DNA from: Rubripirellula lacrimiformis
GTDB taxonomy: Bacteria; Planctomycetota; Planctomycetia; Pirellulales; Pirellulaceae
Reading direction: 5' to 3'
DNA length: 64,000 nt
Assembly (NCBI RefSeq): GCF_007741535.1
Contig: NZ_CP036525.1
Location: 4,030,001-4,094,000 of the forward strand
A program made the translations under genes and the position numbers. Shown here in pieces: positions 1 to 64,000 of the stretch. The notes under the pieces are model-generated. The model saw only the letters and a list, made by a program, of their open reading frames with translations. It was not told the origin of the DNA and searched no databases. Position 1 is the stretch's first letter. Each line of letters opens with the position of its first letter.

Positions 1-128
1 GGTCGGGGGGATGCATTTCCGGTCACGCACCGCTACGCCTTAGGCTTAGGCAAAGTGCTGAGGATTTCCTCGATGGCGGCTGCGTAAATGGGGGGGGAAA
101 CCTCGCCTGAACCGCGCCACCTTGGCGG
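1..128. other. window edge, no gene seen
   Basis: This stretch lies before the first supported gene. It holds G-runs (for example eight or so G at about 90-97) but no reading frame with a recognisable product. It may be the leader of the GAF-HlyD gene or a spacer from an unseen upstream gene. Confidence 0.4.
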
Positions 129-2507
129 ATGAACCACAGTCCACGGAGATTGGCCGCAGTGCTCGGGGGGGGGCTGATCCGGACGCCTCCTTGCCGCAGA
201 ATCCGACCAGACGGCGCAATCGGTCTGGCACAGCAAGTTCCGGGCATCCAAAATTCGGCTGTGGGCGTCGTTGTCTCGATTCAGGAAGTAGCTTGGACGT
301 CGATCGGATGCATCGTTCCCGATTTTCTTTTGTCCTCAATCGTAGCGTCAGCCTTGACTCCATCATCGCAGTCTACCGAAGCAACGCCCGCTGGACCGGC
401 TTCCACGGTTCCTTCGGTCGATTCCCTGATTCGGGATCGCGTGGCTGCGATTGCTGACCAATCGGTCGATCGTGACGACTTCCATCGGCGGATGGCGGGC
501 GAGCTGTTGGAACATTTCCGCGGCGGGTTGATTGCCGTACTGGCGAATCATCTGCCAGGGCCGATGCTGATGGTGGCGGACGAACAGCTGGCAAAACGGA
601 TATCGCACCAAGATTTATCGGATCGCCTGCAAACCGCGGCCGTCGCTCCGGTCGCCTGCAACGTTGGTTTGGTACCATCACCGACCGATGCAACGGCCGG
701 CGCGACTTCGGTGACGGCACCCGCTGGATCGCCGCTGGATTCGATGGCTCGCGGGCTTCGAATCGAGATCAGTCCCGAACCGGCCCGTGCCGCGTGGTTG
801 CTGATGTATCCTTACCAAAGTTGCCCGCCCGCGGTGACTCAGGTCGAAGATCTTCGCGAATTGAAATGTTACGGCGACGCCGCACGCCAGATCATCCCAC
901 GATTTCCCGAACCTAGATCGTCTGATGCGGCGACCGACGGTGCGCCCCAACCGTCCCGCGTTCACCCTGGGATGACGGAACAAACGTTGGCGACGGCCCA
1001 GGATCCAGCGATGGCGATGAACCGTTCGCTTGGGCTGTTTCATCGTGACTTGAACCTCAACGCAACCTGCTATCGGATTGCAAACGAATCCAGACGCCTG
1101 CTGAAGTGCGACCGTACGACAGTCTTAATCGCTCGCGGTCGTCGATTTCGAGTCGCCGCAGTCAGCGGTGTGGCAGTGGTCGATCAGCGCGGCAACGCGG
1201 TCACTCGCGTCGAACAGATGGTCGATACAGCGGTGGTCATGTCACGTCCACTGATCGTGCCAAGCAGCGACCCATTGCCACCGCAAATCCAAACGCCGCT
1301 GGACGATTACTTCGACGAAACGGGGGTGACATCCGCGATCATTCTGCCGCTGCACAGCCCCACCGAACCTGGGGAAGACGTCGACGAATCGACCCACTTT
1401 GATCCATTCATTGGTGATGGACCGTGCATCGGCGTTTTGGTGTTGGAATACTTTACCGGGCAGGTCCCAAGCACGATCGAATCAGGGATGTCGGTGGTCG
1501 GGGTCGAAGCGACGTTGGCCCTTCGGAATTCGTTGGAACACCACAGCGTGTTCGGGTTACGTCTTTGGAAATCCATCGGTGGACTGTTGGGCGGACGCAG
1601 GCTCCCGTGGGTGATGTTGGCGTCTCTGGTTGGCGTTTGCCTGCTGATCGCGGCGATGGTCATCAAAGTCGACCATCACGTGATCGCCAACGGATCGGCC
1701 GAGCCGACCCTGCGACGTGATGTGTTTGCCAGTATCGATGGGATCGTCAAAAAATTACACGTTCGGGATGGGCAGTCGGTCAAGGCCGGCGACGTCCTGT
1801 TTGAACTCGAGAACGCGGAACTGGACAGCCGGGCCGAGTCGTTGACGGGTGAACTGGAAACGGCGCTTTCTCGCTTAGCTTCGATTCAGGCTGTACGACT
1901 TGGTTCGCAAGCGGACCCTGCCCAATCTGGTCGGCTTGCCATCGAACTTCGGCAAGTCGAAGGCGAACTGGCGGGGCTTCGTGGACAGCAAACGATCCTG
2001 GATACCCAGCGTCAAGCGTTGATCATCACCAGCCCGATCGATGGAACCGTGGTGGGTTGGCAATTGGAACAGCGGTTGACCAACCGTCCAGTTAGTCGCG
2101 GGAATTCGTTGGCGTCGGTTGTTGATCCCAGCGGTCCTTGGTCGTTGAAATTGAACATTCCTGATCGCGATGTGGGCGACGTGATCGAAGCCGCCCAAAC
2201 AGACCCCAACCTGTCGATCCAGTTCGCGGTGGCAACATTGCCGGAAGCATCGTACCTGGCAAAACTGGACCACTTGGCGACGGCGTCTCGTCTGAACAAG
2301 GAAGGCCAGCATGTGGTGGATGCGGACGCGGTCGTCGTCGTGCATCCTAACGACGTCGAAAACTACGATGCGTTTGATATCGATTCGATGCGCAGCGGTG
2401 CGGACGTGACCGCCAAGATCGCGTGTGGCCGGCGAACGGCATTGCGCAGTTGGTTCGGTGACGTGTTTGACTTTGTGCAACGAAACATCCTGTTCTACGT
2501 CAACTGA
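129..2507 (+). CDS. GAF domain / HlyD-family membrane fusion (adaptor) protein
   Basis: The frame encodes up to 792 residues. Around residues 297-455 there is a GAF-like sensor region (beginning near LFHRDLNLNATCYRIANE), followed by one membrane segment at about 493-515 (VMLASLVGVCLLIAAMVI) and a HlyD-type part with biotinyl-lipoyl half-motifs (FASIDGIVKKLHVRDGQSVK near 535 and ITSPIDGTVVGW near 636) flanking a coiled coil. This predicts a cytoplasmic sensor joined to an extracytoplasmic efflux adaptor. The start is doubtful: the first 65 or so residues include a nine-G run at 165-173 and look non-coding, so a TTG at 330 or a nearby GTG may be the real start. Only 20 bases separate it from the next gene, which also carries a HlyD part, so the two probably act in one export complex. 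The substrate is not visible. Confidence 0.75.
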   Translation: MNHSPRRLAAVLGGGLIRTPPCRRIRPDGAIGLAQQVPGIQNSAVGVVVSIQEVAWTSIGCIVPDFLLSSIVASALTPSSQSTEATPAGPASTVPSVDSLIRDRVAAIADQSVDRDDFHRRMAGELLEHFRGGLIAVLANHLPGPMLMVADEQLAKRISHQDLSDRLQTAAVAPVACNVGLVPSPTDATAGATSVTAPAGSPLDSMARGLRIEISPEPARAAWLLMYPYQSCPPAVTQVEDLRELKCYGDAARQIIPRFPEPRSSDAATDGAPQPSRVHPGMTEQTLATAQDPAMAMNRSLGLFHRDLNLNATCYRIANESRRLLKCDRTTVLIARGRRFRVAAVSGVAVVDQRGNAVTRVEQMVDTAVVMSRPLIVPSSDPLPPQIQTPLDDYFDETGVTSAIILPLHSPTEPGEDVDESTHFDPFIGDGPCIGVLVLEYFTGQVPSTIESGMSVVGVEATLALRNSLEHHSVFGLRLWKSIGGLLGGRRLPWVMLASLVGVCLLIAAMVIKVDHHVIANGSAEPTLRRDVFASIDGIVKKLHVRDGQSVKAGDVLFELENAELDSRAESLTGELETALSRLASIQAVRLGSQADPAQSGRLAIELRQVEGELAGLRGQQTILDTQRQALIITSPIDGTVVGWQLEQRLTNRPVSRGNSLASVVDPSGPWSLKLNIPDRDVGDVIEAAQTDPNLSIQFAVATLPEASYLAKLDHLATASRLNKEGQHVVDADAVVVVHPNDVENYDAFDIDSMRSGADVTAKIACGRRTALRSWFGDVFDFVQRNILFYVN

Positions 2508-2527
2508 TCGGTTGCCCGAAACCAACC

Positions 2528-4783
2528 ATGAATCAACTGCGCCCATTGTCGGTCCCGAGTTCGTCGGCTGGTCGACCAGCATCGAACAAAGTCGCGGCCA
2601 AGGGCCCTGCCCTGCTGGTGCGACGTCGGCCCGACTTGAAGGCCGTTCAGACAAACCACAAGCATGATTCGGCTGTCGTGATCAAGGATCCGATCGCCAT
2701 GAAGTACCACCGTATGCGGCCAGACGAATTTTTCGTTTGGGAACAACTCGACGGTCAGACGTCCCTGGAAAGCATCCGCAGTGCGTATGAATTGCGATTT
2801 GCACCGTACAAAGTAACGACGGCCGAATTGAACCAGCTGATCTTCCGGTTTCATCAGAATGGTTTGACGGTTTCGGACGTGTCGCTGCAAGGCGAACGTC
2901 TACGGGAACGATCGGTAAAAGAAAGGAAACAACGCTGGATGCAACACATCACGGGCGTGTTGTTCATTCGGTTTCCGGGTGTCGATCCCGAACCGCTGCT
3001 GCGACGAATCTATCCCTTGGTTCGGCCGCTGTTTTCGAAGTCGGGAATCGTCGCTTGGACTTTGTTGGCGATCGCCTCGCTGTACGTTTTTGCGATTCAC
3101 TACGATTCCTTCGTTAGCCAATTTCCGGCGATGGGGCAGTGGATCCAATTGAAGGCGGTTTTGATCTTGGCGGCTGTGATCGGTGGAACCAAGATTCTGC
3201 ATGAATTGGGGCACGCGTTGGTGTGCAAGCACTTTGGTGGCGAGTGTCACCAGATCGGCCCCATGTTGTTGGTGTTCACGCCGGCACTCTATTGCGACAC
3301 GTCGGATTCTTGGATGCTGTCCAATCGATTTCAGCGCGCTGCGGTCGGCTTGGCGGGCATTGCAACAGAGGTCATGTTGGCCGCGATTGCGACGATCGTG
3401 TGGGCATCCACTGCGGACGGGATTGTTCACTACACCGCCATGAATGTGATGCTGGTGTGTAGCGTCAGCACGTTGTTATTCAACGCCAATCCGTTGCTTC
3501 GCTACGACGGCTACTTTGTGTTGTCCGACCTGGTCGATGTTCCCAACCTTGCGGAAAAGTCGCGTCGGTTGTTGGCAGCCTATGCCAACGATTGGTTGCT
3601 AGGAGTCGACGAGCTTCCGACCGATCCGATGTCGACCGGCGAGCGAATTGGATTGTTGGTCTACGCAGTGGCCGCCTTTGTCTATCGCTGGACCCTAACG
3701 CTGGCGATCCTGTGGTTGGTGGGAACTCTATTGACCCCCTACGGTCTACAGTCCGTTGGACGACTGCTGTGCCTGTTCGCAACCGGCGGCATGTTGTTCG
3801 CCTTGTTTCGTGCTCCCGTCAAGTTTCTCCGCAACCCTGCTCGTCGAAAGAACATACGCATGAACCGCTTGATGACCTCGGCTGCTGTGGCGGTGGTGCT
3901 GTTGGTCGCCGCCGCCTACCCGATCCCGTCGGGTGTTTCGGTGGTTGCACGCGTCGTGCCGCATCAGGAAACGCCGCTGTTTGTCGCGACCTCGGGGATC
4001 CTGCGTGTCCTGCATCGTTCGCCCGGTGATCAAGTCCGTGAAGGCGACAAGATTGCGACGCTGGAAAATGCGGATGTTGAACTTCAATATGCGACGATTC
4101 AAGGACGCCAAGCAACCCAGGCCGCCAAAGTCGAATCGATGCAGCGTGCCGCGTTGGATTCGATCGAAGTTGCGAATGAACTGCCCAATCAAATTTCGCT
4201 GCTACGCGATCTGGACCAGCAACTAGAAACTCACGCCAAACGTCGCGATGGACTGGTGATCCAATCGCCTGCCGATGGGCAACTGATCGCCGCCCCGCGA
4301 CGGAACGAGGAACCTGACGCGGTTGCGAAAAATCGTCTGGTTAGCTGGTCTGGTTATCCGACCGATCCGCGGAACCAAGGTTGCTATCTGGAACCCGGTT
4401 TCGAATTGATGAGCATCGTTGGTGACGATCGTTGGGACGCCGAGGTGGTGCTGGACCAAAGTGAGGTGGAACGCATCTTCCTTGGCAGCGATGTCAAAAT
4501 GGTTCTGGAGGCGAAGCCGTCGGTAAAGCTACAAGGCCGTGTGACGGAGATCGCAAGAACCGAATTTGACGATTCCGAAAACGGCCAGCGGCGCGACGAT
4601 CCCAATGCCGCCCGTTCAGGGAACCCCTTGGCCACTTCGTACATGGTGCGGATCGAGCTGGATGAAACCGGTGACGCGCCGATGATTGTGGGCGCGGCCG
4701 CGGCCGCACGTATCGAAGCGACGGAAATCTCGGTGATCGGCCGAGCCAGTCGTTGGCTGAGCGGTTTGCTGCGGTTCCGCTAA
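2528..4783 (+). CDS. PqqD-like / site-2 protease (M50) / HlyD adaptor fusion
   Basis: The 751-residue product has three parts. Residues about 50-125 resemble a PqqD-like winged-helix fold, the type used as a precursor-peptide recognition element in RiPP systems. Residues about 170-450 form a multi-pass membrane M50 metalloprotease with HELGH at 225-229 and a second motif LRYDGYF with Asp327, the three expected zinc ligands. After a further membrane segment near 455-475 there is a HlyD-type lipoyl/coiled-coil part (SGILRVLHRSPGDQVREGDK; QSPADGQLIAAP). Known M50 enzymes cut within the membrane; the fusion to an adaptor suggests cleavage coupled to export, which is inference. It sits 20 bases after a GAF-HlyD gene and ends tail-to-tail with ligA, sharing four bases. 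A non-proteolytic transport role remains possible, but the active-site residues are intact. Confidence 0.82.
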   Translation: MNQLRPLSVPSSSAGRPASNKVAAKGPALLVRRRPDLKAVQTNHKHDSAVVIKDPIAMKYHRMRPDEFFVWEQLDGQTSLESIRSAYELRFAPYKVTTAELNQLIFRFHQNGLTVSDVSLQGERLRERSVKERKQRWMQHITGVLFIRFPGVDPEPLLRRIYPLVRPLFSKSGIVAWTLLAIASLYVFAIHYDSFVSQFPAMGQWIQLKAVLILAAVIGGTKILHELGHALVCKHFGGECHQIGPMLLVFTPALYCDTSDSWMLSNRFQRAAVGLAGIATEVMLAAIATIVWASTADGIVHYTAMNVMLVCSVSTLLFNANPLLRYDGYFVLSDLVDVPNLAEKSRRLLAAYANDWLLGVDELPTDPMSTGERIGLLVYAVAAFVYRWTLTLAILWLVGTLLTPYGLQSVGRLLCLFATGGMLFALFRAPVKFLRNPARRKNIRMNRLMTSAAVAVVLLVAAAYPIPSGVSVVARVVPHQETPLFVATSGILRVLHRSPGDQVREGDKIATLENADVELQYATIQGRQATQAAKVESMQRAALDSIEVANELPNQISLLRDLDQQLETHAKRRDGLVIQSPADGQLIAAPRRNEEPDAVAKNRLVSWSGYPTDPRNQGCYLEPGFELMSIVGDDRWDAEVVLDQSEVERIFLGSDVKMVLEAKPSVKLQGRVTEIARTEFDDSENGQRRDDPNAARSGNPLATSYMVRIELDETGDAPMIVGAAAAARIEATEISVIGRASRWLSGLLRFR

Positions 4784-6849
4784 GTGTCGCTGGATTCGCG
4801 CTGGTCCAACATCGCTTGAAGGTCAGATTCGCTGATCACGTTGACGCCTAATTCTTTGGCTTTGGCCAGCTTGCTGCCCGCTTTCTCGCCCGCCAGCAGG
4901 AAGTCGGTTTTTTTGCTGACGCTGGTCGATGCTCGTCCGCCCAGCTTTTCGATCAGGCCTTTGATCTCCGCGCGTTTGAACTGCTTCAGCGTTCCGGTCA
5001 CAACCACCGTTTTTCCAAAAATGGGGTTGTCGCCGACGATTGGTTCGGGCTCGGGGTCGGACAACTGGACACCGGCCGCTGCCAGTTCACGAAAGATGGT
5101 CTGGCCGGCGGTGGAGTGGCAAAATTCGGTGACGCTTTTGGCAATCGCATCGCCGATTTCGTGGATCGCCGCCAAATCTTCCGACGATGCGTCCATCAAT
5201 TGTTCGATGGTGTGATAGTCGTGCGAAATGACTCGGGCAACTCGCGGTCCGACATGACGAATCGAGATGGACGACAAGACGCGAGCCAGCCCGCGATTGC
5301 GGCTTGCGGCGATCCCCTTGATCAGGGCTTCGGCGTTGAGTTGACCGAATTGGACATCGATCATGGCGCCGTCTTTGCCCTTTCGTTGGCGAGGCCAGGT
5401 CAATTGGGCGACTTGATCGACCGTCAACCGATACAGGTCGGCATAGCTGTGAACCAGTCCATGCCCCAGTAACAGGTCCACCACTTCGTCCCCCAGGCCA
5501 TCGATGTCCATGCCGGTACGGCTGCCGAAATAGATCAGACGCTGACGCAATTGCGCTGGGCACTGTGGATTGGGACAACGGATATAGACGCCGCCTTCGT
5601 CACGCACCAGTTCACTGCTGCATTCGGGACACTTGGTTGGGAAGGTCCACTTGGTGAGTTCGCCTTGCCGCATGTGCTTTTCGACGCGGACGACTTTGGG
5701 AATGATCTTGCCCGCTTTTTCGACGATCACGGTGTCGCCTTCGCGGACGTCCAGCCGCTCGATTTCATCAGCGTTGTGCAGGGATGCCCGCGATACCGTC
5801 GTGTCGGCGATGTCGACCGGCGTCAGGTGAGCAACGGGAGTGATGGTGCCGGTCTTTCCGACCTGGACCGTGATTGAATTCAGCGTCGTCGTCGCTTCGT
5901 ATCGTTCGAACTTGTAGGCGATTAGCCAGCGAGGACTCTTGCTCCGCATGCCCAGCTTTTCACGCTGGGCAAAATCGTTGACCTTGAACACGATCCCGTC
6001 GACCTCGAAGGGCAGGTCAGGCATCTCGTCCTCTAGGATCGCCACCGCTTCGATTGCGGCCGCTGCGCCATCGAGCAACTGAACGTCTGGGGTGGGGGGA
6101 ATCCCCAGGTGTCCAATCTCTTCTAGGAAATCTATGTGTGTTGTGGATGTCAGCCCTTCGGTTTGACCGACGCCGTGACAGAAAAACCGCAACTTTCGCT
6201 GCGCCGCGATGGCCGGATCCAACAGCCGGATCGTACCCGCGGTGACGTTGCGAGTGTTTTTGAACGGTTCGTCCCCCGCCTCGGCTTGGCGAAGGTTCAA
6301 ATCCGCCAGATCGGCGTTGGTCATGTAGACTTCGCCACGCACTTCCAGCACGGCAGGAGGGGTTTCACCGCGAGTTGATAGTGGTAGGTCGCGCACGGTA
6401 CGAATGTTGTGCGTGATGTCGTCGCCCACCGTGCCGTTGCCGCGTGTCAGGGCCAATTTCATCTGACCGTTTTCGTAACGTACCGATGCCGCGACGCCGT
6501 CGATCTTGTACTCCATCACCCACTGGATGGATTCGCCTTCGAGCAACTTTTCGGTGCGGTCAAAGTACGCCTGCAGTTCCTGGCGGCTGTAGGTGTTGTC
6601 GATCGACAACATCGGGACGCTGTGCTGGACCTGGACCAAGTGTTCGACGGGAGCATCGCCGATTCGTTGCGTCGGCGAGTCGGCCGATCGTAGTTCGGGA
6701 TGCGCGGTTTCTAGTTGCTTCAGTTCCTGCAGCAAACGGTCGTATTCAAGATCCGTGACTGCAGGCTTGGCTTCGACGTAGTACAGATGGTCAAGACGAC
6801 GAACTTCCTGGCGCAGTTCTTGGACGCGTTTCGCAGCTGGTTGGGCCAT
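4780..6849 (-). CDS. ligA: NAD-dependent DNA ligase LigA
   Basis: The 689-residue protein seals nicks in duplex DNA using NAD+, in replication and repair. The adenylation lysine is K115 in EYKIDG, followed by the nucleotidyltransferase and OB domains. A four-cysteine zinc finger (CPEC...CPNPQC) sits near residue 410-435, then helix-hairpin-helix repeats and a C-terminal BRCT domain (NPIFGKTVVVTGTLKQFKRA onward). Length and domain order are those of a complete bacterial LigA. The open frame extends 17 codons further upstream to 6900, but the start at 6849 (MAQPAAKRVQELRQ) matches family N-termini. The stop overlaps the stop of the convergent M50 gene by four bases, leaving no room for a terminator between them. 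Confidence 0.97.
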   Translation of the reverse strand: MAQPAAKRVQELRQEVRRLDHLYYVEAKPAVTDLEYDRLLQELKQLETAHPELRSADSPTQRIGDAPVEHLVQVQHSVPMLSIDNTYSRQELQAYFDRTEKLLEGESIQWVMEYKIDGVAASVRYENGQMKLALTRGNGTVGDDITHNIRTVRDLPLSTRGETPPAVLEVRGEVYMTNADLADLNLRQAEAGDEPFKNTRNVTAGTIRLLDPAIAAQRKLRFFCHGVGQTEGLTSTTHIDFLEEIGHLGIPPTPDVQLLDGAAAAIEAVAILEDEMPDLPFEVDGIVFKVNDFAQREKLGMRSKSPRWLIAYKFERYEATTTLNSITVQVGKTGTITPVAHLTPVDIADTTVSRASLHNADEIERLDVREGDTVIVEKAGKIIPKVVRVEKHMRQGELTKWTFPTKCPECSSELVRDEGGVYIRCPNPQCPAQLRQRLIYFGSRTGMDIDGLGDEVVDLLLGHGLVHSYADLYRLTVDQVAQLTWPRQRKGKDGAMIDVQFGQLNAEALIKGIAASRNRGLARVLSSISIRHVGPRVARVISHDYHTIEQLMDASSEDLAAIHEIGDAIAKSVTEFCHSTAGQTIFRELAAAGVQLSDPEPEPIVGDNPIFGKTVVVTGTLKQFKRAEIKGLIEKLGGRASTSVSKKTDFLLAGEKAGSKLAKAKELGVNVISESDLQAMLDQRESSDT

Positions 6850-6980
6850 CGGTGCTCGGATCGTACGAAAAGACAAAGGTTCAGATTGATGAAAAGACAC
6901 TTGGCGGCCACATCGTGCCGTCTAAAACACTTTGTGGCAAGCGATCGGTCGGTTGTCGCACCGGTATCGCAGGGATGCCG

Positions 6981-8408
6981 CTAGCCGGCTGAATCCAACA
7001 GCCCATCGCGAACGAGCAGAGCTTTGATTTCCTGAACGATTTCTGGGTGCTGGTCGGAAACATCATCGTTTTCGCCAATGTCCTTGGTCAGATCGTACAG
7101 CCGCCATCCGCCCGCGGTCGTGTCCGGTCCGTTTCGTCTGGCCTTTCCAGCGGCATACTTCACCAGCTTCCAATTCCTGTATCGAACGGCGACCGACGTC
7201 TGCCCTTCCTGGCTGGCCCAGTACAAATAGGCATGCCGATCCTGGGCCGCGTCGCTGCCGAGCAACGTTGGTAGATAAGAGATACCATCGATCGCGGTCG
7301 CATCGTCAGTCCGATCGATACCGGCCAATTCGCAAGCGGTGGGCAGAAAATCCCAATTGGCCGAAGGCAAATCGGTGACGCGGCCAGCTTGGATCTTCCC
7401 TGGCCACCTGGCGATCATCGGAACGCGGATTCCGCCGTCGTGCAACGATCGCTTGTAACCGCGCAGTGGGCCATTGGAATCGAAGTACTCGTGCGTATGC
7501 GAGCCTTCGGAATGTGGCCCGTTGTCGGAAGTGAAGATCACCAAAGTGTCTTCGTCCAATCCAAGTTCGTCTAGCAAATCGAACAATCTCCCCACGTCTT
7601 GGTCCATCTTCGAAATCATCGCCGCGAAACCTTTCTCGGGGCTTGGCCAGTCGCGGTCGGCATAGATGCCGTGGCTGGGGACTTCCATTCCGTCTCCGGT
7701 GACTCGCCCGCCTTCATTATTGGCGTGCGGGATTGTCCAATGGATGTTCAACAGAAACGGATCGTCGGCGTGGTCACGGACAAAGTCCAACGCCGCTTCG
7801 GTCATCACATCGTGGGAATAGACCACTCGCTCGGATGACACACGCCCCTTAGCCTCGGCCGATTCCATCAACACATTGCCGACCAACGGCACCTGTGTTT
7901 TGTTCCGCCACAGAAACGGTGGGTAGTAGTTGTGCGCGTTCGATTGGTTCATGTACCCCATCCACATGTCAAAACCGTTGTGGTTGGGGTGACCGGGGTT
8001 ATCGATCTGCTCGGGCGTGTCGACGTGTCCAAGTGCCCATTTACCGACGCCTCCGGTAGCGTATCCGGCCGTCTTCAACCGCTGGGCCACGGTGGATTCC
8101 ATGCCTGACAAATTTCGAGCTCGGTTTCCGATCAATCCTGTGTGGCCGACATGTTGTCCGGTCCACAAAACCAAACGAGATGGGCGACAAACGGTGTGCC
8201 CGGAATAGTGATCGGTAAACCGAATTCCTTGGGCTGCCATCTGATCTAGATTCGGCGTCTGGATCACGTCCTGCCCATAGCATCCAAGATCTCCGTAACC
8301 CAAGTCATCCGTCATGATGTAGATGATGTTGGGCAATCGATCGGCTGCCTGGGACCAATTCAAACACAGGGCAAAGAAGAACAGCGTGACAGGCAGCGCG
8401 ATCCGCAT
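6981..8408 (-). CDS. exported type I sulfatase (arylsulfatase family)
   Basis: The 475-residue protein begins with a signal peptide (MRIALPVTLFFFALCLNWSQA) and is probably periplasmic. The sulfatase signature CRPSR starts at Cys74, the residue converted to formylglycine, and the metal-binding pair is Asp34-Asp35 in IMTDDLGYGD. Further metal-site sequence is VIFTSDNGPHSEG. Family members hydrolyse sulfate esters; planctomycetes carry many for algal polysaccharides, but this substrate cannot be read from sequence. No anaerobic-type sulfatase-maturating enzyme or glycosidase is adjacent. A run of eight C (sense strand) lies 15-22 bases upstream of the start codon. Confidence 0.95.
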   Translation of the reverse strand: MRIALPVTLFFFALCLNWSQAADRLPNIIYIMTDDLGYGDLGCYGQDVIQTPNLDQMAAQGIRFTDHYSGHTVCRPSRLVLWTGQHVGHTGLIGNRARNLSGMESTVAQRLKTAGYATGGVGKWALGHVDTPEQIDNPGHPNHNGFDMWMGYMNQSNAHNYYPPFLWRNKTQVPLVGNVLMESAEAKGRVSSERVVYSHDVMTEAALDFVRDHADDPFLLNIHWTIPHANNEGGRVTGDGMEVPSHGIYADRDWPSPEKGFAAMISKMDQDVGRLFDLLDELGLDEDTLVIFTSDNGPHSEGSHTHEYFDSNGPLRGYKRSLHDGGIRVPMIARWPGKIQAGRVTDLPSANWDFLPTACELAGIDRTDDATAIDGISYLPTLLGSDAAQDRHAYLYWASQEGQTSVAVRYRNWKLVKYAAGKARRNGPDTTAGGWRLYDLTKDIGENDDVSDQHPEIVQEIKALLVRDGLLDSAG

Positions 8409-8422
8409 GGTGGACTCACATC

Positions 8423-8430
8423 GGGGGGGG
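8423..8430 (-). other. C8 tract in the sulfatase leader
   Basis: Eight G on the plus strand read as eight C in the sense direction, 15-22 bases before the sulfatase start. Similar tracts precede the Gfo/Idh, DUF58, NiSOD and rnk genes. The rest of 8409-8690 shows no credible gene, only another G6 run near 8530. Function is unknown. Confidence 0.6.
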
Positions 8431-8690
8431 AGTGAACGAGGTGCCGCTAGAAGCGAGGTTGATCTTAACGCAAAGCGCTATGCTGGATGTACCTTCGATG
8501 CCAACCACCGGCACATGCCCCGGGTGAACAGGGGGGCTGTGATTGCCACTACCCGGGTAGGGCCAGACCGAACGCCGGGTGGGACTCGGCCGGCGCTTTT
8601 GATTCCGACACAGCAAAGACGCGGCCGGCGTGATGGTGGCCGAAACAATGGGCGAGTGGTGCGATGGACGATCGGTTGCCGTCTGCGCAT

Positions 8691-8721
8691 AAAAAAAGCC
8701 TGCTGAATCAGCAGGCTTTTT
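8691..8721 (-). terminator. Rho-independent terminator after tRNA-Glu
   Basis: A nine-base stem GCCTGCTGA/TCAGCAGGC with almost no spacer is flanked by A and T runs on both sides. It stands 30 bases past the 3' end of the minus-strand tRNA, where it would end that transcript. The symmetric A/T flanks would let it work in both directions. Confidence 0.88.
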
Positions 8722-8750
8722 CATGCCACGTTTCCGATGAAGGAAACGAA

Positions 8751-8823
8751 TGACCCCTACGGGACTCGAACCCGTGTTGCCGCCGTGAAAGGGCAGTGTC
8801 CTAGACCGCTAGACGAAGGGGCC
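8751..8823 (-). tRNA. tRNA-Glu (anticodon TTC)
   Basis: The 73-base minus-strand gene folds into a standard cloverleaf. The acceptor arms are GGCCCCT and AGGGGTC with discriminator A, the anticodon loop is CTTTCAC giving anticodon TTC, and the T arm contains GGGTTCGAGTCCC. The 3' CCA is not encoded, so it must be added after transcription. A terminator follows at 8691-8721. Confidence 0.97.
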
Positions 8824-9126
8824 GTCTGGCTTTTTGCAAAAGTCTCGAATGCCTCGCGGCGTTCTTCTCTCGTGCGAGGAGTGTTGTAGCCAAGATGCGT
8901 CTTGGTCGTCAACCCGTTGCGGAAGCCACCAGCAGATTTCTTTTCAGATTCAGCTGCGAGGTGAAAATGAACGCCGGAAGCCGGCATTGATGAGGCAACG
9001 GACAACACAGAAGTTGGCTGTTTTTCATCGGGCATATCGACACCGCGATGACCAACCTAGCGTGTCACTCTGGAAGTGACCGTGGGTTGTTCATCTACGC
9101 CGCCAGCACGCGACAGTCGGGTAGAC
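8824..9126. other. intergenic region between tRNA-Glu and csrA
   Basis: About 300 bases without a supported gene. A small hairpin GTCACT/AGTGAC lies near 9064-9080, but it has no T-run, so I do not call it a terminator. The promoter of tRNA-Glu should be here, but I cannot assign its boxes with confidence. Confidence 0.5.
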
Positions 9127-9363
9127 CTACGATTCGATGGGCGTGTCGCCCGTTTCGACCGGGGCATCGCCCGCTTCGATCGTGACGTCGCCTGCTTCCA
9201 GGCTGCGTTGAATCGCATCGTAAACTTCGCGGCGATGAACTGGCACTTCGCGAGGAGCTTCTACGCCCAGCCGTACCTTGTCGCCACGAATCTCCACCAC
9301 AACGATTTTGATATCGTTGTTGATGACGATGCTCTCATTCTTTTTTCGCGATAAAACCAACAT
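9127..9363 (-). CDS. csrA: carbon storage regulator CsrA
   Basis: The 78-residue protein is an RNA-binding global post-transcriptional regulator. It begins with the family hallmark [20 protein letters not shown] and contains the RNA-contacting stretch [18 protein letters not shown]. The last 20 or so residues ([21 protein letters not shown]) form an acidic tail longer than that of enterobacterial CsrA (61 residues). CsrA dimers bind GGA motifs in mRNA leaders and often block ribosome binding. The gene stands alone, with no flagellar or fliW gene beside it. Its own leader has two GGA triplets at the ribosome-binding site, so autoregulation is possible. Confidence 0.96.
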
Positions 9364-9376
9364 GTTCCGTCCTTTA
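9361..9376 (-). promoter_or_regulatory. csrA ribosome-binding site with two GGA motifs
   Basis: In the sense direction the leader reads AAAGGACGGAAC before ATG. The purine-rich Shine-Dalgarno stretch contains two GGA triplets, the core of CsrA binding sites. The sites are seen directly; their use by CsrA is inference. Confidence 0.5.
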
Positions 9377-10092
9377 TTTTAACCGGCCCGATTGGGTTAT
9401 TTTCGTTCTTGCCTACAGTCCCGATGCGTCGCAGGGTTTTCAGAATCAGACGCGCCCCTGCATCACCGCTACGTAGGCCGGTTGTGCCCGCGAATTCTTT
9501 CCGTGCGTATTCGCTGTTCCTTACACGCTCAACTCTAGGTCAAAAAATTGCCGCGTCAAGGAATCCTGCCTTGACAAAGGACAAATTCTGACCTTCTGCA
9601 CACGTTTTTGGCACACAACCGGTAGAACTATGCTGAATTGCTTGCATTTGGACAGTTTCACTCCGCGCAGCCGTGGAACATTCTTTGCCGGGGTGGCCTT
9701 TTGTGCGCTCCGCGCTACACTTCGCACAACGAGCGGTTCGCGGAACTTGCGGATTCGGCGGATCTAACGGTCTTCATCGACTTGCTTCGGATGGATCGAT
9801 TGCCCCCCAGCGGGCAGACGTTTGATCCAGCAGATTTGGATTGATCAGTCTTGGATCCAGTCGAACCGGGAACCGATTGCTCTTTGGCTGCGTCTTGAAC
9901 GGTAGGCAGTGATCGTCAAAGCATGTGTCGTCATCGTCGAATTTGGTGCCACTGTGCTGTTGATCGCCCAACGAAGCTTGCCAGTCACGCTAGACTCAGT
10001 TTCATAGAGATTTGATTTGTCTTGCTGAGCGGTTCTGAAAACTTTGCATTCGCCTTCGCTTTCAGCCTCTCCAAACCAGAAAGGTCGCCACC
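9364..10092. other. 730-base region without a recognised gene
   Basis: This is one of the longest gaps in the window. A plus-strand frame at 9638-9844 (68 codons) has no recognisable product or clear ribosome-binding site. A short dyad TCAAGG/CCTTGA lies at 9556-9574 and overlaps a TTGACA hexamer, but no convincing -10 box sits at the right distance. It should hold the csrA promoter and the promoter of the DUF2203 gene. A small RNA cannot be excluded. Confidence 0.4.
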
Positions 10093-10566
10093 ATGGTCCG
10101 AGCGATTCACCACAGCCAGGACAATTCCTCGGGGAAACTCGCTTCGGCGTTCACGCCCAGTGCTGCCACACGAACACTTCCACTGGTGCGACGCATCATG
10201 GCGGAGCTGATCGATTTAGATGAATCGATCAAGGCGCAACAGGAGCAATTGCGCGGGGTCGACGACTTGGTCGAAACGATCGACCACAAACCGTATTTGG
10301 ATGAACTGTCGGATGTTCGCGGTTCGCTGGAGGATGACGTCCGCCGGATGCAGTCTTGCATCGACGAATTGGCGTCCTTTGGCGTGCAAGTCCATCAGCC
10401 GTTTGACGGGTCCGTTGATTTCCCCGCTTTGTTGAACCGGCGACCGGTGCAACTTTGTTGGCACCCGGCAGATGACAAGGTGGAACACTGGCACGAAGTT
10501 GGTCAGTCGTCCAAGGATCGTCAGAAGTTGGATGCCGCCACGGTCGGAATGGTCGGCGGTTACTAA
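10093..10566 (+). CDS. DUF2203 family protein
   Basis: The 157-residue soluble protein matches the pattern of the DUF2203 family. Its N-terminal part has FTPSAATRTLPLVRRIMAEL, like the family's 'ANxxLPLVRxIxxDI' helix, a central coiled-coil helix follows, and the C-terminal part contains VQLCWHPADDKVEHWHEVGQ, equivalent to the family's 'CWRxGEPxIxYWHE' motif. No biochemical function is established for the family. The start at 10093 is supported by AAAGG about nine bases upstream. The gene's 3' end overlaps by four bases with the convergent TadE-like gene. Confidence 0.8.
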   Translation: MVRAIHHSQDNSSGKLASAFTPSAATRTLPLVRRIMAELIDLDESIKAQQEQLRGVDDLVETIDHKPYLDELSDVRGSLEDDVRRMQSCIDELASFGVQVHQPFDGSVDFPALLNRRPVQLCWHPADDKVEHWHEVGQSSKDRQKLDAATVGMVGGY

Positions 10567-10967
10567 CGAGCACCTTCGCGTCGAAGCGTCAGTTCACGCA
10601 CGATCGTTCTGCCCGCCACAAACTGGTTGGGCACAAAGCTGTTCGAATCGAGCGGGATTTCTAATCGAACGGTGACTTCTTCGGTTGCTGAGTTGATCGC
10701 ACCGGGGGTCACGGTCAGCCCCACGCTGTTGACGCCCATGGTGTTCATGATGCGAAGTGTTTCAGCGCGGACTTCGCCATTGGTAGCACCCGGGATGATC
10801 CCCATTCGGCACCCTTCGTAGACGGCGTTGTCGGCGGTATGCCGGATCATCGCAACGCGGACGAATTCCATCGCGGCGAAGAAGAACAGGAACAACAGCG
10901 GCGCGACCAGCGCGAATTCGACCGCGGTGGCGCCGGTGCGGCGTCTAGCTTTTCGTTTTAATTTCAT
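10563..10967 (-). CDS. TadE-like pseudopilin
   Basis: The 134-residue protein has a short basic N-terminus, then GATAVEFALVAPLLFLFFFA, the glycine-alanine/glutamate pattern of TadE-type pseudopilins, where a prepilin peptidase cuts before the membrane helix. The remainder is a small extracytoplasmic domain. It belongs to the Tad/Flp pilus minor-component family. It is the last of three minus-strand genes, after a TadG-like vWA protein and a second TadE-like protein. No Tad ATPase, secretin or prepilin peptidase is in this window, so the machinery must be encoded elsewhere. Confidence 0.85.
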   Translation of the reverse strand: MKLKRKARRRTGATAVEFALVAPLLFLFFFAAMEFVRVAMIRHTADNAVYEGCRMGIIPGATNGEVRAETLRIMNTMGVNSVGLTVTPGAINSATEEVTVRLEIPLDSNSFVPNQFVAGRTIVRELTLRREGAR

Positions 10968-11032
10968 GGTGTCGATTGCTTCACCGGTGCGAACGTTGGC
11001 GAGTCTAAAGTGGGAAGGCGAAGACGAGACGT

Positions 11033-12157
11033 CTACTGGGTCATCATGGTGCTAAGGGTCAGAGCGATTTCGCGATAGACTTCGATCAGTTCCAATCCGC
11101 TATCGGCATGAAAGTGTCGTCCGCCGCCAATCGATGCGACCTCTGCCATTCGTGTGGCATCCGCATCGGAACCGAAGGTAATCGTATGGATGGTCACGTT
11201 GGGACCTGCGATCGCGGTTGCGACGGTCCGCGGTTCCGGGCCTCGGTTGTGCCGTCCGTCGGTCATGATGATGTAGGTTTGTTCGACAAATTCGACACCG
11301 GCACTGGCTGACATCACATTGGCACCGGCTTGAAGTCCACGCGAAATGCTGGTGAATCCGCCGACACTTAGATCGCGAATGCCGTCGGAAATCTGTGTCA
11401 GGTCTTCGGTCAACGCGACGTCTTCGGTTGCGAATTCGCTATAGGAAGCCAGGCCAACCGCTTCGTCGACCGGTGTGCCATCAAGCGTGGCTACAAAGGT
11501 GTCGATGGCGGTGACCAGGTTGCCGAATTTGCTGCCAGCCATTGAACCACTGCGGTCAACGACCAAAACGATGTCGCGTTCGATGTAGGTGGCTGTTGAC
11601 GAAGTGGCGGGTTCAAAGAAGGGGACGCCGAACACGTTTCCGAAGAACAACGGCACGGGGCCGGATCGTGAACCGGTGGTGCGTCGACCATTGACCAGAA
11701 CGCTGTTGCGGGGCAATCCACCCTCGGTGAATGCGAACTTGCCGGTGGCTTCTTGGTTGCTGCTGCCAAAGACAAAGTCGCTGCCGTCCAACAACAGCGG
11801 TTCGCCGTTGACCGTGTTTGCGGCAGCAATTCGTTGACCTTCGGCGATCGCAGCGTCTTGGTCCAACGATTCGGCCAGGGTTGCGGCGGCGGCCTTGGAT
11901 GCTGCGTCGGTAGCGGTGCGGAGTTCGGTTCGGGAAAGATGCATTTGCGCGATGTCGACTGAAAACGCGACCGCGACCATGAAGCCGATCATCATCACCA
12001 CGATCAGGACCATCATCGCACCGCGGCGATCGATACCGCTGCGACGTTGGGTCTGCGTACTGTCGATACTGTTCTTAGCCGTCATTTCAAGTTGCATCAT
12101 CTGGGAAGGTTCCGAATTGCGTGGGGTGCATTCTGGTCTAGGAATCGTACGAATCAT
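11033..12157 (-). CDS. TadG-like protein with von Willebrand A domain
   Basis: The 374-residue protein starts with a roughly 45-residue polar leader, then RRGAMMVLIVVMMIGFMVAVAFSVDIAQ, a Tad-type N-terminal membrane helix as in TadG. A vWA domain occupies about residues 190-370, with the metal-ion adhesion motif DRSGSM and the downstream residues TSIS and TDGRHN. In related systems such proteins are minor components at the pilus base or tip and may mediate adhesion. The start overlaps the stop of the upstream TadE-like gene (ATGA), indicating translational coupling. Confidence 0.85.
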   Translation of the reverse strand: MIRTIPRPECTPRNSEPSQMMQLEMTAKNSIDSTQTQRRSGIDRRGAMMVLIVVMMIGFMVAVAFSVDIAQMHLSRTELRTATDAASKAAAATLAESLDQDAAIAEGQRIAAANTVNGEPLLLDGSDFVFGSSNQEATGKFAFTEGGLPRNSVLVNGRRTTGSRSGPVPLFFGNVFGVPFFEPATSSTATYIERDIVLVVDRSGSMAGSKFGNLVTAIDTFVATLDGTPVDEAVGLASYSEFATEDVALTEDLTQISDGIRDLSVGGFTSISRGLQAGANVMSASAGVEFVEQTYIIMTDGRHNRGPEPRTVATAIAGPNVTIHTITFGSDADATRMAEVASIGGGRHFHADSGLELIEVYREIALTLSTMMTQ

Positions 12158-12624
12158 TCCTTCACCATCACGACGCGGGCGGTCAATATGCGGTTGGGGA
12201 TGAACTGTCCGGCCAGCGGACTGTTGGTTAACGTTGGCGCGCTGACTTCGACGACGATTTCGTCGCCGCGTGACGCGTCACCAGCTTCGCCGTTGGGAAA
12301 ACTGATCGCAAAGTCGTTGACGCTGCGCGACGTCAAGATGTTGGTGCCTCGGGAAACCCCGGACGCGTTGTCGTTGCCGACGCGAATGGATTCACGAATC
12401 GATTCGTACGCAGCAACATTCAGAGATTGTTTTAGGAAGATGAAGCTGGATGCTTCGATGGCGCCAAAGACCAGCAACACCAATACCGGCAGACACACTG
12501 CGAATTCAACTGCCGCGACTCCGCGACGACCGGCCGCGGGACCACGCTTGGATGAACCGATCCGGCTTCGATTGGGGCGACGCATATGCAAACGATTGGT
12601 TGCCGATAGAGAATGGATTTGCAT
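12154..12624 (-). CDS. TadE-like pseudopilin, first gene of the tad cluster
   Basis: The protein carries a basic N-terminus followed by GVAAVEFAVCLPVLVLLVFGA, the TadE pseudopilin signature with the conserved glutamate after the cleavage glycine/alanine. A roughly 100-residue extracytoplasmic domain follows. It overlaps the TadG/vWA gene by four bases. Start is uncertain: ATG at 12624 is used here, ATG at 12585 and a TTG at 12672 are alternatives, and none has a clear ribosome-binding site. Product length is therefore 143-172 residues. Confidence 0.82.
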   Translation of the reverse strand: MQIHSLSATNRLHMRRPNRSRIGSSKRGPAAGRRGVAAVEFAVCLPVLVLLVFGAIEASSFIFLKQSLNVAAYESIRESIRVGNDNASGVSRGTNILTSRSVNDFAISFPNGEAGDASRGDEIVVEVSAPTLTNSPLAGQFIPNRILTARVVMVKE

Positions 12625-12756
12625 GGTGATCAGGGGAAGCCAGTGGGGATGATCGATGGAAGCGGTGGGCAATCCGGTCTGACTTTCTCAGTCAAACGCC
12701 GGCGGGGAGTCGCCGGCGCGGTCGACACGTCGGTGGGCCGGACAATTTCGCCTGGA

Positions 12757-13239
12757 CTATGCCGGTGTCGATTCGTCGCCGGATTGGTCGTCTGCATCGC
12801 GTGATTGCCGGCGTGCATCGGCGACATCCGATGCCGAACGTTCCATCAGACGGTTGAAGTTGGTCGCAATTTCGCCCCAGAAGTCACTGTTGCGGAAATG
12901 CAGAGGTTCCACGGCGCGACCTTCGCTTGCATCGGACAATGCACCGCGAAGACGCAAGATCGGACCGGCGAAGCGATTGGTCATCTTCAATGTGTCCCAG
13001 ACGAAGGCCGGGATCAGCGCTAGTGTGATGACGAAAAACGGCAGGAACCGTTTCATGGTGTCGCCAAAAGTTCTTCCCCACGGCACATCGGGCTGTTCAA
13101 ACAACCGGATCCAAATGGTCAGGGCGATCGCGTTGCAGATAAAGAACACCACCCAGTGGATGGCAATTTTGCGAAGGACACCGCCTTGGACCTCGGGATC
13201 CACCAGGGCCTTGCTTCGTTTGATGGTCGTTCGGCTCAT
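12757..13239 (-). CDS. two-pass membrane protein with HAMP-like segment
   Basis: The 160-residue protein has two membrane helices (about 26-48, IAIHWVVFFICNAIALTIW, and 66-88, FLPFFVITLALIPAFVW) followed by a segment AGPILRLRGALSDASEG...FWGEIATNFNRLMERS that resembles a HAMP linker. No kinase, methyl-accepting or cyclase output domain follows, only a short acidic charged tail. It could pass a membrane signal to a partner protein. It lies about 130 bases upstream of the tad genes on the same strand, so it may be co-transcribed with them. Confidence 0.7.
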   Translation of the reverse strand: MSRTTIKRSKALVDPEVQGGVLRKIAIHWVVFFICNAIALTIWIRLFEQPDVPWGRTFGDTMKRFLPFFVITLALIPAFVWDTLKMTNRFAGPILRLRGALSDASEGRAVEPLHFRNSDFWGEIATNFNRLMERSASDVADARRQSRDADDQSGDESTPA

Positions 13240-13659
13240 CTGATATCGCTCAATCGTGCAGTGGTTAGTGGCTTGGGGCGTGGCCGGTGCAATACGTTCT
13301 GCCCCAATCGGCGACGCGGTACACTCGGCCTACGTTGGAAACCTACAACACAACGAACGATCAGGCGGGTTAGGGAAGAGTTTTCGGCATCAGGAATGGA
13401 TGCCCCGCCGGCGTTTGCATGAAAGAAACCGATTGGTAGCGGATGATGTCCTAGGCCATCCCCCCCGGACAATCGTCATATCCGGTGCGGCTAGTCGGTG
13501 TGCCGCATTGGGCGACGACTGCCATGGGCCTGATGGGTCCCCGATCGGGGCCGCGCCCGCCCAAAGAATGGATTGATCCTGATCGGCCCTACGACAGCGA
13601 GCAGAACAACGCAGCGAATTTGCAGCACGCCATCAACGCAGCGAGATCAAAGCTGGGGA
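13240..13659. other. 420-base intergenic region
   Basis: No gene is supported here. Short plus-strand frames exist (for example 13485-13730), but they run into the opposite-strand phosphatase gene and match nothing I recognise. A C7 run lies at 13460-13466. The promoter for the HAMP-like gene and the tad cluster should be in the left part. Confidence 0.4.
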
Positions 13660-14991
13660 CTAATAGTCGACCGATGTCTCATTCGCAGCGCGATTGTTCT
13701 GTTCACGCAACTGGTTCATCGTTTCGATGACGGCTTCGGACTGGGACCGGATCGCGGCTTTGATGTCCTTGTTGCCAAGTGACTCACGCCCCTGTTGTTG
13801 ATGCGCGTCAACTTTTTGCCAATCCATCATCCAATTGTTTTGGTTGGCGGCATCTTTCAAGGCTTGGACCGTATCCCCCAATTTTTCATACAGGGAACGA
13901 TTGGGCGTCGCGTCGTACCTTCGATAAGGTCCTTTGGCACCCTTCAAGTTGCCTCGTATCGGGTCGCGTTTACCTGCGGTCAACCATTGGAAAACTGCGA
14001 TTGCCGATGTGATCGCGCCCAACATGATGGCGACCACCATGGGGCCGATCCAATTTCGGTCACCTGGTTGGTCCGGATCAAAAGGATCCGCAACCGACAT
14101 GATCGCTAACAAGATCGCACCGATCACACAGATGGCGACTGTCCCCAGTATGGCACGCGACACGACGGGTTCAGGGTGACGTTGCTTGGGTTTTCGGGCG
14201 GTGTCGTTGCCGCCGATGGGTTCGACCACTTTGACCACGATCACCGACGTATTGTCGGGGCCGCCTCGCAAATTGGCCAAGTCCACCAACACGCGAACCG
14301 CTTTGTCTTCGGGCAGACAATCCAACAGGACGCCGATTTCGTTGTCCTCGACTAAGCCGGTCAACCCATCGCTACACAGCAAAAACTGGTCGCCCGCTTG
14401 AACCGGGAATGGGCCTTCGACATCGACATCGACGACCGCGTTGGGTCCCAGCGAACGCGTGATGACGTTTCGCGGGATCCCTTGTCCGGTTTGACCGGTC
14501 GCTTCCATTTCCCAAACCAGGGAATGGTCGAAGGTCAACTGTTCGAACGCACCGCCACGCAATCGGTAGACTCGCGAATCGCCCACGTGTCCCACCAACG
14601 CACCGTCCGGACAGATCACCAACGCACTTGCGGTGGTGCCCATGTTGTGGAATTCGGGATTGCTTTGACCCCGTTGGTGAATCTCGTCGTTCGCGTCGAT
14701 AACGGCTGCCCGCAGCGCTTCGGACGTTGTCAGGGAAGGCGAGCGAAAGAACTGCATCGCGATCCGTTCGGTCGCCATCTTGCTGGCCAATTCGCCAGCC
14801 GCGTGAGCCCCCATGCCATCGGCGACGACAAACAAGTGGCCGCGGTCCCAGAACCTTTCGGAGGTCTTCGCGGGCAAACAAGCCAGCGAATCCTGGTTGT
14901 TGGCCCGACGCATGCCGACATCTGTCAGCTGCGCGAACACAATTCCGGGATTCCAGAGATCCGACACCGGCTGTTGTCTTTCGTTAACCAT
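13660..14991 (-). CDS. PP2C-family protein phosphatase with membrane anchor
   Basis: The 443-residue protein has an N-terminal PPM/PP2C serine-threonine phosphatase domain, residues about 10-260, with the metal-site motifs GMRRANNQDS, VVADGMGAH, SDGLTGLV and GGPDNTS in order. Two membrane helices follow (about 278-300 and 318-340), then a cytoplasmic coiled-coil-like tail. Such phosphatases oppose Hanks-type Ser/Thr kinases, which are numerous in planctomycetes; no kinase is adjacent. Start is ATG at 14991. The upstream region carries an inverted repeat and three direct repeats that may be regulatory. Confidence 0.92.
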   Translation of the reverse strand: MVNERQQPVSDLWNPGIVFAQLTDVGMRRANNQDSLACLPAKTSERFWDRGHLFVVADGMGAHAAGELASKMATERIAMQFFRSPSLTTSEALRAAVIDANDEIHQRGQSNPEFHNMGTTASALVICPDGALVGHVGDSRVYRLRGGAFEQLTFDHSLVWEMEATGQTGQGIPRNVITRSLGPNAVVDVDVEGPFPVQAGDQFLLCSDGLTGLVEDNEIGVLLDCLPEDKAVRVLVDLANLRGGPDNTSVIVVKVVEPIGGNDTARKPKQRHPEPVVSRAILGTVAICVIGAILLAIMSVADPFDPDQPGDRNWIGPMVVAIMLGAITSAIAVFQWLTAGKRDPIRGNLKGAKGPYRRYDATPNRSLYEKLGDTVQALKDAANQNNWMMDWQKVDAHQQQGRESLGNKDIKAAIRSQSEAVIETMNQLREQNNRAANETSVDY

Positions 14992-15011
14992 GGAATCAAA
15001 AAGGGTCAGAT

Positions 15012-15034
15012 GACGTGATCACATTCATCACGTC
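15012..15034. promoter_or_regulatory. inverted repeat upstream of the PP2C gene
   Basis: A perfect seven-base inverted repeat, GACGTGA at 15012-15018 and TCACGTC at 15028-15034, lies 20-43 bases before the phosphatase start. It could be an operator for a dimeric regulator or a leader hairpin. No T-run follows. Confidence 0.45.
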
Positions 15035-15051
15035 GATACCGTCGGGCTGTG

Positions 15052-15103
15052 TGTCCTGAACAATGCGTGTCCTGATCGAACATTCTGTCCTGATCAAGCA
15101 TTC
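15052..15103. repeat. three tandem direct repeats of about 18 bases
   Basis: Three copies begin at 15052, 15068 and 15086. The second and third are TGTCCTGATCGAACATTC and TGTCCTGATCAAGCATTC, and the first is a shorter, diverged copy. They lie in the roughly 290-base gap between the PP2C and nitroreductase genes, 60-110 bases upstream of the phosphatase start. They look like iterated binding sites; function is not known. The remainder of that gap (to 15283) shows G6 and C6 runs only. Confidence 0.6.
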
Positions 15104-15283
15104 CTCCCAAAAGCGAGATGCTTTGGAAAACATGTCCGTTCTATTCTATTTAGTGTCAAACGGCAGACACGTCCGCCCAGGAAAACCCGTCAAGCGATAC
15201 AGCTTAGCGGATTCGATTGCGTCTAAAGGGGGGCGAACCGTATTTTTTCACCCCCCTGTTCGAATCGCGAATCCGACAAAAAT

Positions 15284-15898
15284 TCAGGCTTCTCGGACAA
15301 TCCTTGCGGCGGTGCCCCAGGTTCCTTCGAAAACCTGTTCCCCAAGCGACATTCGCTGGCGGGCACCTTGTTCCCGTTTTTGGAGTTCGATTCCTGCTGG
15401 GTCTTCTGCGGCGGTGAGGTCAGGATAGCCCATTGCGATGGCGGTTTCCGGTTGGTGACCTTCTGGGATCTGGAACGCCTGACGCGTCGCACTAAGATTC
15501 AAACCCGCCATCTGGTGCACTTGTAACCCCAACTGAGTTGCTTGAAGCGACAGGTGGGCAGCGGATTGTCCCAAGTCGTGCAGCGCCACTCGGTTGGGCT
15601 TGTTGTTGCGACGGAACGTGGTGCGGATGACCGAGATCAACAGCACACCCGCGTTCTGGGCCCATCCCTGATTGGCTTCCAACAGGCATGAAACCGACTT
15701 GTCGAACAGTTGCGAATCTTGCCGGCGGGCCACGATCCACGACCAGGGTTGGTCATTAAAACTGCTGGCTGCCCACCGCGCGGCTTCCAGGCACTGCAAA
15801 ATCTTTTCGTCTTCGACCGGTTGGGCGTTCAAACGATAGGGGCTCCAACGGTTTTCAATCACATCCAGAACGGGATGCTGGACTGGGTTGATAGGCAT
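15284..15898 (-). CDS. nitroreductase family protein
   Basis: The 204-residue protein (start MPINPVQHPVLD at 15898; the open frame extends 17 codons further) fits the FMN-dependent nitroreductase fold. It has the N-terminal RWSPYRLNAQPVEDEKILQCLEAARWAASSFNDQPW segment in which arginine and serine/asparagine bind FMN, and the C-terminal ETAIAMGYPD motif. Family enzymes reduce nitro compounds, quinones or flavins with NAD(P)H. The substrate is not predictable. It stands alone. Confidence 0.88.
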   Translation of the reverse strand: MPINPVQHPVLDVIENRWSPYRLNAQPVEDEKILQCLEAARWAASSFNDQPWSWIVARRQDSQLFDKSVSCLLEANQGWAQNAGVLLISVIRTTFRRNNKPNRVALHDLGQSAAHLSLQATQLGLQVHQMAGLNLSATRQAFQIPEGHQPETAIAMGYPDLTAAEDPAGIELQKREQGARQRMSLGEQVFEGTWGTAARIVREA

Positions 15899-16158
15899 CG
15901 CGGGTTTCTCTGTGAAATGAGACGAGCGGACGTGAAAAGGACGAGACAATTTGACGCGTTGGTTTCATCATGCTTTGGCGGGCGGCCGTTGATTTCGGAC
16001 GCTGAATCCACTCAGATTCGGATCGAATGCCCAGTCCCGCGTCCGTGATGGTCGGATGATTTTACAATCTTGGCGGTGTCGTCAATCGTCCCGGAATCGG
16101 TCTGCGGGAAATTTGCGTGTCTGTGTGTATCCAACACCCTTTCTAACAGCAGCAGTGT

Positions 16159-17562
16159 ATGGCTTTCGATAGCGAAGTGAGTTCGTGGGCATCGGTTCCA
16201 CTGAATCGACGATGCCAAGTCGTGGCAGCGGCGGCGGGGAAGTTGGCTGAGGCAACCGACGAACTGACGCTTTTGTGTCAAAGCGACCAACGCACCGACC
16301 CGGTCGAAACGATCACGGCGGAACTATTGCCGCTGTGTTCAGCACTGCGTTGGCTCGGCCGCCGCGGCCCACGAGTGCTGGCGACTCGGCAGTTGGGCCC
16401 GATGGGGCGACCGGCTTGGCTGTGGGGGGTGCGTAGCGCGGTGCACCGCGATCCCTTTGGAATGGTGCTGATTTTGGGCGCGTGGAACTACCCGTTGCTG
16501 TTGCCCGGGGTCCAGGCGGCCCAGGCATTGGCCGCCGGCAACCGAGTTCTGATCAAGCCAGCCCCGGGATGCGAATCAGCCACCGCGCGGATGGTCCAAG
16601 CCTTCCATGATGCCGGGATTCCCCCGACGGCACTGATGCAATTGGATTCATCATCCGACTCGGCGATCGCTGCGATCAACGCCGGTGTCGACTTGATCGT
16701 CTTAACCGGCGCCGCGACGACCGGTCGGAATGTTCTAGCGCAAGCCGCCAGGTCGTTGACGCCGACGATCATGGAACTTAGCGGATGTGACGCCACCATC
16801 TTGTTGCCAGGTGCGGATGTCCAGTTGGCGGCGGATGCGATCACGTTCGGCTTGAAATTCAACGGGGGTGCCACCTGCATCGCGCCACGCCGCTTGATCG
16901 GTCAGAATGAGATTTGCGATCAGGTCCGAACCGCATTGGTCGAACGTCTGGGATCCGCAGATCCCTTGGTGGTGCATCCATCGGCGCGGGAGGCGGCGGC
17001 TGATTTGATTGAGCGATCTTTGGCCGCTGGCTGCGTTGATGTGACAGGACGCTTTCACGCGCAGACGCTTCGCGATAGCGGCCAGATGGCGCCCACGGTA
17101 CTGGATCAGGTCTGTGCCGATCATCCGATCGCATCGGCCGACGTGTTCGCACCGGTCACGTCGATCGTGCGAGTCGCCGATACCGAGGAATCGATCCAGC
17201 AAGTCAATCAGTGCCCCTACCGTCTTTCCGCATCCGTCTTTGGACCGCCGAAGCAAGCCGAAGCAGTGGCCCAGCGGCTTTCGGTGGGAAACGTTTGCAT
17301 CAACGATATCCTGGTTCCCACCGCCGACCCCAGACTTCCATTTGGCGGACGCGGCCAGAGCGGATTTGGTGTGACCCGCGGCGCCGAGGGGCTACTGTCG
17401 ATGACCGTTCCCAAATCGATTTCCCATCGCCGCGGTCGGTTCATGCCCCATTTGCGGCCGCGGGCGGATTCCGACGAAAACCGGCTATCTGCCGCCGTCA
17501 TCCTGCTGCACGGTGCGACTTGGTCACAGCGATGGCAGGCGCTGCGCCGCATGGGACGCTAA
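16159..17562 (+). CDS. aldehyde dehydrogenase, possibly carotenoid-aldehyde type
   Basis: The 467-residue protein is a complete NAD(P)+-dependent aldehyde dehydrogenase. The cofactor-binding segment GAWNYPLLLPGVQAAQALAA with IKPAPG lies near residues 110-135, the general base is Glu206 in MELSGCD, and the nucleophile is Cys240 in NGGATCIAP. The C-terminal PFGGRGQSGFGVTRG motif is present. It resembles the membrane-associated, 450-residue type used for long aliphatic or carotenoid aldehydes. A CrtN/CrtP-like desaturase gene follows 200 bases downstream on the same strand, which suggests oxidation of a C30 carotenoid aldehyde to the acid; this is inference from context. Confidence 0.9.
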   Translation: MAFDSEVSSWASVPLNRRCQVVAAAAGKLAEATDELTLLCQSDQRTDPVETITAELLPLCSALRWLGRRGPRVLATRQLGPMGRPAWLWGVRSAVHRDPFGMVLILGAWNYPLLLPGVQAAQALAAGNRVLIKPAPGCESATARMVQAFHDAGIPPTALMQLDSSSDSAIAAINAGVDLIVLTGAATTGRNVLAQAARSLTPTIMELSGCDATILLPGADVQLAADAITFGLKFNGGATCIAPRRLIGQNEICDQVRTALVERLGSADPLVVHPSAREAAADLIERSLAAGCVDVTGRFHAQTLRDSGQMAPTVLDQVCADHPIASADVFAPVTSIVRVADTEESIQQVNQCPYRLSASVFGPPKQAEAVAQRLSVGNVCINDILVPTADPRLPFGGRGQSGFGVTRGAEGLLSMTVPKSISHRRGRFMPHLRPRADSDENRLSAAVILLHGATWSQRWQALRRMGR

Positions 17563-17763
17563 ATCGCCCTGCCAACAAACATCCATCGAATGTCTGCAAA
17601 GGCATCGGGGAAAGCGGGGACAATGGCCAAACTTGACGCGCCGACGTGATCGCGATTGACCGGCTTCGTCTTTGCCGGGACTGGAAGAGTCACTACAGTG
17701 CCGACGCGGCCGTCCCTGGTCAACTCACTTTCCCATTTCGTTCACTCCTTTCGCGGATCCCCT

Positions 17764-19386
17764 ATGAAATCCGAAGGTTCCAAATCACTTCACGTCGTCG
17801 TTGTTGGCGGTGGATTGGCTGGGTTGTCCGCTGCCTGTGTGTCGGCCGCACGTGGGCACCGCGTCACGCTGCTAGAAAAAAACGACTGGGTGGGCGGCAA
17901 AGCGGCTGTTCTGCAGGCCGATGGCTATCGCTTTGATATGGGGCCGACGATTCTTACTTTGCCAAGCGTGTTGCGGCGAGTGTTTCGTGAGGCCGGCAAA
18001 GACATGGCGGACTATCTGGACCTAGTGGCCTTGGATCCGCAGTGGCGATGTTTCTTCGAAGCCGATTCCACCAGCGATCCATCGGGCGGTCATCCAAACG
18101 ATGGCAGCGAATTGAACACCGTGTTGGACTTGGTTGCCAACACCGATGCGATGCGGCAAAACATCGACGCGCTGACCGGATCGAAGGTCAGTGGCGACGG
18201 GTACGCACGGTTCATGAAAATGAGCGAGCAGTTGCATGGTGTTTCCGACCGCTTCTTTTTCTGGCGTTCGGTTGGCGGTTTGGCCGACACGATGGACGTC
18301 GGTGGCGCGATGTCGGCGGCGGTGTTGAAAGACGTTCTGTCGCTGCGGATGGGACGCAGTGTTGCGTCGGTCGTACGGTCACACGTTCCCGACCATCGTG
18401 TCGCACAAATGATGGACCACTTCACACAGTATGTCGGTTCGTCCCCGTTCCAGTCGCCCGCCGTGCTTTGCAGCATCGCCCATATGCAAACGGACGAGGG
18501 CATCTGGTATCCGATCGGCGGAACTCGCGCCGTTCCCGAAGCACTCTTCCGTTTGGCAGAGGAACTAGGGGTGGACGTGCAAGTCGGCACCGACGTGATG
18601 CGAATCGTCGCCGATGGACCCAAGGTAACCGGGGTTGTCACAGCCGATGGTACCGAGATCGCGTGTGATGCGGTGATCAGCAATTGCGATGCGATTCGCA
18701 CCTACAGCGAATTGTTGCAGGACACGCCCGAAGGCACTCGATTCACCAAAAAGAATGATCCCGAACCGGCATGCAGCGGCGTCGTTTTGTATTTGGGATT
18801 GGATCGTCGATACGAACAACTGTTGCATCACAACTTTGTGTTTTCAAAGGATCCCAAAGAAGAATTCGATTACATCTACGATCGTGGCGAGCCGGCTCCC
18901 GACCCCAGCGCCTACGTTTGTGCACCGGCGATCAGCGAACCCGGCGTTGCCCCAGACGGATGCGAATCGTTGTACATCCTGGTTCATACCCCGTACCTGC
19001 GGCCGGGACACGACTGGACTGAAATGCTGCCCGGCTATCGAGACGTGATCCTGGACAAATTGGAACGCACCACCGGAATCGTGGACATTCGCGGTGCGAT
19101 AAAATACGAATCCGCGTTGACTCCCCAGGACATCCACAACCGGTACCGGGTACTCAATGGGGCGATCTACGGGCTGGCAAGTCACGGCAAGTACTTGGGC
19201 GCGTTCAAGCCTGCCAATCGACGCAAAGATTTGGCGGGTCTGTACTTGGCCGGCGGTTCAGCACACCCCGGGCCGGGCATGCCGATGGTGCTGATGAGCG
19301 GCTGGATCGCCGCGGATTCACTGGATCAAGATGCCGAAGCGGGCAAGATCAAAGGTTCATCCCGCAAACCTGTGCCGGTTCGATGA
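17764..19386 (+). CDS. CrtI/CrtN/CrtP-type carotenoid desaturase or oxygenase
   Basis: The 540-residue flavoprotein has the dinucleotide-binding motif VVVGGGLAGLSAACVSAARG and LLEKNDWVGGKAAV at its N-terminus, followed by FDMGPTILTLPSVL, typical of phytoene desaturase relatives. The C-terminal signature YLAGGSAHPGPGMPMVLMSG is closer to the HPGxGxPxVL(M/T)SG form of CrtN/CrtP proteins of the squalene-derived C30 carotenoid route. An ATG at 17764 is chosen because it begins just before the nucleotide-binding motif; the frame is open back to 17656. The 3' end overlaps the convergent rsmD gene by 38 bases. Whether it desaturates or oxidises a terminal methyl cannot be told. Confidence 0.88.
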   Translation: MKSEGSKSLHVVVVGGGLAGLSAACVSAARGHRVTLLEKNDWVGGKAAVLQADGYRFDMGPTILTLPSVLRRVFREAGKDMADYLDLVALDPQWRCFFEADSTSDPSGGHPNDGSELNTVLDLVANTDAMRQNIDALTGSKVSGDGYARFMKMSEQLHGVSDRFFFWRSVGGLADTMDVGGAMSAAVLKDVLSLRMGRSVASVVRSHVPDHRVAQMMDHFTQYVGSSPFQSPAVLCSIAHMQTDEGIWYPIGGTRAVPEALFRLAEELGVDVQVGTDVMRIVADGPKVTGVVTADGTEIACDAVISNCDAIRTYSELLQDTPEGTRFTKKNDPEPACSGVVLYLGLDRRYEQLLHHNFVFSKDPKEEFDYIYDRGEPAPDPSAYVCAPAISEPGVAPDGCESLYILVHTPYLRPGHDWTEMLPGYRDVILDKLERTTGIVDIRGAIKYESALTPQDIHNRYRVLNGAIYGLASHGKYLGAFKPANRRKDLAGLYLAGGSAHPGPGMPMVLMSGWIAADSLDQDAEAGKIKGSSRKPVPVR

Positions 19387-20077
19387 ACCCCAGCGTCGTG
19401 CCGCCATAGGTGCGTCGGTCCCAGTCGCCGGGTGGCAACAGGTCCTGGTCGAACGTTTTTTCCGTTTCGACCATCAATACGCTTCCGGGCGGTGCGTTGA
19501 CCAACACCGATCGGATGATGGCGTTCAGGTCTTCCAGGCGTTCGTGCCACAGGATGTAGGGCGGGCACAAGAATACCAACCAAGCGGTTTCGTCTTCTGG
19601 TGGCCCCAGCAATTCACCGGCGATACGAAATGTGTCCGCGGTGACAATCTTGACCTTCGATTCGATTCCCAGCGATTCGGTCGTTTCGCGGACAAATCGC
19701 GCCGCACGGCGGTTCTGTTCGACCATCACCGCACTAATCGCCCCGCGGCTGATCGATTCGAAAGCCATCGCACCGGTCCCGGCAAACAGGTCGAAACATT
19801 TCGCTCCCTTGGCCGCTCGGTTCAGGATATTGAACGCGTTTTCGCGAATATTGTCCTTCATCGGCCGCGTGAACTCTTCGCCGTGATAGACGACCGTACG
19901 GCCACGCATGTGACCGCCGATGATGCGAAGTTTGGTCGGCTTGGTGGCTTTTTTGGCGTCGGCTGCCGAACGCGCGCTCGAACCGGCGGCCGGCTTGCCC
20001 CGTTTCTTGGCGGGTTTGGAACCGGACGACGGGCGCGAGCCCTTGGAGCCCGACGGTTTGCTAGAGGATCGTTTCAT
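19349..20077 (-). CDS. rsmD: 16S rRNA guanine-N2 methyltransferase RsmD
   Basis: The 242-residue protein starts with about 45 lysine/serine/arginine-rich residues, then the RsmD hallmark MRGRTVVYHGEEFTRPMKDN and IRENAFNIL, the SAM-binding CFDLFAGTGAMAFESISRGA and MVEQNRRAARFVRE. The family methylates G966 of 16S rRNA in E. coli numbering. The catalytic motif IV, normally (D/N)PP(Y/F), reads CPPY (FLCPPYILW), so the usual acidic or amide residue is a cysteine. The start at 20077 is preferred over the open frame to 20176, which has no family similarity. Confidence 0.9.
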   Translation of the reverse strand: MKRSSSKPSGSKGSRPSSGSKPAKKRGKPAAGSSARSAADAKKATKPTKLRIIGGHMRGRTVVYHGEEFTRPMKDNIRENAFNILNRAAKGAKCFDLFAGTGAMAFESISRGAISAVMVEQNRRAARFVRETTESLGIESKVKIVTADTFRIAGELLGPPEDETAWLVFLCPPYILWHERLEDLNAIIRSVLVNAPPGSVLMVETEKTFDQDLLPPGDWDRRTYGGTTLGFIEPAQVCGMNL

Positions 20078-20205
20078 TCGGATCAGTATAGCGGAGTGGC
20101 GTAAATCGACGAGTCGGCGACAATGAAAGGGAAACCGAATCCTATCGAGCCGCGTATTGGCAACAAAGGATTCCATTTGCCGCCATCTGAAAAGTCAGTA
20201 TCCGT

Positions 20206-21750
20206 ATGTTTCACCCAGCCGCCCACGCCGCTGTTTCGTCGTTTCGGCTATCGCTGTGCGTGCCAGTTCTCGCGATCGCCCTGCTGGCAAACCTGGCCGC
20301 TGTCAGCCAATCGGCCGCCCAAGACGCACCGACCAAAGAAGCCGCAACCGAGGTAGCCGACCCGACTGACGGAGCCGATCAGGCTGCTGTGGGTGACCAG
20401 ACTGCTGCTGCTGCCGACCAAGCGACTGGAGCCGATGGGGCGGCGGATGCGGATATGCCGGCTTCGGCTGACACCCAACCGGATTCGGAATCGAAAGCCG
20501 CATCTTCGGAAACGTCCGATTCCGAAACCGAATCGGATTCAGCCGCTGATTCCGATCCATCGCCGATGACCCCCGATGGCGAAACACCGCCACAGGACGA
20601 CGCCAAGGCCCCGCGGTCATTGTCCGAAGCAGCCGATTCCGATGTGGTCGCGTTCACTGGCCCCGAAGATCCAGAATTCGTTGCGGAATGGAAGAAACGC
20701 GAGGACCTGTTCAACGATGCCCGCAGTCGATTGGAAGCGGCGGTCTTGGCACAGCGAGCGACGTATCTGCGTTATCTGAATTACGAAGAACGGACCCCAG
20801 CGGCCCGAAAGGACTATTTCGAAAAACGCCAGAAGGTCCGTGACTTGATGGACGAAGTGTATTTGACCGCGCTGGATCTGGCACGTTTGGGCGGAGACGA
20901 AGTATCGGCGACCTACCTAGTCACCATGATTGATCACCGATTGAAACGTGACATCTACGACGTGCCGACGCTTGAAGGTGCGTCGCGGATGATCGACGGT
21001 GGTTCGCAGCTGACGATTCTGTTCAAGGCTGCCGCACGTTCGGCAGTGGTATCGGGCGAGTTCGAAATGGCCAGGAAATTGTTGGAAGCGATTGAGGAAG
21101 ATCAGCGCGACGAAGTCGACCGAAGTCTGTTGGCGTACATGGATGAACACGAAGAAGCGTTCAATCTGGAACGCGAACGATCCGCGAAGGATGAATCGTT
21201 GCCGCTGGTCAAATTGGAAACGACTCAAGGCGACGTTTTGATCGAGCTTTACATCAACGAGGCCCCATCGACGGTGTCGAACTTCATCCAGCTTGTCGAA
21301 GAGGGGTTTTACGACGGATTGGATTTCTACCAAGTGATCGATCACCTATTGGCGCTGACGGGCGACCCGTCGGGAGTCGGCAACGGCGGCAGCGGCAAAC
21401 ATATCATGGACGAACACAGCAATCCCGACGCACGTCGCGCTCTTCGCGGGTCACTGTTGATGGCCAAACTGCCCGACGGAGACTCCGGCGATTTTGTGCC
21501 GCATTCGGCCAGCAGCCAGTTTGCGATCCTGCTGATGCCGGTGGTAACGGCAAACGAGAATCAGACCGTCTTTGGCCGAGTCATCGAGGGGATGGACGCG
21601 ATTGCCCGCATGCGGCGAGTGGACCCCAACAAGGAAAAGAAAAAGGATGAAATCGTGATCCCTGCGGACAGCATTATCCGCGCGACTGTCGTGCGGAGGC
21701 CGGAAACCTTGCCTCCGGCGAAGTATCTAGAGACGTTTCTGTCCCCTTAG
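20206..21750 (+). CDS. exported cyclophilin-like peptidylprolyl isomerase
   Basis: The 514-residue protein has a signal peptide (about 1-45, ending AAVSQSAAQDA), an acidic Ala/Ser/Asp-rich linker to about residue 150, a helical region, and a cyclophilin domain at about 335-500 (LVKLETTQGDVLIELYINEAPSTVSNF). Cyclophilins isomerise prolyl bonds in folding proteins. Here the catalytic arginine of the FHRV motif is Gln376 (FYQV), and the MIQGGD segment reads LALTGD, so activity may be weak or lost. The linker and helical region are not part of the standard fold and suggest a periplasmic or surface scaffold role. Confidence 0.85.
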   Translation: MFHPAAHAAVSSFRLSLCVPVLAIALLANLAAVSQSAAQDAPTKEAATEVADPTDGADQAAVGDQTAAAADQATGADGAADADMPASADTQPDSESKAASSETSDSETESDSAADSDPSPMTPDGETPPQDDAKAPRSLSEAADSDVVAFTGPEDPEFVAEWKKREDLFNDARSRLEAAVLAQRATYLRYLNYEERTPAARKDYFEKRQKVRDLMDEVYLTALDLARLGGDEVSATYLVTMIDHRLKRDIYDVPTLEGASRMIDGGSQLTILFKAAARSAVVSGEFEMARKLLEAIEEDQRDEVDRSLLAYMDEHEEAFNLERERSAKDESLPLVKLETTQGDVLIELYINEAPSTVSNFIQLVEEGFYDGLDFYQVIDHLLALTGDPSGVGNGGSGKHIMDEHSNPDARRALRGSLLMAKLPDGDSGDFVPHSASSQFAILLMPVVTANENQTVFGRVIEGMDAIARMRRVDPNKEKKKDEIVIPADSIIRATVVRRPETLPPAKYLETFLSP

Positions 21751-21879
21751 ACGCCTCGTTTCGGTAGAATGCCCCGTGTTCTAGCCATGTACAATGTGGA
21801 GGGACCTGCGCCGCAACGATGCATCGCTTGGCTGCTGGTTCCCGATTACTGGCCTGATCCACACCCCGCCATCCCCATG

Positions 21880-21886
21880 CCCCCCC
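21880..21886 (+). other. C7 tract in the Gfo/Idh leader
   Basis: Seven C end 13 bases before the start codon at 21900. This is one of several such leaders in the window; no function is known. Confidence 0.5.
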
Positions 21887-21899
21887 TGTCCCACCGCCG

Positions 21900-23378
21900 A
21901 TGAAAAAGACCGCGCGTTCGCAAGCCAACAAATTGGCCAAACAGGCCAAGCATTCTCGTACGGACTCCGACGTCGGCGGCGCGGCCAACCCGGCCTCGGC
22001 GGCCGCTGGTCCCACCGGGGGGCTGACGGTCGATGACGGGATCTTGGAAAGCGATGATGTGGCGCCTTCGCGACGGAATTTCATCAAAGGCGGAAGCATG
22101 ATGTTGGCCGGCGGTGCGATCGTTGGCACGAATCTGGCGGTGGCGCGCGGTGCTCACGCCTATGGCAGCGACACCATTCGAATCGGGTTGGTTGGTTGTG
22201 GCGGTCGCGGAACCGGGGCGGCGATCCAAGCGATGAACACAACCGGCGGGAACACCAAGTTGGTGGCCATGGCAGACGTGTTTGAAAACAGCATCCAAAC
22301 GGCCTACCGTACGATCAAGGGAAAACATCCCGATAAAGTCGCCGTCGACGATGCTCGTTTCGTCGGACTCGATGCCTACAAACAGGTTCTGCAAACGGAC
22401 TGCGACTTTGTCATCCTGGCCACCCCGCCTGGTTTCCGCCCGATCCAGTTCGAAGCCGCCGTCGAAGCGGGCAAACACATCTTCATGGAAAAACCGGTCG
22501 CCACGGATGCACCGGGGGTTCGCCGGGTGTTGGCGGCCAACCAGAAAGCCAAAGCAAAGGGATTGGCGGTCCAGGTCGGGCTGCAGCGTCATCACGAGTT
22601 TCGATATCGCGAATGCATCGACAAGCTGCAAAACGGTGCGATCGGTGATTTAATCTTCGCTCGCGCCTACTGGAACGGCGGTGGCGTCTGGGTGCGTCCG
22701 CGAACGGCCGCGCAAACGGAATTGGAGTACCAGATGCGCAACTGGTACTACTTCACTTGGCTCTGCGGCGATCACATCGATGAACAACACATCCACAATT
22801 TGGATGTGATCAATTGGTTGGTCGGGGACCATCCGATCGAAGCCCAAGGCCAGGGCGGACGCGAAGTTCGAAATGGCAGAGACCACGGTCAGATTTTTGA
22901 CCATCACATGGTCGAATACACCTACGCCAACGGCTTCAAATTGTTAAGCCAGTGTCGACACATCCAAGGTTGCTGGAACAGCGTTAGCGAGCACGTGCAC
23001 GGAACGATGGGTTCGTGTGACATCAGCGACGCTTTGATTCGAAACCCCCAAGGCAAGAAGACTTGGCAAAGCGAATTGAAAGAAACCAAGGGCGGCAAAG
23101 GTTGGCAGCAAGAACATCACGACTTCTTTGCTGCACTGCGGAACGGAGAGACGCCCAACGAAGTCGAATACGGTGCCCATAGCACAATGACCGCGATTTT
23201 GGGGCGTCTGGCGACCTATAGCGGCAAAGTGGTCCGCTGGGACGACGCCATCAACAGCGAAGTCCAGCTAGCCAATACCGATGCGATGCATTCGTTCGAC
23301 GATCAAGCGCCGGTGCAGCCCAACGCCGATGGTGGCTACCCCGTGGCCGTACCGGGCAGCAAGGAAAAGTTTGTCTAA
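21900..23378 (+). CDS. Gfo/Idh/MocA oxidoreductase, Tat-exported
   Basis: The 492-residue protein has a long polar N-region and then a twin-arginine signal around Arg58-Arg59 (PSRRNFIKGG, hydrophobic stretch MMLAGGAIVGTNLAVARGAHA), so it is probably exported folded with its cofactor. The Rossmann motif IRIGLVGCGGRGTGAAIQAM and the EKPVATD motif identify a Gfo/Idh/MocA NAD(P)-dependent oxidoreductase. Planctomycetes have many Tat-exported members thought to act on sugars or inositols; the substrate here is unknown. It is monocistronic, flanked by a cyclophilin-like gene and ppk2. Confidence 0.92.
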   Translation: MKKTARSQANKLAKQAKHSRTDSDVGGAANPASAAAGPTGGLTVDDGILESDDVAPSRRNFIKGGSMMLAGGAIVGTNLAVARGAHAYGSDTIRIGLVGCGGRGTGAAIQAMNTTGGNTKLVAMADVFENSIQTAYRTIKGKHPDKVAVDDARFVGLDAYKQVLQTDCDFVILATPPGFRPIQFEAAVEAGKHIFMEKPVATDAPGVRRVLAANQKAKAKGLAVQVGLQRHHEFRYRECIDKLQNGAIGDLIFARAYWNGGGVWVRPRTAAQTELEYQMRNWYYFTWLCGDHIDEQHIHNLDVINWLVGDHPIEAQGQGGREVRNGRDHGQIFDHHMVEYTYANGFKLLSQCRHIQGCWNSVSEHVHGTMGSCDISDALIRNPQGKKTWQSELKETKGGKGWQQEHHDFFAALRNGETPNEVEYGAHSTMTAILGRLATYSGKVVRWDDAINSEVQLANTDAMHSFDDQAPVQPNADGGYPVAVPGSKEKFV

Positions 23379-23624
23379 CGATCCTTTGTGATCGACAAGG
23401 ATGGGCGAAGCGGAATCGCGAAGTGGGGTTGTCCATTAGTCCCTGCGGGATGCGAATGATGCCTTGGTCGGTGCACAATTTTGGATTTCGACGCGGCCGA
23501 GGTGATCTCGCAAACCGGGACTCGGATGCCGCCATCAAGTCGACCAGCACACCAATTGCCGATAGACTTTCAGGACCGGTGGAACCTGACCGCCAACATT
23601 GCACCTGCATACGTGAGTCTGCGC

Positions 23625-24464
23625 ATGGATTTTGTAAAGCGGCATATCGTTTCGCCCGGCAAGACGCCCCATCTGAAAACGGTCGAGACCGACGAAAGTG
23701 GACCGTTCAAGGACAAGGACGCTGCGAAGCAGTTCACGGCCGAAACGGTCGACAAGATCCGGGATCTCCAGTACCGCATGTTCGTCGAACAGAAGCAATC
23801 GCTGTTGGTCGTGCTGCAGGCACCTGATGCCGCGGGCAAAGACGGGCTGATCCGAAAAGTGCTGGGGCAAATGAATCCACAGGGCTGTCGGACCTATCCG
23901 TTCAAGGTTCCATCCAGTTCCGAACGTGCCCACGACTTTTTGTGGCGCATCCACAAAGCCACCCCGGCCGCGGGGATGGTATCGGTCTTCAACCGATCGC
24001 ACTACGAAGATGTGCTGGTCGTTCGGGTGGAGGACTTGGTGCCGAAATCGGTTTGGAGCAAACGGTACGACATCATCAATCATTTCGAAGAGGGATTGAT
24101 GGAACGTGGCACAAAAATCCTGAAGTTTTATCTGCACATCAGTCCCGAAGAACAGCTGTCACGATTCAAGAAGCGACTGGAGAATCCGGACAAGCACTGG
24201 AAGCTGAACGTCGGTGACTACGCGGCTCGCGACAAATGGAAAGACTATCGCGAAGCGTACGAAGAGGTGTTGGACAAGTGCAGCACCCGAGACGCACCCT
24301 GGTTCGTGATTCCGGCTGACCACAAGTGGTATCGCGATGCCTCGGTCGCCAGCATCGTCCATGACACGCTAGTGAAGATGGACCCGCAGATGCCGCCGGT
24401 CGACGTGGACCTGGACGAAGTTCGCCAACTGTACGAGCGTGAATTGAATCAGCAACGCGGCTAG
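23625..24464 (+). CDS. ppk2: polyphosphate kinase 2 family phosphotransferase
   Basis: The 279-residue protein has the PPK2 Walker A segment LQAPDAAGKDGLIRKVL, the lid-region MNPQGCRTYPFKVPSSSERAHDFLWR and the Walker B region VFNRSHYEDVLVVRVE. PPK2 enzymes move phosphate between polyphosphate and nucleotides. Single-domain members are found in class I and class III, and I cannot say whether AMP, ADP or GDP is the acceptor. The start at 23625 (MDFVKRHIVSPG) fits family N-termini; the frame is open back to 23481. Confidence 0.93.
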   Translation: MDFVKRHIVSPGKTPHLKTVETDESGPFKDKDAAKQFTAETVDKIRDLQYRMFVEQKQSLLVVLQAPDAAGKDGLIRKVLGQMNPQGCRTYPFKVPSSSERAHDFLWRIHKATPAAGMVSVFNRSHYEDVLVVRVEDLVPKSVWSKRYDIINHFEEGLMERGTKILKFYLHISPEEQLSRFKKRLENPDKHWKLNVGDYAARDKWKDYREAYEEVLDKCSTRDAPWFVIPADHKWYRDASVASIVHDTLVKMDPQMPPVDVDLDEVRQLYERELNQQRG

Positions 24465-24572
24465 GCGGTACATTTCGCTCGATCCCGCATCGAACCTGTC
24501 CGGACTCACGTTCGCTTTGCTGGCGAGATAGAATGGAGGCTCTTGCGGGGCCGTTTTTCCCCTGCTTTGCCA

Positions 24573-24579
24573 CCCCCCC
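24573..24579 (+). other. C7 tract in the DUF58 operon leader
   Basis: Seven C lie 24-30 bases before the DUF58 start codon. See the recurring C-tract finding. Confidence 0.5.
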
Positions 24580-24603
24580 AGCGCGTCGACTGGCCTTTTC
24601 ACC

Positions 24604-25503
24604 ATGCGAATCCTTGACCTCGTCACGCCCAAGGAACTTTCGCGCGTCGCCGGACTCCAGATGCTTGCCCGCCAGATCGTCGAAGGCTTCTGCTCGGGAC
24701 GGCACCGATCGCCACACAAGGGATTCAGTGTCGAATTCAAAGAGCATCGCCCTTACGTCCGTGGTGACGAACTTCGCAACATCGATTGGAAAGCGTTCGG
24801 CAAGAGCGACCGGCTGTACATCCGCGAGTTCGAGGAGGAAACCAACCTTCGCTGCACGTTGCTGGTCGATCGCAGTGGATCGATGCGGTATGGCGGTGAT
24901 CGTTCGCAGCTGACGAAGTACGACTATGCTCAGCAATTGGCGGCTTCGTTGACGTACCTGATGTTGGCCCAGCAGGATGCGGTCGGCGTGATCACATTCG
25001 ACGACCAACCGCGTGACCAGGTTTCCACACGAAGCCGTCCATCGCATCTTCGCGCCGTGATGACGGCCCTTGCCAATGATGCGACGCGGCGCGAGACGGA
25101 TTTAGGCGGAGTGTTCCAGAAGGTGGCGTCGAAACTTGGCAGACGTGGGCTGGTGATCATCATCTCCGACGGGATGGGTGAGATCGCATCGATCGCACGC
25201 GCCTTGACCCAGTTTCGATCCAAAGGGCACGAGGTTCTGTTCTTTCAAGTTCTGGATCCTGACGAAACGGATTTTCCGTTTAGCGGAAGGGTGCAGTTCC
25301 GCAATCTGGAAAACGAAGATCAGCAACACGTTGTCGATTCGCGGACGATCCGTGATGCGTATCTGGAACGATTTCAACAGCATCAGACAGCGTTGCAGTC
25401 GGTTTGCCGTCGCAACCGTGTGGATCTGTTTTTGGCCACCACGGATCGCCCCTTTGATGACGCGATGCACGAGTACTTTTCGATGCGGAGACGCATCCGG
25501 TGA
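24604..25503 (+). CDS. DUF58 domain protein
   Basis: The 299-residue soluble protein has the DUF58 core motif EHRPYVRGDELRNIDWKAFGK followed by REFEEE and a vWA-like fold with LLVDRSGSMR. DUF58 proteins usually work with a MoxR AAA+ ATPase and membrane vWA proteins in poorly understood complex-assembly or envelope-stress systems. It opens a five-gene run: its stop overlaps the GTG start of the vWA gene (GTGA). The gene immediately upstream is ppk2, not moxR as is common. Confidence 0.92.
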   Translation: MRILDLVTPKELSRVAGLQMLARQIVEGFCSGRHRSPHKGFSVEFKEHRPYVRGDELRNIDWKAFGKSDRLYIREFEEETNLRCTLLVDRSGSMRYGGDRSQLTKYDYAQQLAASLTYLMLAQQDAVGVITFDDQPRDQVSTRSRPSHLRAVMTALANDATRRETDLGGVFQKVASKLGRRGLVIIISDGMGEIASIARALTQFRSKGHEVLFFQVLDPDETDFPFSGRVQFRNLENEDQQHVVDSRTIRDAYLERFQQHQTALQSVCRRNRVDLFLATTDRPFDDAMHEYFSMRRRIR

Positions 25504-27953
25504 CGTTTCTAAACGGGCTACTGGCGTTTGGCGCATTCGCATCGATCGTACCGCTAGCGATTCATCTGTTGTTCCGCAGTCGCTATCGCACCGTCGATTG
25601 GGGCGCGATGCATTTGTTGGATAGCGTCGTGCGAATCAATCGCCGTCGTATCCAATGGATGAACCTATTGCTGCTGTTGCTGCGATGCCTGTTGCCGATC
25701 CTGTTGGCGTTCTGTTTGGCTCGCCCTGTTTTGACGGGGTTTCAATCATTGCCGGGTACCGCGCCGCGTTCGATTGTCATTTTGGTCGACGACAGTCGCA
25801 GCATGCAGGCCAAGATGCCCGATGGGCAACCACGATTCGATTTTGTCAAACGAAGATTAACTTCTTGGCTAGATGATTTGTCACGGACGGACGAACTGGC
25901 GCTGATTCGTGCCAGCGACGTCGAGGGGCCGGTCGGATGGATGGGGGCCAATGACGCAGCGGCGTTGATTCACCAAATGCGTGCCGATAGCGGGCCGGTG
26001 GAACTGGGGGATTTGCTACGTCGCGGCGTGCAAGCATCGCAGCAGGCAAGCCACGCCGAACGCGAAATCCTGTTTGTGTCAGACTTTCAAAGTCACCTGT
26101 TGGACGATGCCGCGATCCAGTCGTTCGACACGGTGGGAGAAGGTTGGGGCCGCGATTCGGTTCGTCCCCTGATCCACTTCCTGAATCTCGGGGTTCAGTC
26201 GGATCAGATGTCGAACGTCAGCGTGGATGAAATCGAATCGGAATCGCCGGCCGTCGTGGCGGGAAGAACGGCAAAGTTCTCGGCCAGGATCCGAAACGCC
26301 AGCGATGTCATGGTCCAGGACCTTCGGGTGATCTGGTCTATCGATGGCACTCCGTTTCCGGCACGGACCATTACGATCGCGCCGCGGTCCTCAGCAACGG
26401 TACAGATGTCGGGCAAGTTGGCTGATGTTGGCGTCCATTCCATTTCGGTAGCCGTCGAACATGCCGATTCGCTTCCGGGGGACAATCGCCGCTGGATCGG
26501 TGTCGATGTCATTCGTCAGGTGAATGTGTTGATGGTCGATGGATCGCCCAGCCGACAACCGCTGAAAGGCGAGGTCGATTTTTTGGCCGTCGCGCTGAGC
26601 CCATTTGCGTTTGGCGGCCAGGACCAACCCGATGCGGTCCGCACGTCGATCTGTAACGCTGCATCCTTGGAACAACGTTTGGACAAGGAAGTGCCTGATG
26701 TGGTGGTGATGGCCAACGTTCGTGCGATCAACGATCGTCAACGTGATCGGCTAGCCGGTTTTGTTAACGGCGGCGGGGCGATCGTGATTTTCGACGGCGA
26801 CTTGGTTGTGCCCGCGACGTACAACCAACCATGGGGACAAGGCGACGAAGCGTGGCAGCTGCCGGCACGAATGGGCGATGTCGTCGTCGCAGCCCAGGTG
26901 AAAGATTCAGATCAGCGGTTCGTCATCAACCAAATCAACCGACTCTATTCGCCCTGGTCGATCATCCAGGATGATGCGAGCACCCATTCGATGTCCGCAT
27001 CGGGAGCATCGGGGATCGGCGGTATCGAGGTCACCCAGTACCGCAAACTGGTGCTGCCAAACGAACCGCCATCGTCGGACAGTGGTTCGGATTCGGTGAA
27101 TGCTGCGTCGTCATTGATGTCCTTTGTCTCCGGCGACCCGGTTGTGGTCAGTGCGCCGCGAGGCCGTGGTCGTGTGGTGCAGATTGCGATCACCAGTGAC
27201 AGCGATTGGTCGAATTTTCCGACTCGGTTGGTCTATCTGCCGATGTTGCAACAATTGATTCTGGATTTGGCCGGGTCGCGAATGCAGACCACCATCGACG
27301 TCGGGACGCCAATCAACGTTCCGGTTTCAGAACTCGTGGCAACGTTGTCGGCCAAAAATCGTGATGCCTTCGGCTTAGGTCCCGGTACGAATCCTAGATT
27401 CGATGATGGGAAGTCTGCGGCAGTGACGATTGAAAAACCCGATGGAAAACAGCAGTTGGTTTCGATCGCTGGCGATACATCGTCATGGGCGACATTGGGA
27501 ATCGCCGACGTGCCAGGCGTCTATCGCATTCGGCTAAAAATCGACGGCGCAGCGGGTAGCAGAGTTGCCCCCGTCCCCGAGTCGAATAGCCCAAAGTCTG
27601 ACAAAACGCCTTCGACCGATCGGCCGAGCAATGAACCGGAACCCATGTCGTCTGCATCAAGCACGATCCGCGTTGCCCAGGTCGCGTCGATCGAGTCGCA
27701 ACTGCGGGACGCGGACCCGTCGCGTTTGACGCGAGCCGCCGAAGCGGTGGATGCATCGGTTTACCAGGATCTGGATTCGATGAAATCTGCTGACCACACC
27801 CGGCGTTTTGGTCGCGAGATCTGGCGCTGGTTGTTGTTGGCATTATTGGTTGCGATGATTGGCGAGCTGTTCCTTCAGCAACGTTCACCGACGATCAGCC
27901 ACCATGCATCATCCAACGCTCCGCAGTCGGGGGCCTGGGGATCCGCATCATGA
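25500..27953 (+). CDS. BatA-type membrane protein with von Willebrand A domain
   Basis: The 817-residue product starts with GTG. An N-terminal BatA-type pair of membrane helices (FLNGLLAFGAFASIVPLAIH; WMNLLLLLLRCLLPILLAFC) is followed by a vWA-like domain with the metal-site motif LVDDSRSM at about residue 95. The middle is beta-rich, with an adhesion/transglutaminase-like section and an amidotransferase-like segment (RLAGFVNGGGAIVIFDGD). The C-terminus has one membrane helix (about 783-803). Both junctions overlap by four bases with neighbours. It is probably an inner-membrane component with a large periplasmic part. Confidence 0.88.
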   Translation: MTFLNGLLAFGAFASIVPLAIHLLFRSRYRTVDWGAMHLLDSVVRINRRRIQWMNLLLLLLRCLLPILLAFCLARPVLTGFQSLPGTAPRSIVILVDDSRSMQAKMPDGQPRFDFVKRRLTSWLDDLSRTDELALIRASDVEGPVGWMGANDAAALIHQMRADSGPVELGDLLRRGVQASQQASHAEREILFVSDFQSHLLDDAAIQSFDTVGEGWGRDSVRPLIHFLNLGVQSDQMSNVSVDEIESESPAVVAGRTAKFSARIRNASDVMVQDLRVIWSIDGTPFPARTITIAPRSSATVQMSGKLADVGVHSISVAVEHADSLPGDNRRWIGVDVIRQVNVLMVDGSPSRQPLKGEVDFLAVALSPFAFGGQDQPDAVRTSICNAASLEQRLDKEVPDVVVMANVRAINDRQRDRLAGFVNGGGAIVIFDGDLVVPATYNQPWGQGDEAWQLPARMGDVVVAAQVKDSDQRFVINQINRLYSPWSIIQDDASTHSMSASGASGIGGIEVTQYRKLVLPNEPPSSDSGSDSVNAASSLMSFVSGDPVVVSAPRGRGRVVQIAITSDSDWSNFPTRLVYLPMLQQLILDLAGSRMQTTIDVGTPINVPVSELVATLSAKNRDAFGLGPGTNPRFDDGKSAAVTIEKPDGKQQLVSIAGDTSSWATLGIADVPGVYRIRLKIDGAAGSRVAPVPESNSPKSDKTPSTDRPSNEPEPMSSASSTIRVAQVASIESQLRDADPSRLTRAAEAVDASVYQDLDSMKSADHTRRFGREIWRWLLLALLVAMIGELFLQQRSPTISHHASSNAPQSGAWGSAS

Positions 27954-30364
27954 TGGGCATTGTGAATTCCTTCTGTTTTTCGATGTTGGGGTCAATCCGG
28001 TTCGCGGGCGATCTGTCGCCATGGTTGGTGATCGCCGCCGCAGGCTTGGGCGCGGTGCTGGTGGCATTGATCTACTTGCGCGAGTCGGCGTCGTTGGCGG
28101 CGCCCTACAACTATCTCTTACCCGCCCTTCGCGCTTCGTCCGTTGCGTTGGTGATCTTGGTGTTGGCGGGCCCGGTCTGGCATCGTCGCTATACCGTGGG
28201 AACTTTGGGACGGATTGTGTTCGCAGTTGACCAGTCCGAAAGCATGTCCGTGGACGATAGCAGCGCCGACACTGCTAGCTACAACCGGCTTAGTCGGGCG
28301 CTGCGTTTGTTGACCGGAAGCAGTTCGCAGCCGGGGTGGCTCGATACGCTATCGAAGTCTCACGATATCGATGTCGTCGCTTTCAGTTCGGGCGATCCGA
28401 TCACCATCTGGTCGACCGGTGATGACGTCGCAAGTGGGTCGGCCAGCATCCCCAGTTCGACCGCGGGGCGACCATCGGACAATCCGACCGAATCCGGTGG
28501 ACTGACCGGGCTGGTGCCAAGTGGCGTGCGTACCGATCTGTCGTCGTCGCTGCAGATGATGCAGGCGTCCGGCGATGGGGATGCGGCAGGTGTTGGTCAA
28601 AGCAAGGCAGCGTTGGTTCTGATGACCGACGGCCGGTCCAACGAAGGTCCGTCGGCTACGGATCTGGCCACTTCGCTGCATTCGGCGGGCATCGAAGTGC
28701 ACACGATTGGAATCGGCAGCCCCGATGAACCCGACGACGTGATGATCGTTCGCGTCGAACGCCCGGACACGGTCGCCGCGGACGGGACGTTGGTCGGATC
28801 GATCATGGTTGGCCAGTCGGGGATGGATGGTCGCGAACTTTCTGTCCGAGTGGAATCGAATTTGGACGGTAGCGTGCTTTGGCAATCCAATGTTGTTTCC
28901 GATGGAAGATCGCAGCAGACCGTTCCGTTCTCGATCGCCGTCGAACCGATCGTCGATAGAATTCACAATCAATCTGTTCGTGGGGTTCAACGCAGCACCG
29001 AAGTTTTGGATCTGCGAGCCGTTGTTGAACCGATGTTGGGCGAATCGACCACAGCCAACAATTCGTTTCCGTTTCGCACAGCCGCATCCATCCGCGATCG
29101 TCGAATGCTGATCCTGGATGGATCCAGCCGCTGGGAAGTCCGCTACCTGCGTAACCTGTTCGAACGGGACCCGGCGTGGGAAGTGGACACGTTGCTGTTC
29201 GGTCCCGGAACCGACATGCCTCGACTTCGGCGCGGTAGTCAGTCGGGCGAATTTCCCGACTCGCGTGAATCGATCTCGCGCTACGATGTGGTTGTGCTGG
29301 GCGAAATCCCGATCGATCCATTCGAGGCGACCGATGCGGTCCGGTTGCGAGAGTTTGTATCGCGGGGTGGTGGCTTGATCGTGATCGACGGTCGCTACGA
29401 TCGCATCGCACCGATCGCCAACAAGTTTCTTAGCGATTTGATTCCGGTTCGACATCAGGATCGGATGATCACGACCGTGGAGTCCCTGTTGCCCACCGCC
29501 GTTGGCTTGGATCAACCGACATTTCATATTGGCGGTGATCCGGCGGATCTGGAACCACTGTGGCAGCAGTTGCCGGTCCCTACGACGGTGGCAGCGGTTA
29601 CGGCGCAGGAAGGTGCCGAAGTGTGGGCGGAAGTCCAGGACGCCGATGCGGCCCGTTCTCCTTGGTTGGTCACGCGACTGTTTGGTGCGGGGCGTGTTTT
29701 CTATCTGGCAGCGGACCAAACCTGGCGTTGGCGTTACAAAGTGGCCGATCGGTTCCATGCCCGATTCTGGAATCAATTGGTTGCCGCAGCGATGCAGCCG
29801 CCCTATTCGTCCAGCGACGAATATGCGGCGATCGGTACGGACAAAATCGAATACTCCCCAAGCGAATCCCCCGTCATCCGGGCCCGTCTGCAGGACACAG
29901 GCGGGAAAGCGGTCGGCGATGCGACGGTCGATGCATTGATCATCGCCAACGATCAGGTCGTCGCGACGGTGCCGCTATCGGTGGATGATCCTGCGCGAGG
30001 CACGTATCAAGGATCCGCCGGGATGCTTGCCGAAGGTGCTTATCAGATTCGAATTCGGGCCAGCGGATTTGATGCGTCCGCTCTTCAGGCGTCGACTCCG
30101 ATTTGGGTGGGCCAGTGGAACATGTCCGAAAGCAGTCCCGTTGGTTTGGACGCCAGCGGATTGGCGGAAATCGCCAGCGCAGGCGGCGGAGTCTATCTGC
30201 ATGAATCTTCCGCGGCGCAGATTCTAGAACGATTGAAGCCGCTGTCCTCGGGAACCATCGTGGATTCGGATATCGTTGTCTGGCAGTCGTTCTATTGGTT
30301 CTGGGCTGTGATCGTGTTGTTGGGTGTCGAGTGGTTGATGCGTAAACGTGCAGGATTGGTGTAG
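27950..30364 (+). CDS. membrane vWA protein with glutamine-amidotransferase-like fold
   Basis: The 804-residue protein has two N-terminal membrane helices (about 20-45 and 60-80), a vWA domain with VDQSESMS at about residue 93 and LMTDGRSNEGP further on, then a region resembling a class I amidotransferase-like fold without its catalytic cysteine (RMLILDGSSRWEVRYLRNLF ... VSRGGGLIVIDGR). A C-terminal membrane helix FYWFWAVIVLLGVEWLM ends the protein. The architecture parallels the preceding gene, as if from an ancient duplication. The ATG overlaps the previous stop by four bases, and the next gene begins two bases after the stop. Confidence 0.87.
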   Translation: MMGIVNSFCFSMLGSIRFAGDLSPWLVIAAAGLGAVLVALIYLRESASLAAPYNYLLPALRASSVALVILVLAGPVWHRRYTVGTLGRIVFAVDQSESMSVDDSSADTASYNRLSRALRLLTGSSSQPGWLDTLSKSHDIDVVAFSSGDPITIWSTGDDVASGSASIPSSTAGRPSDNPTESGGLTGLVPSGVRTDLSSSLQMMQASGDGDAAGVGQSKAALVLMTDGRSNEGPSATDLATSLHSAGIEVHTIGIGSPDEPDDVMIVRVERPDTVAADGTLVGSIMVGQSGMDGRELSVRVESNLDGSVLWQSNVVSDGRSQQTVPFSIAVEPIVDRIHNQSVRGVQRSTEVLDLRAVVEPMLGESTTANNSFPFRTAASIRDRRMLILDGSSRWEVRYLRNLFERDPAWEVDTLLFGPGTDMPRLRRGSQSGEFPDSRESISRYDVVVLGEIPIDPFEATDAVRLREFVSRGGGLIVIDGRYDRIAPIANKFLSDLIPVRHQDRMITTVESLLPTAVGLDQPTFHIGGDPADLEPLWQQLPVPTTVAAVTAQEGAEVWAEVQDADAARSPWLVTRLFGAGRVFYLAADQTWRWRYKVADRFHARFWNQLVAAAMQPPYSSSDEYAAIGTDKIEYSPSESPVIRARLQDTGGKAVGDATVDALIIANDQVVATVPLSVDDPARGTYQGSAGMLAEGAYQIRIRASGFDASALQASTPIWVGQWNMSESSPVGLDASGLAEIASAGGGVYLHESSAAQILERLKPLSSGTIVDSDIVVWQSFYWFWAVIVLLGVEWLMRKRAGLV

Positions 30365-30366
30365 CC

Positions 30367-33300
30367 ATGGCTTCCATGATCAACGAATGGCAAGACGGAC
30401 TCGAATTGAGTCCTGCGACCCGCGGCACCTTGGCCAGGTTCGCCAAACGTCGCCGCCTGTTGCTGGTGCTAAGAGCCTTTGCTGCCGGATTGACCGTGTT
30501 GTTGACCAGCATGCTGGTGATCGCCGCGGTCGATTACGGATGGATCATTGGTGATGGACTGCGCTGGACGCTTGGCATTGTCAGCTATGTCGCCACGGTG
30601 GCCGCCATGTGGGGGTTCGGTTTGGGGCAATTGCGCAGCGATGATCCACGCCGTATCGCCCGCCAGATCGAGAGTGCAGATCCGCGATTGCGAGAAGACC
30701 TGTTGTCGGCAGTTGAACTGGCGGATCCGGAAAGTGCGAACGGGTCAGACGCGTTTCGCCGTCGATTGCAAACGTCCATGGGGCGACGAACATCGTCGAT
30801 CAATGTCGCCGAATTGTTGCCGATCGAGATCATCCGTCGTTGGTTGATGGGGGGAATGGCTTTTGTCGTGGTCTGTGTTCTGCTGACACTGATCCCACGG
30901 GCCCAATTTGGACGTCGATTCGCCCGCGCGATTCTGCCGGGCTTCGCAATCCAGCGGGCATCGATGACTGATTTGACGATCATCGATCCATCGCCACCGT
31001 CCGGATTCGTCGCGCAAGGAGACGCTGTCGGCGTGACGGTCGATGTCAGTGGTGTTGCTGTCGACGAGGTTACGTTGCACTGGACGACCGCAGACGGAAC
31101 CGTGGGTCAGACTCCGATGACTCGCCGCGTGTCCGTGGTCGATCCGAGTGATGTGGTAACGATTGATGATTCGGATCCGGATCCGGGAGCGAATCGGGAT
31201 CCGCAGTCGGCATCGAATCGCCATCGATACGCCGCCAATTTGCTAGTCGGTAGCGATCAAATTCAGTATCGGATTATCGCTGGTGATGCCGTAACGCTTT
31301 GGCATCGCTTGACCCCGCTACCGCGGCCGCATGCGGTCGCGTTTTCCAAACGATACCGGTTCCCCAGCTACGCCAAGCTTGATGACCGAATCGAACAGGC
31401 GGATCATGGCGATCTAGAAGCGTTGGTCGGTACGCGTGCCGAGATCACAGTTGAATTCGACGAACCCGTCGATGATGCGAACGTTCGCTTCGGCGTGCGG
31501 GGGCCGGTCTATCCGATGGATTCGATCGATGGATCTGCCAAGGATTTTCGGACAACCATCCCCATCACGACGCCTTCGGAATACCAGATCGATGCCACTA
31601 GCAGTCGATCGGGTTTGAACAACCCGTTTAGTGACCAGTACCGTGTGACGCCTGTGATCGACCAGCAACCGGTGGTCCGTTGGGCGGATGACCAGGCAAC
31701 GACGATTTTGGTATCGCCACTAGAACAGGTCGATCTGTCTGCGCTGGCCAGCGACGACTTGCCGCTAGATCGAATGATCCAAGAGTTCCAAATCAATGGT
31801 GATCCGTTGGTCCAACGGTTGGTTCGGATCGATGTCGCCAGCCGGCAATTGGAGATGAACTGGACTTGGGACTTGTTGCATCGGATCAATCAGGACGCGG
31901 AATCGGCCAAACTATCGGGCGGGGATATTGTTCGCGTCCGTCTCGTTGCTAGCGATCGGCTGGGCCAGCGAGGTGAATCACCGTTCATTGAATTGTTGGT
32001 AGCAGACGATCAGTTTGACGCTGATCGGCACAGCCATTTGGATTCGGTGGGGCGTGTGACCACTTTGGTTCGCGAGTGGACGTCGCGCGCCGAATCGATT
32101 CTTTCCGCCGCCATCGATCCAATCCAACAAGGCGATCCCGAGGCCATCGGCGTCCAGGGCATTGCCGCCGAAGAATTGCGGAAATCAACCGAAGCGTTGA
32201 TCGATCGAATGCTTAGGCAAGTTGCTGCGTCGAACGATCTTGCCGAAGGCCGCGCCATCGAGTTGATGGGACTTGGCGTGATTGATCTGGATTTGCAACT
32301 TGGTCGCTTGTTCGAACTCACGCCCTGGATTGTCAATGAACGTCACGAATCCTGGGGCAACAATCGTCAACGAGAGCTTCAGCGGCAGGCAGGGCTAGCT
32401 CGTTCGCTTTCTCATCAAGCCAGTCGCTTGAACACTTTGGCTCAGATTGAATTCGCGCAGCAGTTCACAGTTGCCATCGCGACAGACGTGTTGGCGGTCG
32501 ATCGCAGCTTGGAACCGTTGATCGAAAGCACGGCGAACGATCGATCGGTGATCCCTATCGAGCGCGTCCCGCAGTATTTGACCATGGTCACGGGGCGTCT
32601 TGATGCCATCGATCAGTTCTTGACCAAGCACGCCGCGAACTTGCCCGAATCAACTCGGCGACACTACGAACAGTGGAGCCGATGGTCCCAGCAGTGGGCG
32701 GGCAAGCTTGCGGATGTGGATCCATTGGACCGAACCGAAGAACAGATCCGAAATCTGATTCAGCAGTTCGCTTCGGAAATCCAAAACCAATACGACCATT
32801 CCATGGTGGATGGTCGCTTGTCGGCGGTGATGCAACAGGTCACCCGCGACGTACCACGCGAAATCGGTTTAATCGGGAATCTGATCGATTCGATGGGACG
32901 TGACGGACGTGAATCGAAACAGGCTGCGATCCGGGCTGCTGACGAAAACGATTCCAACAAAGCGGCGGAATCGGTGCGTGAAGCCAAGTTGAAGCAACTT
33001 GCCTTTCAACTCGAACGCGATTGCTTTTTGGCGCGAATCCATTCCGAGGAAACCTTGCATCGGCAGCTGCCGTCGGTCGATCTTCGCTACGCAGCCGATT
33101 TGAACTTGATTGCGCGGGCGGTCAAGAACGTCACGGAGGATGGGTTTTCGGACTATCAGGGGCAGGCCGCGGCGGAAGTGTTCGACAGCTTGGCGGAAGC
33201 TTTCCGGCTGATCGAATCGGCCCACAACGCCGAGATGGGGCTGCGAGAAATCCGTGCCTTGTGGGACGCGGAAAGACGTCTGGATGAGACCACGGTCGCA

Positions 33301-36144
33301 AAGTTTGGACACCCGGATTGGCTGGAACGATATCCCAGCGTGATGGAGTGGCCGGTGCGCGATCTGCAGAAAGCTGGCATCGATTGGAAACAGCTTCAAC
33401 CCATCAGCGATTCTCGCGGCAGCGAAGATTTTGGTCAGGCCAAGAACCGAATCACGCGGCGACGATGGAGTCCCGAACCGATGTTGAGCGCGTCGGCTTC
33501 GTTAGGCCGAATTCATTCGGACGTCGCTCTAGTTTTGAAGTCGATCGAGCCTGAAACGGCCGAAGCGCGAAACGTGATTTTACGATATGTGTTGACGTTG
33601 CCCGAACAGGCGGCAAAGGCGGCCAAAGAGGTTCGTGACAGCAAGCAGGCTACCGCAGACCGTGCCGATGAATCGGACGCGACCCTCGAACAGGTCCAGG
33701 CCGTTCAGGCCGATGCCCAACGTGACGTCCAGGAAACCATGGAAGCGTTGATGGACTTTGCTAACACCGCGAACATGGGCGACGATTCACAGCGAGAATT
33801 GGCTCGCGATGCGGACGCCGCGGCGGCGAAGATCCAAGATCGAATGAAATCGGCCCAGCAGAAGATCATGGATGCAGCCAATGCCACAGACGATTTTGTG
33901 CGTCAGGAACTGCTGAACGAGAATATCGATGCGTTGGATGAATTGGCGAAGTCGCTAGAGGATACGGCCGATCATTTCGAGCGTGCTGCGAATGGCGAGG
34001 ATGTATCCGAGTCGCGGCAAGATCTTCGGCAGGCCGAAGCCGATTTAAAGATCGCCGAGCAAATGCAACGTCGTTTTGACCAAGCCAAGACGATGGCACA
34101 GGCCGCCCAGAGTTCACCGCAGGAGATGATGCAGCGGTTGGAACAGGAACTGAAACGCAACCCGCCCATGCAGCAGGAATTATCCGAGATCGCTTCCGAT
34201 GCAGTCGAAGAAGCGGTGCGTTCCCTGCAAGCGTCGGCTCGCGAAGAAGTCGAGATCGACCGATCCTTGCAACGCAGCGATTCTTCGTTCCAAGAGGCGA
34301 AGTACCGTGCGGCCCGTATGATGGTCAACGCCGCCCGTCGTGCAGCGACCGTCGATCAGTCCATGCTGGATACGCTTGATGGATCGGTGCAGTCGGCAAA
34401 ATTGGACGATCTTCGGCAACAGGTCGAAGCCGCGCGTGACCCTATGCGTCGCCTGATCCAACAAATCAATGAAATGGGCGGGGATCAAGCTCCCCTGGTT
34501 AAGATCACCGACACTGCGGCTGCCATGGCGGACGCTGTGCTGCAGGCGACCAAGCGGCTGGACGAAATCAAAGATGCGGCAGCAGACGCGACGACGACCA
34601 ACATCCACGCGGACGACGAAAAGCAAAGAGAAAACGAGACGAAGAAACTAGAACGAGATCAACGGAATATCCGGACCGCACGTTCCAATGCGGCCTCGCG
34701 TGAACGGCTTGATTGGACTTCATCCGCCAAGGATGCTGGCCGCAGAGTGATGGACTTCCAGCGAAAGAAGCGAGATTCCAAACAATCGATCCAGCAGCTT
34801 GAAAGTCGATTGGCCAAAAGTGACAAGGACCAAGACAATCTTCGTCGACAGATCGCACAGTCTCAGCAGCGACAGTCGCAAGCTGAGCGGGCCGAAACCG
34901 CTGCACGCGAAACGCAGAAGTTCGCCACCGAACAAAGCCTGCGAGCGAAAGAGCGGGAAAAAGATTTGCAAGCGATGCGTTTGGAACAGCTCGATCAACC
35001 CAACCCTGCTGCGCAGTTGGCCGTCCGGTTGGTGGAACAGACGAAAGACGAGCTGGAATCGATCCGCCAAGACATGTTGAAGGTTGCGGGAGAATCGGAC
35101 CGGCTGGACCAACTTCGAGCGCCAAAGGACCAAGCCCGCGATCTGATGAATCGTCAACGGCAAACGACCGATGATGTGGCCGCTGCTGTGGATGATCTGC
35201 TGCGTGCCGCACGTCACGAATCGCGTTTGGATCGCCCATTGCCAGCAGCCGACCTGGATCAGGCAGCAGAGAACGTCCGTGAAGGTGCCCAGCGTGCCGC
35301 CGAAAGTGCCACGGACCAATTGCAGCAGGCGATGGAAGAAGCATCCGAATCGGCCCGTGCCAGCGAGATGGTTGCTGCGGCGGAGGCGAGTATTCGCGAA
35401 GCGGCCGATGCATTGACTGACCTGACCGACGGCTCGGATGGGAAGCCGAATGAATCGGCGGATGCCGCAGCCAACGAAGATCGTTCATCGAATCAAACTG
35501 CCAATGACTCGCAGGCTCGTGAACTGGCCCAGACCTTGGACGAATTGGATCAAGCATTGGCGGATTCGCAGGAACCGTCTTCGCCTGAATCCGGTGACCC
35601 GTCCGATTCCGAATCATCCAGCGATAGCGGCGAAGCTCCGTCGGAATCGTCTGACGCTCAAAACGCGGATTCCGGCGCCAGCGAAGGACAGGATGGCCAA
35701 CCCGGGCAAGCCCAGCAGGGACAGGGGCAATCGGAACAGGGGCAATCGCAACAGCAATCGGGGCCGACCACTTCGGCCGAAGCGTCACCGACCTTGGCTA
35801 GTTTGATCGAGGCGGCGTCGCAAGCGGCCGCACGTCAACGCCAACAACAGATCAGTCCAACGCCTGGCGAAGGGGGACCACCCGGCGGGGCAGCACCCAC
35901 TGCGCCATCGGAAAGTTCAGCCGCCGGTGATCCGTCTAGTTTGCCGGGTTCGGGGCTGATGCCCGACGGTGGGGCCATCGACGCAACGGGGTTCGATCGC
36001 GAAGGACTAGAATGGGGGGCACTACGCCAACGAAGGACCGAAGATGCGGTGGATTCCGCGTCGGTCAACGTTCCGATCCAATACCGGCGTGAAATCGAAG
36101 CCTATTTCCAAGCCATTGCCAAACAAGCGGCTCAGCAGCAGTGA
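30367..36144 (+). CDS. giant membrane coiled-coil protein (DUF4175-like architecture)
   Basis: The 1925-residue product has two N-terminal membrane helices (about 35-75 region and 158-178) separated by a cytoplasmic helical stretch, a beta-rich part (about 190-560), and then roughly 1200 residues of predicted helix with long charged coiled coils. Near the end comes a low-complexity Ser/Asp/Gln region (for example GQAQQGQGQSEQGQSQQQSG at about 1780) and a conserved-looking C-terminal motif NVPIQYRREIEAYFQAIAKQ. The layout resembles low-complexity DUF4175-type proteins found beside DUF58/vWA genes in other phyla. Its role is unknown; length and helices suggest an envelope scaffold. Confidence 0.82.
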   Translation: MASMINEWQDGLELSPATRGTLARFAKRRRLLLVLRAFAAGLTVLLTSMLVIAAVDYGWIIGDGLRWTLGIVSYVATVAAMWGFGLGQLRSDDPRRIARQIESADPRLREDLLSAVELADPESANGSDAFRRRLQTSMGRRTSSINVAELLPIEIIRRWLMGGMAFVVVCVLLTLIPRAQFGRRFARAILPGFAIQRASMTDLTIIDPSPPSGFVAQGDAVGVTVDVSGVAVDEVTLHWTTADGTVGQTPMTRRVSVVDPSDVVTIDDSDPDPGANRDPQSASNRHRYAANLLVGSDQIQYRIIAGDAVTLWHRLTPLPRPHAVAFSKRYRFPSYAKLDDRIEQADHGDLEALVGTRAEITVEFDEPVDDANVRFGVRGPVYPMDSIDGSAKDFRTTIPITTPSEYQIDATSSRSGLNNPFSDQYRVTPVIDQQPVVRWADDQATTILVSPLEQVDLSALASDDLPLDRMIQEFQINGDPLVQRLVRIDVASRQLEMNWTWDLLHRINQDAESAKLSGGDIVRVRLVASDRLGQRGESPFIELLVADDQFDADRHSHLDSVGRVTTLVREWTSRAESILSAAIDPIQQGDPEAIGVQGIAAEELRKSTEALIDRMLRQVAASNDLAEGRAIELMGLGVIDLDLQLGRLFELTPWIVNERHESWGNNRQRELQRQAGLARSLSHQASRLNTLAQIEFAQQFTVAIATDVLAVDRSLEPLIESTANDRSVIPIERVPQYLTMVTGRLDAIDQFLTKHAANLPESTRRHYEQWSRWSQQWAGKLADVDPLDRTEEQIRNLIQQFASEIQNQYDHSMVDGRLSAVMQQVTRDVPREIGLIGNLIDSMGRDGRESKQAAIRAADENDSNKAAESVREAKLKQLAFQLERDCFLARIHSEETLHRQLPSVDLRYAADLNLIARAVKNVTEDGFSDYQGQAAAEVFDSLAEAFRLIESAHNAEMGLREIRALWDAERRLDETTVAKFGHPDWLERYPSVMEWPVRDLQKAGIDWKQLQPISDSRGSEDFGQAKNRITRRRWSPEPMLSASASLGRIHSDVALVLKSIEPETAEARNVILRYVLTLPEQAAKAAKEVRDSKQATADRADESDATLEQVQAVQADAQRDVQETMEALMDFANTANMGDDSQRELARDADAAAAKIQDRMKSAQQKIMDAANATDDFVRQELLNENIDALDELAKSLEDTADHFERAANGEDVSESRQDLRQAEADLKIAEQMQRRFDQAKTMAQAAQSSPQEMMQRLEQELKRNPPMQQELSEIASDAVEEAVRSLQASAREEVEIDRSLQRSDSSFQEAKYRAARMMVNAARRAATVDQSMLDTLDGSVQSAKLDDLRQQVEAARDPMRRLIQQINEMGGDQAPLVKITDTAAAMADAVLQATKRLDEIKDAAADATTTNIHADDEKQRENETKKLERDQRNIRTARSNAASRERLDWTSSAKDAGRRVMDFQRKKRDSKQSIQQLESRLAKSDKDQDNLRRQIAQSQQRQSQAERAETAARETQKFATEQSLRAKEREKDLQAMRLEQLDQPNPAAQLAVRLVEQTKDELESIRQDMLKVAGESDRLDQLRAPKDQARDLMNRQRQTTDDVAAAVDDLLRAARHESRLDRPLPAADLDQAAENVREGAQRAAESATDQLQQAMEEASESARASEMVAAAEASIREAADALTDLTDGSDGKPNESADAAANEDRSSNQTANDSQARELAQTLDELDQALADSQEPSSPESGDPSDSESSSDSGEAPSESSDAQNADSGASEGQDGQPGQAQQGQGQSEQGQSQQQSGPTTSAEASPTLASLIEAASQAAARQRQQQISPTPGEGGPPGGAAPTAPSESSAAGDPSSLPGSGLMPDGGAIDATGFDREGLEWGALRQRRTEDAVDSASVNVPIQYRREIEAYFQAIAKQAAQQQ

Positions 36145-37268
36145 TGTCGAAGAATCATCCATCGTCGTTTCCACTCGGTCGCCGAAGCTATTTGCTTGGA
36201 GCCGGTGCTTGGTTGGCAGCGAACCTGGTCGGGAGCCAACGATCAGCTGGGCAAGAGTCCGCGTCGACGCTGTACTTGAAGGACGATGTCGATCAGGCGG
36301 TCGAATCCGGGATCGACTATCTGGTCAGCGTTGCTCGTCGTGACGGAGCGATCGCGGATCGTGGGCACGAGGTTTCGATGTCCGCGCTGGCCGTGATGGC
36401 GATGGCAGCCATCGGAACGCAACCTTCGGAGCATGATCCGCGCGGACAGGTCATGCAGAAAGCGATCGACTTCGTGCTCGATCCGTCGAACCAGACGATG
36501 GAAGGCTATTTTGGTGGCCGCGATGGTTCACGAATGTACGGCCATGGGATCGTGACGCTGATGCTGACCGAAATGTTGGGCATGGGGGCAACGATCGACC
36601 AGAACAATCGCATTCACAAGTCGCTGGTGGATGCGATTCAGGTCATCCTGGCCGCCCAAGCGGTAAAGAAGCCAGAGAAGTTGAAGGGCGGATGGCGATA
36701 CACACCGGATAGTCGCGATTCGGACCTGTCAGTTTCCATCTGGCAGTTGATGGCACTGCGGTCGGCAAAGAACGATGGCCTGGATGTGCCGGGGGAATCG
36801 ATTGACGACGCACTGCAGTATCTGCGTTATTCCTACGCATCGCCGCTGGACAATACGGGTGTGCCACGAGACAAGGTCAGTGGGTTTACCTACACGCCGG
36901 GAACCTATCACCCAACCTTCACAATGACTGCCGCGGGTCTTTTGGCGATGCAAGTTTGTGGTCAGTACGATTCGCCATTGGTTGCCGGAGCGTCAGAGTG
37001 GTTGCTGCAGCATCCGCCCAAGGCCAACGAGCGTTTTTTTCATTATGGCGTCTACTACTACGCCCAAGCGATGCATCAGGCGGGCGGCAAGTACGCCGAA
37101 AAGGCCGACAAATTGGTCCCGCAATTGTTACTGGATTCCCAGCAAGGCAACGGTGCCTGGATCGCTCGTGGCGGCGAAGAACGCAACATCGGCGCGGTGT
37201 ACGCGACCGCTCTAACGCTGCTAAGCCTCAGTGTGCGATACCACTATCTTCCGATCTATCAACGCTAG
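36141..37268 (+). CDS. prenyltransferase/squalene-oxidase repeat protein, exported
   Basis: The 375-residue protein starts at GTG 36141 or ATG 36144, both overlapping the previous stop. A twin-arginine-like signal (LGRRSYLLGAGAWLAANLVG) precedes an alpha/alpha-toroid of repeated units, such as AVESGIDYLVSVARRDGAIA, QKAIDFVLDPSNQ, SLVDAIQVILAAQ and GGWRYTPDSRDSDLSVSIWQ. It lacks the DxDD or QW density of true squalene cyclases, so an enzymatic role is doubtful; a binding or proteinase-inhibitor-like structural role is as likely. It is the last gene of the vWA operon. Confidence 0.85.
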   Translation: MMSKNHPSSFPLGRRSYLLGAGAWLAANLVGSQRSAGQESASTLYLKDDVDQAVESGIDYLVSVARRDGAIADRGHEVSMSALAVMAMAAIGTQPSEHDPRGQVMQKAIDFVLDPSNQTMEGYFGGRDGSRMYGHGIVTLMLTEMLGMGATIDQNNRIHKSLVDAIQVILAAQAVKKPEKLKGGWRYTPDSRDSDLSVSIWQLMALRSAKNDGLDVPGESIDDALQYLRYSYASPLDNTGVPRDKVSGFTYTPGTYHPTFTMTAAGLLAMQVCGQYDSPLVAGASEWLLQHPPKANERFFHYGVYYYAQAMHQAGGKYAEKADKLVPQLLLDSQQGNGAWIARGGEERNIGAVYATALTLLSLSVRYHYLPIYQR

Positions 37269-37355
37269 CCTAGCTGCTCGCGATCACGTCGGGGTTCAAC
37301 GTCGGTTCGGTTTCGAAAACGCTTTTATGGATCGGATTCCGGTGACGGGGTCGAT

Positions 37356-38633
37356 TCAACGCTTTACTTTGGATCGGCCTGAATATCGATCGGGAGACAG
37401 CAGTTCGACCGAATCGATCGACGCTGGTTTTCGGTCCACCATTTCAGCCACCAGCTTGCCCGATACCATCGCCAAACTGATTCCCATCATCGCGTGACCG
37501 CTGGAGATCACAACGTTGTCCCAGGCTCGGGTTCGACCCAAGTACGGCAGCCCATCGGGGGAACAAGGGCGCAGCCCCACCCAGGGTTCACAGTCCGCAA
37601 AATCATCCGCCTGAAACTCGGGAAAGTACTGGGGGATCGATTTCAGGATCCCGCGCACTCGCGAATGAGACACCGTTTGATCGATGCCCGCAATCTCCAT
37701 CGTCCCACCAAATCGCAAGGACCCATCCATGGGAGTCACCGCCACACGCGCTTCGGTCAAGATCGAGCAGATCGAGGGCAGTTGACGCGGTTGTTCCAGG
37801 GTCATGCTGTACCCCTTGCCCGCCTGAATCGGCAAGCGGATCCCCAATGCTTTGCTGATCGTAGGCGACCAAACACCGCCGCAGACGATGACTTCGTCGG
37901 CGGCCAGATCACCCGTGCTGGTGTTGACCGTTGTGATTTTAGAACCGGTGTTTTGGAAGCCCCGCCATTCGCACTGCCATCGAAATTCGACGCCGTCGTC
38001 CACCAAGCGTCGTTCTAGAACCGCCATCAATCGGTTGGGCGACAGATGGCAATCGTTGGGAAAGAACACGGCGCCACGGATGTCCATTGCGATCGACGGA
38101 TCCAGCCGCGCCGCTTCGTCAGCCGTCAACACTTCGGCCGTCACGCCCAGACGGTTTGCTTCAGCGGCCGTCTCGATCTCTTCCTTCAGACCCGACTCGG
38201 TCTTGCATAGCATCAGCAGACCGTTGGGATGGAAATCGAATCCGCTTGGCAATTCGCTCTGCAATCGCTCGTACTCTGCCCGGCTTGCTAGATGCAGGTC
38301 GCGCAGCAGCGGCGATGATCGACGAACATGTTCATCGGTGGACGCCGATTTGAACTGCCAAAGCCAGGATGCTAGATCCAGTGATAGACGCGGCCGAATC
38401 GAAAATGGTGATTCGGGATTCGCCAGCCACTTCAACCCCATCGTGATCATGCCGGGCGCCGCCAACGGGACGAAATGGCTGGGCACGATCATCCCGGCAT
38501 TGCCAAACGAGCAGCTGTCGCGATTGGGAAGATCACGATCGATCACCGTCACTTCATGACCAGCCGATCGGCAATAGCGTGCGGTTGCCAGTCCGATGAT
38601 GCCACCACCAATGATCACGACACGTTTCGACAC
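37356..38633 (-). CDS. D-amino-acid dehydrogenase-like FAD oxidoreductase
   Basis: The 425-residue protein has the FAD-binding motif VVIIGGGIIGLATARYCRSAGHEV and the DadA-family C-terminal motif WVGLRPCSPDGLPYLG. Together with the epimerase-like and DapA-like genes upstream on the same strand, it fits the enzyme that oxidises cis-4-hydroxy-D-proline to a pyrroline carboxylate in trans-4-hydroxy-L-proline breakdown. A D-amino-acid specificity outside that route is possible. It is separated from the racemase gene by 166 bases that include a tandem 14-base duplication. Confidence 0.87.
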   Translation of the reverse strand: MSKRVVIIGGGIIGLATARYCRSAGHEVTVIDRDLPNRDSCSFGNAGMIVPSHFVPLAAPGMITMGLKWLANPESPFSIRPRLSLDLASWLWQFKSASTDEHVRRSSPLLRDLHLASRAEYERLQSELPSGFDFHPNGLLMLCKTESGLKEEIETAAEANRLGVTAEVLTADEAARLDPSIAMDIRGAVFFPNDCHLSPNRLMAVLERRLVDDGVEFRWQCEWRGFQNTGSKITTVNTSTGDLAADEVIVCGGVWSPTISKALGIRLPIQAGKGYSMTLEQPRQLPSICSILTEARVAVTPMDGSLRFGGTMEIAGIDQTVSHSRVRGILKSIPQYFPEFQADDFADCEPWVGLRPCSPDGLPYLGRTRAWDNVVISSGHAMMGISLAMVSGKLVAEMVDRKPASIDSVELLSPDRYSGRSKVKR

Positions 38634-38727
38634 AGACTTTGATTCCCAGAATACGATTCGGCATCCGCCAGCGGTACGGTTGCGCCAGCGGCACGATCAT
38701 CAGTGGCGCCGGACGCAGGCACCACTG

Positions 38728-38755
38728 GTGAAAGCAGGGTGGTGAAAGCAGGGTG
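38728..38755. repeat. perfect tandem duplication of 14 bases
   Basis: The unit GTGAAAGCAGGGTG occurs twice without a gap and is followed by a further GTG, in the spacer between the proline-racemase-like and FAD-oxidoreductase genes. It could have arisen by replication slippage. I see no regulatory meaning. Confidence 0.75.
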
Positions 38756-38799
38756 GTGATTTGTTTCAAAAGCAACAGAGCGACGTTCAAGCCTAGGGA

Positions 38800-39753
38800 T
38801 CAACGTCGGATGCCCCACGCAAACGGGTCGCGCGGGTCCAAACGAAGTCGACTTTCGGCTGTGACATGGGCGTTTCCAGTGATTCGCGGCACGATCCGAT
38901 CAGGGGATTGTTGTGACCAATCGTACTGACCTGCAAAAGTTGTCCCCAAAATTCCCGCTTGGACCCAACGTTGGCCCGGCTGCAGTTTGCCATCGGCGGC
39001 TAAGCATGCCAATTTTGCGCTGGTCCCGGTCCCGCACGGCGATCGGTCGTATTCCAGCCCCGGACACAGGACAAAGTTTTGTGAATCAAAGGGTTCGTCG
39101 GTGGCGTCGGAAAACAGTTCAACGTGATCCACGTCGGGGTATCCCTGTTGGTTGATTGCACGCCGGATACTGGCCGCGTTTTGCTGCAGCTGTGGGATCC
39201 GTTGAGCCGACAAGCCGAACGTCGGTGATTTGACCAGGAAAAACCAGTTTCCGCCCCATGCAACATCCCCGGTCACGGTTCCAATTCTGTCGACCGATAG
39301 GACGACATCTTTGGCAACTCGGTAACTTTCGACGTTCGAAATCGTGATGCTGCGATCGTCATGAAGCGTGATGTTGACGATTCCCACCGACGTTTCGACG
39401 CGGCACAGACCGACATCCATTCGTCCCAGATGACGCAGCGTTTCGGCCACCCCGATCATGCCATGCCCGCACATCCCCAGGTAACCGACGTTGTTGAAAA
39501 AGATGACTCCGATGTCGGCATCTGGATCGGACGGCGTGCACAGCAACGCACCGACCATCACATCGCTGCCGCGAGGTTCGTGCACAATCGCGGTGCGAAA
39601 ATGGTCGAACCGGTCACGCATCTGGTTCAATTGGTCACGAACACTTCCACCGCCTAGGTCGGGAACGCCCGCGACAACGACCCGGGTAGGTTCGCCCGCG
39701 GTATGCGAATCGATGACTTCGATCGTCTGGATCCCGCCGGTGGTGTCATGCAT
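38800..39753 (-). CDS. proline racemase / 4-hydroxyproline 2-epimerase family enzyme
   Basis: The 317-residue protein (start at 39753, MHDTTGGIQTIEVIDSHTAG) belongs to the proline racemase superfamily. Both catalytic cysteines are present: Cys95 in GYLGMCGHGMIG and Cys240 in YDRSPCGTGTSA. Two cysteines mean racemase or epimerase, not the threonine-containing dehydratase branch. Neighbours favour 4-hydroxyproline 2-epimerase. It overlaps the stop of the DapA-like gene by eight bases, indicating an operon. An ATG 33 bases further upstream (39786) is the alternative start. Confidence 0.92.
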   Translation of the reverse strand: MHDTTGGIQTIEVIDSHTAGEPTRVVVAGVPDLGGGSVRDQLNQMRDRFDHFRTAIVHEPRGSDVMVGALLCTPSDPDADIGVIFFNNVGYLGMCGHGMIGVAETLRHLGRMDVGLCRVETSVGIVNITLHDDRSITISNVESYRVAKDVVLSVDRIGTVTGDVAWGGNWFFLVKSPTFGLSAQRIPQLQQNAASIRRAINQQGYPDVDHVELFSDATDEPFDSQNFVLCPGLEYDRSPCGTGTSAKLACLAADGKLQPGQRWVQAGILGTTFAGQYDWSQQSPDRIVPRITGNAHVTAESRLRLDPRDPFAWGIRR

Positions 39754-40723
39754 GATCCGAATTGGCTCCGCCGCTGGCTGCATCAAAGTCGCGTCCGGAC
39801 CAGTTTTCCCACCACGTCAAAAACTGCTGTAGCTGCGATTCAACGTATCCTCGTTGACTGTCGCTAAGCCGGTCGCTTTCGTTGAACTGCAGTTCGTATT
39901 CGGCGTCTCCTAGTAGGACCAGCAGATACTTGTAGTACAAGACCAAGTCGGGGCCTTCGTCATAGGTCGACAAGACAATCAGTGCATCGTTCAACTCTTT
40001 GGCGTACCGTCGTGCCTGGGCATTGCCTTCGGCGGCGGCCGAGCAAAGTGAAACTAGTTGCAGGACTTGAAGTGGCAAACAGTTTCCAATTCCGGTGATC
40101 GCACCGGAGGCACCACAGTGGACGAACCCGTGGAACACCTGTGTGTCGACGCCGGCCATCAGCACAACGTTGTCGTCGGCACTGGTGATGTGTTCGCCGG
40201 CGTAGCTAAGTGCCTTGGCACCGCCGAATTCCTTGAATCCCACCAAACTGGGGAACTGACGACGCAGATCAAAGAACAGATCCGCTTTGGTTTCGAATCC
40301 GTAGTAGGGACTGTTGTAGATGACCGCGGGAAGCTTGGGCGCGGCGGTCAAAATCCGCCCAAAGTGATCGCGCTGTGCAACCGGCGAAGTTCCCCGTGAT
40401 AGGACTCGGGGGATCACCATCAATCCGTGCGCACCTACCTTTTGTGCATGGGCCGCATGGTCAACTGCGATCGATGTGTTCTGGGCTCCGGTCCCCACAA
40501 TCACCTTGATGCCTGCATCGACCAACGCGGCCACGCCGGTTTGCCGTTGGGCGTCGGTCAACAATGGCCAATCGCCCATCGATCCGCAGTACACCACTGC
40601 GTGCATCCCGGCATCGACCAACTGCTTTGCCTTCTTCACAAGGGCATCCCAGTCGGGCTGACGGTTGGCGTCACAGGGGGTCATCAATGCGGGAATACAA
40701 CCCTGGAAAATCGAAGCGTCCAT
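39746..40723 (-). CDS. DapA/NAL-family aldolase or deaminase
   Basis: The 325-residue TIM-barrel protein has the Schiff-base lysine K164 in LVGFKEFGGA and the catalytic tyrosine Y140 in VIYNSPYYG, typical of the dihydrodipicolinate synthase superfamily. In the hydroxyproline pathway a member of this family deaminates and dehydrates pyrroline-4-hydroxy-2-carboxylate to 2-oxoglutarate semialdehyde; the flanking genes favour that role. It heads the three-gene set on the minus strand. The semialdehyde dehydrogenase that would complete the pathway is not next to it. Confidence 0.9.
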   Translation of the reverse strand: MDASIFQGCIPALMTPCDANRQPDWDALVKKAKQLVDAGMHAVVYCGSMGDWPLLTDAQRQTGVAALVDAGIKVIVGTGAQNTSIAVDHAAHAQKVGAHGLMVIPRVLSRGTSPVAQRDHFGRILTAAPKLPAVIYNSPYYGFETKADLFFDLRRQFPSLVGFKEFGGAKALSYAGEHITSADDNVVLMAGVDTQVFHGFVHCGASGAITGIGNCLPLQVLQLVSLCSAAAEGNAQARRYAKELNDALIVLSTYDEGPDLVLYYKYLLVLLGDAEYELQFNESDRLSDSQRGYVESQLQQFLTWWENWSGRDFDAASGGANSDHA

Positions 40724-40971
40724 TGGAATTGCTTTTGCAGTGGCTGGAGTGAGTCGGGAAAATCGTTAGGTTCACGGATCGGTGAACCGCGATCTTGACC
40801 ACTCTGACCAACAAATTCAATCCGCTGAACATCGCGGCCAATTCGGCGGGCACCACCGTCGCTGGTTTCGATCTAACGCCGCGGTGGCCCCCCGTGCGCC
40901 GTTTGGGTTCGGCGGGTTGCCGTTGACGACGGCGCAGCGGTCATTCGGTGCGCACTAACGAGTGATTTTGG

Positions 40972-43971
40972 CTAACGCAGACTGCTTAGAAATGCCACCA
41001 GATCCGCCAACTCGTTCGGCGTCATCGATGCACACAACCCCGCTGGCATCAGCGACTGCGTTTGAATCTGGTGCGAATCGATATCGTCGATCAAGATCAC
41101 GTGGTCGCGTCCGTCTGCCGATCGAATCGTCCACTGCTTGGCGTCTTCTTGAATGCGTAAGCCAGTGATGACCGTGCCATCGACGGTCAGAATCAAATGA
41201 GTTTGCCACTTGGGATCGATGACGCGCGATGGGTTCAGTAGTTGGTCCAGTAGATCCCGTGGTGGAAATTTCGTGCCCACCTTTTCCAGGCTAGGACCGA
41301 TCAACGGATCGTTTCCCGTGATGCGATGACAACCGCGGCATTGTGCGGTCGATGATTGCGTGAACCAAAGTTTTCCTCGATCGGCATCGCCCTGGATCGC
41401 CAACAGAGCCTCGGCGTCGGGGGCGTCGCCAACGCGGCTGTGGCGTTGTTCCACGGGGATCCAGGATTCAAACAAGCCACGCACCGCTGGATCCCGGCTG
41501 GCTGCATACCATGCCTTGGCCTGGGGGGCGGATTGGGAAGCATCGGTGCGGATCAGACGATTCCATTTCAGCATCGCGTTGGTCAGTGAAGAATTGGCAA
41601 GGTCGTCGTCCACGAATTTGGGCTCTGGCACTTCGGCAGGCTCCATCGATTCAATCCAGTCCCACAACAACTTCGCACCCGCAAAATCGGGCTCGTGCGC
41701 GACCAACTTCGGCATTCGTCCCGGCCCCAAGGTGGCCGTTCGGTACATCAACACCGATCGCTGGGGATGCCCGGGGACCACGACCTTGGGATCATCCAAT
41801 CCGAATCCACCTTGAAGCGGTGTCGCGTTCAACATTTCGGTCTGGTCCATCGGGTTTCCCCACTGAACACGAATCGCTGCAGTCGAACCACCGGCGGGCC
41901 GGTGACAGGCCGCACAATTCATTTCCAGATACGATCGCGCTCGCAATTCCAAATCCGCCGACGGATCGTGGGGATTCACCATCGCCAGGTCAATCTTTGC
42001 CTTGAATGGTTCCACATATCCCGCATCCACCAATTGGGACCAGTGATCGAAACCATCGCTATCTCCAACGGCCGACGTCGGCGTGCCCGTCAAGTTGTCG
42101 GGCCGAAACGATAGTGCGCCCAGGTTGTAGACGTGGTGACACACCAAGCACTGGCTGCGTGATCCGAATTGGTGCGTATAGGCTCGCTTTCCCAATCGAA
42201 CATCGGGGACGGTTAGCTGCCGTCGGTCACCCGTTGCATCGACAAGTGTGGCGTCTTGCTGTTCATCGTCCCAGCGGTAGGAATAGGGGTCCCAGTTCAG
42301 ACCGTCAAACGCCAAAATCTGAGTTTCGACGCGCACCCGTTTCGTGACGCCACCGTCGGTGATGACATCTCGGCTGATGGTATTCGCGAACACGGTGCCC
42401 TCGGGATAAACGTATTGCCCAAATCGCTGTCGTGCGGCAATCTTGCCGTCGCCGGGAATCCCGAATACCCGTTGGGCCGACGCACCATCACGGTTCATCG
42501 TGGCACGTGGATGGTAGGCGGCGACTCCCGGATTGGGACTCAGTGTGGTCAGATCGGAAAACAGCCCGGTTTCGCTTAGGCGTCGCGGGAATTGATCGAC
42601 ATCAAACTGTGTCGCACTTTCGTCGCTAGGAATCATGCGATAGATCCCGCCTCCGCCGTAATCGACGACCAGCACATCGCTGCGACCACTCGTTGACGCG
42701 TTCAACGTTGTGTTGGCAAAACCGATGATCCGAAGTCCGGACTCGCAGGCTTTGGTCACTTCGACGTTGCCATCGCTGCTAACATCCGCAGTCCAGATTC
42801 CTCCGTTCATGAAACATCCAAAGACATAGTGTCCCCGGTGACCGGCATCCGGTTCATCGGCGAAACCAGCCGGGTTCAGGTTCGAACTGGCCGGGACAAA
42901 GACGCCGCCGGTGACCGACTGTGCCTCGTTGCGTTGCATCACGATGGCTGGTTCGATGATTTCACCGGGGCCGGCTGGTTGATCGGGATCGACCGGGAAT
43001 GGTCCCTCCACCAAGGACCAGCCGTGGTTTCCACCCTTTTGAATCCGGTGGATCAATTCACAACGTTCCCATCCGACATCTGCCACCCACAGATCTTGGG
43101 TCGATGGATCGATCGCCGACCGGAATCCGTTGCGAATTCCGAACGCATAGACTTCGGGGCGAGCGCCGGCGAGGTCGACAAACGGATTTTCCGCAGGCAC
43201 CTGGTAAGGTTGATCGACCGTTGCATCGCGGACGTCAATGCGCAACACCTTGCCGCGCAAATCGCCCAAGTTCTGAGCCGTTTTGTGGATGTCGGGAGGG
43301 AACGGAAGCGAACCGTCGCCGGTAGTAATCCAAAGCAGCCCGTCGTCTGCGAAGCACAACGATGCGCCGATGTGATCGCCGGATGGATAGCTGATGATGT
43401 CCAGTCGTGTTTCCGGATCAATCGAAGGGACCTGTTGATCGTCCAGCTGGTAACGCGACACACGCGTTCCCCCGTCCACTTCGTGCGGTTGGATTGCCCA
43501 CACGCAGTACAGATATCCGTTGTCCGGAAAGTTGGGATCCAGCGTCATGTCGCGGATCGACGCAATCCGTTCGTCCCCGTTAACGTCTAAGTGAGCTTGC
43601 AGGTCCAGTGCGACGTCAAAGGTGTCGGGATCGTCGACGGAATCAAAGGTCACCATCCGGCCGGCACGTTCCAACACCAAACGCCGGTTTCGTCCGGGGA
43701 GGTCGATGATCTTCATCGGTGACTGGAAGGTCAGTTTGGGAAACACGCGCTGGGTTTGGAACGGTAGCGGCGGATCTGGCGAACCCTGCAATCGGGACTG
43801 CGTCCACGGCAGCCGCTGGGCCAGGACCTGACTTTCACTAGCCTTGCCATCGACGCTACGGTCGTTGGCCGCCGCAGTATCGGCAGGTTGATCTGCCCTG
43901 GCCCGACCGTGTGTCAGCGTGACTGAAAGGCCCAGAACGAAAACGATGGACAGTAGCAAATCACGTGACAT
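40972..43971 (-). CDS. exported sugar-dehydrogenase-like / multi-heme cytochrome c fusion
   Basis: The 999-residue protein starts at 43971 with a signal peptide (LLLSIVFVLGLSVTLTHGRA). The N-terminal half is a GSDH-type beta-propeller as in PQQ-dependent sugar dehydrogenases (SGDHIGASLCFADDGLLWIT; VYAFGIRNGFRSAIDP). A middle diheme-cytochrome-like part has CLVCH and CAACH motifs, and the C-terminus is the planctomycete/verrucomicrobial heme-binding module with CRGCH, LIGPSLEKVG and LLNPSRVIDP. This predicts periplasmic oxidation of a sugar or alcohol with electrons passed to the covalent hemes. The frame continues upstream to 44154, but a start before the signal peptide there makes less sense. 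Confidence 0.88.
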   Translation of the reverse strand: MSRDLLLSIVFVLGLSVTLTHGRARADQPADTAAANDRSVDGKASESQVLAQRLPWTQSRLQGSPDPPLPFQTQRVFPKLTFQSPMKIIDLPGRNRRLVLERAGRMVTFDSVDDPDTFDVALDLQAHLDVNGDERIASIRDMTLDPNFPDNGYLYCVWAIQPHEVDGGTRVSRYQLDDQQVPSIDPETRLDIISYPSGDHIGASLCFADDGLLWITTGDGSLPFPPDIHKTAQNLGDLRGKVLRIDVRDATVDQPYQVPAENPFVDLAGARPEVYAFGIRNGFRSAIDPSTQDLWVADVGWERCELIHRIQKGGNHGWSLVEGPFPVDPDQPAGPGEIIEPAIVMQRNEAQSVTGGVFVPASSNLNPAGFADEPDAGHRGHYVFGCFMNGGIWTADVSSDGNVEVTKACESGLRIIGFANTTLNASTSGRSDVLVVDYGGGGIYRMIPSDESATQFDVDQFPRRLSETGLFSDLTTLSPNPGVAAYHPRATMNRDGASAQRVFGIPGDGKIAARQRFGQYVYPEGTVFANTISRDVITDGGVTKRVRVETQILAFDGLNWDPYSYRWDDEQQDATLVDATGDRRQLTVPDVRLGKRAYTHQFGSRSQCLVCHHVYNLGALSFRPDNLTGTPTSAVGDSDGFDHWSQLVDAGYVEPFKAKIDLAMVNPHDPSADLELRARSYLEMNCAACHRPAGGSTAAIRVQWGNPMDQTEMLNATPLQGGFGLDDPKVVVPGHPQRSVLMYRTATLGPGRMPKLVAHEPDFAGAKLLWDWIESMEPAEVPEPKFVDDDLANSSLTNAMLKWNRLIRTDASQSAPQAKAWYAASRDPAVRGLFESWIPVEQRHSRVGDAPDAEALLAIQGDADRGKLWFTQSSTAQCRGCHRITGNDPLIGPSLEKVGTKFPPRDLLDQLLNPSRVIDPKWQTHLILTVDGTVITGLRIQEDAKQWTIRSADGRDHVILIDDIDSHQIQTQSLMPAGLCASMTPNELADLVAFLSSLR

Positions 43972-44168
43972 CGATCGTTCCGCAGATGAAGGCTGATGAG
44001 AAGACTTTGGTTCTGCATCGCCGGCGGAGATCGCACCCCAGCGAACGCATGCACGCAGTTTAACGGCTCGCGAGCAGCGACGTTGCAAAGACTCGGGTCG
44101 GAAAAATCGGTGGTGATCGGTAAGCTGCTTTTCACAACCTGTTTCTTTTCGCATCGCGAGCTTGTCTG

Positions 44169-45758
44169 TTGTACGAAGAATCCATTGGCAGCCGAAAAAC
44201 GCTTGGCGACGTCGATGTCCTCTTTCACGAGGGCATCTACCACCTGTTCCATCTGGTGTTGCCGAACCACGATTACATTGCCCACGCCGTCAGCGAAGAT
44301 GGTTTTTCGTGGCGGCGAGTCCGAAATGCCGTGTTCATCGGTCATCCAGGCGACTGGGACGATTCGATGCTGTGGACGATGCACGTCAGCCCCGATCCGC
44401 ATCAGGTGGGACGTTGGCGGATGTTCTATACAGGATTGTCGCGGCGTGACCGTGGCCTCAAGCAGCGTCTGGGAATGGCAACCAGTGACGATCTGTATCA
44501 TTGGACCAAGTCGGCCGTTTCTTGGAAGGATCATCGCGATGCCAACATCATTGCCGGCGGAAAGGGCGACCGAGGACCGCGCAGCCCGTTGACCGATTCT
44601 CCCTACGACAAGGACAGTTCGTTTCCGCTGGAACCCGATTGCGAGCACTACGAATCATCGATCGACGAACCACGGCAATGGGTCAGTTGGCGGGACCCGT
44701 TCTATTATCGCGAAGGTGACCGTGGCTATCTGTTGTGCGCCGGCCGGGTCAATCAGGGACCACTGGTCCGACGTGGGTGTGTGGCGGTGATGCAAGAAAC
44801 CGATCCGAACCACTTCGAAACCAGACCACCGCTGTTCCATCCGGGACAATACGATGACATCGAAGTCCCCAACTTGTTCCAAATCGACGGCGAGTACTAT
44901 TTGATTGGCAGCCTTCGCGAGGATGCCAAAATTCGTTACTGGCACACCGACGCGCTTGGCAAACCATGGCGTGCGTATCACGACAACGTGTTGTTGGCAC
45001 GCGGCAATTATGCGGGCCGTTTGTGCCGTGACGAGACCGGATATTTGATTTGGAATTTCTTTACTCACGATATCGCTCATCGAACCCAGTTGAACATCAT
45101 GCCGCCGCCCAAGCGGTTGACTCGTATGCCCAATGGGATGCTGCGGGTTCGTTCGTTCGAAGGGTTCAACCAGCGATTCTTGCGATCGGGCAACGTATCG
45201 TCGGTCAAGCCGCTGCAATGCAGCGTCCAAGGCCAGCCGATGGTCGACGACCAATCGTCGTGGCAGGGCGATTCACTTCGGCTAAGTAGCGAAGCGGGAT
45301 TCGAAGCGTTTGTGTTTCCCGACGAAGTCGATAGTTTTCGATTCTGCGCAACCCTCGACATGTGTGGGCTTGGGAAATGTGGGCTCGTGTTCCGACTGGA
45401 CCCGCACACCCGCGATGGCTACTACGTTTCGTTGGACATGACGAAAGGGATCGCGCAGGTTCGCGCCTGGGGAACCGGCCCCGATGGATCCGGCGAACAC
45501 ATGATGCAGTTCCGATCATTGCAATCGGGTTTTTGGCAAACGGATTTGCCGGGGCGAGCACGCATCGAACTGATCGCATATGGAAGTTACATCGAACTGT
45601 CGATCGACGGACGAGTCATTTTGTCGCTCGCGGATCAGACCTACACGCACGGTCAACTGGGAATCTATGCGGAAACCGCGACCATGGATGTCACCGATGC
45701 AAGGCTGGACCACCTGCGCGAACCGGCACAGTCAGACGTTCATCTGCCGACGGGCTAG
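44169..45758 (+). CDS. five-bladed-propeller glycoside hydrolase-like protein (GH32/GH43 type)
   Basis: The 529-residue protein has an N-terminal five-bladed propeller pattern (DVDVLFHEGIYHLFHLV; RMFYTGLSRRDRGLKQRLGM; SWRDPFYYREGDRGYLLC; EVPNLFQIDGEYYLIGS) and a C-terminal jelly-roll like that of GH32 (about 390-520, KCGLVFRLDPHTRDGYYVSL). It probably cleaves or binds a fructoside or related sugar. Start is uncertain: no ATG is available and a TTG at 44169 is used, with in-frame codons open back to 44124. There is no signal peptide, so it appears cytoplasmic. It is divergent from the dehydrogenase/cytochrome gene. Confidence 0.8.
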   Translation: MYEESIGSRKTLGDVDVLFHEGIYHLFHLVLPNHDYIAHAVSEDGFSWRRVRNAVFIGHPGDWDDSMLWTMHVSPDPHQVGRWRMFYTGLSRRDRGLKQRLGMATSDDLYHWTKSAVSWKDHRDANIIAGGKGDRGPRSPLTDSPYDKDSSFPLEPDCEHYESSIDEPRQWVSWRDPFYYREGDRGYLLCAGRVNQGPLVRRGCVAVMQETDPNHFETRPPLFHPGQYDDIEVPNLFQIDGEYYLIGSLREDAKIRYWHTDALGKPWRAYHDNVLLARGNYAGRLCRDETGYLIWNFFTHDIAHRTQLNIMPPPKRLTRMPNGMLRVRSFEGFNQRFLRSGNVSSVKPLQCSVQGQPMVDDQSSWQGDSLRLSSEAGFEAFVFPDEVDSFRFCATLDMCGLGKCGLVFRLDPHTRDGYYVSLDMTKGIAQVRAWGTGPDGSGEHMMQFRSLQSGFWQTDLPGRARIELIAYGSYIELSIDGRVILSLADQTYTHGQLGIYAETATMDVTDARLDHLREPAQSDVHLPTG

Positions 45759-45791
45759 CTTTGTGGGGTAGGTTTGAACCTAATGAACGCT

Positions 45792-45802
45792 CCCCCCCCC
45801 CC
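45792..45802 (+). other. C11 homopolymer in a convergent spacer
   Basis: Eleven consecutive C lie between the stops of the glycosidase-like gene and the PTPMT1-like gene. This is the longest homopolymer run I saw in the window. A short dyad TAGGTT/AACCTA at 45769-45782 precedes it. Confidence 0.7.
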
Positions 45803-45815
45803 TCGTGTTATCCGG

Positions 45816-46352
45816 TTACGGTTTCTGTAGCGATTCAGCGAACTGCTTGACCACCGGTCGGTCGGTCAGTCGCGGGTTGATGTGAGGCCGGGATTCGAGC
45901 AGCTTCTTTTGAGCTTCCTGGGCCGTCAAACCCCGGTACTTCATCAGCCAACAGATCGCCACGGTCGCGCTCCGCGCCCGCCCAGCTTTACAGTGGATAT
46001 AGACCGTCTGATCCGCCTGAACGTGCTGCTGTACGAATTCAACTGCCATCTGCACATCGTCCAGCCGCGGATGGGTGAAGTCAGTTGTTGGGATTCTTAG
46101 CTGTTCGATCCCGAGGCGGCCATACTGGATATGAGGGCCCGCGTATTCTTCGCAGGTATTGACCACCGCACGGACTCCCGCGGCATACATCGCCTCGACG
46201 TCTCTGGCGAACGGAAAAGCGCCCACAATCACGTTGGGGTCGATGTGATCCCACCAATTACGGCGTTTGAAGAACCGGGCCAGGGCGTAGTTCCAGCCGA
46301 GTGTGGGATAAAAGACCGACTGGGCGTACATTCGTCGCAGGGATGGTTTCAT
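45816..46352 (-). CDS. PTPMT1-like dual-specificity phosphatase, probably phosphatidylglycerophosphatase
   Basis: The 178-residue protein has the Cys-based phosphatase loop HCKAGRARS with Cys121 and Arg127, and the general-acid region PTTDFTHP at about 88-95. The preceding motif VVNTCEEYAGP and the KAGRxRS loop are those of PTPMT1, the mitochondrial phosphatidylglycerophosphate phosphatase of eukaryotes. A mammalian-type enzyme of this family has been described from Rhodopirellula baltica, and this gene fits that group. It would act in phosphatidylglycerol and cardiolipin synthesis. A protein-phosphatase role is the alternative. Confidence 0.87.
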   Translation of the reverse strand: MKPSLRRMYAQSVFYPTLGWNYALARFFKRRNWWDHIDPNVIVGAFPFARDVEAMYAAGVRAVVNTCEEYAGPHIQYGRLGIEQLRIPTTDFTHPRLDDVQMAVEFVQQHVQADQTVYIHCKAGRARSATVAICWLMKYRGLTAQEAQKKLLESRPHINPRLTDRPVVKQFAESLQKP

Positions 46353-46548
46353 GACATCAGCATGGCGGAGTTGGATTTCTTGTTCTAAACAGCGTAGCCG
46401 ATGGGGCCTGCATGCCGCATCCCTGGGATGTGGCGGCTAGAATGAACGTTGCCTTCCGGCTTGATCCCTACGCTAACATGATGTCGTGAAACGATCCGCT
46501 GCGAACTGCCGCAGCCATGCCAGCGACGACACAATTCGAGAATCGAGC

Positions 46549-49104
46549 ATGAACCCAGCTTTGATCCGGTCCCTGCGATGGCGGTCTCCGCTCGCGATCC
46601 TTTGCTGCGTCGTCTTTGTGGCGTTGGCGACGACGATCGCACCGGCCGCAGATTTAAACGCTGCCCGGCAATTGCATAGCGAAGGAAAGTACGAAGCGGC
46701 GGCTGAGGTGGCCAATGCCGAAGTCGAACGTGGCATCTGGAATGAACGTTGGCCCCGTCTGTTGATCGAATGTCATTTGGCGACCGGACGATACGCCGAT
46801 GCACTTGCGATCTACGAAGATGCGATCAAGCGATACCCGACCAGCCTGACGTTGCGATTGTTGGGGTTGGATGCCTACCGATTCAACAGTCAACCCGACC
46901 AAGCGATCGAGGCAAAGGGACAGATCATGCGTCTGTTGCAAAGTTCGCCCTCTCGCTACGCCAGCCGCGACAACTTAGTCGCCGCTGGACGTTTCTTTGC
47001 GATGCGTGGCGAAGACGGGCGTCAGATTCTCGAATTTTTCTATGACCGTGTTCGTGACGCAGATCCCGATTTTCTTGAGGCGTACATCGCGACAGCGGAA
47101 CTGGCATTGCAAAAAGGCGACTTCAAAGTCGCTGCTGAAACGTTGGCCCGCGCCGATCTGCTTGACGATACCGATCCGCGAATCCCATTTTTGGCGTCTC
47201 AGGCCTGGGCCAATAGCGATTCCGCCAAAGCGACTCAGTTCCGCGTCGAAGCCCTGCGACGCAATCCGCGGCACGCCGAAAGCTTGATCGATCTGGCCGA
47301 ATCGGCGATCGACGCAGAACAATACGAATCCGCGTACGAGACGATTGACCAAGTGCTGCAAAGCAATGTCCATGATTGGCGCGGTTGGAGTCTGTTGGCG
47401 GTGCTGGCACATCTGGAAGGCAAGTTCGAACTCGAACAGCTGATGCGAGCGTCGGCCTTAAGCACCTGGGCAGAAAACCCCGAAGTGGACCATTTGATCG
47501 GCAAGAAATTGTCGCAAAAGTATCGTTTCGCAGAGGGGGCCGAATACCAGCGGCGAGCGATCGAATCGGACGCCGGCTATCAACCGGCGGCGTTCCAGTT
47601 GGCACAAGACCTGTTGCGGCTAGGACAAGACGAGACCGGTTGGGCACTTGCCGAAGTGGTTTCGAAAACGGATCCGTACAATGTCGTCGCTCATAACTTG
47701 ATGACGCTGAATGACCAATTGAAATCGTTCACGAGAATCGAATCGGACGGGATCGAAGTTCGCATGGAGGCCAAGGAAGCCAGCATCTACGGCAACCAGG
47801 TGATGAACTTACTGCGCGAAGCCAAATTGGTGCTGTGCGAGAAGTACGATGTTCAACCCGACGCAAAGATTGTCGTCGAGATCTTTCCGCAGCAAAAGGA
47901 CTTTGCGATTCGCACCTTTGGTTTGCCCGGCGGCGCCGGTTACTTGGGCGTCTGCTTTGGACGGGTGATCACCGCCAACAGTCCTGCGTCCCAAGGGGCT
48001 TCACCGGCGAATTGGCAAAGCGTTCTATGGCACGAATTCTGTCATGTCGTCACTCTCGAGAAAACACGCAACCGAATGCCGCGGTGGTTAAGCGAAGGCA
48101 TCTCGGTCTATGAAGAACGCAATCGCGACGAGGCCTGGGGCGAATCGATGACGCCGACCTATCGGGAGATGCTGTTGGGGGACGATCTGACGCCGGTCAG
48201 CCAACTTAGCGGCGCGTTTCTGAATCCGGCGTCGCCGATGCATCTTCAGTTCGCGTATTACGAATCCTCGTTGGTGGTTGAGTTCCTGATTGAAACCTAT
48301 GGAACCGAATCGCTGAATCAAATTCTGATCGATCTCGCAGACGGACTTTCGATCAACGATGCGTTGGTTCAAAACGTCGGATCGATCGCCAAGCTGGATC
48401 AACAGTTTCGCGACTATGCCCGCAGTGTTGCGAATGATTTCGCGCCGTCACTGTCCTGGGATCGCGAAACGATGCCGGACACGTCAGAAGCCGAAGAACT
48501 GAAGCAATGGATCTCGGATCATCCGCTGAACTATTGGGCGTTGATGGCAAAGGCCGGTCAACAGATCGCCGAAAAACAGTTCGCCGAGGCGATAACTACG
48601 CTGGAACAACTGCGTGATGCCGGTGCAGTGACTGGTCAATCCGGTGGTGTGCTGGAAACACTCGCGGGCGTCTATCAAAAATTGGGTCTCGCAGATCCGG
48701 AACTAGAAACTCGAATCCGAATCAGCCAATTGTCGTCGGATTCGTTGGCGAACATTTCACGTTTGATTGAAATCGCACGGGCAGCACAGGATTGGAAGTC
48801 CGTCCAGCGTTACGCTGAACAGTTCCTGGCGATCCAGCCATTGATCGAAACTCCTCACGCGGCCGTCATCGATGCGTCAGACCATCTGGATACGCCGCGA
48901 CAGGCGTACGCTTCGCTGCAGGCACTGGCGCAACTGAATCCCGTCGATCCAGCAGCGCTGGATTTTCGAACAGCCCAATCTTTGGCAAAATTGAATCGCA
49001 ACATCGAAGCGAAACGTTACGTCTTGAAGGCACTTGACGAGGCCCCACGGTACCGCTCCGCTCACCAATTGTTGTTGGAACTGACCACCGAGGAATCGCC
49101 ATGA
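46549..49104 (+). CDS. exported TPR protein with HExxH metallopeptidase-like domain
   Basis: The 851-residue product (start 46549, giving signal peptide MNPALIRSLRWRSPLAILCC... to IAPAADL) has N-terminal tetratricopeptide repeats (about 30-350), a central gluzincin-type domain with HEFCH at residues 495-499 and the downstream glutamate in WLSEGISVYEE, then more TPR-like helices to the end. This resembles the peptidase MA family. It overlaps the DUF4159 gene by four bases (ATGA). In other bacteria DUF4159 proteins cluster with DUF58/vWA genes, so this pair may serve the operon at 24.6-37.3 kb; the link is inference. Confidence 0.85.
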   Translation: MNPALIRSLRWRSPLAILCCVVFVALATTIAPAADLNAARQLHSEGKYEAAAEVANAEVERGIWNERWPRLLIECHLATGRYADALAIYEDAIKRYPTSLTLRLLGLDAYRFNSQPDQAIEAKGQIMRLLQSSPSRYASRDNLVAAGRFFAMRGEDGRQILEFFYDRVRDADPDFLEAYIATAELALQKGDFKVAAETLARADLLDDTDPRIPFLASQAWANSDSAKATQFRVEALRRNPRHAESLIDLAESAIDAEQYESAYETIDQVLQSNVHDWRGWSLLAVLAHLEGKFELEQLMRASALSTWAENPEVDHLIGKKLSQKYRFAEGAEYQRRAIESDAGYQPAAFQLAQDLLRLGQDETGWALAEVVSKTDPYNVVAHNLMTLNDQLKSFTRIESDGIEVRMEAKEASIYGNQVMNLLREAKLVLCEKYDVQPDAKIVVEIFPQQKDFAIRTFGLPGGAGYLGVCFGRVITANSPASQGASPANWQSVLWHEFCHVVTLEKTRNRMPRWLSEGISVYEERNRDEAWGESMTPTYREMLLGDDLTPVSQLSGAFLNPASPMHLQFAYYESSLVVEFLIETYGTESLNQILIDLADGLSINDALVQNVGSIAKLDQQFRDYARSVANDFAPSLSWDRETMPDTSEAEELKQWISDHPLNYWALMAKAGQQIAEKQFAEAITTLEQLRDAGAVTGQSGGVLETLAGVYQKLGLADPELETRIRISQLSSDSLANISRLIEIARAAQDWKSVQRYAEQFLAIQPLIETPHAAVIDASDHLDTPRQAYASLQALAQLNPVDPAALDFRTAQSLAKLNRNIEAKRYVLKALDEAPRYRSAHQLLLELTTEESP

Positions 49105-49985
49105 AACGAAGATTCGTAGCCATGACAAAACGAGCGCGCATCCGATCGGCCATGATCGTGATCGGTTTGGCGGTGATCGTATCGGCTGGCGTGGCGGTAG
49201 CCCAACGCGGCCAATGGCGGAACAACCAGTCGGGGATCGATACTGACCGCCGAGGTGTTCCTAGCTGGGACGTGGATCCAAAGTTCATCGGGGACACCTT
49301 CACCTTTGCACGGGTGCGCTACGATTCCTACGGCGGGCGGGGCCGTGGCGGTGGTGGATGGCGAACGGACTATCCGGATAGTGATTTGAACTTTTCGCTG
49401 CGGCTTCAACAATTGACGTCCATGAAAGTCAATCCGGATCCGGTGATCGTCGAACTGACCGACGACAATCTTTTCGACTATCCGTTTCTGTATCTGATCG
49501 AACCCGGCGCGTTGGTGTTCAGCGAAGCCGAGGTGGCGGGCCTGCGCCAGTACTGTGAAAATGGCGGCTTCCTGATGGTCGACGATTTTTGGGGCGACGC
49601 ACAGTACGAAAATTTGCGTTTGGAACTGAAGCGGGTGTTCCCGGACCGGGATGCTGCGGAGGTCCCGTTATCGCACGAAATCTTCCATTGCGTTTACGAC
49701 CTCAAGGAAAAGCCGCAGGTCCCCGCCATCAATGCGGCATACCGAATGGCCAACGGCGAGGTCGGGTCATGGGAACGGACCTGGGACGGCAGCGATACGC
49801 GGACGCCTCACTACCGCGCGATCACCGACGATGATGATCGCATCATGGTGTTCATTTGTCACAACACCGATTTGGGTGACGGATGGGAAAGAGAGGGCGA
49901 GGACCAGTGGTACTTTGACGAGTTTTCCGTCAAAAAGGCGTACCCCATGGGAATCAATATCGTGACCTACGCGATGACCCACTGA
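49101..49985 (+). CDS. DUF4159 domain protein, exported or membrane-anchored
   Basis: The 294-residue protein has an N-terminal hydrophobic segment (MIVIGLAVIVSAGVAVAQRG), then the DUF4159 fold: FTFARVRYDSYGG, TDYPDSDLNFSLRLQQLTSM, LTDDNLFDYPFLYLIEPGAL, a glycine-rich GGFLMVDDFWG and the C-terminal YPMGINIVTYAMTH. The fold is amidotransferase-like and no catalytic residues are known. It is translationally coupled to the TPR/peptidase gene. A histidine kinase gene follows after about 45 bases on the same strand. Confidence 0.9.
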   Translation: MKRRFVAMTKRARIRSAMIVIGLAVIVSAGVAVAQRGQWRNNQSGIDTDRRGVPSWDVDPKFIGDTFTFARVRYDSYGGRGRGGGGWRTDYPDSDLNFSLRLQQLTSMKVNPDPVIVELTDDNLFDYPFLYLIEPGALVFSEAEVAGLRQYCENGGFLMVDDFWGDAQYENLRLELKRVFPDRDAAEVPLSHEIFHCVYDLKEKPQVPAINAAYRMANGEVGSWERTWDGSDTRTPHYRAITDDDDRIMVFICHNTDLGDGWEREGEDQWYFDEFSVKKAYPMGINIVTYAMTH

Positions 49986-50030
49986 GATCCACTGGCAGTT
50001 TCTCCGCAATTTTCAAGGACGGCGTTTCCG

Positions 50031-51221
50031 TTGGCATCACTCCCCCGCCAAGGCGATCCCATTCCAAGCGACTTCTTTCGGCTGATCGCCGACTTTACCT
50101 ATGACTGGGAAAGTTGGCTTTCCAACGATGGCGAAGTGCTATGGGTCAACGAAGCCGTTCGAAGATTCACCGGGTATTCCCCCGAGGAATGTCTTGCGAT
50201 GAAGAACTATCCGCTGCCTTTGGTGGCGGAGCAAGATCGCGAACTGATTGCAAACGGCATCCAAGAGGCGCGTCGGGGCAGCACCGCCAACAACCTCGAA
50301 TTCCGGTCTCTGCACCGGGATGGTTCGCTGTGCCCAGTCGCGGTGTCCTGGCAACCGATGACCGACCAACAGGGGCGTTCGCTTGGCTTTCGTACCAGCG
50401 TTCGGGACATCTCGGACAAGATCCAGATGCGAGAACTGCTGCGTCTGCACAACGAACACTTGGAACAGTTGGTCCAGGAACGCACGGCCCAAGTGGCAAA
50501 GCTGGAAAAGCACCGTCTGAAAATGGAAAAGCTTGCGGCACTGGGGGAATTGGCGGCAGGGGTTGCGCATGAAATCAACAATCCGCTGGCCGGCATTCGA
50601 AATGCCGTCGCGTTGTTCAAACGTCACTTGCCGCCCGACGTCAAGCACTACGACAAGCTGGAATTGATCGACGGAGAGATCGAGCGAATCAGTGGCATCA
50701 CCCACCAGATGTATCAACTGTACCGACCCAGCCAGCAACGGGCGACGCGGTTTTCGATTCAAAAGTCGGTCAACGAAGTCGTGATGCTTTCTTTGCCATT
50801 ATCGCGAAAGTCCCGTGTCGAAGTCGTCACCGAATTTGACGCGTTGCAGCCCGCCGACCCGCTGGGGGCGGATGAAGTCGAGTTACGCGAAAGCGAGGTC
50901 AAACAGGTGTTGTTCAACCTGATTCGAAACGCGATCCAGGCCTCCGTCGCGGGACAACAGGTTCGTGTCGAGGTTGCGACAACGAAGAACCACACCCAGG
51001 TGGCGGTTCAGGACCAGGGGCACGGGATTGCTCCCAACGTCATCACGCGAATTTTCGATCCCTTTTTCAGCACAAAAACCGAAGCCATCGGCCAGGGAAT
51101 GGGGCTCGGGTTATCGGTTTCTCGCAGCATCGTCGAAGCGATGAATGGTACGATCGATGTCGAAAGCGAAGTCGATGTCGGCACTCGATTTGCCGTACGC
51201 TTGCCTCGTCGGCTAGAATGA
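50031..51221 (+). CDS. soluble PAS-domain sensor histidine kinase
   Basis: The 396-residue cytoplasmic protein has a PAS domain (about 15-140), a coiled coil, HisKA with phosphorylation site His180 in GVAHEINNPLAGI, and a full ATPase domain: N box FNLIRNAIQA, VQDQGHGIAP, FDPFFSTKTE and GQGMGLGLSVS. There is no membrane segment, so it senses an internal signal. The start is TTG at 50031, preceded by AAGGAC. No response regulator is adjacent; the NtrC-type regulator at 57987, about 6.8 kb away, is a candidate partner because HKs of this NtrB-like type often pair with such regulators. Confidence 0.92.
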   Translation: MASLPRQGDPIPSDFFRLIADFTYDWESWLSNDGEVLWVNEAVRRFTGYSPEECLAMKNYPLPLVAEQDRELIANGIQEARRGSTANNLEFRSLHRDGSLCPVAVSWQPMTDQQGRSLGFRTSVRDISDKIQMRELLRLHNEHLEQLVQERTAQVAKLEKHRLKMEKLAALGELAAGVAHEINNPLAGIRNAVALFKRHLPPDVKHYDKLELIDGEIERISGITHQMYQLYRPSQQRATRFSIQKSVNEVVMLSLPLSRKSRVEVVTEFDALQPADPLGADEVELRESEVKQVLFNLIRNAIQASVAGQQVRVEVATTKNHTQVAVQDQGHGIAPNVITRIFDPFFSTKTEAIGQGMGLGLSVSRSIVEAMNGTIDVESEVDVGTRFAVRLPRRLE

Positions 51222-51306
51222 CCGGCGATGCAGTTTGAAATTCTGTCTACTGGACCATGATAGGTGTCCGGCTGGTCGACGACCCTGCATCGAAACGCCT
51301 ACCTTG

Positions 51307-51333
51307 CCCCCCCTTTCCACTTTAGGACCCCCC
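51307..51333 (+). other. C7 and C6 tracts directly before sodN
   Basis: Runs of seven C (51307-51313) and six C (51328-51333) flank CTTTAGGA, with the second abutting the ATG. This replaces part of the usual Shine-Dalgarno spacer; GGA in between may serve the ribosome. Confidence 0.55.
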
Positions 51334-51813
51334 ATGATTCGCGCTTTGACAATGACAGCTGCGTGTGCGGCTACCCTGGCCGTTGTAATGACTTCATCCC
51401 AAGCAATGGCTCACTGCCAAGTTCCCTGTGGGATCTACGGCGATCAGCTTCGTTTTCAACAAATGTTGGAAGACGAGCACACGATCTCGAAGGCGCAAAC
51501 CGAGATCAACACACTCAGCAGTTCAAAGCTGGACGCCCAAGGACAGAATCAGTTGTCGCGTTGGGTTGCGACCAAGGAAGACCACGCTCAGAAGATCCAG
51601 GACACGATCGCGGCCTACTTCATGGCACAGCGGATCAAACCGGATTCGGCTAGCTATGTCAAAACGCTGACGGCCGCCCACGCCGTCATGGTGCACGCGA
51701 TGAAGTGCAAACAGTCGGCCGATCCTGCCACCGCGGCGGGCTTGGAAAAGTCGATCTTCGACCTCTATCGCGCCTACGAAGGCAAAGAACCGACGTTCGA
51801 ACACAGTCACTAA
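51334..51813 (+). CDS. sodN: nickel-containing superoxide dismutase, exported
   Basis: The 159-residue protein has a Sec-type signal peptide (MIRALTMTAACAATLAVVMTSSQAMA) whose predicted cleavage site AMA leaves His27 as the mature N-terminus. The mature sequence begins HCQVPCGIYGD, the nickel-hook motif with His1, Cys2 and Cys6. The remaining four-helix-bundle region, about 120 residues, fits NiSOD. The enzyme disproportionates superoxide. In Streptomyces a dedicated protease exposes His1, whereas here signal peptidase could do so, placing the enzyme in the periplasm. C7 and C6 tracts precede the ATG, and a strong terminator follows at 51871. Confidence 0.95.
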   Translation: MIRALTMTAACAATLAVVMTSSQAMAHCQVPCGIYGDQLRFQQMLEDEHTISKAQTEINTLSSSKLDAQGQNQLSRWVATKEDHAQKIQDTIAAYFMAQRIKPDSASYVKTLTAAHAVMVHAMKCKQSADPATAAGLEKSIFDLYRAYEGKEPTFEHSH

Positions 51814-51870
51814 ATCGGGAAACAGCGTTTTTTTTCGCTCCCGTCGATTCGCTGTGACAGCGCTTTTGTG

Positions 51871-51917
51871 ATCCCGCCGCGTTCCTAGATTCGTCTAGGA
51901 CTGTGGCGGGATTTTCT
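51871..51917 (+). terminator. Rho-independent terminator after sodN
   Basis: A long hairpin pairs ATCCCGCC with GGCGGGAT and inner CCTAGA with TCTAGG around a TTCG tetraloop, followed by TTTTCTTTG. It lies about 55 bases after the sodN stop. Confidence 0.9.
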
Positions 51918-52694
51918 TTGCTATGACGTGCTTTTCGCCACCTGGGGCCCGTTTCTTGACCCGTCGATGAAGGATGCATCAAGGATCCGTGAATCGGTGT
52001 TTCATGGGCCTGGGGGTTGGCGATCGCTATTGCCACGTTGACACGGGATGGTAAAATTCGGGTCCGTGATTTTGAGATGTATTTAGCCAGCCTTTCGCGA
52101 CATCAGAAATTTTCATTTGCAGACGATGTTGAACACGACCGGTCAACGAAAATCGGAACCAAACTTCATGATGTCCTGCATCATGCTGGTTCTGTTCGTG
52201 TTGCCCAGTTTTGGGATCACAACAACGATCTCTCGCGTCTCGCTAGGTAGCGAAAACCAGTCTCAATCGGAAGTCCTCGAAGAACGCGTCGCATGTTCTG
52301 CACAGCGGCGCGTGACGGTTCTCCGTTCGTCGGACGGCACACGATTATCGCAGTCGAACTTTGGAATTCACTGCGCTTCTTTTCGAAATCGGGATAGCCA
52401 TCGGGCCATTGTGGGACACCGCTTTGCCAACGATCTTCGCGCCCCGATCCGGTGTTAGCACGCGGTAGCTACGTTCGTTCGTAGACGAAATCCGTCTTTC
52501 CCCAAACGCTGATGGCGATTTGGGTTGAAATGATGTCAAGCTGCATTTGCAATCGAAAACTACCAATGGGGACTCTCTTGCGCAAGGAAGTCCGGATGGT
52601 GAATCGATCGGTCGCTGGATGCGATTGTCTTGACGTTTGGATCGTCTGCTTCTGTTTGACTACCGCGATTTAACAACCATGAAGGTGCGCGCCG
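51918..52694. other. 780-base region between sodN terminator and SulP gene
   Basis: Only a doubtful small gene at 52168-52458 is present (listed separately). Elsewhere I see no repeats or hairpins of note. The SulP promoter must lie in the right part; GAAGGTG at about 52680 provides its ribosome-binding site. Confidence 0.4.
52168..52458 (+). CDS. possible small exported protein, function unknown
   Basis: This frame would give 96 residues with a signal-like N-terminus (MMSCIMLVLFVLPSFGITTT) and a polar, Arg/Ser-rich remainder ending GHRFANDLRAPIRC. I recognise no family. No strong ribosome-binding site precedes either ATG (52168 or 52171), and it fills part of an otherwise empty gap. It could be a lineage-specific secreted peptide or a chance frame. 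Confidence 0.3.
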   Translation: MMSCIMLVLFVLPSFGITTTISRVSLGSENQSQSEVLEERVACSAQRRVTVLRSSDGTRLSQSNFGIHCASFRNRDSHRAIVGHRFANDLRAPIRC

Positions 52695-54962
52695 ATGGCT
52701 CCACAAAGTTCCCTGTATACCCCCTCGAATATTGTTCGTGACCTTGTTGCTGGCTTGGTCGTTTTCCTCGTTGCACTGCCTCTTTGTCTTGGCATCGCGC
52801 TGGCTTCCGGCGCCGATCTGTTCTCTGGACTGTTGTCCGGAATCGTTGGCGGGATTGTCGTTGCCGCGGTCAGCGGTTCGCACACCAGCGTCAGCGGTCC
52901 TGCTGCGGGTCTGACCGCAATTGTTGCCGCCCAGATTGCATTGCTCGGGTCGTTCGAATCGTTCCTGTTGGCGGTGGCGCTCGCAGGTGCGATCCAGATT
53001 GTCTTTGGGATCGCCAAGGGAGGTGCGTTGTCAGCATTTTTCCCGTCGAGCGTGATCAAAGGTTTGCTGGTCGCGATCGGTGTGATTCTGATCCTGAAAC
53101 AGATCCCGCACGTCGTTGGACACGACAACGATCCCGAGGGAGAGATGTCGTTCCAACAGCCCGACCAGGAGAACACGTTCACGGAACTGCTGACGACGTT
53201 CGCCGGTGACATCCACGTCGGTGCCATGGTGGTTGGATTGTTATCGGTTGCGTTGCTGGTGATTTGGGATCGCATCCCCGCGCTTAAAAAGTCAATCGTC
53301 CCCGCACCGCTGCTTGTGGTGTTGTTGGGAACCGGAATCAGCGTTTGGTTCGGTGGAATGGGGGAAGGATGGTCGATCGGAACCAGCCACCTAGTGCAGA
53401 TTCCGATTGCCGGCAGTGCGTCGGAGTTCATCGGTTTTCTGAGGATGCCCGACTTTACACAGATCGCAAATCCGGCGGTCTACATCGCAGCCATCACGAT
53501 TGCGGTCGTCGCGTCCCTGGAAACGCTGTTGAATCTAGAGGCCGTGGACAAGATTGACACGGAAAAGCGGAATTCGCCTGCGAGCCGTGAATTGATCGCA
53601 CAAGGTTGCGGCAATATGGTTTGCGGAATGATCGGTGGCCTGCCGGTCACGTCGGTGATCGTTCGCGGCAGCGTGAACGTCAATGCGGGCGGGAAAACCA
53701 AACTCGCTGCCATCTTCCATGGTGCTCTGTTGCTGCTTAGCGTTGCCATTTTGCCTCGCTACATGAACATGATTCCGCTGTCCGCGTTGGCCGCGATCCT
53801 GCTCGTGACTGGTTTCAAACTGGCTAGCCCCCGATTGTTCAAACAGATGTGGAAGGAAGGCCGGTATCAGTTCATTCCCTTCATCGTGACCGTGGTTGCG
53901 ATTGTGATGACTGACCTGTTGGTCGGTATTCTGATCGGTCTGGGCATTGCAGTTCTGTTTATCCTGAACAGCAACCTTCGCCGTCCCATTCACCGAATCG
54001 TCGAAGAGCGAGCTTCGGGCAACGTGACCCACATCGAACTTGCCAACCAAGTCAGCTTCCTCAATCGAGCAGCCATCGAAGGAATGCTGAACGAGGCCAA
54101 GCCTGGTACGCGGATGATGATTGACGCAACCAGTTCGGACTACATCGATCCGGATGTTTTGAGTCTGATCCGAGACTTTCGTGACAATGTCGCGCCGACC
54201 CGAGATGTGTTGGTAAACCTGGTTGGGTTCAAGAGCAAGTATGACTTGAACGATGTGATCCAGTTTGCAGACCATATGACTCGCGAGCGACAGGAACAGT
54301 CGACTCCCGATCAGGTGATTGAAACGTTGCGTGATGGAAACGACCGATTTCTAAGTGGCAATCGGATCAACCGAGACCTCGGACGTCAGGTCTATGCAAC
54401 GGCAGCCGGCCAAAACCCACTGGCGGCAATTCTTAGCTGCATCGATTCCCGCGTCCCGACCGAACTGGTATTCGATCTTGGCGTTGGCGATATCTTCAGC
54501 GTTCGCGTTGCGGGAAATGTGGTTGGAACAAAGTCGTTAGGAAGTCTTGAATACGCCGTCGGAGTCGCGGGCGTGAAGCTGGTGATGGTACTCGGGCACA
54601 CTCGTTGTGGTGCCGTCACGGCTTCGGTCAATTTGATTGCCGAAGGAAAGGATGCTCAATCAGTCACCGGCTGCCAGCACTTGCAGGCAATCGTCGATGA
54701 AATCGAGCCAAGCGTAACGGGACTACCCGATTCACTGGCCGATCGCCCTGTCGATGAGGTCGAGCACTTGGTGGATGAGATCGCCAAACAGAACGTGCTG
54801 CACACCGTGGATGAGATTCTGAAACGAAGTGACGTGATTCGAAATGCGGTCGAAGACGGCAACGCGAAGGTCGTCGGTGCGATGTACGACGTGAAGACCG
54901 GTCAGATCGAGTTTCTAGAAACCAACGGGCTGGAGAATCAAGAACGTGCTGTCACCGCATAG
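52695..54962 (+). CDS. SulP transporter / beta-carbonic anhydrase fusion
   Basis: The 755-residue protein joins a SulP-family anion transporter (about 1-425, many membrane helices, SGSHTSVSGPAAGLTAIVAA signature) to a degenerate STAS-like segment (about 430-540) and a beta-carbonic anhydrase domain (about 545-750). The carbonic anhydrase zinc ligands are intact: Cys582, Asp584, His635 and Cys638 (SCIDSR and GHTRCG). This suggests bicarbonate transport coupled to hydration or dehydration of CO2 at the inner face. The C-terminal end is followed by a terminator at 55014. The next gene is the convergent nhaA. Confidence 0.95.
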   Translation: MAPQSSLYTPSNIVRDLVAGLVVFLVALPLCLGIALASGADLFSGLLSGIVGGIVVAAVSGSHTSVSGPAAGLTAIVAAQIALLGSFESFLLAVALAGAIQIVFGIAKGGALSAFFPSSVIKGLLVAIGVILILKQIPHVVGHDNDPEGEMSFQQPDQENTFTELLTTFAGDIHVGAMVVGLLSVALLVIWDRIPALKKSIVPAPLLVVLLGTGISVWFGGMGEGWSIGTSHLVQIPIAGSASEFIGFLRMPDFTQIANPAVYIAAITIAVVASLETLLNLEAVDKIDTEKRNSPASRELIAQGCGNMVCGMIGGLPVTSVIVRGSVNVNAGGKTKLAAIFHGALLLLSVAILPRYMNMIPLSALAAILLVTGFKLASPRLFKQMWKEGRYQFIPFIVTVVAIVMTDLLVGILIGLGIAVLFILNSNLRRPIHRIVEERASGNVTHIELANQVSFLNRAAIEGMLNEAKPGTRMMIDATSSDYIDPDVLSLIRDFRDNVAPTRDVLVNLVGFKSKYDLNDVIQFADHMTRERQEQSTPDQVIETLRDGNDRFLSGNRINRDLGRQVYATAAGQNPLAAILSCIDSRVPTELVFDLGVGDIFSVRVAGNVVGTKSLGSLEYAVGVAGVKLVMVLGHTRCGAVTASVNLIAEGKDAQSVTGCQHLQAIVDEIEPSVTGLPDSLADRPVDEVEHLVDEIAKQNVLHTVDEILKRSDVIRNAVEDGNAKVVGAMYDVKTGQIEFLETNGLENQERAVTA

Positions 54963-55013
54963 GGTGAACGTGCTAGCTTCTTGACGCGAGAGCGTGACCG
55001 AAATGGCAACTTG

Positions 55014-55042
55014 GGCGGCGTGATTCTTCACGCCGCCTTTTT
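55014..55042 (+). terminator. Rho-independent terminator after the SulP-carbonic anhydrase gene
   Basis: A perfect nine-base stem, GGCGGCGTG and CACGCCGCC with loop ATTCTT, is followed by TTTTT. It lies about 50 bases after the stop codon. Confidence 0.95.
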
Positions 55043-55407
55043 GCTGCGCGGCCCCCGTGAACATTCCGGTGATCATTCCCGTGATCGCAGGTCCCGCAGG
55101 GCGGTGAACCTGGCAAACTGTTCGGTCGCCCGACGGTGGTCTCGCATCATGCCGTTCGACGGATGCAGGGCTGCGGATTGCTGAGTTGGAACCTGCTGGT
55201 AGCGAGTCCGGCGTGTGGTGCTGGACGGTGGGGATTGGCCTGCGTTGGCACTTTCCGCTGACCAGTACCCGACTGACCTGGCCGCGCTGAGCAGCACCGA
55301 CTGTTCCATCCGGGCAACGCGGCTTGCATCGAATCATGTTCGGTTGCAAACGCACGCTGCCATGGATGGGGCACCGACGGACGATGCCTTCGATGACGCA
55401 CGAAAGG
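55043..55407. other. 365-base spacer before the nhaA 3' end
   Basis: No gene is supported. A 12-base pattern recurs at 55057-55092 (GTGAACATTCCG, GTGATCATTCCC, GTGATC...). No terminator for nhaA is clear. Confidence 0.4.
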
Positions 55408-56781
55408 TTACGGCGTCGTCTGGGTGTCGGTCGGCGTGACCGGTTTGGGCAGCGTCCACAGTAGAAGCGTGATGCCCAAGGCGGCGCTGATCGCCGATCC
55501 AACCAGCACACCAGTCTTCGCGGTGTCTAGACCGTCGGCGCCGAACGCGAGTCCGTCGATGAACAGGGCCATCGTGAATCCGATCCCGGCTAAACAACTG
55601 CCCGAAACCAACACCGGCCAACTGATGCCATCGGGCAAACGTGCCCATCCCAGCCGCACAGCGACCCAGCTAAACAGCACGATCCCGACCGGTTTCCCGA
55701 TCACTAGGCCCAGCACGACAGCCAGTGCGACCGAATCCGTCATGTTGGACAACTCGATGGCGACGCCAGCGTTTGCCAAAGCAAAGATGGGCATGATGCA
55801 ATAAGCCGTCCACGGGTGCAAAGTCATTTCCAGATACTCCAACGGTGACACTGTTTCGCGAGTCAGACGTTGGACCTCTTGGACGACTTCCGCACGGTGC
55901 TGCTTTCGTTCCCAGCGGCGTTGGTCGAATTCTTCTTTCTTTTCGTGCAGATATTCGCGGAATCGTTCCGGTACCAACACCGATTTCGCGGGCGTCATCA
56001 GCCCTAGGATGACGCCGATCAGCGTCGCATGGACTCCCGATTCATGCATGGCGATCCAAGCGATTGCACCGACGACAATGTATGGCGGGAACCTACGAAC
56101 CCCGAGCCGAGAAAACAGATGGACAATCCCGATGCTAAATGCCGCCACGGCAAGATAGCGACCGTCTAGCGATTCGGTGTACCCGATCGCGATCACCAAA
56201 ATGGCGCCGATGTCGTCCACAATCGCCAACGACAGAAGCAGCACTCGTAGACTCTGCGGAACCCGCGGGCCCAACAACGCCAAACATCCAACGACGAAAG
56301 CGATGTCGGTTGCCATCGGGATTCCCCAGCCACGCATGCCCGGTTCGCCGTACTGTATGGATAGGTACAGCACCGCTGGGATCACCATCCCGCCGATGGC
56401 AGCGGCGATCGGCAGCGCTGCTTGTTGCAGGCTCGCTAACGCCCCGTGGGCCAGTTCACGTTTGACTTCCAACCCGATGACAAAGAAAAAGATGGCCATC
56501 AACCCATCGTTGATCACGTGATGGAGCGAGTGGTTGAATTGCAGGCTGCCGATGCCAATCTGGATCGGTGTTTTCCAAATTGCCAAGAACGGTTCTGCCA
56601 GAGGCGAGTTCGCCGCAATCAGTGCAATGACCGTGCAGAGGACCAGCAGAATCCCGCTGGTCGTCTCGACGTGCAAGAAGCGAGCAAATGGACGCAACCA
56701 GCGATCGATCGGTTGATCCGGAAGCGGACGCTTGATCTGGCCGATCGGTGGTGGGTCTTCGATGTTGGGTAGTGCATTCAT
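55408..56781 (-). CDS. nhaA: Na+/H+ antiporter NhaA
   Basis: The 457-residue protein has the NhaA signatures PMATDIAFVVGCLALLG and LAIVDDIGAILVIAIGY, including the three functional aspartates of the Na+/H+ exchange site. It has about twelve membrane helices and an internal charged loop (about 275-305) longer than in E. coli. It expels sodium in exchange for protons under alkaline or saline conditions. It is convergent with the SulP-carbonic anhydrase gene and divergent from a tiny membrane protein gene. Confidence 0.97.
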   Translation of the reverse strand: MNALPNIEDPPPIGQIKRPLPDQPIDRWLRPFARFLHVETTSGILLVLCTVIALIAANSPLAEPFLAIWKTPIQIGIGSLQFNHSLHHVINDGLMAIFFFVIGLEVKRELAHGALASLQQAALPIAAAIGGMVIPAVLYLSIQYGEPGMRGWGIPMATDIAFVVGCLALLGPRVPQSLRVLLLSLAIVDDIGAILVIAIGYTESLDGRYLAVAAFSIGIVHLFSRLGVRRFPPYIVVGAIAWIAMHESGVHATLIGVILGLMTPAKSVLVPERFREYLHEKKEEFDQRRWERKQHRAEVVQEVQRLTRETVSPLEYLEMTLHPWTAYCIMPIFALANAGVAIELSNMTDSVALAVVLGLVIGKPVGIVLFSWVAVRLGWARLPDGISWPVLVSGSCLAGIGFTMALFIDGLAFGADGLDTAKTGVLVGSAISAALGITLLLWTLPKPVTPTDTQTTP

Positions 56782-57125
56782 GATTTCGTCCTACGCAAAG
56801 CTGGTACCGTTTTTGGGGCGGTGTCGATCACGTCGCCGGGGCAGTGATCAAATTCCGCCGATTGCAACACGCAACGTCAATCCGGTTCCGTTTCGATGCT
56901 GCCCCGCTTTCCTTCGTCGCGCAAACCTAAGTTGACGCGATTGGAAACCAGTGTTGCCGTTGCAGATCGGGCAGTCCAGTCCCGGCAGGCGACGCAACTG
57001 CCGATGTTTGATGGTGTTTTCTCGTCTTTTGCCGGTTCAGACGACGCCTAGCCTGGATGTGGGACGATCAGCGGCACACTGATTGCATTTCATGTCTTTG
57101 TAAACGTCAGGGAAGGGACCAGGGA
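56782..57125. other. divergent promoter region of nhaA and the small membrane protein
   Basis: About 340 bases with no gene. Promoters for both directions should lie here, but I could not identify boxes with confidence. Confidence 0.4.
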
Positions 57126-57299
57126 ATGTCTCCATCAAGGACTAATACCATGTTGATGCGCAACGCCGAATACGATGATGCAATTTTTTCTGTGGATGAA
57201 CAACCAAGCAAAGCAGACTCCGATCGCGGCCAAATCGTGGGAATGATTGGTTTGATCTTACTGTTTGCACTCGCGATTTGGTTGCGTTCATTAGCGTGA
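57126..57299 (+). CDS. small membrane protein, unknown function
   Basis: The 57-residue product has a polar N-terminal part (MSPSRTNTMLMRNAEYDDAI) and a single C-terminal membrane helix (IVGMIGLILLFALAIWLRSL), so it looks tail-anchored. A ribosome-binding site AAGGGA lies nine to fourteen bases before the ATG. A longer form from 57057 is unlikely. It stands 147 bases before the rnk-like gene. No family is recognised. Confidence 0.55.
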   Translation: MSPSRTNTMLMRNAEYDDAIFSVDEQPSKADSDRGQIVGMIGLILLFALAIWLRSLA

Positions 57300-57352
57300 T
57301 CGATCCAGTTCAATTGGTCGCGCTCAGCGGCCAATTTCTACGACGTTCAAAT

Positions 57353-57360
57353 CCCCCCCC
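57353..57360 (+). other. C8 tract in the rnk upstream region
   Basis: Eight C lie 86-93 bases before the GTG start of the rnk-like gene; compare other C-tracts in leaders. Confidence 0.5.
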
Positions 57361-57446
57361 AACTTCATCCGTTGCAGTGGCCGGTCTTGCCGATCGGCCA
57401 GTTGCGTCTTGGATGAAGAATTACCCTTATCGCAAAGTAGCCTTTC

Positions 57447-57866
57447 GTGATTAAAGAGAAGTTCGCCGTTACCCAGATTGATCGGGACCGGCTGGAAAAC
57501 CTGCTGAACAGTGACGTGACGTTTGCTATGGGTGGCGAACGAACGCATCTGCGAAATTTAAAGAGCCAACTCGCCGAAGCGGTCGTGGTTCAGCCAACCG
57601 ACGTGCAGCCAGATATCATCACGATGAATTCGACGGTCTATCTGCTTGACCTGGATCGTGGTGAAACGGACATCTACACGATCGTGTATCCCGACGAAGC
57701 GTGCATCGCCGAAGGGAAGCTGTCGATCCTATCGCCGCTTGGGACGGAGGTCTTTGGACGGCGTGTCGGCGATACGGTGTCCATCCGCGTCGCTGGACGC
57801 GAGGTCCGAAAGCGAGTCGAGAAGCTGTCGTTCCAGCCTGAACGTGTGGGAGCGTTTCATCTATAG
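57447..57866 (+). CDS. rnk: Rnk-like nucleoside diphosphate kinase regulator (GreA/GreB C-terminal family)
   Basis: The 139-residue protein starts at GTG. The C-terminal half carries the GreA/GreB-type FKBP-like fold (TVYLLDLDRGETDIYTIVYP, LSILSPLGTEVFGRRVGDTV), and the N-terminal half is a short helical hairpin as in Rnk (ITQIDRDRLENLL-type helix and LRNLKSQLAEAVVV). Rnk binds RNA polymerase and influences nucleotide pools. No GreA coiled-coil acidic tip is seen, so transcript cleavage is unlikely. An NtrC-type regulator gene follows 120 bases later. Confidence 0.85.
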   Translation: MIKEKFAVTQIDRDRLENLLNSDVTFAMGGERTHLRNLKSQLAEAVVVQPTDVQPDIITMNSTVYLLDLDRGETDIYTIVYPDEACIAEGKLSILSPLGTEVFGRRVGDTVSIRVAGREVRKRVEKLSFQPERVGAFHL

Positions 57867-57986
57867 GTTCACGCTCGCCCCGCCGCCGATGGGACTGTTC
57901 CTAGGGTGCATCGGTCAATGGTCTGGCGATGAAACGCCTGGGACGTCGCACACCGGCGTCCCAGGCGGTTCCCCCTGAACGGATGC

Positions 57987-59375
57987 ATGGAAAAACGAGT
58001 GGCACGAATTCTGATCGCTGATGACGAACCGCTCTATCGCAACACAACGGCAGAACTGTTGCGGGACGAAGGATACGAATGCATCTGTGTCGAGGATGCT
58101 TCGGACGCGATCGTCCAACTGCAAGAACATGCGTTCGATCTGGTCCTGTCGGATCTGAACATGCCGGGGAACCTGAAGCTCGAATTGCTGAAGGAAGGTC
58201 GAACAAAGTACTCCCACGTCCAGATGATCGTCGTGACGGGGGTCCCGTCGGTGCCGTCGGCCATCGAAAGTGTGCGGCTGGGGATTTCGGACTATCTGCT
58301 GAAGCCCGTCAAGTTCGAAGAGCTGTTGGCAGCCGTGAAGCGAGCATTGGCACAACCAAGTTCAATCCCCGGCAACACTCGGTCGCGGCCCGATCGCGAC
58401 GACGATGGAAGATCGCTTCCAGAGATCATCGGTGATAGTGCGGCGATGCGAGATGTGTTGGAAATCGTCCACCGCGTGGCCGATAGTACCGCGAACGTGT
58501 TGATCACTGGCGAAAGCGGCACCGGCAAAGAAGTGATTGCCCGCGCCATTCATGCACACGGTGCACGGTATCGCGAACCGTTCCAGGTGATCGATTGTAC
58601 TGCGATCCCCGACACACTGTTCGAGTCGGTCTTGTTTGGACACGTGGCCGGATCATTTACCGGGGCGGTGAAGGATCAAACTGGGCTGCTTCGCTACTGC
58701 GACCACGGCACCGCTTTCTTCGATGAACTAGGCGAACTTCCCGCGACATCGCAAGCAAAGTTGCTACGCGCGGTCCAAGAACAAACCTTCACCCCCGTCG
58801 GTGACAGCAAGTCGGTCAAGGTGGATACCCGCTTCCTGTGTGCGACCAACCGTGACCTGCAATCGGAAGTGGACTCCGGGAAGTTTCGAAGTGATCTGTT
58901 CTACCGTTTGGCGGTGATCCATATCGAACTGCCACCGCTTCGCCAGCGGGGCGACGATGTGCTGCAGTTGGCAAAGCACTTTCTGAAAACGATCCAACAA
59001 AACCGCACGCCCGTGACCGGATTTTCACAGGAAGTCGCAGACCGATTCGTTCAGTATCGATGGCCCGGAAACATTCGCGAACTGCGAAACGTGGTGGAGC
59101 GGTCGATCACGCTGGCCCGCGGTGACCAAATTCAGATGGACGCGTTGCCGGCGCCGCTGCGGAACCTGGTCGTCAGTGACGTCGAAGTTTGTGATCTATC
59201 GGAAGTTTCGCGGGACGAGGCAATCGATAGTGCCGATCAGGCCTATCTGAACAAATTGTTACAAAAGCACGGCGGCGTGATTGCGAGTGCCGCAAGGCAG
59301 GCGGGGCTGTCACGTCAAGGTTTGAACAAGTTGCTGAAACGGCACAATATCGACGTGGATGCGTTTCGAAAGTAG
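57987..59375 (+). CDS. NtrC-type sigma-54-dependent response regulator
   Basis: The 462-residue protein has a receiver domain (Asp13, phosphoacceptor Asp56 in LSDLNMP, Lys of LLKPV), an AAA+ domain with Walker A GESGTGKE (175-182), Walker B FFDELGEL and the sigma-54 contact loop as GSFTGA at 222-227 (the usual form is GAFTGA), and a Fis-type helix-turn-helix at about 415-455. It activates sigma-54 promoters when phosphorylated. No kinase gene is adjacent; the soluble kinase at 50031 is a candidate. A CPA2 antiporter gene follows on the same strand after 88 bases. Confidence 0.95.
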
Positions 59376-59463
59376 GAGGACGGCTAACCAAGTTGTGTGA
59401 AGCTGGCGAAACTCTATGATGGGTCTGCCGCCGAATCACAACGACCAAATATAGGGAATCTGA

Positions 59464-61146
59464 ATGGAGCTATGGGGACTGCTATCGGACATCATATTCC
59501 TGCTATCGGCCTGTCTGATTGGCGGTGGCGTGATGTCACGAATGGGTCAAAGCCCGTTGGTCGGCTATTTGGTGGCTGGCATGTTGGTGGGCGGTCCTGG
59601 TGGCTTTGGCATTGTTGGGTCCTACCGCGAAATTGAAGCGATCGCGGAACTTGGCGTCGCGTTGCTGCTGTTTAGCTTGGGCCTGGAATTCTCGGTTCAT
59701 CGGCTGAAATCGCTTGGGCGAAAACCGCTCTTTGGTGGTTTGGTTCAGGTTTCTGTCACCATGCTGCTGGGTGCGGGTGCCGCCGTCATGCTCGGGTTGG
59801 CCGTCGAGCCCGCGATTGCCTTTGGCATGATGATCGCGCTTAGCAGCACGGCTGTGGTGTTGCGGATCTTGATGGAACGCAGCGAGATCGAGATGCCCCA
59901 TGGTCGCAATAGCCTGGGAGTGTTGCTGATTCAGGACGTCGCAGTTGTGCCGTTGGCTGTGCTGATGACGGTCCTTGGGGGCGAAGGGAGCCTTTCCGAC
60001 ATTGCGTTGGACATTGGCACATTGATGTTGATGGCGTTGGGCTTGGCTGGCACTTTGTATGTGTTGACCAAGATCGCGGTGTTCACGTTGGGAACCCTAA
60101 CGCTGCATCGCAATCGCGAGCTGACGATCATCTTTGCAGCCACAATCGGGTTGGGGGCAGCCTGGGCGGCGCATCGTGTTGGCATTTCGCCAGCGCTCGG
60201 TGCGTTCATCGCCGGAATGCAGCTGGGCAGTTCCGCCTTCGCAACGCAAATCCGAGCCGACGTATCGACATTGCGAGTCCTGCTACTGACGTTGTTCTTT
60301 GGCGCAGCGGGTATGGTTGCCGACCCGCTTTGGATTTTGTCCCATGTTCACTGGGTCGCCGGGGCCGCGATCGCTTTGACGGTCGGAAAGTTCGTGATCA
60401 TCGCGGCGATCTTTCTGGTGTTTCGTCAATCCTTTCGAGTTGCGATCGCAACCGGGCTTGCGCTGGCGCAGGTCGGCGAGTTTGCGTTTGTGCTAGGCGC
60501 GATCGGCCGCACGTCGGGGATCGTTTCAGAAGACGTCTATGCACTTGTTGTCTCCATCACGATTGTGTCGTTCACCATCAGCGCGTTTTTGGTGCCAATG
60601 GCGCCGACGATTGCCGACCGGTTGGCTCGGATGCTTGGGATCGAGCCTGGGGACCAATCGGAAACGCCTCGGTTGGCGAAACCGACGGACGCATTGGTGA
60701 TCGGGTTTGGGCCGACGGGGCAACTTGCTGCCCTGCCGTTGATTGGATCGGGACTGAACGTCACGGTCTTGGATTTGAACCACGAAGGCGTTCGTCGTGC
60801 GACGGACTTTGGCTTTGTGGGCCAGGTCGGCGACGCGACCTCCGTCGAAGTGCTAGAACACGCACAGGTCGGCGAGGTCAAACTGGTCGTGATCACCATC
60901 CCCCACTACCGATCGGCGATCTACATCGTCGAATTGGTTCGATCGATGAACGTAGCGGCCACCATCTTTGTGCGTTCGCGATATCAGATCCACACCGAAT
61001 CGCTATCCGACGCCGGTGGAATCGTCTGCGGTGACGAAGAACAGGTCGGCGGTGCGATTCGTCAGAACGTGGAGGACTGGTTGGTTCAGCATCCCAGTGG
61101 AAATTCGACCGATCGCGATGAAGTCCTGGTCGACGAACCGGCCTAG
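59464..61146 (+). CDS. CPA2 monovalent cation:proton antiporter with TrkA-N domain (KefB type)
   Basis: The 560-residue protein has about twelve membrane helices (LGVALLLFSLGLEFSVHRL and LGVLLIQDVAVVPLAVLM are characteristic) and, after residue 395, a Rossmann-type RCK/TrkA-N domain with VIGFGPTGQLAALPLIGSG. Family members exchange K+ or Na+ for H+ and are gated by nucleotides or glutathione adducts. Ankyrin, glutathione-synthesis or KefF partner genes are absent. It is convergent with an RND pump gene 58 bases away. Confidence 0.93.
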   Translation: MELWGLLSDIIFLLSACLIGGGVMSRMGQSPLVGYLVAGMLVGGPGGFGIVGSYREIEAIAELGVALLLFSLGLEFSVHRLKSLGRKPLFGGLVQVSVTMLLGAGAAVMLGLAVEPAIAFGMMIALSSTAVVLRILMERSEIEMPHGRNSLGVLLIQDVAVVPLAVLMTVLGGEGSLSDIALDIGTLMLMALGLAGTLYVLTKIAVFTLGTLTLHRNRELTIIFAATIGLGAAWAAHRVGISPALGAFIAGMQLGSSAFATQIRADVSTLRVLLLTLFFGAAGMVADPLWILSHVHWVAGAAIALTVGKFVIIAAIFLVFRQSFRVAIATGLALAQVGEFAFVLGAIGRTSGIVSEDVYALVVSITIVSFTISAFLVPMAPTIADRLARMLGIEPGDQSETPRLAKPTDALVIGFGPTGQLAALPLIGSGLNVTVLDLNHEGVRRATDFGFVGQVGDATSVEVLEHAQVGEVKLVVITIPHYRSAIYIVELVRSMNVAATIFVRSRYQIHTESLSDAGGIVCGDEEQVGGAIRQNVEDWLVQHPSGNSTDRDEVLVDEPA

Positions 61147-61204
61147 GTCCGTGGCATGCACCAGCCCGCATGACGGGGCTGACGCATGGATCCAAATGCT
61201 TCGG

Positions 61205-64000
61205 CTATTCCGCCACCTTTGCAGTCGCCGCGGGATCGTTCGGCTTGGTGTCCTTTGCGTACTTGCGAAGCACCACATAGAACACCGGTGTTAGGAACAA
61301 GCCGCAAACCGTCACGCCGATCATTCCGGCGAACACCGCGGTACCCAAAACACGCCGCATTTCGAACCCGGCACCCGTCGCGATCAACAGTGGAATCACG
61401 CCAAGAATGAACGACAGTGCCGTCATCAGAATTGGCCGTAAACGCAATCGGCACGCATCGATGGCGGCTTGGAATCGATCCTTGCCGGCCTCTTCTTCCG
61501 CCTTCGCAAATTCCACGATCAGAATTGCGTTCTTGCAGGCCAGGCCGATCAACACGATGAACCCAATCTGCGTCAACACGTTGTTGTCCATGCCTCGGGT
61601 CCAAACCCCGACCAACGCAAACAGCAAGCATAGCGGAACGATCAAAATGATCGCCAGCGGCAACAGCCAACTTTCGTATTGGGCAGCCAAGGCTAGGAAT
61701 ACAAACAGAACTGCCAAGGGAAACAGATAGACGATCGTGTTCCCGGCTTGACGTTCCTGATAGGCGATCTCTGTCCATTCGTACCCGAAACCAGGCGGCA
61801 ACGATCGTTCAGCCAACTCTTCCATTTTCGTCAGCGACTGTCCCGTACTGAATCCTGGCAGCGTGCTGCCGTTCAAGTCAGCAGCGGGGAACAGATTGAA
61901 CCGTACCAATCGGTCGGGGCCCGCCGTGCGAGTCAAGTCAACGATGGATCCGAGCGACACGCTGGCGCCACGATCGCTACGAGTGCGAAGTTGCAGGATG
62001 TCACTTGGCTCATCACGAAACTCCGGTTCGGCCTGAGCGGTGACGCGATAGGTTCGCCCCAGGAAATTGAAATCGTTGACGTACAACGATCCCAGGTAGA
62101 TCTGCAAAGTGTCAAAAACGTTGTCCACGGGGATGTCAAGCATCTGAGCTTTCGTTCGGTCGACGTCTGCAAAAATCTGCGGAACGCTCATTCGAAAGTT
62201 CGTGAAAACTTGCATCAACCCCGGGACTTGGTTCGCCTGCGCCACCATCGACTCGGTGACTTGGTTCAGGACGTCAGTGCCAGCTCCGCTGCGATCCTGG
62301 ATATACATCTTGAATCCACCACCGCGTCCGATCCCGCGGACGGGAGGCGGTGGAATGATGAAGATCTGAGCCTCGTTGATCGAAGCGACCTTGGCCCGCA
62401 TGTCGGCCGCGATCTCGATGACCCCACGCCCGCGTTTGGCCCGTTCCTTACTGTCTTCCAGCGGAAGAAAGGTTACCGCCGCATTCGGGCTGATCGTGAA
62501 CGTTGAACCGTTCAGGCCAGCGATGCCGACCGCGTGAGCAACTCCGTCGATTTGGCTTCCGATTTCGGCGACCTTACGAGTCACCACGTCGGTCCGCGAT
62601 AGCGATGCACCATCGGGCAATCGAATGCTGACGATCAAGTAACCCTGGTCCTGGTCAGGAATGAATCCGGTGGGAACCAAAAAGAAACTTCCTGCGGTCA
62701 TCACCAATAGCAACACATAGATCACCAGCGACACGCCAGACTTGCGGACCAAGCGAGCGACAATCGCCGCATAGGTATTGCTGGTGGAATCGAAGATGCG
62801 GTTGAACCCGCGTGAAAATGCATGGAACGGTCGTACCAGCAGTGATGGTCGCTTCTTCGGTTCGTCTTCCGCCGGACGAGGCTTCAATAGCAGAGCACAC
62901 AGCGCCGGGCTTAGCGTCAGCGATACGAATGTCGAGATCGCGGTCGAAATGGCAATCGTCAGTGCAAACTGCTGATAGAACTGTCCGCTGATGCTGGGAA
63001 TGAACACCGTTGGTACAAACACCGCAATCAGGACGAGCGTGGTTGCGATCAGTGCGGATCCGACCTCGTCCATCGCCTTGTGAGCGGCTTCTCGCGGCGA
63101 CATGCCTTCGCGAATCAGACGTTCGACGTTTTCGACCACCACAATCGCATCGTCGACCACGATCCCGATCGCTAACACCAACCCAAACAACGACAGCGTG
63201 TTCAACGTCACGCCCATGGTTTGCATGACCGCAAACGTACCGATCAACGAGATGGGAATCGCGATGACGGGAATGATGGTCGGTCGCCACCCATGCAAGA
63301 ACAGGAACACCGTCAAAACAACGAACGCCGTCGTCATGAACAACGTTTCAATCACTTCGTCGATGGACTCCTCGACAAACTCCGTCGGGTTGTACGCGAT
63401 CTCATAACCGATTCCGTCGGGGAAGTCCTCGCTGATACCGGCCATCAAGTTCTTGACTTCCGTGGCCGTGTCGACAGCATTGGTGCCTGGCCGCTGATAG
63501 ATCAGGACGGCAATCGCGTCCTTGCCGTCCAGGTAGCTGCGCCGCGAATAATCCTGTGCACCCAGTTCGATGCGGGCCACGTCGCTCAGATGCGTGACGC
63601 GTCCGTCGTCGCCCCGCTTGACGATGATGTCACCGAATTCGTCGGTACCTTTCAGACGTCCCTGGGTCGTCACGTTCAACTGGAACGCACCGGTTTCATT
63701 GATCGGCGGTTGCCCGATCACCCCGGCGGCAACCTGGACGTTTTGTCCACGAATGGCAGCCACCACGTCGCCGGCCGTCAGGTCGACGTGAGTCATCTTT
63801 TCGATATCCAGCCACACTCGCATGGCATATTCGTTGCCGCCAGCGATCCGAATGTCGCCTACGCCGTCCAAACGCATCAATGCATCACGTACACGCAGAA
63901 ATGCGTAATTGCTGATGTAAAGCTGGTCGCGACTACCGTCGGGTGAATTCAAGTGAACCACCATCAGCATGTCGGGAATCTGCTTGACGGTGGTCACGCC
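61205..64000 (-). CDS. RND efflux pump inner-membrane subunit (AcrB/MexB type), 5' end outside the window
   Basis: At least 931 residues are seen; the first 100 or so lie beyond the right edge. The proton-relay aspartates of helix 4 (GIVVDDAIVVVENVERL), the lysine of helix 10 (LACKNAILIVEF), the porter domains and twelve-helix layout match hydrophobe/amphiphile efflux pumps of the HAE1 group. It would work with a periplasmic adaptor and an outer-membrane channel, probably encoded to the right. The product ends about 35 residues after the last membrane helix. Confidence 0.96.
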   Translation of the reverse strand, partial: GVTTVKQIPDMLMVVHLNSPDGSRDQLYISNYAFLRVRDALMRLDGVGDIRIAGGNEYAMRVWLDIEKMTHVDLTAGDVVAAIRGQNVQVAAGVIGQPPINETGAFQLNVTTQGRLKGTDEFGDIIVKRGDDGRVTHLSDVARIELGAQDYSRRSYLDGKDAIAVLIYQRPGTNAVDTATEVKNLMAGISEDFPDGIGYEIAYNPTEFVEESIDEVIETLFMTTAFVVLTVFLFLHGWRPTIIPVIAIPISLIGTFAVMQTMGVTLNTLSLFGLVLAIGIVVDDAIVVVENVERLIREGMSPREAAHKAMDEVGSALIATTLVLIAVFVPTVFIPSISGQFYQQFALTIAISTAISTFVSLTLSPALCALLLKPRPAEDEPKKRPSLLVRPFHAFSRGFNRIFDSTSNTYAAIVARLVRKSGVSLVIYVLLLVMTAGSFFLVPTGFIPDQDQGYLIVSIRLPDGASLSRTDVVTRKVAEIGSQIDGVAHAVGIAGLNGSTFTISPNAAVTFLPLEDSKERAKRGRGVIEIAADMRAKVASINEAQIFIIPPPPVRGIGRGGGFKMYIQDRSGAGTDVLNQVTESMVAQANQVPGLMQVFTNFRMSVPQIFADVDRTKAQMLDIPVDNVFDTLQIYLGSLYVNDFNFLGRTYRVTAQAEPEFRDEPSDILQLRTRSDRGASVSLGSIVDLTRTAGPDRLVRFNLFPAADLNGSTLPGFSTGQSLTKMEELAERSLPPGFGYEWTEIAYQERQAGNTIVYLFPLAVLFVFLALAAQYESWLLPLAIILIVPLCLLFALVGVWTRGMDNNVLTQIGFIVLIGLACKNAILIVEFAKAEEEAGKDRFQAAIDACRLRLRPILMTALSFILGVIPLLIATGAGFEMRRVLGTAVFAGMIGVTVCGLFLTPVFYVVLRKYAKDTKPNDPAATAKVAE

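Follow-up and report, generated by a model that had tools for sequence, protein, structure and literature searches.

A site-2 protease fused to a predicted leader-recognition fold and a HlyD adaptor in Rubripirellula lacrimiformis: part of a candidate secretion module for giant LEPR-XLL proteins

Two adjacent genes of Rubripirellula lacrimiformis, a GAF-bearing HlyD gene (A) and a fusion of a PqqD-like domain, an M50 site-2 protease and a HlyD adaptor (B), very probably belong to the secondary SecA/HlyD/M50 module of planctomycetes and other bacteria. We read the pair as a lineage-specific copy of the inner-membrane and adaptor part of a non-ABC, type I-like secretion system, and give this reading a probability of roughly 0.6. 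The evidence comes from the predicted structure of B, from the invariance of its catalytic residues, and from the genes that recur beside its relatives, which include a SecA-like ATPase and, in alphaproteobacteria, very large genes with a shared N-terminal motif.

The gene pair

The window analysed here is a stretch of 64,000 bases (4,030,001–4,094,000 of the 8.54-Mb single-contig genome). A sequence-only reading of it had placed A and B near the left end and assigned them GAF and HlyD, and M50 and HlyD, domains respectively. Both open reading frames lie where it put them, separated by a 20-base gap (2508–2527), and the domains are borne out by Pfam and NCBIfam profiles. The features are as follows, in window coordinates.

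129–2507, plus strand: gene A, a GAF–TM–HlyD membrane-fusion protein (Pfam and NCBIfam; TM read by eye)
1053–1451, plus strand: GAF domain, gene A residues 309–441 (Pfam PF01590, 2.5e-6)
1719–2228, plus strand: lipoyl/HlyD_3 part, gene A residues 531–700 (Pfam)
2528–4783, plus strand: gene B, PqqD/RRE-like domain, M50 site-2 protease and HlyD adaptor, 751 aa (Pfam, NCBIfam, AlphaFold)
2627–2875, plus strand: PqqD/RRE-like domain, about residues 34–116, three strands then three helices (model, Foldseek, Pfam in relatives)
2990–3847, plus strand: M50 membrane protease domain, about residues 155–440 (Pfam, NCBIfam, AlphaFold model)
3200–3214, plus strand: HELGH zinc site, residues 225–229 (sequence; H, E and H invariant among 80 relatives)
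3488–3514, plus strand: NPLLRYDGY motif with D327 (sequence; N321 and D327 invariant among 80 relatives)
3923–4729, plus strand: HlyD/AcrA-type adaptor, about residues 466–734 (Pfam; Foldseek with the whole model)

Within gene A, Pfam finds Biotin_lipoyl_2 at residues 532–561 and HlyD_3 at 633–700. Its start is doubtful, because five orthologues from the genus are 586–752 aa long and alternative in-frame starts occur at 330, 354 and 441; the initial 60–90 codons are possibly untranslated. In gene B, Pfam places M50 at residues 215–292 and HlyD_3 at 616–682, the M50 match scoring 25.9 bits against a cut-off of 27.2, and 29.5 bits when neighbouring stretches of the frame are included. Among NCBIfam models, the daptide intramembrane metalloprotease (daptide_HExxH, NF041824) comes closest, spanning residues 43–434 (E 3.8e-54); at 184.3 bits against a cut-off of 300, B is similar to this protease across its PqqD-like and M50 parts but falls outside the family. 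The next protease model is the YydH/LiaK epipeptide protease. A full-length AlphaFold model (54 sequences, mean pLDDT 87.6) has an N-terminal domain of strands and helices, then a helical membrane part, then the adaptor part, and in a Foldseek search with the whole model the latter matches MacA, MexA and AcrA at E of about 1e-12. Among named records, those most similar to protein B come from the planctomycetes strain K23_9 (59%) and Stieleria sedimenti (55%).

A predicted recognition fold and an invariant active site

The N-terminal domain of B is predicted to fold like the leader-recognition elements (RREs) of RiPP pathways, a conclusion that the model supports. Residues 34–150 were modelled alone (AlphaFold, 49 sequences, pLDDT 80.5), and the nine best Foldseek matches in the PDB were TbiB1 with leader (five chains), the sactipeptide maturase 5why/5wgg (three) and lasso B1 6jx3 with leader (one). 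Similarity is low (E 0.005–0.09, probability 0.95–1.00, identity 12–16%), and none of the 538 matches reached E ≤ 0.001. Chains of this kind (TbiB1, TfuB1 lasso B1, sactipeptide maturases, SkfB and PqqD) contain RREs, and the PqqD/RRE fold proposed from sequence passed its structure-prediction check. Pfam PqqD has no match in the window's B itself; it matches 36 of 49 N-terminal domains in the family alignment (E ≤ 0.1, best 1.1e-5). Together with the RRE-like nearest folds, these matches support an RRE fold at low sequence similarity. One paralogue in the same genome, at 2.23 Mb, has lost most of this region.

The M50 active site, claimed to be intact, holds up. HELGH is present at 225–229 and D327 within NPLLRYDGY, and every one of 80 relatives (the best-scoring 80 of 560, from named genomes) retains H225, E226, H229, N319, N321 and D327. 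This set was not chosen by motif, whereas an earlier set (64 of 64) had been chosen partly for HExxH. A set of 13 divergent members shows the same six residues without exception. This conservation bears on the role of M50 in the module: Kamneva, Poudel & Ward (2015, PMC4452313) predict transmembrane helices and propose a pore, so that M50 would act mainly as a membrane pore or scaffold rather than as a protease. Their proposal fits the loci in so far as we noticed no further inner-membrane channel there, but a pure pore would not need the catalytic residues that are kept in all 80 relatives and in the 13 divergent members, and we consider it unlikely, though the strongest of the alternatives.

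Distribution of B and its recurrent neighbours

The combination of domains in B had been described as rarely seen, which proved wrong: the genome carries five such fusions, each with at least one HlyD gene upstream, and relatives occur in 22 of 22 genomes of the genus and in 30 of 118 genomes of the phylum (R. lacrimiformis included in both counts). Close orthologues of the window's B are found in five genus genomes besides this one (54–67% identity). In a tree of B proteins the window copy groups with other planctomycete copies, and the paralogue at 3.71 Mb with a second type of locus described below (support 0.81).

Neighbourhoods were mapped on stop-to-stop frames with profiles, within 8 kb, in the best-scoring 80 of 560 confirmed stretches, all from named genomes; B was recovered in 80 of 80. 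The genes that recur beside it encode a separate HlyD adaptor (M), a DUF3467 protein, a TolC-like outer-membrane protein (OEP) and a secondary SecA. Across all 80 of these best loci A occurs in 56, M in 65, DUF3467 in 22, OEP in 10 and SecA in 9. Where at least 4.5 kb of upstream sequence is available (58 of the best 80), A is present in 47, M in 52 and both in 42, and among the same 58 loci DUF3467 occurs in 20, a TolC-like OEP in nine and a SecA-like gene in seven. Another neighbourhood protein, c7 (235 aa), has no Pfam match.

M, SecA, DUF3467 and TolC are all absent from the window locus, where A and B are joined directly without M between them. The same arrangement is found in the close relatives of this copy (the five orthologues and loci L063 and L064), and M is present at the paralogous locus at 8.04 Mb. 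The window pair may borrow M, SecA, DUF3467 and TolC from elsewhere in the genome, or the copy may have changed its role. Nine open reading frames scanned in the 20 kb upstream, and one more scanned separately, all belong to other families; the remark that no ABC transporter is visible was thus right for the scanned surroundings.

The secondary SecA and DUF3467

A SecA relative of 614–749 aa was first seen in seven of the best 80 loci, and the NCBIfam SecA models match the one that was scanned. Across the phylum, a second SecA is encoded in 20 of the 30 genomes with B and in one of the 88 without (Fisher p 2.8e-14, uncorrected for ancestry); outside the class of R. lacrimiformis the proportions are 11 of 20 and 1 of 88 (p 5e-9, likewise uncorrected). 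In these counts, which were made by hand, split matches within one frame were taken as one gene (G030, G045, G090, G113), as were fragments on two contigs in G118; a 663-aa SecA-like gene beside B and a 281-aa fragment in G048 counted as two, and G080 had no SecA match. Thirteen pairs from 10 genomes have the secondary SecA immediately 3' of B in the same orientation, with about 65–515 bases between the matched stretches. Ten of the 30 B-positive genomes have no second SecA.

R. lacrimiformis itself has SecA genes at 7.14 and 6.23 Mb, neither of them in the window locus. The second (6.23 Mb, 739 aa) is 47–65% identical to seven SecA-like proteins encoded beside A–M–B loci and 37% identical to the housekeeping SecA of the same genome. 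DUF3467 follows a similar distribution, being present in 21 of 30 genomes with B and 6 of 88 without (uncorrected for ancestry) and absent from nine of the 30.

Giant LEPR proteins beside B

When the paralogue at 8.04 Mb was compared with plasmids by tblastn, 81 records were returned, of which 15 neighbourhoods were examined. We distinguish two types of locus by labels of our own: type 1, with the GAF adaptor, SecA and DUF3467, and type 2, with the order TolC–HlyD–HlyD–B. Ten of the 15 plasmid neighbourhoods are type 1 (L145, L146, L147, L150, L151, L169, L170, L173, L174 and L176), four are type 2, and L171 has B alone. L174 begins at the start of its record, which leaves nine type-1 loci with upstream flank.

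In all nine of these alphaproteobacterial loci a giant frame precedes A–B, with DUF3467 between the giant and A–B in six. A SecA-like gene lies 3' of B in eight of the nine (the exception is L173, from Thalassospira) and in L174; that of L147, annotated as a hypothetical protein, was assigned by comparison, and the unannotated L169 was read with profiles. M and/or TolC were seen in several type-1 loci. A complete form, from Methylosinus (L151), comprises a giant gene, DUF3467, A, B, a secondary SecA-like ATPase, M and a TolC-type channel. Every readable N-terminus of a giant (six of six) carries the motif [LMFI]EPRxLLxAD. Five of these N-termini begin at the annotated start and that of L155 shortly before it; the other three type-1 giants start outside the examined stretches or across the start of the record. 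The NCBIfam LEPR-XLL model NF012209 scored above its cut-off in all three giant N-termini scanned.

Type-2 loci, in which TolC and two HlyD genes precede B, occur in Azospirillum (L149, L172), on an E. coli plasmid (L148) and at 3.71 Mb in R. lacrimiformis; Indioceanicola L175 is also type 2, with no TolC seen. The two types differ in B itself, since Pfam PqqD is present in four of four scanned type-1 proteins and in none of four scanned type-2 proteins. Giants near three of these four type-2 proteins bear a variant of the motif. The variants seen in type-2 giants are LEPRFMFDAA (L172), LESRQLFDGA (L156) and, in R. lacrimiformis, LEARLLYSAV, and LEPRFMFDAA also occurs on a frame about 10 kb from the lone B of L171; the 2,714-aa frame upstream in L175 has no motif. 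The LEARLLYSAV frame, of 6,526 aa, is divergent from the TolC–HlyD–HlyD–B locus at 3.71 Mb, its first possible start lying about 185 bases from the TolC frame, and matches DUF4347 (7.2e-55).

Very large genes are a known feature of planctomycetes. A motif profile of 30 columns, built from 13 giant N-termini and biased to R. lacrimiformis and alphaproteobacteria, finds 30 motif frames in this genome (E ≤ 0.01), of which eight are at least 5,000 aa long (5,272 to 9,894). Seven of the 30 contributed to the profile and are therefore not independent; the LEARLLYSAV frame is not one of them. In the phylum the motif was found in 14 of 118 genomes, 11 of which have B (11 of 30 with B against 3 of 88 without, p 1.2e-5; 6 of 20 against 3 of 88 outside the class of R. 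lacrimiformis, p 0.0012; both uncorrected for ancestry). The three motif-positive genomes without B are G071 (on a 42-aa frame), G115 and G131, and with the same biased profile 19 of the 30 B-positive genomes show no motif at E ≤ 0.01. When 1.86 Mb of neighbourhoods from planctomycetes, together with the window, were scanned by regular expression, three open reading frames with the motif came up (L030, L048, L096), no enrichment over the genome background, and the surroundings of the window pair yielded no giant gene with the motif. By a crude test, the hydrophobicity of motif N-termini (–0.13 to 1.75) overlaps that of secreted HlyD proteins (0.09 to 2.49); as the two are not cleanly separated, ordinary Sec export is possible for some of the motif proteins.

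Candidate cargo and alternative readings

The giants are probably the cargo of the module, to judge from their place in the same alphaproteobacterial operons. The sequence-only reading had suggested peptide maturation and export, and advised a search of the surroundings for a precursor and a transporter. The export role stands; maturation of a small, RiPP-like peptide, for which no convincing precursor, ABC transporter or radical-SAM gene appeared near the 80 relatives, is not supported, and the search turned up instead another class of candidate cargo (the giants) and a candidate motor (SecA). Among 2,665 short open reading frames near B in the 80 loci, the best cluster of possible precursors came from five loci and looked like GC-rich shadow frames; it was rejected.

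An RRE that binds a small precursor, an M50 centre that cuts it and a HlyD part that exports it would agree with the predicted fold and with the nearest NCBIfam models, those of the daptide and then the YydH/LiaK proteases, but the daptide score is 184 bits where 300 is required, and the surroundings of B look otherwise. Among the best 80 of 560 loci an ABC-like gene lies within 8 kb of B in two (by regular expression), an ABC-ATPase-like cluster (d8) occurs in just five stretches, and the single radical-SAM-like match to a regular expression looks spurious; the genes that do recur are SecA, TolC and DUF3467, joined by the giants in alphaproteobacteria. We regard a small-peptide system as improbable. 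Less probable still is envelope-stress or small-molecule efflux, with GAF–HlyD sensing a ligand, M50 acting in regulated intramembrane proteolysis and the link to SecA incidental: the GAF domain, the likeness of the HlyD part to MacA, MexA and AcrA and the lack of SecA and TolC at the window locus are in its favour, but SecA linkage is strong, giant genes share operons with B in alphaproteobacteria, and no RND or MFS pump was among the Pfam-scanned neighbours.

Proposed mechanism

Under the preferred reading, export of giants by a secretion module, the giants would carry in the cytosol an N-terminal stretch of basic character that closes with LE-x-R-x-LL-(A/S)-x-D, the LEPR-XLL motif, so that the export signal would be N-terminal rather than C-terminal. 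The RRE domain of B would bind the motif segment, as the RREs of RiPP systems bind leaders, and the M50 centre might cleave the leader inside the membrane as the chain enters. That the RRE reads the motif and M50 cleaves the motif segment has, in our judgement, slightly short of an even chance. SecA would power export, the SecA-like ATPase pushing the unfolded giant chain through a conduit of three HlyD adaptors and TolC, of which B would itself be part; the GAF domain would serve regulation. Taken as a whole, this would be a distinct secretion principle, in which an RRE selects giant surface proteins by their N-terminal LE-x-R-x-LL motif, a site-2 protease joined to a periplasmic HlyD adaptor cleaves them and a dedicated SecA drives them out via HlyD and TolC, with neither an ABC transporter nor a classical cleavable Sec signal peptide. 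We advance this principle tentatively, with the odds leaning somewhat against it.

Comparison with known systems

The closest known system is the locus described by Kamneva, Poudel & Ward (2015, PMC4452313), whose main text reports GAF–HlyD, M50–HlyD, HlyD and a secondary SecA, sometimes with an OEP, and gives the role as unknown; it found no ABC transporter at the locus, and in some cases the secondary SecA is unlinked. The window pair shares with that module M50–HlyD beside GAF–HlyD, in overlapping phyla, and differs from it in that the locus has neither M nor SecA; a SecA of the linked type is encoded elsewhere in the genome. The terms PqqD, DUF3467, LEPR and giant have no occurrences in that main text. 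What is new relative to the 2015 locus is the RRE-like fold, the conservation of the catalytic residues in 80 of 80 relatives, the adjacency of LEPR giants in alphaproteobacteria and the 30 motif frames of this genome. A locus that had no cargo and, in that main text, no recognition domain thus becomes a testable export route. LEPR-XLL is mentioned in passing in two papers, in one of them for a Vibrio protein of about 8,000 aa, and a search that excluded most subscription journals and preprints found no paper linking the locus to LEPR giants; through its link to an RRE-fused protease the motif gains a hypothesis of function. If the proposal is true, leader recognition by RREs reaches beyond small RiPPs to proteins of very large size.

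Compared with RiPP systems, B resembles the daptide protease (NF041824) over the PqqD-like and M50 stretch (residues 43–434) and the YydH/LiaK epipeptide protease (NF058609) in the M50 part, in both cases below the cut-off. It differs from these proteases in its fused HlyD adaptor and in the lack, by simple scans, of a recurrent precursor, ABC or radical-SAM gene. Its N-terminal domain shares with RREs the predicted fold of three strands and three helices at 12–16% identity, and differs in being fused to a protease and adaptor. With type I secretion and tripartite efflux (HlyD, MacA, AcrA, EmrA) the module shares the adaptor fold and, in some loci, a TolC partner; it differs from them in having a SecA-like ATPase and an M50 protein in place of an ABC, RND or MFS component, and in the N-terminal signal proposed here.

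Genes and loci noted beside the main analysis

Window 4780-6900, minus strand: NAD-dependent DNA ligase gene (Pfam)
Window 10563-12672, minus strand: three genes for TadE/TadG-type pilus protein-like products (translations read by eye)
L028:12856-15006 (genome 2.23 Mb): gene B paralogue without most of the PqqD/RRE region
L027:2625-3332 and L059-L062: members of the 235-aa family c7
L030 (genome 3702001-3722000), from about 3709942, minus strand: 6,526-aa open frame

Gene B, the protease-adaptor fusion, and the ligase gene lie tail-to-tail with a 4-base overlap. One of the TadE/TadG-like genes appears, from its translation, to include a von Willebrand A-like part. The 2.23-Mb paralogue of the same genome retains HELAH and NPLMRYDGY.

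The c7 and DUF3467 families

In all five examined loci of the 2.07-Mb type, c7, which is without a Pfam match, adjoins the TolC gene. The module's recurrent small gene belongs to the uncharacterised family DUF3467; it occurs at L024:13390-13779 and at six loci of alphaproteobacteria, and its product may be a chaperone for the cargo.

Giant proteins

Immediately 5' of the annotated starts of two giant proteins lie in-frame motifs: LEPRLLLAAD in L155 (NZ_CP123586.1) and LEPRFMFDAA in L171 (NC_013860.1). Because these LEPR-type motifs sit just upstream, both annotated starts look to have been placed too far downstream. At the 3.71-Mb locus, the giant frame carries LEARLLYSA and DUF4347 at its N-terminus and is divergent from the TolC-HlyD-HlyD-B genes, a gene set comparable to that of an E. 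coli plasmid.
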